In this document: in pieces, positions 1 through 33,537 of the stretch
Layout of the letters: each line of letters begins with the position of its first letter
Numbering within the stretch: the first letter of the stretch is position 1
The notes under the pieces: model-generated
Databases searched by the model: none
Told to the model about the DNA's origin: nothing
Seen by the model: only the letters and a program-made list of their open reading frames with translations
DNA from: an uncultured Bacteroidales bacterium
Lineage (GTDB): Bacteria > Bacteroidota > Bacteroidia > Bacteroidales > FEN-979
DNA: 33,537 bases
Assembly (NCBI GenBank): GCA_903929315.1
Contig: CAIYUC010000162.1
Span: 1-33,537 of the forward strand
Reading direction: 5' to 3'
Made by a program: the position numbers and the translations under genes

Positions 1-106
1 AATGGATCTTGACCACATATTGATATTTACCGTCAGGTTGCTGTAATCCGGCAATGAGCTGAGAAACGAAATAATGGCAATTAGGATCGAGTCTTGATGC
101 ATCCAT
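1..106 (-). CDS. partial hypothetical protein (N-terminus only)
   Basis: An open frame reads leftward from an ATG at 104-106 to the window edge without a stop (35 codons, MDASRLDPNCHYF then VSQLIAGLQQPDG). Its codon use and amino-acid mix look protein-like, and the other frames of this stretch are broken by stops. The frame stays open upstream, so an earlier start such as a TTG a few codons back is possible. I do not recognise the family. It would be transcribed divergently from the DUF4290 gene, with a heptamer array between them. The call rests on frame openness and composition only. Confidence 0.35.
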   Translation of the reverse strand, partial: MDASRLDPNCHYFVSQLIAGLQQPDGKYQYVVKIH

Positions 107-173
107 ATCCTTTATTGCCAATCCTAATTCCTGATTATCATTACCTGAGTAGGGAGAACTGTATGTCCAAGGA

Positions 174-215
174 ATCGAGTATCGAGTATCGAGTATCGAG
201 TATCGAGTATCGAGC
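174..215. repeat. 7-bp tandem array, unit ATCGAGT (6 units)
   Basis: Five perfect ATCGAGT units are followed by one ATCGAGC unit. The array lies in the gap between the leftward partial gene and the DUF4290 gene and is followed by a TAATTATGAATT-like tail. The same heptamer (or its complement GATACTC) recurs at 6477, 9604, 20564 and 22777. Confidence 0.9.
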
Positions 216-257
216 ATCTGTAATTATGAATTGTGGACGAATTCTGAATAAAATTCT

Positions 258-265
258 TACCTTTG
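258..265 (+). promoter_or_regulatory. Bacteroidota-type -7 promoter box (TACCTTTG)
   Basis: TACCTTTG fits the Bacteroidota -7 consensus TAnnTTTG and lies 22 nt before the ATG of the DUF4290 gene. The -33 TTTG box is weak: a TTG at 231-233 gives a spacer of about 24 nt, longer than usual. It would drive the DUF4290-murA pair with a short leader. Confidence 0.5.
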
Positions 266-287
266 CAGCGATTTTTATACAGATAAC

Positions 288-914
288 ATGGAATACAATA
301 CCACACGCGGGCCCCTGTTGATCTCCGAATACGGGAGAAACATCCAGAAAATGATCGATTACATTACCACGATCGAAGACCGGGAAAAACGTACTAAAGC
401 CGCTAAATTCATCGTAAATGTCATGTCCCAGATGCACCCCCAGGTGCGCGATACCGTTGATTACAAGCACAAACTCTGGGATCACCTGTTCTTTATGTCC
501 GATTTCCACCTCGATGTGGATCCTCCCTATCCCCCACCTCCGCCACTCACCCTGAGCACCAAACCGGAAAGAATCCCGTATCATAACAAAGAAATCCAGT
601 TCCGACACTATGGAAAGAATATCGCCCTTATTATTGAGAAAGCCACAGAATACGAAGAAGGACCGGAAAAAGATGCATTGGTGAAAACAATCGCCAATCA
701 CCTAAAGAAATCATACCTCAACTGGAACCGTGAATCCGTTACCGATGAATTGATAGAAGACCATCTTAAGGCACTTTCAGCAGATAAACTTAAACTGCAT
801 GAAGCGATAAAACTGACCACAACAAACGATATCCTTGCAAGGAATAAAAAACGGAAATTTATTAAACCCAAGGACAACGGGAACAGTACCCTGAAAGGCA
901 GAAAAAAGATGTAA
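288..914 (+). CDS. DUF4290 domain-containing protein
   Basis: This 208-residue protein matches my memory of the DUF4290 family, which is largely confined to Bacteroidota. It starts MEYNTTRGPLLISEYGRNIQ, has a proline-rich stretch (PPYPPPPP) near residues 80-87 and a strongly basic lysine-rich C-terminus (KKRKFIKPK, KGRKKM). There is no signal peptide or membrane segment, so it is probably cytoplasmic. Its function is unknown. The stop codon overlaps the murA start by one base (TAATG), implying translational coupling, and the pairing with murA is a known Bacteroidota arrangement. A role linked to envelope synthesis would be guilt by association only. Confidence 0.85.
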   Translation: MEYNTTRGPLLISEYGRNIQKMIDYITTIEDREKRTKAAKFIVNVMSQMHPQVRDTVDYKHKLWDHLFFMSDFHLDVDPPYPPPPPLTLSTKPERIPYHNKEIQFRHYGKNIALIIEKATEYEEGPEKDALVKTIANHLKKSYLNWNRESVTDELIEDHLKALSADKLKLHEAIKLTTTNDILARNKKRKFIKPKDNGNSTLKGRKKM

Positions 915-2218
915 TGAGTTCATTTGAGATCAAAGGAGGTAATAAACTTAACGGAGAGATCATTCCACAGGGCGCCAAAAATGAAGCCCTTCAGGTCATT
1001 TGTTCCTGCCTCCTGACCAGTGAAAAAGTCACCCTACATAATGTTCCGGATATTCATGATGTCAATAAATTAATTGACCTTCTAAGAGACATCGGCGTTA
1101 GTATCAAAAATCCTTTCCCGTCAACTTACGTATTCCAGGCAACCAGCGTTGATATTGAATATCTTAAATCTGCACAATTCAAGGAAAAAGTAGGAAGTCT
1201 CAGGGGGTCCATCATGATCCTCGGGCCTCTGCTTGCCCGTTTTGGGAAAGGGTACCTTTATCTGCCGGGAGGTGATAAGATCGGTCGCCGAAGGCTGGAT
1301 ACACATTTTATAGGCCTGCAGAACCTGGGCGCTAAAATTGAATACTCTGCGGCAGATCAATTCTATACTTTTGTTGCCCCGGAATTAAAAGGAGCAAATA
1401 TGCTGCTCGATGAAGCCTCTGTCACCGGAACAGCCAATATCTTAATGGCCTCCGTTCTGGCAAATGGGAAAACAGTGATCTTTAATGCTGCATGTGAACC
1501 CTATTTATATCAGCTTTGTAATATGCTGAACAAGATGGGAGCACAAATCGAGGGCATCGGTTCAAACCTCTTGTCCATCAGCGGTGTCGACCGGCTCGGG
1601 GGCTGCGAGCACACACTCCTGTCCGATATGATCGAAGTGGGAAGCTTCATCGGCCTGGCAGCCATGACACGATCTGAAATCACAATTAAAAATGTCAACT
1701 TCCAGCAACTTGGCATGATACCCGACGTCTTCAGGAAGCTTGGCATAACGATCATAAGACAGGGAGATGATATTTTTATTCCCGAACGTGAGCATTACGA
1801 GATAGAAACATTCATGGATAATTCCATCATGACGATCTCTGATGCTCCATGGCCGGGGTTTACCCCTGACCTGATCAGTATCGTGCTTGTTGTTGCAACA
1901 CAAGCCAGGGGAAGCGTGCTGATCCATCAAAAAATGTTTGAGAGCCGGTTGTTCTTTGTGGATAAACTGATCGATATGGGCGCCAAGATCATCCTCTGTG
2001 ATCCCCACAGGGCATGCGTTATCGGCCTCGACCGGCAATATCCGTTAAAAGGAATCCGGATGTCTTCACCTGATATCAGGGCCGGCGTGGCATTGCTCAT
2101 TGCAGCCCTCTCTGCCGAAGGAACCAGCATCATAGATAATATTGAACAAATCGACAGGGGCTACCAGCAAATTGACCATCGTTTACGCATGTTAGGCGCC
2201 GATATCAAAAGGATTTGA
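914..2218 (+). CDS. murA: UDP-N-acetylglucosamine 1-carboxyvinyltransferase
   Basis: MurA transfers enolpyruvate from PEP to UDP-GlcNAc, the first committed step of peptidoglycan synthesis in the cytoplasm. The 434-residue length is close to the family norm of about 420. The substrate-binding Lys22-Asn23 pair is present (AKNEALQ), as are the LRGSIMILGPLLARFG segment and the C-terminal DIRAGVALLIAAL and RGYQQIDHRLRMLGA segments. The active-site loop reads LPGGDKIGRRR, so the usual catalytic cysteine (Cys115 in E. coli) is Asp121 here. In other MurA enzymes this change keeps activity and gives intrinsic fosfomycin resistance. It is coupled to the DUF4290 gene by a 1-nt overlap. Confidence 0.96.
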   Translation: MSSFEIKGGNKLNGEIIPQGAKNEALQVICSCLLTSEKVTLHNVPDIHDVNKLIDLLRDIGVSIKNPFPSTYVFQATSVDIEYLKSAQFKEKVGSLRGSIMILGPLLARFGKGYLYLPGGDKIGRRRLDTHFIGLQNLGAKIEYSAADQFYTFVAPELKGANMLLDEASVTGTANILMASVLANGKTVIFNAACEPYLYQLCNMLNKMGAQIEGIGSNLLSISGVDRLGGCEHTLLSDMIEVGSFIGLAAMTRSEITIKNVNFQQLGMIPDVFRKLGITIIRQGDDIFIPEREHYEIETFMDNSIMTISDAPWPGFTPDLISIVLVVATQARGSVLIHQKMFESRLFFVDKLIDMGAKIILCDPHRACVIGLDRQYPLKGIRMSSPDIRAGVALLIAALSAEGTSIIDNIEQIDRGYQQIDHRLRMLGADIKRI

Positions 2219-2235
2219 CCTGTCATTTTGTCTCG

Positions 2236-2257
2236 CTTGCCCGATGGCAGGTTTTTT
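2236..2257 (+). terminator. candidate Rho-independent terminator after murA
   Basis: A 6-bp stem (CTTGCC/GGCAGG, one G-U pair) with a CGAT loop is followed by six T residues at 2252-2257. It lies 18 nt after the murA stop. The sequence resembles the GCCTGCC/GGCAGG hairpin at 11314-11337, so it may also belong to a dispersed palindromic repeat. Confidence 0.5.
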
Positions 2258-2290
2258 GATAACCACACGTATTACTTATTCAAAACCTTG

Positions 2291-2917
2291 ATGAAGATGA
2301 CGAATAATGAATTGATTGAAGATTTAAACCAGGAACAAACCGGTGAACAGCATATAGAACCAGCAGATAGTACCCAGGAAGAAAAAAAAGAAGAAAATAA
2401 GGAAGAAACTGAACTTAAAGATGAGACTAAAGAAAAAGGTCATAAATCAAAAGTTAAAAAGGAACAGAAACTTCAAAAAGTTGAAGAAGAACTCGAAAAA
2501 ATAAATGATAAATACCTGCGCTTATATTCGGAATATGATAATTACCGGAAACGTACAATAAAGGAGAAAATAGAACTCAGTAAAACAGCCGCAGCTGACG
2601 TTATTTCAACCTTCCTGCCTGTTCTTGATGACTTTGAAAGGGCCATCAGCGCATTCGCATCCATTTCAAACGGTCCAAATCCTCTGAAAGAGGGTGTCAT
2701 CCTGATCTATACCAAACTTTTAACGATACTAAACCAGCAAGGGTTGGAACAAATGAAGACCATCGGTGAAGAGTTCAACACCGATTTTCATGATGCTATT
2801 ACCCATATCCCGGCCCCAATCTCTGAACAAAAAGGGAAAGTCATTGATGAAGTTGAAAAAGGATATACACTGAACGGAAAAGTCATCAGGTATGCGAAAG
2901 TTGTAGTTGGGAGTTAG
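2291..2917 (+). CDS. grpE: nucleotide exchange factor GrpE
   Basis: GrpE releases ADP from DnaK in the cytoplasmic Hsp70 cycle. The protein has a long, highly charged, Glu/Lys-rich N-terminal region forming a coiled coil (about residues 20-90). The GrpE core follows, with YLRLYSEYDNYRKRT, the FLPVLDDFERA helix, and a C-terminal beta domain ending in TLNGKVIRYAKVVV. I chose the ATG at 2291 (MKMTNNELIE), with 2297 as an equal alternative. A longer frame from a TTG at 2228 runs through the terminator-like hairpin and looks spurious. dnaJ follows 38 nt downstream, so the two are probably co-transcribed. dnaK is not in the window. Confidence 0.95.
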   Translation: MKMTNNELIEDLNQEQTGEQHIEPADSTQEEKKEENKEETELKDETKEKGHKSKVKKEQKLQKVEEELEKINDKYLRLYSEYDNYRKRTIKEKIELSKTAAADVISTFLPVLDDFERAISAFASISNGPNPLKEGVILIYTKLLTILNQQGLEQMKTIGEEFNTDFHDAITHIPAPISEQKGKVIDEVEKGYTLNGKVIRYAKVVVGS

Positions 2918-2955
2918 GAATTGTATTAACAGAAATGCCATAAGCGAAAGCAGAA

Positions 2956-4113
2956 ATGTCAAAACGCGATTATTACGAAATATTGGAAGTGTCCAAAAAT
3001 GCCACACCTGAAGAATTAAAAAAAGCTTACCGTCAGCAAGCCCTGAAGTGGCATCCCGATAAAAACCCCGGCAACAAGGATGCAGAGGAAAACTTCAAGG
3101 AAGCAGCAGAAGCTTATGAAATTCTCAGTGATCCTGAAAAAAGAAGACGTTATGACCAGTTTGGACATGCGGGAGTAGGAAGAGGAGCAGGATTTTCGGG
3201 TTTCGGCGGAGGGATGAACATCGATGAGATATTCCGTCATTTTGGAGATATTTTCGGCGGTGCTTTTGATGATTCTATTGGCTCTATGTTTGGGGGTGGA
3301 GGTTCCCGCCGGGTTGTCAATCGTGGATCCAATCTAAGGGTCAAGGTAAAGCTTACCCTCGAAGAAATCGCTCATGGAGTCGAAAAAAAGATCAAAGTCA
3401 ATAAATACCTGAAATGCGAAGTATGTAAAGGTACGGGGGCGAAAGACGGGCATTCCTATCATACCTGTTCAACCTGTCATGGATCAGGTCATGTTACCAG
3501 GGTGACAAGTACTTTTCTGGGACAAATGCAAACCACCACTACCTGTCCCCAATGTGGAGGTGAAGGTCAGATCATTACGGATAAATGTCACAATTGTGCC
3601 GGAAATGGTGTGATCAAAGGCGAAGAAGTGATCACGATTAATCTTCCTGCCGGGGTTTCAGAAGGAATGCAGCTTTCTGTCAGCGGCAGGGGTAATACTG
3701 CCGCCCGTGGCGGTGAACCCGGCGACCTATTTGTTCAGATTGAAGAATTGAAACACGAAGACCTTATAAGGGACGGGAATAATCTTCTCTATGACCAATA
3801 TATCAGTTTTGTGGATGCGGCATTAGGCTCCTTCATTGAAATACCGGCTATTGACGCCCCGGTAAAACTAAAGATCGAACCCGGCACACAAAGCGGAAAA
3901 GTGCTCCGGCTGAAAGGTAAAGGCATACCCAGCATTAACGCATACGAAGGAAAAGGAGACCTGCTCGTCACCCTACATGTATGGACACCCAAAAATTTAA
4001 CGAAAGAAGAAAAAACGATCCTTGAAAAACTGAACAAATCACCGAATTTTGCACCCAGTCCTGATGTGAAGGATAAAAATTTCTTCTCAAGGGTAAAAGA
4101 TATATTTGAATAG
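2956..4113 (+). CDS. dnaJ: molecular chaperone DnaJ
   Basis: This is a type I Hsp40 co-chaperone of DnaK, 385 residues and full length. The J domain occupies residues 1-70 with the HPD motif at 33-35. A Gly/Phe-rich linker spans about 74-117 ([15 protein letters not shown]). Four zinc-binding CxxCxGxG repeats use Cys154/157, 171/174, 197/200 and 211/214; the last reads CHNCAGNG. The C-terminal substrate-binding domains follow. It lies just downstream of grpE, the usual stress-chaperone pairing. No CIRCE-like operator was seen upstream. Confidence 0.97.
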
Positions 4114-4154
4114 ATATTTCTAACACCAAACAGGATCTGCTTTAACCTATCCCT

Positions 4155-5105
4155 ATGGAACTCTTTACCGCCCTCAATATCTCCAAAAGTTATGCTGCCC
4201 ATAAAGCGCTTGATAAAGTCAATATCACGGTTCCGGAACAAAGCATTTTTGGCTTGCTGGGTCCAAACGGTGCAGGGAAAACAACATTTATCAGGATTGT
4301 AAACCGTATCATCGCCCCCGATGAAGGGGAAATTTTATTTAATGGAAAGAAAATGGGGGCTGAAGAGGTGGAGAAGATCGGCTACCTGCCTGAGGAACGA
4401 GGGCTTTATAAGAAGATGAAAGTTGGGGAACAAGCGCTATACCTGGCCCAGCTTAGAGGAATGACGCACCAGGATGCCACCAGAAAATTGCAATACTGGT
4501 TTGATAAATTCGAGCTCAGAGGATGGTGGAACAGGAAAGTGGAAGAACTGTCCAAAGGGATGCAGCAAAAGGTCCAGTTCATCGTAACCATTATCCATAA
4601 CCCGAAACTTCTGATCTTCGATGAACCGTTCAGTGGGTTCGATCCGATCAATGTGAATCTCCTGAAGGAGGAGATCCTGACGCTCCGCAATAACGGGGCT
4701 ACTATCATCTTTTCAACCCACAATATGGCATCTGTCGAGGAGCTTTGCGATCATATCGCCCTGATCAACAATTCAAAGAAAATCCTTGATGGAAATGTGA
4801 AAGCCATCAAGAAGACATATAAAATGAATACTTTCGAGGTAAATTTCACGGGTTTTGAAGAAGATCTGAGAACTTTCCTTCCTCCCTCCTTTCATGTTAT
4901 ATTGCAGAAAAAGGAAGATGATGGTTCCATCGCAAGGATCCAGCTTCCAGGGAATATGACGACAAATGATCTCCTTCGTGAAATGATCCCTCACGTCAGT
5001 GTCCGGTCGTTGAATGAGATCATTCCAAGCATGAATGATATTTTTATCCGGGCTGTCACAGAGCAAAATTCCATTACTCCAGACCTTTCCACTATCCAAT
5101 CATGA
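4155..5105 (+). CDS. ABC transporter ATP-binding protein (NatA-like)
   Basis: This is the ATPase of a two-gene ABC-2 exporter. It shows Walker A GPNGAGKT (residues 36-43), signature LSKGMQQ (132-138), Walker B LLIFDEP (152-158) and a switch histidine in IIFSTHNM. The C-terminal region of roughly 90 residues resembles DUF4162, typical of NatA-type ATPases. It overlaps the permease gene by 4 nt (ATGA), so the two should be translationally coupled and act together at the inner membrane. NatAB of Bacillus exports sodium, but the substrate here cannot be read from sequence. Confidence 0.93.
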   Translation: MELFTALNISKSYAAHKALDKVNITVPEQSIFGLLGPNGAGKTTFIRIVNRIIAPDEGEILFNGKKMGAEEVEKIGYLPEERGLYKKMKVGEQALYLAQLRGMTHQDATRKLQYWFDKFELRGWWNRKVEELSKGMQQKVQFIVTIIHNPKLLIFDEPFSGFDPINVNLLKEEILTLRNNGATIIFSTHNMASVEELCDHIALINNSKKILDGNVKAIKKTYKMNTFEVNFTGFEEDLRTFLPPSFHVILQKKEDDGSIARIQLPGNMTTNDLLREMIPHVSVRSLNEIIPSMNDIFIRAVTEQNSITPDLSTIQS

Positions 5106-6478
5106 AAAAAATCTTCCTGATCATCCGCCGTGAATATCTTACCCGGGTTAAGAAAAGATCATTCATCATAATGACTATTCTGGGGCCATTACTTATGGCT
5201 GCAGTTTTTATCGTCCCCATTTACCTTGCCACTGTTTCCAATGAATCCAAGACGGTGGCCGTCCTCGATGAAAGCGGTTTTTTCTATGAAAAATTTAAAG
5301 ATTCCGAAAATATCAAATTTCATTATCTTTTGAGTGACCTGAATTCCGCGAAAGAAAGCTTTACAAAAACCGGTGATTATGCCCTTCTCTATATTCCCAA
5401 AACAGCAGTAAGTCTCCCCGAAAATGCAATTATTTATGCCAAAAGCCAGGTCAATATCATGGTGAAAAGTTATATCAAAGATGTTATGTCAAGGCAGATC
5501 GAAGAACTGAAGCTCGAAGCTAAGATCAGGGATATTCAACCAACTACCGGCGGAAATTTAACAACGGACGACATTTTGCGGTCCATCAAAGCCAATGTCG
5601 ATATAACCACTATCAAGATCGGCAGTAATGGGAAAGAAGAAAAGAGTTATCCTGAAGTCAGTATGTTTCTCGGTATTTTCAGCGGCATTTTGATCTATTT
5701 CTTTATCTTTCTGTTCGGTTCCCAGGTGATGAGAGGTGTTATTGAAGAAAAAACCAGCAGGATCATCGAGCTTATCATTTCATCTGTTAAGCCTTTCCAG
5801 CTAATGATGGGCAAGATCATCGGAGTAGGATTGGTAGGACTTACTCAATTCCTTCTCTGGGTCATTCTGACTTTCGGGTTGGTGACCATTGTCACTTCTT
5901 CTTTTTCAACACGGTTGAAACCCAACGCGCCCACAGAACAGTTCATGACCGGACAAAATCAGATCATCCACGCGGATAAACCCGCTTCGCCGCCGAATCC
6001 CGCGAAGGATAATAAAGATAATGTTAATGAAGTATTGGATGCTATCAATACCATCGATTTTCCTGTGATGCTGAGTTCCTTCCTGTTTTTTTTCCTTTTC
6101 GGATACCTGCTTTATGCGGCACTGTTTGCCGCTATCGGATCGGCTGTTGACAGCGAAGCTGACACCCAGCAATTTATGCTACCTATCACAATTCCTCTGA
6201 TCTTCTCATTCGTAATGGCACAATATATCATGCAGGAACCACAAGGTCCGATGGCTATCTGGTTCTCTATGATCCCTCTGACCTCACCGGTCATAATGAT
6301 GGTCCGCATTCCTTTCGGAGTGCCTTATTACCAGGTTATTTTATCCATGGTATTGCTATTGCTTGGATTTTTAGGCACTACCTGGATCGCAGGGAAGATC
6401 TATCGCACTGGTATCCTGATGTATGGTAAGAAGGTGAATTATAAGGAATTGTGGAAGTGGATCAGGTATAAGAACTGA
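5102..6478 (+). CDS. ABC-2 type permease (NatB-like)
   Basis: This 458-residue permease is the partner of the upstream ATPase. It has an N-terminal membrane helix (about residues 20-45), a large external domain (about 45-185), then a cluster of five or so C-terminal helices starting near FLGIFSGILIYFFIFLFGSQ. The VIEEKTSRIIELIISSVKP segment is typical of the NatB/ABC-2 family. A Pro/Asn-rich insert (about residues 275-310) separates two helices. The TGA stop (6476-6478) forms the first bases of a GATACTC heptamer array that fills the whole gap to the convergent TPR gene. Confidence 0.92.
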   Translation: MKKIFLIIRREYLTRVKKRSFIIMTILGPLLMAAVFIVPIYLATVSNESKTVAVLDESGFFYEKFKDSENIKFHYLLSDLNSAKESFTKTGDYALLYIPKTAVSLPENAIIYAKSQVNIMVKSYIKDVMSRQIEELKLEAKIRDIQPTTGGNLTTDDILRSIKANVDITTIKIGSNGKEEKSYPEVSMFLGIFSGILIYFFIFLFGSQVMRGVIEEKTSRIIELIISSVKPFQLMMGKIIGVGLVGLTQFLLWVILTFGLVTIVTSSFSTRLKPNAPTEQFMTGQNQIIHADKPASPPNPAKDNKDNVNEVLDAINTIDFPVMLSSFLFFFLFGYLLYAALFAAIGSAVDSEADTQQFMLPITIPLIFSFVMAQYIMQEPQGPMAIWFSMIPLTSPVIMMVRIPFGVPYYQVILSMVLLLLGFLGTTWIAGKIYRTGILMYGKKVNYKELWKWIRYKN

Positions 6479-6504
6479 TACTCGATACTCGATACTCGAT
6501 GCCC
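6477..6504. repeat. 7-bp tandem array, unit GATACTC (4 units)
   Basis: Three perfect GATACTC units and one GATGCCC unit fill almost the whole 28-nt gap between two convergent genes (permease stop at 6478, TPR gene stop at 6507). The array overlaps the permease TGA. It is the complement of the ATCGAGT unit at 174-215. Confidence 0.9.
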
Positions 6505-6506
6505 GA

Positions 6507-8516
6507 CTACTTAATAATTTGCAATTTCCGGAGTGCTATTTCGCGGTCCGAATAGGCTACAGTATAATTTGGGTCAATTTCGATCGTTTTCGAAAAATCG
6601 GCTAATGCATTGGCCCACTGACCAAGGTTTCCATAAGCAACACCACGATTGACATACGCATCTTTAAATCCAGGATCAATATTGATCGCATTGGAGTAAT
6701 CGGCGATTGCTTTGTTCCACTGTCCCAGGTTCGCATAGGCAACTCCGCGGTTGAAATACTCTTTGCCAAATTCCGGTTCAATCCCGATCGCCTTTGAATA
6801 ATCGGCTATCGCCTTGTTCCACTGCTGAAGAAATTCATATGCAGCACCACGATTGGAATATGCAATAGCATAATTCGGGTTAATCCCGATCGCCCCGGAG
6901 TAATCGGCTATCGCCTTGTCCCACTGCTGAAGGGTTCCATATGCAACGCCGCGGTTGTAATATGCCAGTGCATAATTCGGGTCAATTCTGATCGCCCTGG
7001 AGTAATCAGCTATTGCCTTGTCCCATTGTCTAAAATGCCCGTACACAACTCCGCGGTCGGATAATGCAACCTGATAATCCGGATTGATCTCTATCGATTT
7101 TGAGTAGTCAGCAAGAGCCTTATCCCACTGCAGAAGGTTCCTGTAGGCAAAGCCACGGTTATTGATTGGCCGGGCTTTATTCGGAGCTTTTACTACGTTA
7201 TCATTCCAAAGAGTAAGCTCGTCCTTCCAAATTTTATTCCTTTGGTAGGTCAGGTAGGAATTTGATCCTGTTATAATCACTAAAATAGAAATTGCAAGGT
7301 TTTTATATCTATTCCGGAACAAAACGTAAATGCCCGAACTCAGGATCAGAAAAAACCCAAATGAAGGAAGGTAGGTCCGGTGTTCGAAAATCACATCGTC
7401 TATAGGAATGAAACTCGATTCGATCAATAATGTCAGGAAAAACCAGGATATGCAAAAAGAAATGATCCTGTTTCTGTTAAAAAGGCAGATCGCAAGAATG
7501 ATCAATGATACAAGTAACAGGAAACTCAGTAGTGTCCTGATCTCAAAAAAATTATTTGAGACCGGGAAGTCATAGTCTACGTTCTGATTGATCGGGAGGA
7601 ATAAAAGCTGAATATATTTGACAATGACACTGAACTGGGTCAGTAAGTAATTCAATGGAGTAACCGTATATGTATTCCCTAAATGTGGCGGGATCGGATT
7701 GAATATGCGGAAGGAGAATTTCAGGGGTAAGATCAAAATAATAACCAGGAATGTTGCTATAAAAAGTAAAACACGGACATCCTTAAAATTAATTGTAAGC
7801 TTCTTTGTCCGCAAAAAGAATATTTCAATAAGAACGATCGCAAACGGCAGTGTGAATGCATTTTCTTTGGTAAACATTGCTAATACTGCAGATATAAAAG
7901 AACCTGTAAAGAGCAGATAATTGGATACATTTCCGTTGCCGGATAACCGGGCCTTCATATAAAATGCAATGGAAAGGAAATAGAACATGGCAACCATGGA
8001 GGCCTCACGCTGAACAATATAAGTCACGGACTGGGTAGCTAAAGGGTGTGAAACGAACAGCAATGCTGTAAAGAACGCCAGTACTTTTTTCTGCCTGGCG
8101 ATCTCATGATTTTTTATGAAAGGGGAAGAAAAAATCAATAAGGTAAGGTACCAGACCAGGCAGGTATTGATAAGATGGATGACCAGATTTACAAGATGCC
8201 AATACCTTACATCAAGCTTGAAGAAATGATAATTAAGGACAAATGAAAAAATACTTACATGCCGGGAAGGGTAAAAGTGCCACCAGGCTTTTATATCCGT
8301 CAGGTTCCGGATCTTCGTATTATCGATAATGTTTGGAAAATCGTCAAAATGGAATGAACAGCCAAATGAATTTGAATAAATGAGGATCCCCAGTAAGATG
8401 ATAATGGCCAATCCGACCAGGTCAAAATAGCTTTTTCTTTTATCCGGTCTTTTTGGAGGAGTAAGTTTTTTAAAGGGATATTTCTTAATTGGCTTCTTCT
8501 GCGCACTTTTTTTCAT
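6507..8516 (-). CDS. TMTC-like membrane protein with C-terminal TPR repeats
   Basis: This protein resembles TMTC/GT-C membrane proteins, which in animals are O-mannosyltransferases. It has a basic N-terminus, a first membrane helix (about residues 33-50), then the acidic FHFDDFPNIIDN motif (Asp58-Asp59) in the first external loop, as in GT-C glycosyltransferases. About nine more hydrophobic helices follow. The last roughly 240 residues are about seven near-identical 34-residue TPRs (QWDKAIADYS, INPNYA). I start at Met 8516; a longer frame from 8618 would overlap the upstream gene by 68 nt. It is last in the leftward ADC-DHS-TMTC cluster. Donor and acceptor are unknown. Confidence 0.85.
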   Translation of the reverse strand: MKKSAQKKPIKKYPFKKLTPPKRPDKRKSYFDLVGLAIIILLGILIYSNSFGCSFHFDDFPNIIDNTKIRNLTDIKAWWHFYPSRHVSIFSFVLNYHFFKLDVRYWHLVNLVIHLINTCLVWYLTLLIFSSPFIKNHEIARQKKVLAFFTALLFVSHPLATQSVTYIVQREASMVAMFYFLSIAFYMKARLSGNGNVSNYLLFTGSFISAVLAMFTKENAFTLPFAIVLIEIFFLRTKKLTINFKDVRVLLFIATFLVIILILPLKFSFRIFNPIPPHLGNTYTVTPLNYLLTQFSVIVKYIQLLFLPINQNVDYDFPVSNNFFEIRTLLSFLLLVSLIILAICLFNRNRIISFCISWFFLTLLIESSFIPIDDVIFEHRTYLPSFGFFLILSSGIYVLFRNRYKNLAISILVIITGSNSYLTYQRNKIWKDELTLWNDNVVKAPNKARPINNRGFAYRNLLQWDKALADYSKSIEINPDYQVALSDRGVVYGHFRQWDKAIADYSRAIRIDPNYALAYYNRGVAYGTLQQWDKAIADYSGAIGINPNYAIAYSNRGAAYEFLQQWNKAIADYSKAIGIEPEFGKEYFNRGVAYANLGQWNKAIADYSNAINIDPGFKDAYVNRGVAYGNLGQWANALADFSKTIEIDPNYTVAYSDREIALRKLQIIK

Positions 8517-8550
8517 TCCTGCATTCTTTCCTGCATTCTGAATTTCTGCA
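8517..8550. repeat. short degenerate TGCATTC/TGCATTA repeat
   Basis: Three TGCATT copies at 8520, 8532 and 8547 with related spacers fill the 34-nt gap between the deoxyhypusine synthase family gene and the TPR gene. Read leftward, the repeat begins directly after the TAA stop of the upstream gene. It belongs to the same sequence family as the octamer array at 26492-26571 but is irregular. Confidence 0.55.
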
Positions 8551-9570
8551 TTATTTGTCAAGCATCTTACTCCACTCGTATTTCTTTCTTTTCTTCCAGT
8601 CTCCTTTATGGTAAACATAACTGCTGATTAAAGGCAGTACGGAAGTCGCTTCGGCATAAACCATTTTTTCGAATTCGGTTTCTACTTTCCCCCAGGAAGA
8701 AGCTTCTTTCAGTGTTGAGCTGGAACAGGCTCCATCACGTGCGTCTGCAACGGTTATTTGTACGGCATATTTGTGCATCGGTACTTCTTTTCCTAAAACT
8801 TCAGCGCAGATGACGGTGTCCTGAATGAAATTTTTCGGGACTCCCCCTCCTATCATAAACAATCCTGAAGTTTTCGCCGCCATTTTAATCTTTGTCAGTT
8901 CCAGGAAGTCTTTGACGGAATCGATGGAAACATGTTTGGCAGGATGTTCCCATTGGTGCATAACCAAGCCAAATCCGGCGCTGCTGTCGGTAAACGCCGG
9001 ACAAAATATTGGAACATTATGTTCATAACAAGCCTGAACCAATGAATCTTTTTTCTTCGAATTCTTTACCAGGTATTTTCCCATTTCACGAATGAATTCC
9101 CTGGAAGAATAAGGTTTTGGTTCCAATGAATCTGCAATTTTTTTTATGGTCATATCACATACCTGCAGTTCTTCCTCATCAATGTAAGTATCATAGATCC
9201 TGTCGATATACAATTTCCTGAGAAGTTTATCATCGACTTCGCAGGATCCTTTGTAATGTCTGAACCCTAGCGCTTCAAAAAAGTCCATATCCACAATAGA
9301 GGCGCCTGTAGAAACAATTGCATCCACCATATTACTTTTGACCATGTCCACATAAACCTGCATACATCCTGCAGCGCTGGTACTGCCCGCAATGGTAAGA
9401 AAAATGGTGCACTCCTTGTCTTTTATCATTCTGTTCAGGATGTCTGCAGCTATTGCTGTGTCCCTCGATGTGAACGACATCTCGCGCATGCTATCGATAA
9501 TAGGGATTGTATTGATCTTTTTAATGTCAAAATGTGTCACTGGATCCTTTAATAGATCTTGCTTTTTCAT
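8551..9570 (-). CDS. deoxyhypusine synthase family protein (possible homospermidine synthase)
   Basis: Deoxyhypusine synthase moves the aminobutyl group of spermidine to a lysine of eIF5A in eukaryotes and archaea. Bacteria lack eIF5A, and some bacterial homologues act as homospermidine synthases or on other amine acceptors. The 339-residue protein has an NAD-binding region with MIGGGVPKNF (about 239-248) and the catalytic-lysine motif EASSWGKV, with Lys295 equivalent to human Lys329. It is therefore probably active. It lies 83 nt downstream of arginine decarboxylase on the same strand, which supports a role in polyamine synthesis. Which polyamine is made cannot be decided from sequence. Confidence 0.9.
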   Translation of the reverse strand: MKKQDLLKDPVTHFDIKKINTIPIIDSMREMSFTSRDTAIAADILNRMIKDKECTIFLTIAGSTSAAGCMQVYVDMVKSNMVDAIVSTGASIVDMDFFEALGFRHYKGSCEVDDKLLRKLYIDRIYDTYIDEEELQVCDMTIKKIADSLEPKPYSSREFIREMGKYLVKNSKKKDSLVQACYEHNVPIFCPAFTDSSAGFGLVMHQWEHPAKHVSIDSVKDFLELTKIKMAAKTSGLFMIGGGVPKNFIQDTVICAEVLGKEVPMHKYAVQITVADARDGACSSSTLKEASSWGKVETEFEKMVYAEATSVLPLISSYVYHKGDWKKRKKYEWSKMLDK

Positions 9571-9603
9571 ATGGATTTTTTTTGTAAAAATAGGAAAAAA
9601 GCG

Positions 9604-9653
9604 GATTCTCGATACTCGATTCTCGATACTCGATGCTCGATATAATTACGAAT
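9604..9653. repeat. 7-bp tandem array, GATACTC/GATTCTC/GATGCTC plus ATTACGA-like tail
   Basis: Five units (GATTCTC, GATACTC, GATTCTC, GATACTC, GATGCTC) at 9604-9638 are followed by two diverged units up to 9653. Read leftward the array begins at the base directly after the TAA stop of the arginine decarboxylase gene and stays in 7-bp register. It lies between arginine decarboxylase and the DHS-family gene. Confidence 0.85.
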
Positions 9654-11045
9654 TTAGTAACCAAGTATCTTCAGCATGGATTTAAAGCTTTGTTCCTTGG
9701 AAAAGAGTTTTGTCGTAATCTCGTCGTTTTCATCAAAATCAATTAGGACGTGTTTTGGTGCGGGGATCAGGCAGTGTTGAATGCCTCCATACCCTCCAAT
9801 GGCTTCCTGGTATGCCCCGGTATGGAATAAGCCGATATATTGCGGTTCTTTCTCATTCAATTTAGGCAGATAAACCGTATTGGAATGACCTTCCGCATTG
9901 TAATAATCTTCGCTGTCACAGGTTAACCCTCCCAAGAAAATCCTTTCATATTCCTGGTCCCAGTTATTTACTGCTAACAGTATAAACTTTTTATTGATCG
10001 CCCAGGTATCCGGCAATGTATTCATAAAGGAGCTGTCAATCATATTCCAGACCTCCCGGTCATTTTGTCTCTTTTGGTCAATAATTGAAAACAGGACTGC
10101 TCCACTTTCTCCGACTGTGAATGATCCGAATTCAGTAAATATATCCGGATCAGGGACTTCATTTCTCTCGCATATACTTTTTATTTGGGCTATAATCTCT
10201 TCCGACATGTACTCATAATCATAATTGAAATAAAGAGAGTTCTTAACCGGGAATCCCCCTCCGATATTTAATGTGGTCAGTTCAGGACAAATTTTCTTCA
10301 GATCACAATACACACTAACGCTCTTACTTAGTTCATTCCAATAGTAAGCAGTATCTTTGATGCCGGTATTAATAAAGAAGTGTAGCATCTTAAGTTCAAA
10401 ATTCGGATTATCTTTTATCTTCTCAAGATAATATGGAACGATATCATTGTATCTGACCCCGAGACGGGAGGTATAAAAATCGAATTTGGGTTCTTCTTCA
10501 GATGCAATTCTTATCCCGATTTTAATTTTGGTTTTTGCATCCGTCTTGTATTTATCGAGTTCAAACAAGTTATCCAGTACAGGAATAGTATTTACAAAAC
10601 CATCATTGATGAGCCTCATGATGAATTCAATATACTGCGGTCGCTTGAACCCATTGCAGATAATATATCTTTCTTTTCCAAGTTTCCCCGTTTCATATAA
10701 TGTATTTATTATAGGAATATCAAAAGCGGATGAAGTTTCCAAATGTATATCATGTTTCAGCGCTTCTTCAAGGACAAAACTGAAATGCGAACTCTTAGTA
10801 CAGTAACAGTATTGGTAGTCACCCTGGTAATCTACTTTAGCCATCGCAACATTAAAAAGTCGTTTTGCTTTTTGTATCTGGGTACCGATCTTTGGCAGAA
10901 AAGTTATTTTTAAAGGAGTACCATATTGCTTTATGATATCCATTAATGGAACCTGATGAAAATAAAGCTCATTGTCAACAACTTTAAATTCTTCCTGTGG
11001 AAAATCAAAAGTCTGCTCAATCAGATCAATATATTTATTTTTCAT
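9654..11045 (-). CDS. speA: arginine decarboxylase (Bacteroidota short form, PLP-dependent)
   Basis: It decarboxylates arginine to agmatine, the entry to putrescine and spermidine/homospermidine synthesis. It is a fold type III (alanine-racemase-like barrel) PLP enzyme. The PLP lysine is Lys84 in YCTKSSHF, the phosphate-binding glycine loop is LNIGGGFPV, and the catalytic cysteine is in LTCDSEDYY near the C-terminus. At 463 residues it is much shorter than E. coli SpeA (about 650) and matches the short form common in Bacteroidota. It leads a leftward cluster with the DHS-family gene. A TAnnTTTG-like box lies 79 nt upstream. A related decarboxylase specificity cannot be fully excluded. Confidence 0.85.
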   Translation of the reverse strand: MKNKYIDLIEQTFDFPQEEFKVVDNELYFHQVPLMDIIKQYGTPLKITFLPKIGTQIQKAKRLFNVAMAKVDYQGDYQYCYCTKSSHFSFVLEEALKHDIHLETSSAFDIPIINTLYETGKLGKERYIICNGFKRPQYIEFIMRLINDGFVNTIPVLDNLFELDKYKTDAKTKIKIGIRIASEEEPKFDFYTSRLGVRYNDIVPYYLEKIKDNPNFELKMLHFFINTGIKDTAYYWNELSKSVSVYCDLKKICPELTTLNIGGGFPVKNSLYFNYDYEYMSEEIIAQIKSICERNEVPDPDIFTEFGSFTVGESGAVLFSIIDQKRQNDREVWNMIDSSFMNTLPDTWAINKKFILLAVNNWDQEYERIFLGGLTCDSEDYYNAEGHSNTVYLPKLNEKEPQYIGLFHTGAYQEAIGGYGGIQHCLIPAPKHVLIDFDENDEITTKLFSKEQSFKSMLKILGY

Positions 11046-11123
11046 GATCTTAAATATTAAATGTATATCACCTGGATTACCAAAATATGTCTAATGTAAT
11101 TAACCCGGATTCAAGTAAAATTG

Positions 11124-11131
11124 CAAAAGTA
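11124..11131 (-). promoter_or_regulatory. putative -7 promoter box for arginine decarboxylase
   Basis: Read leftward, TACTTTTG matches TAnnTTTG. A TTTA lies 18 nt further upstream as a 3/4 match to the -33 TTTG box. The leader to the ATG at 11045 would be about 70 nt. Confidence 0.4.
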
Positions 11132-11273
11132 AGCTAATATTATCTAAAATAAAATTGGACTATATCTTTTTTAAGGTGTAAGACTTGAAGGACTGAGAGA
11201 ACAAAGATATTTACGATTGGACGATCTTAGAGGTACGGTTAAATTGTACGAGTGACGATCGATGATTAAATTA

Positions 11274-11308
11274 ATCGTAAATTGTAAATCAAAAATTCAA
11301 TCTAAAAT
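11274..11308. repeat. degenerate 7-bp array (ATCGTAA/ATTGTAA/ATCAAAA)
   Basis: Five loosely related A/T-rich heptamers sit in the 436-nt gap between the divergent arginine decarboxylase and AmrB genes. Apart from the sites listed separately, the gap shows no convincing open frame. Confidence 0.5.
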
Positions 11309-11313
11309 CGAAA

Positions 11314-11337
11314 AACCTGCCTGCCGTCTGGCAGGTT
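11314..11337. repeat. perfect hairpin AACCTGCC/GGCAGGTT
   Basis: An 8-bp perfect inverted repeat with an 8-nt loop (TGCCGTCT). It lies in a non-coding gap and resembles a dispersed GCCTGCC palindrome; compare the shorter hairpin at 2236-2251. There is no long T-run, so terminator function is doubtful. Confidence 0.6.
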
Positions 11338-11397
11338 TGCGTTTCTGCGGTTTTATAAAAAAATTTACTCTTCAGACTTCTTCCCATGGGAGGGGCT

Positions 11398-11446
11398 CGA
11401 CGAACTTGTGTATTAAAAATTACAAGTTCAGATTCATTAGCGTCGA
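11398..11446 (+). promoter_or_regulatory. inverted repeat upstream of the AmrB gene
   Basis: GAACTTGT (11402-11409) and ACAAGTTC (11422-11429) form a perfect 8-bp stem with a 12-nt A/T-rich loop. An outer TCGACG (11398-11403) / CGTCGA (11441-11446) pair adds a second level. It ends 35 nt before the AmrB ATG, so it could be an operator or leader structure. No known motif is recognised. Confidence 0.4.
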
Positions 11447-11481
11447 TTTAGGATTAATTTTACGGGATAAATAATCGCACC

Positions 11482-12588
11482 ATGAAATATTTTAAAATAT
11501 ATGCACTCATTCTGATCCCGGTCCTTTCTTTACTCTTCCAGGGGTCAGCCCAGAAACGGGAATTCCGGATGAAAAAACCGGTTGATACAATCGGATTTGC
11601 TACAAAAGCCTGGCAAATGGATTCCGTCATGAAACGCATCAACCACCTCCAGGGACTTGAAAAAGCATTGGCCCTCAAAAAAGCAAACATTGATGATAAA
11701 ACTCCCTGGAAAGCTGTTATTTGCCCTCATGATGATTATACCTATGTTGGTTGGTTGTATCCCGCTGTGCTTCAGAATGTGAAATCAAACACGATCATTT
11801 TTTTCGGGGTTGCCCATAAGGCGAAACAGTTCAAGATCGAAAATTATATAGTATTCGATAATTTTGATAAATGGACCGAACCTTACGGACCAGTGAGTGT
11901 TTCAAACCTAAGGAAAGAGATCATTGATGCTCTTCCGAAAAGTATTTACATCATTCATGACAGTCTTCAGCAATCTGAACATTCCGTTGAAGCGATCATT
12001 CCATTCCTTCAATATTCTAACAGGAATATCCGGATCATTTCGATCCTCGTTCCCTATATGCCTTTCAGCCGGATGGATGAGATTTCCACCCCGCTTTCTG
12101 AAGCGCTTGTAAAAGTGATGAAAAAACACAACCTGGAGTGGGGAAAAGATATCGCCATCGTGATCTCCACCGATGCTGTACATTATGGTGACCAGGATTG
12201 GGGAGGTCAGAATTATGCTCCTTATGGCTGTGACAATGATGGTTATACAAAAGCGAAATACCTCGAATCAGAAATCATTAATAATTGCCTGACAGGTACC
12301 ATCCGGACAAAGAATATTACATCTTTTATAGGATATACTTTAAAAGCGGACGATTATAAATCTTATAAATGGACCTGGTGCGGCAGGTATTCTGTTCCTT
12401 TCGGATTACTTACTGCAATGAAGATGCAGGAAATTCTTGGAAAAGGAGAACTTTTAAAAGGGACCCTGATAGGATATAGCACCTCCATATCCGGAATCCC
12501 ACTCCCGGTTTCAGACATAGGGATGGGAAAAACAGCCATCGCCACGCTTCATCATTGGGTAGGCTATTGTGGGGTTGGATACAAATGA
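11482..12588 (+). CDS. amrB: AmmeMemoRadiSam system protein B (MEMO1 family), exported
   Basis: A MEMO-family protein, related to human MEMO1 and class III extradiol dioxygenases. It has a clear N-terminal signal peptide (MKYFKIYALILIPVLSLLFQ, cut near SAQ at about 22-24), so it is predicted to act outside the cytoplasm. The putative metal/active-site residues of the family are kept: CPHDDYTYVGW (His83), FGVAH (His112), SEHSVEAIIPFLQ (His167), ISTDAVHYG (His234) and WCGRY (Cys300). The length of 368 is longer than cytosolic AmrB (about 270-300). A methyltransferase and an OsmC gene follow on the same strand. Its reaction is unknown; the partner radical SAM enzyme is at 20617. Confidence 0.85.
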   Translation: MKYFKIYALILIPVLSLLFQGSAQKREFRMKKPVDTIGFATKAWQMDSVMKRINHLQGLEKALALKKANIDDKTPWKAVICPHDDYTYVGWLYPAVLQNVKSNTIIFFGVAHKAKQFKIENYIVFDNFDKWTEPYGPVSVSNLRKEIIDALPKSIYIIHDSLQQSEHSVEAIIPFLQYSNRNIRIISILVPYMPFSRMDEISTPLSEALVKVMKKHNLEWGKDIAIVISTDAVHYGDQDWGGQNYAPYGCDNDGYTKAKYLESEIINNCLTGTIRTKNITSFIGYTLKADDYKSYKWTWCGRYSVPFGLLTAMKMQEILGKGELLKGTLIGYSTSISGIPLPVSDIGMGKTAIATLHHWVGYCGVGYK

Positions 12589-12619
12589 CAGGTGTAATTT
12601 TTTTATAAGAGAAACATGT

Positions 12620-13321
12620 ATGGATTATAATCCGATTGCAGGGAAATATGACAGCTACGAAAAGGATGCAACGACACTCTGGTTGCTGGGATATCCTTTT
12701 GTGATTAAATATCTTGAACCCGTCACGAATAAAAAGATCCTTGATTATGGATGTGGCAGCGGAATATTCAGCCGTTATCTCCGTGACAACGGCGCCATGG
12801 TGACCGGAGCAGATGTTTCGGAAACGATGATCGAAGTTGCCAGATTGAATGATCCTGAAAATATAAGCTATCACACTATATCCTCAGGTGAAGCAGGTTT
12901 CCTGCCGGATAGTTCCTTTGATCATGTGGTTTCCAATTTTGTTCTTTGTACGATACCTTCCCTTCATGAGATCCGGAAGATCATAAAAGAAATTCATCGT
13001 GTCCTGAAGAAAAATGGTGTGTTCATCATTATGAATTCCAATTGGGGAAGATACAATGGAAAGGAGTTCATTTCCTATAAATTGGAATATTGTAAAAACC
13101 TTTTGCCGGGTCAAAGGGTCAATGCTATATTAAAAACCGATCCCCCGATCATTTTCGAGGATTACTTCTGGTCAAGGGAAGATTATACTCAATCATTGCT
13201 GGATTGCGGGTTTACTATTCAGACTATTGAAGAACCGATGGCAGAAAGCGACCAGGCTCCATGGGTTGATGAAGTAACGCATCCTCCATTTATCATCTTT
13301 ATTGCAATAAAAAACTTTTAA
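12620..13321 (+). CDS. class I SAM-dependent methyltransferase
   Basis: A 233-residue Rossmann-fold methyltransferase. SAM-binding motif I is LDYGCGSGIF (about 41-50), motif II acidic residue lies in VTGADVSETMI, and VVSNFVLCTIPS matches the post-II region of UbiE/Methyltransf_11 proteins. I start at the ATG at 12620 (MDYNPIAGKYDSYE); an upstream in-frame start at 12569 would overlap amrB. It lies 31 nt after amrB and 10 nt before the osmC gene, suggesting one transcript. Its substrate is not identifiable. Confidence 0.88.
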   Translation: MDYNPIAGKYDSYEKDATTLWLLGYPFVIKYLEPVTNKKILDYGCGSGIFSRYLRDNGAMVTGADVSETMIEVARLNDPENISYHTISSGEAGFLPDSSFDHVVSNFVLCTIPSLHEIRKIIKEIHRVLKKNGVFIIMNSNWGRYNGKEFISYKLEYCKNLLPGQRVNAILKTDPPIIFEDYFWSREDYTQSLLDCGFTIQTIEEPMAESDQAPWVDEVTHPPFIIFIAIKNF

Positions 13322-13331
13322 AAACATAAAC

Positions 13332-13736
13332 ATGAAAACTATAGAAACCATCTATATTGGCGGATTAAGAACGAAAGCCCTGCATGTACGGTCAGGGAAT
13401 ATTCTTATCACGGATGCTCCGGTTGAAAACCAGGGAAAAGGTGAATATTTCTCCCCTACTGATCTTGTCGCTACTGCTTTAGGCAGCTGTATCCTGACAA
13501 CAGTAGGCATTGTAGCCGGGCGGGAAAACTTCAATATTGATGATACAACCTTAGACATCACCAAAATTATGGCCGATAATCCACGCAGGATCGGAGAGAT
13601 CATCATTGAAATGAATTTTCCCCGGAACGATTACACCGATCTTCAAAAAAAGCTGATCGAAATTACGGCAAGAGGCTGTCCGGTTGCAAGAAGTCTGCAT
13701 CCGGATGTAAAACAAACGATTATATTCAATTATTGA
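13332..13736 (+). CDS. OsmC family protein
   Basis: OsmC/Ohr-family proteins reduce organic hydroperoxides with two redox cysteines. Both are present: Cys53 in ALGSCILTTVG and Cys116 in ARGCPVARSLHP. The length (134 residues) and the SPTDLVATAL motif fit the OsmC subgroup of small cytoplasmic peroxidases. It is third in a probable amrB-methyltransferase-osmC transcript. Its TGA stop is the first triplet of an octamer array. Confidence 0.92.
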   Translation: MKTIETIYIGGLRTKALHVRSGNILITDAPVENQGKGEYFSPTDLVATALGSCILTTVGIVAGRENFNIDDTTLDITKIMADNPRRIGEIIIEMNFPRNDYTDLQKKLIEITARGCPVARSLHPDVKQTIIFNY

Positions 13737-13789
13737 AACTGGTGAACTGGTGAAATAAAAAGAAGCGAAATAGTGAAGTAGCGAAATAG
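13734..13789. repeat. 8-bp degenerate tandem array (7 units)
   Basis: Units TGAAACTG, GTGAACTG, GTGAAATA, AAAAGAAG, CGAAATAG, TGAAGTAG and CGAAATAG run in unbroken 8-bp register from the osmC stop codon to the GC-rich palindrome at 13791. The first three bases are the osmC TGA. Confidence 0.75.
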
Positions 13790-13790
13790 T

Positions 13791-13820
13791 AGCTCGCGCG
13801 CGCTTGCAGCACGTGCGGAG
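13791..13820. repeat. GC-rich palindromic dispersed repeat, copy A
   Basis: It begins AGCTCGCGCGCG and ends CACGTGCGGAG. It aligns over about 30 nt with 20498-20527 and with the complement of the two copies at 26296 and 26350. The rest of the gap to the next gene (13821-13927) shows nothing recognisable. Confidence 0.75.
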
Positions 13821-13927
13821 TCTGAAAGGTTTTTGGGTTCTTCTTGGCTTTACAGGCAACTCATTGAATTAAGCAGATGTCTATTGAATATAATCCCTGA
13901 TTACTGTACTTATAAAAATCCAACAAA

Positions 13928-16474
13928 ATGAGTAAAAAATCTACTTTATATTTCATGTTGATCATGTTAATTCCAACTGTCGTTCTGGGGCAATTTCCCG
14001 GAACATGGTCCAGCCGCGGTATTGGCGGCGGGGGAGCCTTGTACTCTCCTTCTATCAACCCTGCTAACCCACAGGAATTGTACATGGGTTGTGATATGAG
14101 CGATCTTTTTCATTCGACAGACATGGGCGCCACATGGTCAGAAGTGAGTTTCCTTCAGCTTGAAGGAGGCCATGATGCATGTGTTCAATTTACCAGTGAT
14201 CCATCCATCCGTTATACTGTGGATTATACATCTGTCGCCGGTTCTGATTATATCCGTCCGATGAAAAGTACGGATGGAGGGAATTCATGGACCATCCTCA
14301 GTGGAAACCCCTATCCCCTTACACCCAACGGGGATATTCTGCGGTTACTTGCCGACTATGATCATCCGGATAACCTGATCATCGCCGATTATGGAACGAT
14401 CTATTTTTCATCCGACGGGGGAGCATCATTCCACCAGATCCATACGAACAACTCTTCCGGTGCAGGAAACCATATTGCAGGCGTGTTCTTTGATATTCCG
14501 GATGTCTATATCGGGACTAACGATGGACTTCTCGTTTCCACGAATAGCGGAACTACCTTTTCGGTAATGACCACAACTGGGATACCTGCCGGAGAATACA
14601 TGTTGTCGTTTGCCGGAGCAAAACAAAATACAACTACCCGGTTTTTTTGCCTGACTGCAACGAATGTGTGGGCCGGGTATCAATACGGAAGCAATTACTG
14701 GAATGCCATGAAAGGAGTTTATCAGATGGATAATGCCAGTGGTCCATGGATTTCAAGGACAGCAGGGATAACCATGGGAACTGATTTCCCGGTATTCGTT
14801 GGGATGGCAAGTAATAATACCGATATCAGCTATTTAAGCGGCGGCAGTTCTTCCGGGAATCCCATTGTGATGAAATCCGTGAGCGGCGGATCATGGACCC
14901 ATGTTTTCCTGACTTCAAACAACCAGAATATCTTTACAGGCTGGTGCGGATCGGGAGGAGATCATGGATGGAGTTTTGCTGAAGCGCCTTTTGGATTCAC
15001 TGTATGTTATAACGACGCAAACAGGGTAATGTTCACCGATTATTCCGATGCTCATATAACAACGGATGGAGGGACAACCTGGCAACAACAGTATCTGAAT
15101 CAGGCAGATCAGAACCCGATGAATGCGCCTACTCCGAAAGGGAAAAGATATCACGGTATCGGGATAGAAAATACCTCATGTTGGGATCTTCTCTGGACAG
15201 ACAGTCTTAATGTTTACGCCGGATTCTCTGACATAAACGGGATCATGACAGATGATAAAGGGCAAAGCTGGAAATTCATCCCGAATCTGACTCAAAATTC
15301 AGTATATAAGATCATCAGGGATGCCAGTGGAATTATTTATGCAGCGACTTCGAATGTACATGACCTTTATCAATCTACACGAATTTATGATGCACAGATC
15401 AATGCAGGAACAGGAGCCGTTTATTTTTCACAGGATAACGGGAACAGTTTTGGAGTACTCCACAACTTTAACCATCCTGTTGTCTGGATCGCTCTCGATC
15501 CGATAAACGCGAACAGGATGTATGCCAGTGTGCTGCATAGCAGTAAGGCGACTATCGGCGGACTTTATGTTACAAACAATCTGAATGCAGGCGCTGGCTC
15601 TACCTGGAATAAAATGTCAAATCCACCCAGAAGCAACGGGCACCCTTATACGATCAATGTTTTAAATAACGGGGATCTTGTGGTCAGTTATTCGGCAAGA
15701 AAACCCACTTCTTCCACTGCTTTCACTGACAGTTCAGGAGTGTATTACTATAATTACGCGACTTCCGCATGGTATGACCGTTCACATACCAACATGAGAT
15801 TCTGGACACAGGATGTTGTGATCGATCCGAATGATGCATCACAAAGTACATGGTATGGATGTGTATTCACAGGATGGGGTACTTCGGGTATCAGTGGTAC
15901 AGGAGGAATGTACAGAACTACAGATAAAGGGCTCAACTGGGTCCTGATTAATAATAACTTCCGTGTTAATTCATGCACTATAAACCCGGCCAATCCGGAT
16001 GAGTTGTATATGACGACAGAGATCGATGGATTATGGTATTGTGCGAATGCAACCATAACTCTTCCTACTTTCACACAGGTATCCTCTTACCCCTTTCGTC
16101 ATCCCATGAGAGTTTTCTATAACCCTTACAAATCTAGTGAACTCTGGGTTACTTCATTTGGAAATGGGATAAAAGTCGGGGGAGGATCTGGTCCTTTTGG
16201 GATTAGCGAATTATCAAAAACAGATAATCCGGTGGTTACCGTTTCACCAAATCCCTGCCGTGAATTTTTAACATTATTTATGGAAACATATAACCCTGTT
16301 TCACATTATACGTATTCTCTTTATGATCTTTCCGGGAATGAAGTAAGTCATGGCATTCTTTCGAAACAAACCATGATCCGTTTTGCTGGAAAATCCATGT
16401 CAGCGGGATTCTATTTCCTGAAAGTGTCTGATGGTCTGAATATTATAGCGAATAAAAAAGTGATAAAAATGTAG
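13928..16474 (+). CDS. secreted Asp-box (BNR/GH74-like) protein with T9SS sorting domain
   Basis: An 848-residue exported protein. The signal peptide is residues 1-21 (LIMLIPTVVLGQ). At least seven Asp-box motifs mark a beta-propeller, for example STDGGNSW, SSDGGASF, STNSGTTF, TTDGGTTW, TDDKGQSW, SQDNGNSF and TTDKGLNW. The early SSRGIGGGGALYSPSINP followed by ANPQELYMGCDMSDLFHS resembles GH74/xyloglucanase- and VPS10-like propellers. The last 80 or so residues (VTVSPNPCREFL to FYFLKVSDG) form a type A T9SS sorting domain, so the protein should be secreted and anchored at the cell surface. A glycan-degrading role is plausible, but the catalytic acids of GH74 were not verified. Confidence 0.85.
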   Translation: MSKKSTLYFMLIMLIPTVVLGQFPGTWSSRGIGGGGALYSPSINPANPQELYMGCDMSDLFHSTDMGATWSEVSFLQLEGGHDACVQFTSDPSIRYTVDYTSVAGSDYIRPMKSTDGGNSWTILSGNPYPLTPNGDILRLLADYDHPDNLIIADYGTIYFSSDGGASFHQIHTNNSSGAGNHIAGVFFDIPDVYIGTNDGLLVSTNSGTTFSVMTTTGIPAGEYMLSFAGAKQNTTTRFFCLTATNVWAGYQYGSNYWNAMKGVYQMDNASGPWISRTAGITMGTDFPVFVGMASNNTDISYLSGGSSSGNPIVMKSVSGGSWTHVFLTSNNQNIFTGWCGSGGDHGWSFAEAPFGFTVCYNDANRVMFTDYSDAHITTDGGTTWQQQYLNQADQNPMNAPTPKGKRYHGIGIENTSCWDLLWTDSLNVYAGFSDINGIMTDDKGQSWKFIPNLTQNSVYKIIRDASGIIYAATSNVHDLYQSTRIYDAQINAGTGAVYFSQDNGNSFGVLHNFNHPVVWIALDPINANRMYASVLHSSKATIGGLYVTNNLNAGAGSTWNKMSNPPRSNGHPYTINVLNNGDLVVSYSARKPTSSTAFTDSSGVYYYNYATSAWYDRSHTNMRFWTQDVVIDPNDASQSTWYGCVFTGWGTSGISGTGGMYRTTDKGLNWVLINNNFRVNSCTINPANPDELYMTTEIDGLWYCANATITLPTFTQVSSYPFRHPMRVFYNPYKSSELWVTSFGNGIKVGGGSGPFGISELSKTDNPVVTVSPNPCREFLTLFMETYNPVSHYTYSLYDLSGNEVSHGILSKQTMIRFAGKSMSAGFYFLKVSDGLNIIANKKVIKM

Positions 16475-16495
16475 TAAATGCTTCTTTTTACCGGA

Positions 16496-16547
16496 GAGAC
16501 GCAGAGACGCAGAGAAATAAGTTGCTGATATTAAACTGTTTGCGTCT
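16496..16547. repeat. hairpin repeat with AGACGCA arms
   Basis: Two AGACGCA copies (16497-16503 and 16505-16511) can pair with TGCGTCT at 16541-16547. The right arm read in reverse, GCCAAGACGCAA, is shared with the hairpin at 21920-21998. It lies between convergent genes and may help terminate both, but there is no T-run. Bases 16548-16610 hold nothing else I recognise. Confidence 0.6.
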
Positions 16548-16610
16548 TGGCGGTTAACAAAGGCTTTACGATAGTCATTATATCATCATAGGTGGGGTGC
16601 TATTTTAATT

Positions 16611-17474
16611 TTAACCCAGATAAGCTTTCAATAATTTGCTTCGGGAAGAATGTTTAAGTCTGCGGATCGCTTTTTCCTTTATCTGGCGAACCCGTTCACG
16701 GGTCAGATCAAACATATCGCCTATTTCTTCCAGGGTATAGTTATGGGGAACACCGATTCCATAAAAAAGATTGATGATCTCTCTTTCTTTTTCTGCCAGT
16801 GTTGCGAGTGACCGCTGGATTTCCCGTGCGAGTGATTCCCTGATCAGGGGCTCATCTGTTCCAGGGACATCCTCGGATACGAACACATCCAGGAACCTCA
16901 GATCTTCGTCCTGATCCAGAGGTGCATCCACTGAGATCGTCCGTGTAGACATCTTCATGGTTTCCCGTACCTTCTTTTCAGGCATTTCCATGGCAGTGGC
17001 AAGCTCATCGGGTGAAGGCGGCCGTTCAAATCTCTGTTCCAGCTTCGAGGAGGTTTTGTTCAGCTTACTTAAAGAGCCTACCTGGTTCAATGGCAACCGG
17101 ATGATTCTTGCCTGTTCCGCCAGTGCCTGTAAAATCGATTGACGGATCCACCATACTGCATAGGATATGAATTTAAACCCGCGTGTCTCATCAAACCTTT
17201 TTGCAGCTTTTATCAGACCAAGGTTTCCCTCATTGATAAGATCGGGTAAACTCAATCCCTGATTTTGATATTGTTTTGCAACAGAAACAACAAAACGAAG
17301 ATTTGCCTTGCATAGTTTTTCCAATGCATCCTGGTCTCCGGTTTTGATCTTTTGTGCAAGAGAAACCTCTTCCTCCGGAGTGATCAATTCTTCTTTTCCG
17401 ATATCCTGCAAATATTTATCAAGTGATGCAGTTTCCCGGTTGGTTATAGATTTTGAAATTTTTAATTGTCTCAT
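16611..17474 (-). CDS. rpoD: RNA polymerase primary sigma factor RpoD (SigA)
   Basis: This is the housekeeping sigma70 factor. At 287 residues it has the compact form typical of Bacteroidota, lacking region 1.1. Region 1.2 starts near residue 15 ([17 protein letters not shown]). Region 2 holds [24 protein letters not shown] and the -10 binding helix [10 protein letters not shown]. Region 3 and a region 4 with [20 protein letters not shown] form the -35 binding helix-turn-helix. Bacteroidota SigA recognises TTTG/TAnnTTTG promoters, matching the boxes seen elsewhere in this window. The HtrA gene lies 84 nt upstream on the same strand. Confidence 0.96.
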
Positions 17475-17558
17475 GGTTATATCCGCTCTTGTAATTTGGT
17501 TAATAATTTGAATAAGAGAAGAACCGTCATGTCAGGGGCATCGCTCCAAATGGGCGAT

Positions 17559-19001
17559 TTATAGCCCGATTCCATAGTATGCCCTTAAACCGTTTGGATA
17601 AATACCTTCCAATAAAACCCCTCCCTTTTTCGTGCTCAACGCATCTTTCAGATCCTGGGTTGAATGAACGGGTTGTTTATCAATAGCAATAACGATAAAG
17701 CCTTCTCTGATTCCTGAACTCTTTAAAAGACCATTGTCCAACCGTGTGATCTGAAAACCATCATCCAGGTGGAAACGGTTCTTTTCATTTTGCGTAATAC
17801 GCTGGAAAGTGGCGCCATAAATTATTATCTGGTTGTTTTTAACGACTGCAAGGCTTCCGCTTTCACTTTGCAATGTAACCGGGAGGTCGATCGTCTTCCC
17901 TTCTCTTTCAATCTTAACATTGATCTTATCACCGGGATTATGTTGAGCGATAATTTCCAGTAATTCAGATTTGCTGTTGACAGGCATATCATTTATCTGC
18001 AAAACGACATCTCCTTTTTTAAAGCCTGCCATGGCAGCTGCTCCACCTTCGACCACATCCTCCACATAAACGCCTTTTACATCCGGGAAACCCTCATCTT
18101 TGGCAAACTGTGCATCAATCTCCTTATAATAAATTCCCAGATAAGCCCTGTCAACTTTCCCATGTGAAATGAAGTCATCCACCACTTTCTTTACAATATT
18201 CGAAGGTATTGCAAAGGAATAACCGACAAAACTGCCGGTTCCTGAGGCAATAGCAGCGTTGATCCCGATCAGTTCGCCTTTTGTATTGACCAGCGCTCCG
18301 CCACTATTCCCCGGATTTACAGCCGCATCCGTCTGAATGAACGATTCAACTGAACCCTGTGAACCCAGTATGTTGATATCCCTTGCTTTTGCACTCACGA
18401 TTCCTGCAGTCACAGTCGATGTCAAGTTGAATGGATTACCTACTGCCAAAACCCATTCTCCCACTCTTACATCATCGGAATTCCCGAATTGTAAAGCAGA
18501 AAGGTTTTTCTCGTCAATTTTGATTACCGCCAGGTCAGTGCTTGGATCCGTTCCCACGATGGTACCTTTGTATACTCTCTTATCATTGAGGGTGACGGTA
18601 ATTTTGTCTGCATCCTGTACGACATGATTATTGGTCACAATAAAACCTTCCGGTGAAATGATCACACCTGAACCTACGGCTGTTAATGCCCTGTATCTCT
18701 CATCGGGCATTTGCTGACCAAAATTGAACAGGTCGAAGAAATCATCATAAACCCCGCTTTTGCGTTGAAATTCGGTTTTGATGTGAACCACAGCAGGAAC
18801 TGACAAAGCTGCAGGGATTTCAAAATCCGGCAGGTTAAACCCCGCATTCAGGGAATAATTTACCGGACGCACCGGTAACCTTTGATCAGCATGATAGGAA
18901 TATTGAATGGGCCGCTCTTTCTTTTCAGTTAGTTTATACAAACCTAATGATATGGCCCCACCAATAATAGCAATGAATAAAATACCAACAATCCTTTTCA
19001 T
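17559..19001 (-). CDS. htrA: Do/HtrA-family serine protease
   Basis: A periplasmic quality-control protease of the DegP/DegQ class. Residues 5-22 form an N-terminal signal or anchor helix. The trypsin-like domain has a complete triad: His126 in TNNHVV, Asp156 in STDLAVIKI and Ser233 in GNSGGALVN. PDZ1 (about 275-375) holds AYLGIYYKEI and GGAAAMAGFKKGDVV. A shorter, diverged PDZ2 (about 395-478) holds GIREGFIVIAIDKQPV. The length of 480 matches DegP/DegQ. It probably shares a transcript with rpoD downstream. No clear promoter box was found in the 310-nt gap upstream. Confidence 0.94.
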   Translation of the reverse strand: MKRIVGILFIAIIGGAISLGLYKLTEKKERPIQYSYHADQRLPVRPVNYSLNAGFNLPDFEIPAALSVPAVVHIKTEFQRKSGVYDDFFDLFNFGQQMPDERYRALTAVGSGVIISPEGFIVTNNHVVQDADKITVTLNDKRVYKGTIVGTDPSTDLAVIKIDEKNLSALQFGNSDDVRVGEWVLAVGNPFNLTSTVTAGIVSAKARDINILGSQGSVESFIQTDAAVNPGNSGGALVNTKGELIGINAAIASGTGSFVGYSFAIPSNIVKKVVDDFISHGKVDRAYLGIYYKEIDAQFAKDEGFPDVKGVYVEDVVEGGAAAMAGFKKGDVVLQINDMPVNSKSELLEIIAQHNPGDKINVKIEREGKTIDLPVTLQSESGSLAVVKNNQIIIYGATFQRITQNEKNRFHLDDGFQITRLDNGLLKSSGIREGFIVIAIDKQPVHSTQDLKDALSTKKGGVLLEGIYPNGLRAYYGIGL

Positions 19002-19311
19002 ATTTCAATAACCTTTATAGGAGAAATTTTAAAAAGTTCCGGTTTAGAACGATTCTTTATACGCAATAGTATTTACTTGATTTGTTAAAAATTGTTAAAG
19101 CTGTAAAATGTAACAAAAAAACAATTTTCGCCCCAACAAGATATATTTTCCTATGAGTGACATGTATTACCTTTTGATTTTAGAACGATTAATGTCTTTA
19201 ATGATAAATTATGAATTTATGGGCTATATATTGTCAGACCCGTCATTTCCCACATAGTTGTATACAAGATACAATTCATTAACAATCAACAACATCTAAT
19301 ATATAAAATGT
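19002..19311. other. divergent intergenic region, no gene seen
   Basis: This 310-nt A/T-rich region separates the HtrA and exported phosphatase genes. It holds a 12-bp direct repeat TTTAGAACGATT (19043-19054 and 19179-19190) and a near-promoter TACCTTTTG at about 19169, one base too long for the consensus. No heptamer array or RNA gene is visible, unlike most other gaps in the window. Confidence 0.5.
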
Positions 19312-20409
19312 ATGAATGAACGTCTGTTACTCCTGATTCTGTGGTTTGCCTGGTTTCATTGTTTTGGGCAAACCCCGACAAAAAGACAGAATACCGGTAT
19401 CACCGAAAACTATGCCAATATTAAATGGCAAAGTAATAAAGGTCATAATGTCAGGATCATTTTTTATAATGTTGAGAATCTTTATGATCCTTACAATGAC
19501 ACAACAAAAATGGATGATGAATTTACTTCCATGGGGACAAGGAGATGGACCTATGCAAAATTCCTTGAAAAGATCTTTCATCTTTCCAGGGTTTTCTTGT
19601 CCATAGGAGAATGGGATCCACCGGCCATTGTAGGGATGTGCGAAATTGAGAACCTTTATGTTCTCAGGAAGCTCATCTATGATACCCCATTGAAATGTGT
19701 CAAATACAGGATCATTCACTATGATTCTCCGGATATCCGGGGAGTTGATGTAGCCTTGATTTACAGACCTGAGAAGTTCAATGTACTTTATTCAAAAAGT
19801 TTTAAAGTGATTTTTCCGTTTGATAGTCTTTCCCATACAAGGGATATTCTGTATGTCAAAGGAACAGTCTTTAAAAGTGATACGGTTCATCTCTTCATCA
19901 ACCACTGGCCTTCACGTCGCGGGGGATATAAGGAATCCACACCGAAAAGGAATTTTGTTGCCATGCTTTTAAAAAGTAAAGTTGATTCTCTTTTATCCGG
20001 GAATCATCATTCAAATATTATCATTATGGGGGATTTCAATGATGAACCGGGAAATGAAAGCCTGTGCAAAATCCTGAAGGCCAAACCTGACTCCCAACAT
20101 TTTCAACTTACTGACCTTATTAATCTCATGGCAGTGAAAACCAGCGATTGGAATCAGGGTACAATAAAGTACCAGGGGAAATGGTCCATCTTTGACCAGT
20201 TCATTGTTTCGGGGTCGCTCTTCAGGGAAGAGAACGGAATTCATACTTCCCTGGAAGATGCACATATATTCACAGCAGATTTTTTGTTAAACGATGACGC
20301 CCGTTTCCTCGGATCCAAGCCAAACCGGACCTACGTTGGTCCAAGATATAATGGGGGCTTTTCTGATCACTTGCCGATTTACCTGGATCTATGGAAACTT
20401 GATAATTGA
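19312..20409 (+). CDS. exported endonuclease/exonuclease/phosphatase family protein
   Basis: A metal-dependent phosphoesterase of the DNase I-like EEP superfamily, 365 residues, with a signal peptide (about residues 4-20, LLLLILWFAWFHCFGQ). The catalytic motifs are complete: FYNVENLYD (Asn53), MCEIEN (metal-binding Glu111 or Glu113), NHWPSRRGG (His198), MGDFNDEP (Asp241, Asn243) and SDHLPIY near the C-terminus. Its substrate could be nucleic acid, a phospholipid or a sugar phosphate. Export points to extracellular nucleic acid or phosphate scavenging. The TGA stop overlaps the first unit of a GATTACG array. Confidence 0.9.
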   Translation: MNERLLLLILWFAWFHCFGQTPTKRQNTGITENYANIKWQSNKGHNVRIIFYNVENLYDPYNDTTKMDDEFTSMGTRRWTYAKFLEKIFHLSRVFLSIGEWDPPAIVGMCEIENLYVLRKLIYDTPLKCVKYRIIHYDSPDIRGVDVALIYRPEKFNVLYSKSFKVIFPFDSLSHTRDILYVKGTVFKSDTVHLFINHWPSRRGGYKESTPKRNFVAMLLKSKVDSLLSGNHHSNIIIMGDFNDEPGNESLCKILKAKPDSQHFQLTDLINLMAVKTSDWNQGTIKYQGKWSIFDQFIVSGSLFREENGIHTSLEDAHIFTADFLLNDDARFLGSKPNRTYVGPRYNGGFSDHLPIYLDLWKLDN

Positions 20410-20428
20410 TTACGGATTACGGATTACG
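20408..20428. repeat. 7-bp tandem array, unit GATTACG (3 units)
   Basis: Three perfect GATTACG units start two bases into the stop region of the upstream gene (TGA at 20407-20409). The same heptamer in other register (ATTACGA) occurs inside the FISUMP gene at 22963-22990. Confidence 0.85.
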
Positions 20429-20497
20429 GAAAAGTTTGAATTCTTTGGTCTAAAAGAATATTGAATATTAATCAACGAATGTTGAAGTTCGAAAACC

Positions 20498-20527
20498 GGC
20501 TCGTGCGCGTTTGTAACGCGTGCGTAG
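20498..20527. repeat. GC-rich palindromic dispersed repeat, copy B
   Basis: It begins GGCTCGTGCGCGTTTGT and ends AACGCGTGCGTAG, so it can fold on itself. It aligns with 13791-13820 and with the complement of 26296-26326 and 26350-26380. Confidence 0.8.
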
Positions 20528-20563
20528 TAACATCACATTCTACCCTGTATCCCAAGCCCACAC

Positions 20564-20596
20564 ATCGAGTATCCAGGATCAAGCATCCAGTATCAG
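20564..20596. repeat. 7-bp array, diverged ATCGAGT/ATCCAGT units
   Basis: Units ATCGAGT, ATCCAGG, ATCAAGC, ATCCAGT and ATCAG(TA) follow in 7-bp register. The array lies about 20 nt beyond the stop of the leftward radical SAM gene. Confidence 0.75.
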
Positions 20597-20616
20597 TAAT
20601 TGAAACGGAATATGGA

Positions 20617-21780
20617 TTATTCCCAAACACCTGCTATTTTTGTCCCACAGAACTTGCAGGCCGAGCTTTTGAGATTATTTTGCAGGATGGCGAAACCCTG
20701 CCGTTCGATGACCGGCTTTTTACAATGAGGGCAATAGGTATTTTCGAAGGTTGTGCCGGGGACATTCCCTATGTAAACGTATTTCATGCCGGCTTTCATA
20801 GCAATGTTACGTGCCTGTTCAAGGATGGATTCAGGAGTATAGGGAAGATTTGTCAGTTTGTACAAAGGGAAAAAGCGTAAAAAATGAAGGGGACAATCCG
20901 TGAATCCGCTATTCACAAGCCAATTGCACATCTGTGTGATCATATCCAGATTATCCGTCCAGTTTGGGACAATAAGGTTGGTGATCTCCAGCCATACCCC
21001 TTCCTCCTTAATGATCTTCAGGGCATCCATTACAGGTTGTAAAGCTCCCCCGTTCAGTTTTTCATAAGTATCTTCGGTAAAAGATTTCAAATTGATATTC
21101 GCGGCATCTGTATATTTACAAAGATCGCGAAGCGGCTTTTCGTTGATGTAACCGTTGGAGATCAACAGGTTTTTCAATCCTCTTGCCCTGGCAAGTTTTG
21201 CCGTATCATAGGTATATTCATAAAATGCAATGGGTTCTGAGTAAGTATAGGCGATGGACTGGCAATGGCTGTTTACAGCTTCTTCTATTACTTTTACCGG
21301 CAATAGGTCGGCGTTCTGAGTCTTTCTGGGACTTTCCTGCGAGATCTCCCAATTCTGGCAATTCAGGCAAGCGAGGGTACAGCCGGCAGTGGCAATAGAA
21401 TAAGCACGGGTGGTTGGAAGAAAGTGGAATAATGGTTTTTTCTCAATCGGATCGACGTGAACGCTGCACGGATTTCCATAGGCAATCGTGTACAGCTTAT
21501 CATCTTTGACTACATGTGTCCGGCAGATGCTTTCCTGGCCTTCTTTAAGGATACAGTTATTCGGACAAATCCGGCATTTCACTCCTTTTGCCGTGACCGT
21601 ATAATAAGGAGATTCCTTGCTCCATTTCCATAATCCTTCAACGGGTAAAGGAAAGGCGCTATCGTTTATATTGACCATATTTTTTGAAAATGTTTCGGTT
21701 ACTTTCGTTCCTAAAGCAGTGGCAGCAATACCCATTGCGCTATAACGTAAAAATTCTCTTTTTGTCAGTTTTCTTTTCAT
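20617..21780 (-). CDS. amrS: AmmeMemoRadiSam system radical SAM enzyme
   Basis: A 387-residue radical SAM enzyme. The [4Fe-4S] motif is CTLACLNC (Cys134, 138, 141; Cx3Cx2C). It is preceded by the family's N-terminal cysteine cluster CRICPNNC plus Cys86 and followed by a C-terminal CPHCKKP and CKFCG pair that probably binds metal. It belongs to the AmmeMemoRadiSam trio; MEMO and AMMECR1 partners lie at 11482 and 28869. The N-terminus (KLTKREFLRYSAMGIAATAL) resembles a twin-arginine signal with KR in place of RR, so export is possible but odd for a SAM-dependent enzyme. The start at 21780 includes this segment. The biochemical reaction is not established to my knowledge. Confidence 0.9.
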   Translation of the reverse strand: MKRKLTKREFLRYSAMGIAATALGTKVTETFSKNMVNINDSAFPLPVEGLWKWSKESPYYTVTAKGVKCRICPNNCILKEGQESICRTHVVKDDKLYTIAYGNPCSVHVDPIEKKPLFHFLPTTRAYSIATAGCTLACLNCQNWEISQESPRKTQNADLLPVKVIEEAVNSHCQSIAYTYSEPIAFYEYTYDTAKLARARGLKNLLISNGYINEKPLRDLCKYTDAANINLKSFTEDTYEKLNGGALQPVMDALKIIKEEGVWLEITNLIVPNWTDNLDMITQMCNWLVNSGFTDCPLHFLRFFPLYKLTNLPYTPESILEQARNIAMKAGMKYVYIGNVPGTTFENTYCPHCKKPVIERQGFAILQNNLKSSACKFCGTKIAGVWE

Positions 21781-21919
21781 TCTAAAAATATAAAAAGAAA
21801 GAAAATGAGATCTTTTAAGTTGCTATTATTCCGACAGTAAAGCGTAATAAATTCTTTCATTTTTAGTCTATAAAGTTACAAATAAATTCAATATTAACGA
21901 CAAATTTTTTTCACCACCA

Positions 21920-21998
21920 AGGCGCCAAGACGCAATTCCACTCTCCTTTCCCCTCCCCAAATCAGGGAGGGGGAAATTTTCTTTGCGTCTTCGCGCCT
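21920..21998. repeat. nested hairpin repeat with CGCCAAGACGCAA arms
   Basis: The outer arms AGGCGCCAAGACGCAA (21920-21935) and TTTGCGTCTTCGCGCCT (21982-21998) pair with one mismatch. An inner hairpin TTTCCCCTCCC / GGGAGGGGGAAA sits between them. It shares its arm with the hairpin at 16496-16547. It lies in the 629-nt gap 21781-22409, which holds this repeat and the MITE and no gene I can support. Confidence 0.75.
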
Positions 21999-22091
21999 AC
22001 TATATAACTTGTTTTAATTATCTGAAATTCAGTATACTATTATGAGTGCTTTAAATTACACCGGAATTTTTTTGTTTATTACTTTTACTCT

Positions 22092-22284
22092 ATGACCTCA
22101 CCGCGGGGGGTTGTCTAATAAGTATAAAAAAGAAAATTTCACGCGGAGTTCCGCCGAGTTTTAAGCAGAGTCTCGCAAAGTTAAAACACATGTTTTCAAT
22201 TTTCTGCGAAACTCAGCGTTTCATCTGCGAGCCTCTGCGAGAAAAAAAAGAAACTTATCAGACACCCCCCTGGGGAGAGGTCAT
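22092..22284. mobile_element. MITE-like element with long terminal inverted repeats
   Basis: The left end (ATGACCTCACC, GGGGTTGTCTAATAAGTA) and the complement of the right end (ATGACCTCTCC, GGGGGGTGTCTGATAAGT) match over about 35-45 nt, and the inner parts (CGCGGAGTTCCGC versus CTCTGCGAG-type sequence) continue as imperfect arms. The whole 193-bp unit can fold as one hairpin and has no coding capacity. Its terminal sequence recurs at 33297-33327 beside an IS transposase, so it is probably a non-autonomous relative of that IS. Any target duplication is hard to see because the flanks are themselves inverted. Confidence 0.7.
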
Positions 22285-22409
22285 TTGGACGAATCGACCC
22301 CGTTTTGCCTACGCAGTTATCTGTTTTGAAGTTCCCATTGTTTCCAACGGGAGAATACTTCGCGGTAAAAGAAAAATAAATTAATTTGTAAAAACCTGAT
22401 TTACGAGGG

Positions 22410-25400
22410 TCAATCTTTCAGACATCTCACCGAAAACGCATTCGATTTGAACGCCGGATATACCGACACGCTTGGATCAGCATCGTTCATCCCATGCACC
22501 CAGGCTTTGTTTGTGCCGTGGGCTGTCGATGACCAGAAGAATGTTGCAAACCCCTGGAAATCCCAGGTTTTGTTTAAGTGCCTGGCACCGTATAGAAGAG
22601 CATTGAAGCCTGAAAATCCTGAATATTTCAAGGGACTGGCGGCAAAGGCATTGCTGATGTAATTTGCAAAAAGTGTATTCCAATCTATTTCCGAGGGAAC
22701 ATGCCATCCCGGCGGGCAAAGGCCTTGGTTGGAGAGGGTTTCGTCGTAGTTCATTAGCTCATCCCATTGGTAGACAGATGCTGGATGCTCGATACTCGAT
22801 GCTGGATTGTGATATTTCTCAGGGATACAGTTATCTCTCTGATCCAGGTTTGAAGTTATTTCTGTTCCATAATTCAAATTTTCTACCATCCAACACTGTG
22901 GGCCAATCTGAATTGTGGGATATACCTTGTTATCGCGAATGTCAGTCAGATCTGATCCGCAAATTACGAATGACGGATTACGAATTACGAATGATAGTAT
23001 AGCGCTGGCAGAACAAAGGGCAGAATTGGTATAGGTATAGGTGATCGTTTTTGTGCCAACACCTGCAATTGCAGGATAAAAGATCCCGTTTGTGACTCCC
23101 GGGCCTGAATAAGTTCCGCCAAGTGGAATTCCACCTTTTAATTTGAATGGTTTGGCATTGGTGGTGGTGATTGAATCGTTGCAGAGGGTGAATGTTACTA
23201 CCGACGCTAATGTTCCGCTCATAATGATCTTACCGGAGGATGCAGGATTACCGGAAACACAATTCAGATTTGAGGTCATGATACACCGGACACTATCACC
23301 ATTCAAAGGATTATAAGAATATGTTGTGGAATTCGTTCCAGCGTTAACTCCGTTTACTTTCCATTGATAAGAAGGATTTGCACCACCATTCACCGGAGTT
23401 GAAGTAAATGTGACACTATTCCCCGGACAGAAAGGATTTGTTGATGCAACGATGGAAACACCTGCTGGAACATTGTTATTCTGGATCATGGTGATGGTAT
23501 TTGATGTGGCAGGGTTTCCTGATGGACAAGCGATATTAGAAGTCAGGATACAGGATACCAAGTCACCGGACGCCGGAATGTAAGCGTAAACGGGATTATT
23601 TGAGCCAACAATAATTCCATTTACCTTCCATTGATATGAAGGTGCAGCACCTCCGTTCGTTGGTATTGAAGTGAATGTGACTGATGTTCCCTGGCAGAAA
23701 GGATTTGCAGAAGCTGAAATTGAAACACTCACCGAAAGATTCGGATTGACAATCATTGTAATTGTATTGCTGGTGGCCGGGTTTCCCGTTGGACACTGGA
23801 TATTTGAAGTAAGGATGCAGGATACCAAGTCACCGGATGCCGGAGTATACGAGTAGGTGGTACTATTCGTTCCAACGCTGATCCCGTTAACTTTCCACAG
23901 GTAAACAGGTATCGTGCCACCATTACCGGGTGTTGCGGTAAATGTAACGGTCGCACCTGAACAGACCGGGTTTGCAGAAGGTGAAATGGCAACACTGACA
24001 GGATTCAGCGGATTGACAATCATCTGTATGGTATTAGATGTCGCTGGGTTATTTGAGATGCAAACAGTAATGGAAGATGTTAAGATACAGGAAACCAAAT
24101 CCCCGTTGACCGGATTATCGGTATAGTTTGGACTATTTGTTCCAACACTGATTCCGTTTACCTTCCAAAGGTATGATGGTGTGGTTCCTCCATTTGTAGG
24201 AATTGCCGTGAAAATGACAGGTGTTCCTGCACAAATGTTGTTTATTGAGGAAGAAATACTGACTTTTACTGAATCTCCGGGATTTACCGTTACCGGAAAA
24301 TCAACCTTAGTTCCTGCACAACCCCCCAGTTTGGGTGTTATACTATATGTTACAATTCCAGCAGATGAGCCATTATTTGTGAGAACCTGGTTAATGATAA
24401 GTCCTGAATCGGGCGTAAAACCGGTTATATTTCCCAAGGTTAATGCGACAGTCCAATGAAAATTGGTACCCGGTTCATTGGAGGTTAAGGCAATATTGGT
24501 GGACTCTTCCGAACAGATAGTTTTTGAAAGAGGATTGTTAGTTATGGCAGGTTGCGGATTTGTGATCAGTTGAACCGTATCTCTCCCAGTGCATCCGTAA
24601 TTGTTGGTGACGGCAACCTCATATGTCCCCGCTTGGCTTGTTGTATAGGTCTGGCCGGAACCAACAGGCAGCATAGTGGTCAGATCTGTCCACTGGTATG
24701 TACATCCGGTGCAGGCCCCTGCGTCGAAGGTAAACTGGGTTCCGCTACAAACGGACCGGTCGGGGCCGAGTACCGGTATATAGGTCGGATTAATCGTAAT
24801 CTGCTGCCATGCCGTGTCGGTACGCTTGTCGATATGTCGTACAAACAGCGTTATATTGTATGAACCAGGCACCAAAAAGGTATGCGCAGGATTTTGGATG
24901 TAAGAATAATTTTCCGGACCCGATGCAGGATCTCCGAAATCCCAGTGGATGCTGTCAGGTTGAGGCCATATGGTAGATGTGAAGTTCACGGGTAAACCCT
25001 GGCAATGACCTGTATCATGAATATACACATAATACCGCTCAAGGTGTTGAACAAATCCCTGCAAACATATTCTTCCCTGCAGCCAGACCACATGAGGCCT
25101 AAAATTACACCCCAGTCCCTGGACTGTCGGAAAATTGATAACATCCACCGAATCCTCACCCTCATGTGTACAATAAATTTTATGGTCAGGTCCTCTCTGC
25201 AGTTGAGATGGGTAGATATTAGTCTGATGAATCAAAACTTCACTTTGTATGAACTGTGCAGAATCTGTTTTTGAAGCATCATACTGGTATATTTTCATAC
25301 AGGGGCAATAACCATCCCATCTTGAAATATACAGGAACCTGTTATCGATCGAGAATTCAGCAGTTGAAAACTCTCCATGTGTTGTGTTTAAGGTATTAAA

Positions 25401-26192
25401 GCAAAACATGGGAGTAATTTCCCCTGTTGAAGAATTGAACTGGCAAAATTCACTAAGGCTGTCATAAACGGTGATAAACCTTGTACCATCCGGTGAAAAT
25501 CGCATCATCTCCCCGCCCTGACCACTCGGCAAAATGGGCCAGTGAAGCATGATCAGGCTGTTGCTTATGACCGGATTCATATCGATCCCGGCCAATGTGA
25601 TATGATACGCAAGATACTGGGTGCTATTCTTGAATTTTCTAACCACGACCCAGGCATCCTTGTTATTTTTTGCCCTTGTTCCGGTGAGCATATCCTTTGT
25701 TTGCAACGCTCCTGCCACAGGGATGCCTGTCTGGCCCGGAGGTACATCGCCCAGGCCGCCATTCAATTTCATATCAACAATTGTGTATGTCAACCCTTTG
25801 GGATTCTGATTCAAGAGAGAAGAGTCTACATCCATCAGGAAAAGGAAATAAACACTATCTTCATCCATCTTTTTTACAGCAAACAAGGGTTGCGGAGCGA
25901 ACTGCCAGGAGCCAAGCAGTGAACCGTTAGGCATAACCTGCATATTCCTGTTATATACATAAGGCTCGTCTGCAAAAAACAAAAGGTTCCCTAATGAATC
26001 TGAAACAGAGGCAGCATAGCCTTCTAATGCAAATGTACTGGGAGCATTCGTAAGAGCTACAGGAGATCCTGAATTGAAATCAAGTCCTGCGCGGGCCCCG
26101 AAATACCAGATGTTGTTCTCTCCCTGGGAAAAAGAAAAAAGAGGGAAAAACAGAAAGGTAAAAATTAAAAACCGGGTAAACGTGTTCTTCAT
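22410..26192 (-). CDS. large secreted PKD/Ig-like protein with C-terminal FISUMP domain
   Basis: A 1260-residue cell-surface protein with a signal peptide (about residues 1-23, ending FSFSQG). The N-terminal 390 residues (NIWYFGARAGLDFNSGSP) look like the propeller found in gliding/T9SS-associated Bacteroidota proteins. A PKD domain follows (about 400-467; HWDFGDPASG). Four Ig/PKD-like repeats of about 88 residues span about 640-1005 (YQWKVNGI, SGDLVSCILTSN, GNPATSNTI). A FISUMP domain closes the protein (QCWMVENLNYGT, YQWDELMNY, LCPPGWHVPSEIDW). I start at the ATG at 26192; a GTG at 26195 is adjacent. Two heptamer arrays lie in frame inside it. No classic T9SS tail was seen. It is probably an adhesin or structural protein. 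Confidence 0.9.
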   Translation of the reverse strand: MKNTFTRFLIFTFLFFPLFSFSQGENNIWYFGARAGLDFNSGSPVALTNAPSTFALEGYAASVSDSLGNLLFFADEPYVYNRNMQVMPNGSLLGSWQFAPQPLFAVKKMDEDSVYFLFLMDVDSSLLNQNPKGLTYTIVDMKLNGGLGDVPPGQTGIPVAGALQTKDMLTGTRAKNNKDAWVVVRKFKNSTQYLAYHITLAGIDMNPVISNSLIMLHWPILPSGQGGEMMRFSPDGTRFITVYDSLSEFCQFNSSTGEITPMFCFNTLNTTHGEFSTAEFSIDNRFLYISRWDGYCPCMKIYQYDASKTDSAQFIQSEVLIHQTNIYPSQLQRGPDHKIYCTHEGEDSVDVINFPTVQGLGCNFRPHVVWLQGRICLQGFVQHLERYYVYIHDTGHCQGLPVNFTSTIWPQPDSIHWDFGDPASGPENYSYIQNPAHTFLVPGSYNITLFVRHIDKRTDTAWQQITINPTYIPVLGPDRSVCSGTQFTFDAGACTGCTYQWTDLTTMLPVGSGQTYTTSQAGTYEVAVTNNYGCTGRDTVQLITNPQPAITNNPLSKTICSEESTNIALTSNEPGTNFHWTVALTLGNITGFTPDSGLIINQVLTNNGSSAGIVTYSITPKLGGCAGTKVDFPVTVNPGDSVKVSISSSINNICAGTPVIFTAIPTNGGTTPSYLWKVNGISVGTNSPNYTDNPVNGDLVSCILTSSITVCISNNPATSNTIQMIVNPLNPVSVAISPSANPVCSGATVTFTATPGNGGTIPVYLWKVNGISVGTNSTTYSYTPASGDLVSCILTSNIQCPTGNPATSNTITMIVNPNLSVSVSISASANPFCQGTSVTFTSIPTNGGAAPSYQWKVNGIIVGSNNPVYAYIPASGDLVSCILTSNIACPSGNPATSNTITMIQNNNVPAGVSIVASTNPFCPGNSVTFTSTPVNGGANPSYQWKVNGVNAGTNSTTYSYNPLNGDSVRCIMTSNLNCVSGNPASSGKIIMSGTLASVVTFTLCNDSITTTNAKPFKLKGGIPLGGTYSGPGVTNGIFYPAIAGVGTKTITYTYTNSALCSASAILSFVIRNPSFVICGSDLTDIRDNKVYPTIQIGPQCWMVENLNYGTEITSNLDQRDNCIPEKYHNPASSIEHPASVYQWDELMNYDETLSNQGLCPPGWHVPSEIDWNTLFANYISNAFAASPLKYSGFSGFNALLYGARHLNKTWDFQGFATFFWSSTAHGTNKAWVHGMNDADPSVSVYPAFKSNAFSVRCLKD
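22777..22811. repeat. in-frame GATGCTG/GATACTC heptamer array inside the FISUMP domain
   Basis: Units GATGCTG, GATGCTC, GATACTC, GATGCTG and GATTGTG lie in 7-bp register within the coding sequence. On the coding strand they encode NPASSIEHPAS just before the conserved YQWDEL motif (about residues 1128-1139). The five units total 35 bp. No stop or frameshift results. Confidence 0.85.
22963..22990. repeat. in-frame ATTACGA heptamer array before the FISUMP domain
   Basis: Units ATTACGA, ATGACGG, ATTACGA and ATTACGA encode SFVIRNPSFVI on the coding strand (about residues 1068-1077), at the junction between the last Ig-like region and the FISUMP domain. The same heptamer forms the intergenic array at 20408-20428. 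Confidence 0.85.
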
Positions 26193-26215
26193 CACCCGTG
26201 ATTATTATTACCTAA

Positions 26216-26223
26216 CAAACTTA
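26216..26223 (-). promoter_or_regulatory. putative -7 box for the FISUMP gene
   Basis: Read leftward, TAAGTTTG matches TAnnTTTG and lies about 23 nt before the ATG at 26192. A TTTC about 25 nt upstream is a weak -33 match. Confidence 0.4.
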
Positions 26224-26273
26224 CATAATAATCATGAATTTTAAGGTTGAAAGATGAATTATTAGATCCATGC

Positions 26274-26381
26274 AGAAAAGATAATTCATCATTGACCGCG
26301 CACGCGTTCGGAAACGCGCGCGAGCCGAGAAAAGATAATTCAACATTGACCGCGCACGCGTTCGGAAACGCGCGCGAGCCG
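26274..26381. repeat. 54-bp tandem duplication carrying GC-rich palindromic repeat (copies C and D)
   Basis: Two 54-bp units (26274-26327 and 26328-26381) are almost identical. Each holds AGAAAAGATAATTCA and ATTGA followed by the 31-nt palindromic repeat (26296-26326 and 26350-26380; CCGCGCACGCGTTCGG ... CGCGCGAGCC). A third unit begins (AGAAA) and stops. The gap 26193-26568 otherwise holds the octamer array and no supportable gene. Confidence 0.85.
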
Positions 26382-26444
26382 AGAAACGACAGGTTAAACA
26401 TGGTTCAAAAATATCTTAAAATGCCGCTTAGCTTGACGCGCATG

Positions 26445-26456
26445 CGATAGCTATCG
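26445..26456. repeat. 12-bp perfect palindrome CGATAGCTATCG
   Basis: A perfect palindrome directly preceded by a second GCGCATGC-type palindrome. It lies between the 54-bp duplication and the octamer array. It could be a fragment of another dispersed repeat. Function unknown. Confidence 0.5.
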
Positions 26457-26491
26457 GGAGCAGGAAAGCTGAATGCAGTAATTATATCCTT

Positions 26492-26571
26492 TGCATACCT
26501 GCATCTCTGCATTACTGCATTACTTCATTACTGCATTACTGCATTACTACATCACTACATTCCTGCATTCA
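26492..26571. repeat. 8-bp tandem array, unit TGCATTAC (10 units)
   Basis: Ten octamers in unbroken register: four perfect TGCATTAC units plus variants such as TTCATTAC, TACATCAC, TACATTCC and TGCATTCA. The right-most three bases are the complement of the TGA stop of the leftward membrane-protein gene, so the array starts at that stop codon. Confidence 0.9.
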
Positions 26572-28698
26572 TTCTTTTTCCAACAAATGAAAGAAAAGCG
26601 CGCTGATAACATTCAGAAGAGCAAGGACAAAACACGTCCAGATCAATCCTAAAAGAGGGAAAAGGAGTATTGTTGTGATGATCGCACCCATTGCAGAGCC
26701 GAACAGATCAGCAGAATAATTCTTTGCTGCGATTGTTGCAAAGTTTTGTTGGCGTATCACTGAAGCGAGGCCGTATTCAATTCCAATGAACAGGGAAATA
26801 AAAAGCGTTAATAAATAGAAAATAATATGAATGAACCACTCATGCAAAACGACTGCATTAAGAAAAAGAATAATAAACGGGAACCCCATTGAAAAAAGCC
26901 CTATTGTCAATTGGATATGAATATAACTTTTTGAGCTCCACCGTGGGTAGATCCGTTTCCAGATAAAAGCCCCGGTTGCCAGGCCTGCCATAAACAACAT
27001 GATGATAATTCCGGCCATCCGGAAGACATATCCATAAATAACCTGGAATGCGATCAGAATCAATATTTCGAGCGATGAGGCGGTGAATCCTCCGGTGAAT
27101 AATCCAAAGCTGATTTTGTTCAGGCTTAGGAATATAAGGATTAACACCACAAGGAATAGTGCAAACAGGATCACATAGTTGATCTTAAAATAGGTGGTCC
27201 AGTAATTGATCTGCAGGAAATAGGTAAGTGGCCTGAAATCCTCATTAATACCGTCGTTTTTTGTTAGATGCTGCCTGATAAAACTGCTCCGGTCCTTCAA
27301 TAATTCATCATCGAGGTAATACCTGTTCACATACTTTGTCTGGATTCCGCGATAATCTATCAGCCCTGCGATACCAGTTGTAAGCTCTGAGTCGGATGCC
27401 AGGAAATAATTTTTTTGTCCTGGCAGGATAAGCACTTTCTTAAAGACCGAATTTAAAGTATAGAACAGCGATGAATTGAGTTTTGCAGCCGTTGAACTCA
27501 CGTAATCCTCTGTTGGCGGCAAGCTCAAAGAGATAACCCCATCCCTGGAAAGCTTATCTTTCACTTTGATAAAAAATTCTCTGGTATAATAACGGTTGAT
27601 CTGGATAGTGGAGGGTTCCGGAAGATTGATGATCACGACATCATATCGCTCGCTTGTTTCACTAAGAAATCTCCTGCCATCCTTATTATATACATGGATC
27701 AAAGGATCATCAAAGGAAACGGAATATTTTTTCCCGGTCTCGATCAGCGCAGGATTTAATTCTGCATAATCGATCCGCCGGGGTTTATATTTTTTAATCT
27801 CCTTAAGGGTCCCTGAAATCCCGCCGGAAATCATTAATATTTTTTCGGGATGAGCCCGTTGGATCATAGGAAAATGAACCAGTTCTTCATTAAAAATCTC
27901 ATTGCCTGAGGAAAACAGCGGAAGACCGTTTTCAAAATAGTTAAGCTGGCCGGCATTTTTAGTTACAACCACCGTTCCATAAGGGGTAGACCGGTTGAAG
28001 ATCACTTTTTGATCCCTGAACAACAACTTTTCTGTAAATCCCTGTAAATCCAATGAAAGAACAATGAACACTACGATAACAGCCAATACCGGAATGACGA
28101 TCTTTATGATCTTACCAGGGATAGAATTTATATACAGGATGATTGTCAAAAAGTTGAGGATCATCAATAGTTGAAGGCTTGTAAAAATTCCGAAGATCCA
28201 GAGAAAAATAAAATTCATAACGATACCTCCCAGAACACTACCGAACGCTTCCAATGCATAAACGCTGCTTGCTTTGTTCTTCCCGGTAAATTCCGATAAC
28301 ATTGAATTATAAGCGGTAAAAAGGAACCCGTTCACCAGGCAAAAGGGTAGTTGCAGAAGGAACGAAGACCAGAGGATTTCCATTAAGCCCGGCATACTCC
28401 CGTAGGGGAATAAAACTGTTCTCCATATATCCAGGCTCAGTATTGTAATGACAGGGAGAACAGTGAATAGTATTTGAAAAAATAAAATGACCCGGAATTG
28501 TTTTTTCAATTTCGGAAAAAACTTCCCCAGATAAGCCCCTGAGCCGGTAAGGAGCATCCAATTAGCAAGGACGATCCCCATCACCAGTTCATTCCCGTAA
28601 AAGACGGAAAGGAATTCCCTTAATAGGATAACCTGGATAAAAATGGAAGAAAAACCCAAAACAATTACGGAAAGCCGGATTTTACTTTTAAATTTCAT
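26569..28698 (-). CDS. membrane protein with spermidine synthase-like domain
   Basis: A 709-residue fusion of two groups of membrane helices (about residues 8-225 and 490-705) around a soluble Rossmann domain (about 235-440) that resembles SpeE. This architecture is a known family of putative transporters fused to a spermidine synthase-like domain. The aminopropyltransferase active site looks lost: the nucleotide loop reads SGGISGTLKE, and the catalytic aspartate region reads VVIINLPEPST where active enzymes have a D-x-x-D type motif. It is unlikely to make spermidine. It could bind a nucleotide or polyamine, or regulate transport. Octamer arrays flank it on both sides. Confidence 0.85.
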   Translation of the reverse strand: MKFKSKIRLSVIVLGFSSIFIQVILLREFLSVFYGNELVMGIVLANWMLLTGSGAYLGKFFPKLKKQFRVILFFQILFTVLPVITILSLDIWRTVLFPYGSMPGLMEILWSSFLLQLPFCLVNGFLFTAYNSMLSEFTGKNKASSVYALEAFGSVLGGIVMNFIFLWIFGIFTSLQLLMILNFLTIILYINSIPGKIIKIVIPVLAVIVVFIVLSLDLQGFTEKLLFRDQKVIFNRSTPYGTVVVTKNAGQLNYFENGLPLFSSGNEIFNEELVHFPMIQRAHPEKILMISGGISGTLKEIKKYKPRRIDYAELNPALIETGKKYSVSFDDPLIHVYNKDGRRFLSETSERYDVVIINLPEPSTIQINRYYTREFFIKVKDKLSRDGVISLSLPPTEDYVSSTAAKLNSSLFYTLNSVFKKVLILPGQKNYFLASDSELTTGIAGLIDYRGIQTKYVNRYYLDDELLKDRSSFIRQHLTKNDGINEDFRPLTYFLQINYWTTYFKINYVILFALFLVVLILIFLSLNKISFGLFTGGFTASSLEILILIAFQVIYGYVFRMAGIIIMLFMAGLATGAFIWKRIYPRWSSKSYIHIQLTIGLFSMGFPFIILFLNAVVLHEWFIHIIFYLLTLFISLFIGIEYGLASVIRQQNFATIAAKNYSADLFGSAMGAIITTILLFPLLGLIWTCFVLALLNVISALFFHLLEKE

Positions 28699-28712
28699 AA
28701 TTTTTTATCAGG

Positions 28713-28768
28713 CAAAGTCACAAAGTCACAAAGTCACAAAGTCACAAAGTCATAGAGTCACAGAGTTA
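28713..28768. repeat. 8-bp tandem array, unit CAAAGTCA (7 units)
   Basis: Five perfect CAAAGTCA units are followed by TAGAGTCA and CAGAGTTA. On the leftward strand each unit reads TGACTTTG, one base from the promoter box TAnnTTTG. The array ends 15 nt before the start codon of the leftward membrane-protein gene. Confidence 0.92.
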
Positions 28769-28799
28769 CAAAGAAATTAATTTCTGAATCCTGCAGTCT

Positions 28800-28841
28800 G
28801 CATTTTGAATTTTGCATTTTGCATTTTGAATTTTGTAAATT
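28800..28841. repeat. 7-bp tandem array, GCATTTT/GAATTTT (6 units)
   Basis: Units GCATTTT, GAATTTT, GCATTTT, GCATTTT, GAATTTT and GTAAATT run in 7-bp register just upstream of the MEMO-AMMECR1 gene. The array overlaps the promoter-like boxes described at 28811-28843. Confidence 0.8.
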
Positions 28842-28843
28842 TG
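28811..28843 (+). promoter_or_regulatory. Bacteroidota-type promoter for the MEMO-AMMECR1 gene
   Basis: TTTG at 28811-28814, a 21-nt spacer, then TAAATTTG at 28836-28843 match the -33/-7 consensus. The ATG follows 26 nt later. The -33 box lies inside the heptamer array and the -7 box at its edge, so unit loss or gain would change the spacer. Confidence 0.55.
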
Positions 28844-28868
28844 TAATGAGTATCAAAGATATAAAATT

Positions 28869-30404
28869 ATGAAAAGGGTTCTTTTGTATTTATGGCTGGG
28901 AATATTTTTCTTTGCCCTTGTTCCGGGCTGTAATTCGCAGAATCAGAAGCCGGTCGTGAGTTTTGACGACAGGCCCGAAGCTGCTGCCGGCAAGTTCTAT
29001 CCTTCAGACCCAGCAACATTAAGGTCAATGTTAACAGACCTGTTTGCAAATGCCAAGCCCAAAACCACTGAACGTGTTATTGCAGTGATCTGTCCGCATG
29101 CAGGTTATGAATTTTCAGGAGTCGTGGCCGCCAGCAGCATCAACCAGGTGGACCCTGAGAAAGAGTATGAGAATATCTTTATCATCGGCTCCAGTCACTA
29201 TGTTTCTTTCATCGGTGCTTCGATCTATGACCAGGGAGATTACAATACACCGTTAGGAAAAGTAAAAGTCAATATTGACCTGGCTAAAAAACTTATAAAA
29301 GAAAATGCAGTCTTTACTTTCAATCCTGAAGCAGATAAGAATGAACATTGCATTGAGACACAGGTTCCTTTTCTCCAGTTTCATCTGAAGAAGAAATTCC
29401 AGATCGTACCGATTGTACTGGGAACGCAATCTCCGCAGACTTGTAAAAAGATCGCCGAAGCGCTGAAACCTTATTTCAACGAGAAGAATCTTTTTATTTT
29501 CAGTACGGATTGGTCCCATTATCCGCCTTATGCAGACGCACAAAAAGTGGACAAAAAGACCTGTGACGCCGTGCTTTCCAATTCTCCTGATAATCTCCTG
29601 AAAGTCCGCGATGAAAATGAAAAGAGCAATATTCCGAACCTGGCAACGAGCATGTGCGGCTGGACCTCTGTTCTTACCATGCTTTATATGACTGCCAATG
29701 ATCCCGGACTAAAACTGACGCCTGTTTTATACCGAAATTCCGGGGATTCCAAATATGCTGACAAATCACAGGTGGTGGGTTATTGGAGCATTGTTGTTTC
29801 GAAAACAGAAACCTCTCAAAAAAACAGTTCAGATTTAACGTTAAGCAGTATGGACAAAAAAGAATTATTAAAAATCGTACGCAGGACTATAGAACAATAT
29901 ATCCGGACCGGCAAAACGACTCCTATTGACCCGAGCGGATTTTCGGAAAGCATGAAGGTGAAGAGCGGCGCATTTGTTACATTAAAAGAAAAAGGAGATC
30001 TGAGGGGATGTATCGGCAGGTTTATTTCAGATGAACCTTTGTATAAAGTAGTCCAGGAGATGGCCATTGCTTCTTCTACTGAAGATACACGTTTCCCTCG
30101 GGTTGAGTCAAAAGAAATCGACGAACTGGAAATTGAAATATCCGTTCTTTCACCGATGAAAAAGATCCATTCCATTGATGAAATCGAGTTAGGGAAGCAT
30201 GGTATTTACATCAAAAAAGGGTATTATTCAGGGACTTTTCTGCCTCAGGTAGCTACTGAAACAGGATGGACCAAAGAGGAATTCCTCGGGCATTGTGCAC
30301 GGGATAAAGCGGGAATCGGCTGGGACGGATGGAAAGATGCGGAAATCTACACATATGAAGCAGATGTGTTTTCAGAAAAGGAGATCAACGCCCGCAAAGA
30401 TTGA
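28869..30404 (+). CDS. amrB/amrA: AmmeMemoRadiSam system B-A fusion lipoprotein (MEMO + AMMECR1)
   Basis: A 511-residue fusion of two AmmeMemoRadiSam components. Residues 1-21 form a lipoprotein signal (lipobox VPGC, Cys21), so it should be membrane-anchored outside the cytoplasm. The MEMO domain (about 38-310) keeps the family residues: CPHAGYEFSG (His77), GSSH (His110), NEHCIETQVPFLQ, STDWSHY and SMCGW. The AMMECR1 domain (about 325-505) holds the hallmark LRGCIGRF and EIEISVLSP. It stands alone on its strand and overlaps the 3' end of the convergent nuclease gene by 20 nt. It presumably works with the radical SAM protein at 20617. The reaction is unknown. Confidence 0.92.
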   Translation: MKRVLLYLWLGIFFFALVPGCNSQNQKPVVSFDDRPEAAAGKFYPSDPATLRSMLTDLFANAKPKTTERVIAVICPHAGYEFSGVVAASSINQVDPEKEYENIFIIGSSHYVSFIGASIYDQGDYNTPLGKVKVNIDLAKKLIKENAVFTFNPEADKNEHCIETQVPFLQFHLKKKFQIVPIVLGTQSPQTCKKIAEALKPYFNEKNLFIFSTDWSHYPPYADAQKVDKKTCDAVLSNSPDNLLKVRDENEKSNIPNLATSMCGWTSVLTMLYMTANDPGLKLTPVLYRNSGDSKYADKSQVVGYWSIVVSKTETSQKNSSDLTLSSMDKKELLKIVRRTIEQYIRTGKTTPIDPSGFSESMKVKSGAFVTLKEKGDLRGCIGRFISDEPLYKVVQEMAIASSTEDTRFPRVESKEIDELEIEISVLSPMKKIHSIDEIELGKHGIYIKKGYYSGTFLPQVATETGWTKEEFLGHCARDKAGIGWDGWKDAEIYTYEADVFSEKEINARKD

Positions 30405-33291
30405 TAAAAGTACATTTCTCACATACTTTCCTGTTTTCGGTTTGAATAAATGGCCTGTCAGTATCAAATATCTCCTCAAGCATCTTGATCAGTAGTTTTT
30501 CGAATTCCTTCAGATGATCTGCCTGGATCAGTGTTCCGGGTTTTTCTTCTCCTCCTGAAGGAACCGACACTTCCAGAAATCCTTCAGAACCTTTCTTCAA
30601 TGGCATGATCCCCGCTTTTATTTTTTGCTCATTATACCCAAACCGGGTACCGAAAAGATAAGCATAACTTAAAAGTTGAAAACTCATGGAGAGATCAGGG
30701 TTTTGTAACAATTCATCGAGATTCGTCAATTTCAGATCTCTTTCTTCCACCCTGCCAGTCTTGTAATCGACAATCCTCCATTCCTCCCCTATCCTGTCAA
30801 CCCTGTCCATAAAGCCTTTCAGGCGAACATCAATCATTTCATCCTTATACCTGACCGTCACGTGCTTCTCAATGAATTGCTCGAGAAACTTGACTGTCAG
30901 TGTTTTTCCTTCTTCTTTTAAACCATCTATCAACTCTGATTCCGACCGAAGAAACTTTGTGATCAGAATTTTTGCTACCCTGACCAAAAGCAGGTTTTTA
31001 CCAAAAGTCAGTTCTGAGCCCTTGTATTTCTTCATAAAGGCCTGATCCGTCAGCGAGTCTGTTTCAGACAGCATTGAATTTATGTTATCCCTTGTCAATG
31101 GCAGGTCTTTAAAAGGCAGGTAAAGTTGTCTCAACGCGTCATGTACTGCTTGTCCCAGTATCTGAGGGTCAATGGTATCCTCAAGTTCTTTTTGCTCTTC
31201 CAGTCCGGCAATCGAATGGTAATAGAATTTCAGCGGGCATTGACGGTAATTGTTCAATGTTGTAGGAGCAAAACCCTTTGCTGCCTTTACCTTCAGCTTT
31301 TCATAAACTTCATTCACCTTCAGGATGATGATGGGAGGATAGGGCTCCCCTTTAATCAGAGGCGTGCTTAATACCTGTTCAACTATCTTGATTTGCGGAT
31401 TATATACAGGAAGTTCCGTGATGATCTGTTTGATAAAACGGCTCTTATCGCCTCCTCCCAGTTCATCGGCTTCTGTATTATACAATAAATGGACATTTTG
31501 CGCTCTTTGCAGAAGCCGGTAAAAATGGTATCCATAAACTGCATCCTTTTGATGATGTGTCGGTAATTTGAAATCCCTGCGGATATCAAAAGGTATATAA
31601 GAAGGCGATGTTTTACCGCTTGGCAGCAAGTCTTCGTTCGCAGAAAGAAGGATGACGTTTGGAAAATCAAGGGTTCGCGTTTCAAGCATACCCATAATCT
31701 GAATACCTTTTAAGGGTTCGCCGTAGAACGGGAGAGTGGTAGAACCCGCCAGCCTGCTGAACAAAGTATGGAATGTTTCGATCTTCGTCACTGCGTCATA
31801 CCTGTTCATCAATGTTGAGAGCTGATGAAGGATCCTGGAAAATGCATACAGGTATTCGAGTTCAATCTGCAATCGTTTTCCCGGACTTTCCATTTCTTCC
31901 TCTGCAGGCACTGTTATAAAAGCATCCCTAAGGGCTGAAATCATGGTCTGAAGACACAACAAAGCATCGGAAGGTTTATTCCATGGAACAAAAACCGGTT
32001 CGAGAAAACTCAACTTTTCAGTAAAAAGGTCTGCTTTGGTACCGGTGATCTCTTCTTTATCGAGGAATACCCTGTTCCCTTGCCGGATGGAATCGATAGC
32101 TTCTTTCAGGACAAAGGAATTGCTTCGCAGGATTGAATCAGCCAGGCGGTTTATGAAGGGATGATCCAATATCTTTAAAATGTCCCGGTGATAAAACCTT
32201 ATTTTTCCACCTTCTTTCGCCCTGGAAAAACGGTTTACATTTTCGTGCATACGAAAAATGTCGTCAAAAAGATCGAAAAAAGGAGATTGATCCAAGGACA
32301 ATCCCATAGTGATGTTCAGTCCGGTCAATTCTTCGGGTAATGAGGATAAAAGAGGTATCAGCAATTGTTCATCCATCAATACGACAGCAATTTCACCGGA
32401 AGGAACTTTTTTATCCAGCAGATCCTTTAAAAGTTGACCTGCGAGTTTTGCCTGCCCTATATGAAATGGTACTCCAGTTATAAAAATGTTTTTTTCCGAA
32501 TTCCCGAGATCGTTACCGACCCAGCGGGTTTCCGGTTGTTTCCATTTTTTTATCCAGGTCCTGAGGAAATCCCCCGCTTCCTGTTGCTTATTGTCCAGGT
32601 AATATTCATCAGCATCCCAAAATATCTCTCCCTTTCCTGATTTGATCAGCATGTCGATGATCTTCTCTTCAGCGGCAGTGAGAGCATTAAAACCGCAAAA
32701 AATGACTTTATCCCATTTCAGTTGCATTCCTGTATCGCCGATCATTGAAGCCACCTGCCTGAAAATCAGCCCGGGATAACCCAATCCTTCATTCAACAGC
32801 CGTGAAGTCAATTGCTGATAATACGAATAAAGCGAGTTATAGAAATGAAGATATTGTTTTTCAAAATCCGTTAAAGGTTTATTATCAAGATTCCAGAGAG
32901 AAAGAGCCTTGGCTTCGTCGAGGTATTGAAAGAGTTGTTTCGGATCAACAAGGTAATTGTCGATCTCATTAAAATCGTGAAGGAGTTGCTTACCCCAGCT
33001 TATAAATTCTTCAAACGGTTGGGCTTTGGCACCTTCTATCGACTTATGGACCTCGAATAATTCAAAAAGAAGATGTGTTTGTTCAGCTACCCTCAAGCCC
33101 GAAAGTCCGGTGATGAAGTCCTCGACGGAATAGATGGCAGGCGACCAGGTGGTTTTCCCGATTTGCTGACCCAGATATTTTTTAAGGTAAAGTCCTCCGC
33201 GACGGTTCGGAAGAACAATGCACAAACCGGAAATTCCCGCGCCATAGCGTTGGTAAAGATATTCTGCGGTTTTTTCAAGAAACTTCGTCAT
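30385..33291 (-). CDS. PD-(D/E)XK nuclease family protein, AddB-like
   Basis: A 968-residue protein with the layout of AddB of AddAB-type recombination nucleases. An inactivated helicase-like N-terminus begins with LPNRRGGLYLKKYLG. The C-terminal PD-(D/E)XK nuclease has LGQAVHDALRQLY (His), FMDRVDRI and IVDYKTGR (Asp/Lys, about residue 841). The Fe-S cysteines are split as in AddB: YRQCPLKFYYH near residue 685 and CEKCTFINLC at the end. It would act in double-strand break repair with a helicase AddA, which is not in view. I start at ATG 33291; a GTG at 33303 would extend into the IS end. Its 3' end overlaps the convergent amrB/amrA gene by 20 nt. Confidence 0.88.
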   Translation of the reverse strand: MTKFLEKTAEYLYQRYGAGISGLCIVLPNRRGGLYLKKYLGQQIGKTTWSPAIYSVEDFITGLSGLRVAEQTHLLFELFEVHKSIEGAKAQPFEEFISWGKQLLHDFNEIDNYLVDPKQLFQYLDEAKALSLWNLDNKPLTDFEKQYLHFYNSLYSYYQQLTSRLLNEGLGYPGLIFRQVASMIGDTGMQLKWDKVIFCGFNALTAAEEKIIDMLIKSGKGEIFWDADEYYLDNKQQEAGDFLRTWIKKWKQPETRWVGNDLGNSEKNIFITGVPFHIGQAKLAGQLLKDLLDKKVPSGEIAVVLMDEQLLIPLLSSLPEELTGLNITMGLSLDQSPFFDLFDDIFRMHENVNRFSRAKEGGKIRFYHRDILKILDHPFINRLADSILRSNSFVLKEAIDSIRQGNRVFLDKEEITGTKADLFTEKLSFLEPVFVPWNKPSDALLCLQTMISALRDAFITVPAEEEMESPGKRLQIELEYLYAFSRILHQLSTLMNRYDAVTKIETFHTLFSRLAGSTTLPFYGEPLKGIQIMGMLETRTLDFPNVILLSANEDLLPSGKTSPSYIPFDIRRDFKLPTHHQKDAVYGYHFYRLLQRAQNVHLLYNTEADELGGGDKSRFIKQIITELPVYNPQIKIVEQVLSTPLIKGEPYPPIIILKVNEVYEKLKVKAAKGFAPTTLNNYRQCPLKFYYHSIAGLEEQKELEDTIDPQILGQAVHDALRQLYLPFKDLPLTRDNINSMLSETDSLTDQAFMKKYKGSELTFGKNLLLVRVAKILITKFLRSESELIDGLKEEGKTLTVKFLEQFIEKHVTVRYKDEMIDVRLKGFMDRVDRIGEEWRIVDYKTGRVEERDLKLTNLDELLQNPDLSMSFQLLSYAYLFGTRFGYNEQKIKAGIMPLKKGSEGFLEVSVPSGGEEKPGTLIQADHLKEFEKLLIKMLEEIFDTDRPFIQTENRKVCEKCTFINLCGR

Positions 33292-33393
33292 CAAACACCT
33301 CACCCCTACGGGGTTGTCTAATAAGTAAGGTGCAAAGCTAACTTTATTAACTGATTTTTAACAATAAAATGTTAATAAAATCATCACATATAT

Positions 33394-33425
33394 TTTATAT
33401 TCAATGTAATAAAGTGTTATCTTTG
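33394..33425 (+). promoter_or_regulatory. transposase promoter (TTTA N20 TATCTTTG)
   Basis: TATCTTTG at 33418-33425 matches the -7 consensus TAnnTTTG, and TTTA at 33394-33397 is a 3/4 match to TTTG with a 20-nt spacer. The transposase ATG follows 15 nt later. Confidence 0.5.
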
Positions 33426-33440
33426 GATAAAAATTACAAT

Positions 33441-33537
33441 ATGCCCAAAGGTAAATCAAAAAAGCTGACATTTAAAACCTACAATCCTAATCAGGTCTTT
33501 CTTTTACCTCCCTCCTTTGATGAACTCATCCCAGGAG
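33441..33537 (+). CDS. transposase, IS1182-like (N-terminus only)
   Basis: Only 32 codons are in the window: MPKGKSKKLTFKTYNPNQ, then VFLLPPSFDELIPG. The LLPPSxDELIP segment is typical of the N-terminus of IS1182-family DDE transposases as I remember them. It is cut by the window end. It starts 114 nt after the shared terminal repeat. Whether the full gene is intact cannot be judged here. Confidence 0.75.
   Translation, partial: MPKGKSKKLTFKTYNPNQVFLLPPSFDELIPG

What the first reader, a model, noticed from the sequence alone, without database searches (positions are those of the whole stretch)
22777..22811. Heptamer array has entered a coding frame inside the FISUMP domain
The GATACTC/GATGCTG array that is otherwise intergenic lies inside the open frame of the 1260-residue surface protein and encodes NPASSIEHPAS beside the conserved YQWDEL motif. 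The reading frame survives. This shows that the arrays can insert or expand within genes and change a surface protein, possibly as contingency-type variation.
Basis: seen in the sequence. Interest (0 to 1): 0.62.

Follow-up and report, generated by a model that had tools for sequence, protein, structure and literature searches.

The report
Genome's repeats rewrite surface-protein loops
In this Bacteroidales genome and its relatives, short 7-letter DNA repeats that litter the spaces between genes have again and again replaced the same exposed loop of a large family of lectin-like surface proteins, each genome using its own repeat words and never breaking the reading frame.

Summary
In detail: a 31-nt GATGCTG/GATACTC array (about 4.4 units) lies in frame inside the FISUMP domain and encodes HNPASSIEHPASV before YQWDEL. 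(1) The array is not an insertion. It replaces the usual 14-15-residue C-x7-C...GGL loop with 13 residues, and at least 20 FISUMP paralogues of this genome share it. (2) It is not contingency-type variation: 138 of 138 loops keep frame, and array length is constant within each loop family, while intergenic arrays run 3-22 units. (3) It is one case of a wider pattern. In related MAGs the same loop carries other, unrelated heptamers (CTCGTCC, GGCAGTT, ATTGTCC, AACTGSG, AGTCCCA, CGTYACS). All 12 loop-type/genome combinations tested use a heptamer also dispersed outside FISUMP domains in that genome (Fisher p = 8e-7, post hoc). Flanks at the jump are 89-95% identical in the closest paralogue pair. 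A second patch in the window gene (22959-22997) behaves alike. Best explanation: STRR-like dispersed heptamer arrays were copied into tolerant exposed segments of lectin-like surface proteins, filtered for frame and peptide, then spread by duplication. The copying mechanism is inferred. Single in-frame heptamers are known; this recurrent, genome-matched, site-specific replacement seems new.

The parts
22410..26195 (-). Gene of the 1260/1261-aa surface protein: signal-peptide-like N-terminus, PKD/PKD-like repeats, C-terminal FISUMP domain
   Evidence: ORF, translation, Pfam/NCBIfam
22413..22949 (-). FISUMP (Fib_succ_major) domain; predicted C-type-lectin-like fold
   Evidence: TIGR02145 E=6e-30; AlphaFold2 pLDDT 85.7; best structural neighbours Lcl-CTD and C-type lectins, Z up to 8.1
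22773..22811 (-). Site A: loop codons HNPASSIEHPASV written by the GATGCTG/GATACTC (coding-strand CCAGCAT/CGAGTAT) array; replaces the ancestral C-x7-C...GGL loop
   Evidence: model residues 54-59 have pLDDT < 50 between two strands
22959..22997 (-). Site B: linker/strand segment SFVIRNPSFVI written by an AATTACG/AATGACG/GATTACG array; a variant unit stands where pure (CGTAATT)n would give TAA
   Evidence: paralogues carry other heptamers at the same 17-residue segment
174..218 (.). Dispersed array of the same family, outside the FISUMP gene (6.4 units)
6477..6504 (.). Dispersed array of the same family, intergenic
9604..9642 (.). Dispersed array of the same family, intergenic (5.6 units)
20408..20430 (.). 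Dispersed GATTACG array (family of site B)
20564..20594 (.). Degenerate dispersed array of the site-A family

Best explanation
The window array is a stretch of the genome's own dispersed heptamer repeats that has replaced the coding sequence of an exposed, flexible loop of a lectin-like FISUMP domain. SHOWN: the loop DNA is a heptamer array. The same loop holds different heptamers in other paralogues and genomes. The heptamer in the loop is one that the same genome carries elsewhere. Replacement boundaries are sharp. Frame is always kept. Variation inside the loop array follows the unit alphabet of the intergenic arrays rather than the genetic code. INFERRED: a piece of about 30 nt was copied from an intergenic array by recombination or template switching (no RT-based route is needed). 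Most such events are lost, but here they survive because (a) a 7-nt array reads as one and the same heptapeptide in all three frames of a strand, so a stop-free strand is open in any phase, (b) the loop tolerates almost any peptide provided total length stays a multiple of 3, and (c) the encoded heptad suits the site (often xxPxSx[VIL]). Gene duplication then spread the loop: the G000 copies form one clade. The result is lineage-specific rewriting of surface-protein loops, not on/off switching.
For: 57 FISUMP matches in the genome, at least 20 of them with the array at identical codons. Loops lacking the C-x7-C form: mean lag-7 identity 0.71 against 0.30 after codon shuffling; the peak is confined to the loop and absent at lags 5, 6, 8, 9. 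Genome-specific matches (exact 18-21-mers): GATRCTS G000 162, G003 68, G001 0; CGTCCCT only G004 47, G011 47, G100 28; GGCAGTT G011 96, G004 41, G100 11; TTGTCMA G101 89, at most 1 elsewhere; AACTGSG G001 28, G011 24, G000 2; CGTYACS G001 40; AGTCCCA G001 3, G004 3. 12 of 12 loop-bearing cells have dispersed copies against 16 of 65 loop-less cells, p=8e-7. Tree with loop columns removed: 18 loop/array changes, at least 9 forced by starred branches; G000 GCATCCA loops one 96* clade, G003 ones in another starred clade beside G003's own C-x7-C loops. L155/L224, same genome: flanks 89-95% identical, loop 58%, sharp edges. 138/138 in frame. All 17 departures inside G000 loop arrays fall at heptamer positions 2, 3, 5 with alleles also used by intergenic units; 10 are nonsynonymous. 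Array density per 100 kb: FISUMP ORFs 14.7, other ORFs 1.9, non-coding 45.1. The loop is the only segment of the model with pLDDT below 50. RT family absent from array-rich G003, G011, G014, G018.
Against: The act of copying is not observed and no machinery is identified. Direction (intergenic to gene) is inferred. Heptamers were chosen after seeing the loops and the genomes are related, so the Fisher p is optimistic. Dispersed arrays are necessary but not sufficient: G014 has 585 GATRCTS matches, yet none of its FISUMP loops examined carries the array. Some loop families (TGNSS..., IRNASF..., hairpin LQPPPGLPQ) are weak or not heptameric, and the CTGTGCC/CTGAGCT type was not checked genome-wide. 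Inner tree branches are often poorly supported (quick tree, SH-aLRT only), and gene conversion among paralogues can mimic repeated origin. All genomes are MAGs. The census was taken around FISUMP genes.
Confidence: 0.72

Rival explanations
1. Contingency locus: the array expands and contracts by slippage and switches or varies the surface protein.
For: Period-7 repeats in a surface-protein gene; gain or loss of one unit would frameshift; intergenic arrays of the same family vary from 3 to 22 units.
Against: 138/138 loops are in frame, and array length is constant within each loop family (about 31 nt for GCATCCA, GGCAGTT and CTCGTCC) across paralogues and genomes. Only about 4.4 imperfect units, near the C-terminus of the gene. 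Tree changes are replacements of type, not length steps.
Confidence: 0.06
2. The genes are the source: loops became 7-periodic in place (slippage, selection for a heptad peptide) and gene-derived units then spread between genes.
For: Loop peptides share a pattern (xxPxSx[VIL]) across heptamers. The PKD-repeat site C has a native NPATSN that already resembles two CCAGCAA units.
Against: Many unrelated heptamers at one site, all also dispersed. Intergenic arrays are longer and denser (45.1 against 14.7 per 100 kb). The ancestral loop (C-x7-C...GGL) is not 7-periodic. Variation follows the unit alphabet and not codon degeneracy.
Confidence: 0.1
3. Single ancient acquisition followed only by vertical descent and paralogous recombination, with heptamer types changing later by ordinary mutation.
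For: G000 GCATCCA loops form one clade. Codon phase is similar across types. Types cluster on the tree (31 changes against 68 shuffled).
Against: Sister paralogues 93% identical differ wholly in the loop. Starred branches force at least 9 loop/array switches. Each new type equals the host genome's own dispersed family, which point mutation would not produce.
Confidence: 0.1
4. Artefact of metagenome assembly: array-containing reads were joined into FISUMP genes.
For: Several contigs of G000 end inside such arrays (C50, C53, C111, C145).
Against: Frame kept in 138/138 cases. Same site in MAGs from independent projects. Flanking domains are intact and diverged by paralogue.
Confidence: 0.02

Closest known systems
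STRR: short tandemly repeated repetitive heptamers of cyanobacteria, and the GGGAATC / GGGGA(C/T)T heptamers of Xanthomonas and Nostoc (PMC4692102)
   Same: 7-nt units, many dispersed mostly intergenic arrays, lineage-specific unit sequence; part of them intragenic (Nostoc 68% intergenic)
   Different: Reported intragenic copies are not described as recurrent replacements of one loop of one protein family by several different heptamers
TAACTGA heptamer direct repeats of Beggiatoaceae, some Cyanobacteria and Bacteroidetes (PMC4679880)
   Same: Dispersed heptamers; a few in frame inside ORFs, one encoding LSVINYQLS in a surface loop of an RNA polymerase beta-prime homologue; one strand stop-free in all frames
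   Different: Mostly just upstream of start codons; in-ORF cases are single and unrelated in sequence; no paralogue family, no matching of several heptamers to their own genomes
Rickettsia palindromic elements (in-frame repeats inside protein genes; recalled from general knowledge)
   Same: Repetitive DNA accommodated in frame within protein genes at tolerant positions
   Different: RPEs are about 100-150-bp palindromic insertions; here 31-nt tandem heptamers replace existing codons
Diversity-generating retroelements acting on C-type-lectin-like/FISUMP proteins (PMC4159848)
   Same: The same protein domain (Fib_succ_major) is a target of sequence diversification
   Different: DGRs need a reverse transcriptase and mutate adenines in a C-terminal VR; here an N-proximal loop is swapped for heptamers, and array-rich genomes without an RT match exist
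Contingency loci with 7-bp repeats (hmw1A of Haemophilus influenzae, PMC8262952)
   Same: 7-bp tandem repeats at a surface-protein gene
   Different: Those repeats vary in number and tune or switch expression; here number is fixed and repeats are coding

Membership tests
FISUMP / Fib_succ_major domain | HMM score above curated cut-off over the full profile | tested here: met
   TIGR02145 105 bits (cut-off 41.65), profile 2-176/176; PF09603 77.6 bits (cut-off 33.9)
C-type-lectin-like fold | Structural similarity to CLec domains | tested here: inconclusive
   Rows almost all CLec-like, best Z 8.1 (Lcl-CTD), then 7.6 and lower; Foldseek E not below 0.001; HHsearch link of Fib_succ_major and DUF1566 in PMC4159848
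STRR-type dispersed heptamer repeats | Perfect or near-perfect 7-nt tandem units at many loci of one genome | tested here: met
   162 three-unit matches in G000, 0 for the reversed control
STRR-type dispersed heptamer repeats | Preferentially intergenic | tested here: met
   45.1 arrays per 100 kb in non-coding DNA against 1.9 in other ORFs; FISUMP ORFs are the exception with 14.7
Contingency (phase-variable SSR) locus | Repeat number differs between copies or clones | tested here: not met
   Length constant within each loop family across paralogues and genomes; reads of one population not available
Contingency (phase-variable SSR) locus | Out-of-frame (OFF) alleles exist | tested here: not met
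   0 of 138 loops out of frame in a frame-blind DNA scan
Diversity-generating retroelement target | Cognate reverse transcriptase in the genome | tested here: not met
   No PF00078 match in array-rich G003, G011, G014, G018; three partial matches in G000
Diversity-generating retroelement target | TR/VR pair with adenine-specific substitutions | not tested
   No TR/VR search was run
Rickettsia palindromic element-like insertion | Inserted sequence that adds residues | tested here: not met
   Loop is 2 residues shorter than the usual form; the unit is tandem

The most novel reading that the evidence does not exclude
Dispersed heptamer arrays act as a donor library for an ongoing, RT-independent diversification of surface-protein loops: array segments are copied into a few fixed acceptor sites (FISUMP loop, pre-FISUMP strand, PKD-repeat junction, N-terminal linker) of a large lectin-like paralogue family, and the 7-nt period is kept because it is readable in every frame.
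Probability: 0.15. Interest if true: 0.88.

Novelty: new variant of a known kind. Interest (0 to 1): 0.64.

Why it matters
Short tandem repeats in bacteria are usually treated as intergenic clutter or as frame-shifting switches. Here they appear as recurrent raw material for protein sequence: at one loop of one domain family, seven heptamers tested genome-wide match dispersed repeats of the host genome. That gives a natural experiment on how non-coding repeats become coding without breaking frame (7 is coprime to 3, so each strand has one heptapeptide), and a way to ask how heptamer arrays move at all, which is unexplained in cyanobacteria, Xanthomonas, Beggiatoaceae and Bacteroidetes alike.

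Tried and rejected
Codon bias or protein-level convergence as the cause of the periodicity: rejected, codon shuffling gives lag-7 0.30 against 0.71. Contingency length variants: none in 138 loops. RT/DGR route: RT absent from several array-rich genomes. A specific donor: the window loop's 33 nt occur verbatim between two ORFs at G000:C2 about 11,102-11,134, and L110's 24-mer at G001:C63 in apparently non-coding DNA. Simulation gives a 49% chance of a 31-nt identity with this unit alphabet and 1.5% for 33 nt, so this is only suggestive. Flanking homology between intergenic arrays and the loop: none seen. No solved sequence relative in the PDB. C-x7-C changing to H-x7-H in the GCATCCA loops looks neat but holds only for this type and is probably coincidence.

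Full report
What is there. The window is a whole 33.5-kb contig (G000:C162) of a 4.31-Mb, 244-contig genome whose nearest relatives are Bacteroidales MAGs from lakes and other environments. The gene at 22410-26195 (minus) encodes PKD and PKD-like repeats and a C-terminal FISUMP domain. At 22773-22811 its codons are a GATGCTG/GATACTC array and spell HNPASSIEHPASV between EKY and YQWDEL. Lag 7 is essentially the only lag between 4 and 13 with strong periodic patches in this ORF, and it has two of them: this loop and 22959-22997, an AATTACG-type array encoding SFVIRNPSFVI just before the domain.

It is a shared replacement, not a private insertion. The genome has 57 FISUMP matches. At least 20 carry the same array at the same codons, always 13 residues; the others mostly have CYND..NC..GGL, 14-15 residues. 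In five further paralogues the same stretch is a different heptamer, ACTGCGA/ACTGCTG (L008, L009, L014, L015, L017). Against the usual form the window loop is two residues shorter. The arrays are not 'otherwise intergenic'.

The same loop in relatives holds other heptamers. Reading 161 distinct domains: CTCGTCC (SRPSSLVPRPSY; G004, G011, JADHVQ), GGCAGTT (KLAVGSWQLAV; G004, G011), ATTGTCC (NCPLSIVNCPLSL; SACF, JAQWBQ), AGTCCCA (SGPMSQVPSPAF; G001), CGTTACG/CGTCACC (SRYASPVTRYDF; G001), AACTGGG/AACTGCG (..ITANCELGTAN; G001), CTGTGCC/CTGAGCT (G004, G011), and single cases. Loops without C-x7-C have mean lag-7 identity 0.71 (0.30 with codons shuffled). In positional profiles the signal sits only at the loop and only at lag 7. 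Site B behaves alike: a 17-residue segment written with GATCACC, CGTAATT, CGTAACG, CATTGGT, ATTATCA, AATTTTC, CCATCCT or AGTTGGC units in different genes. One search shows two more recurrent coding sites, between PKD-like repeats (NPASSIQYPVS) and in an N-terminal segment before HRIDF.

The heptamer in a loop is one that its genome carries elsewhere. Whole-genome exact counts are sharply lineage-specific: ATTGTCM 89 in G101 and at most 1 elsewhere; CGTCCCT 47, 47 and 28 in G004, G011 and G100 and 0 elsewhere; GGCAGTT 41, 96 and 11 in the same three; GATRCTS 162 in G000 and 68 in G003 but 0 in the same-genus G001, whose loops use other heptamers. Over 7 heptamers x 11 genomes, all 12 loop-bearing cells have dispersed non-FISUMP copies against 16 of 65 others (p=8e-7; post hoc, related genomes). 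For G001, 20 of 28 AACTGSG and 22 of 40 CGTYACS matches lie outside FISUMP domains.

History. On a tree of 148 domains without the loop columns, switching between the C-x7-C loop and arrays needs 18 changes, at least 9 forced by starred branches. The G000 GCATCCA loops form one clade (96*), so one acquisition was multiplied by duplication. The G003 ones lie in a different starred clade beside G003's own C-x7-C loops, so the same heptamer probably entered twice. L155 and L224, same genome, have 89-95% identical flanks but loops at 58% with sharp edges. Inside the G000 loops all 17 departures from the perfect repeat are substitutions seen in intergenic units (positions 2, 3, 5), 10 of them amino-acid-changing. 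The DNA alphabet, not the codon table, sets the variation.

Why it survives. For a period of 7 each strand encodes one heptapeptide whatever the frame, so a stop-free strand is always open. At site B, where pure CGTAATT would give TAA, the window gene has a variant unit (with the sequence). All 138 loops found by a frame-blind DNA scan have lengths divisible by three, and within a family the array size is constant, unlike intergenic arrays (3-22 units). In the AlphaFold2 model the array-encoded residues 54-59 are the only stretch below pLDDT 50, between two strands of a domain whose neighbours are Lcl-CTD and C-type lectins. Array density is 14.7 per 100 kb in FISUMP ORFs, 1.9 in other ORFs, 45.1 in non-coding DNA.

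Mechanism. Best supported: copying of about 30 nt from dispersed arrays into tolerant exposed segments, with selection for frame, length and peptide, then duplication. The copying step is inferred. A verbatim 33-nt copy of the window loop lies in non-coding DNA at G000:C2 between two ORFs, but the unit alphabet makes chance identity of its 31-nt core about even (33 nt: 1.5%). RT-based copying is not required, since array-rich genomes without RT matches exist.

Known and new. Dispersed heptamers are known (cyanobacterial STRRs; Xanthomonas/Nostoc, PMC4692102; TAACTGA repeats, PMC4679880), and the last paper reports one in-frame set in a surface loop of an RNA polymerase beta-prime homologue. 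FISUMP proteins are DGR targets (PMC4159848). I found no report of recurrent, genome-matched replacement of one loop family by many heptamers. Nine literature searches in an open-access library cannot exclude one.

Noticed in passing
L105, L108, L143 (site A, LQPPPGLPQQGEGGA-type loops): The same FISUMP loop is filled in three genomes by a GC-rich inverted repeat (CCTCCCCCAACAGGGGGAGG-like) instead of a heptamer, so other small repeats also enter this site.
   Followed up: partly
L230 8242-17446, L227 10777, L241 10730, L246 7384: GCATCCA arrays (NPASSIQYPVS) sit at the junction of PKD-like repeats, in L230 spaced 267 bp apart, i.e. copied with the 89-aa module; the native NPATSN there already resembles two CCAGCAA units.
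   Followed up: partly
L252 6985-7137, L246 4413-4537, L226 3943-4096, L218 13027-13144: N-terminal segment of GGFSYDLY...HRIDF proteins is a patchwork of several different heptamer arrays read in frame.
   Followed up: no
L080 1-3401 (G000:C143:5900-9300): Intergenic islands made of several different heptamer families side by side (GATGCTG up to 22 units, GAATTTT, GAGTATC, GACTGCT, GAACTGC) flank several genes in this stretch.
   Followed up: partly
window 26499-26569 and 28713-28773: Octamer arrays (CTGCATTA x 8.9; CAAAGTCA x 7.6) in intergenic DNA: period 8 also occurs here.
   Followed up: no
window 26274-26386: Two copies of a 54-bp unit containing a GCGCACGCGTTCGGAAACGCGCGCGAGC palindrome; a related GTGCGCGTTTGTAACGCGTGCG motif at about 20505.
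   Followed up: no
G000 C50, C53, C111, C145, C199, C219 ends: Many contigs of the assembly end inside FISUMP genes or heptamer arrays, so paralogue number and array lengths are underestimates.
   Followed up: no
G000:C143:36410-36975: A FISUMP domain split into two adjacent fragments (profile 7-73 and 76-176), possibly a broken copy; the break is past the loop.
   Followed up: no
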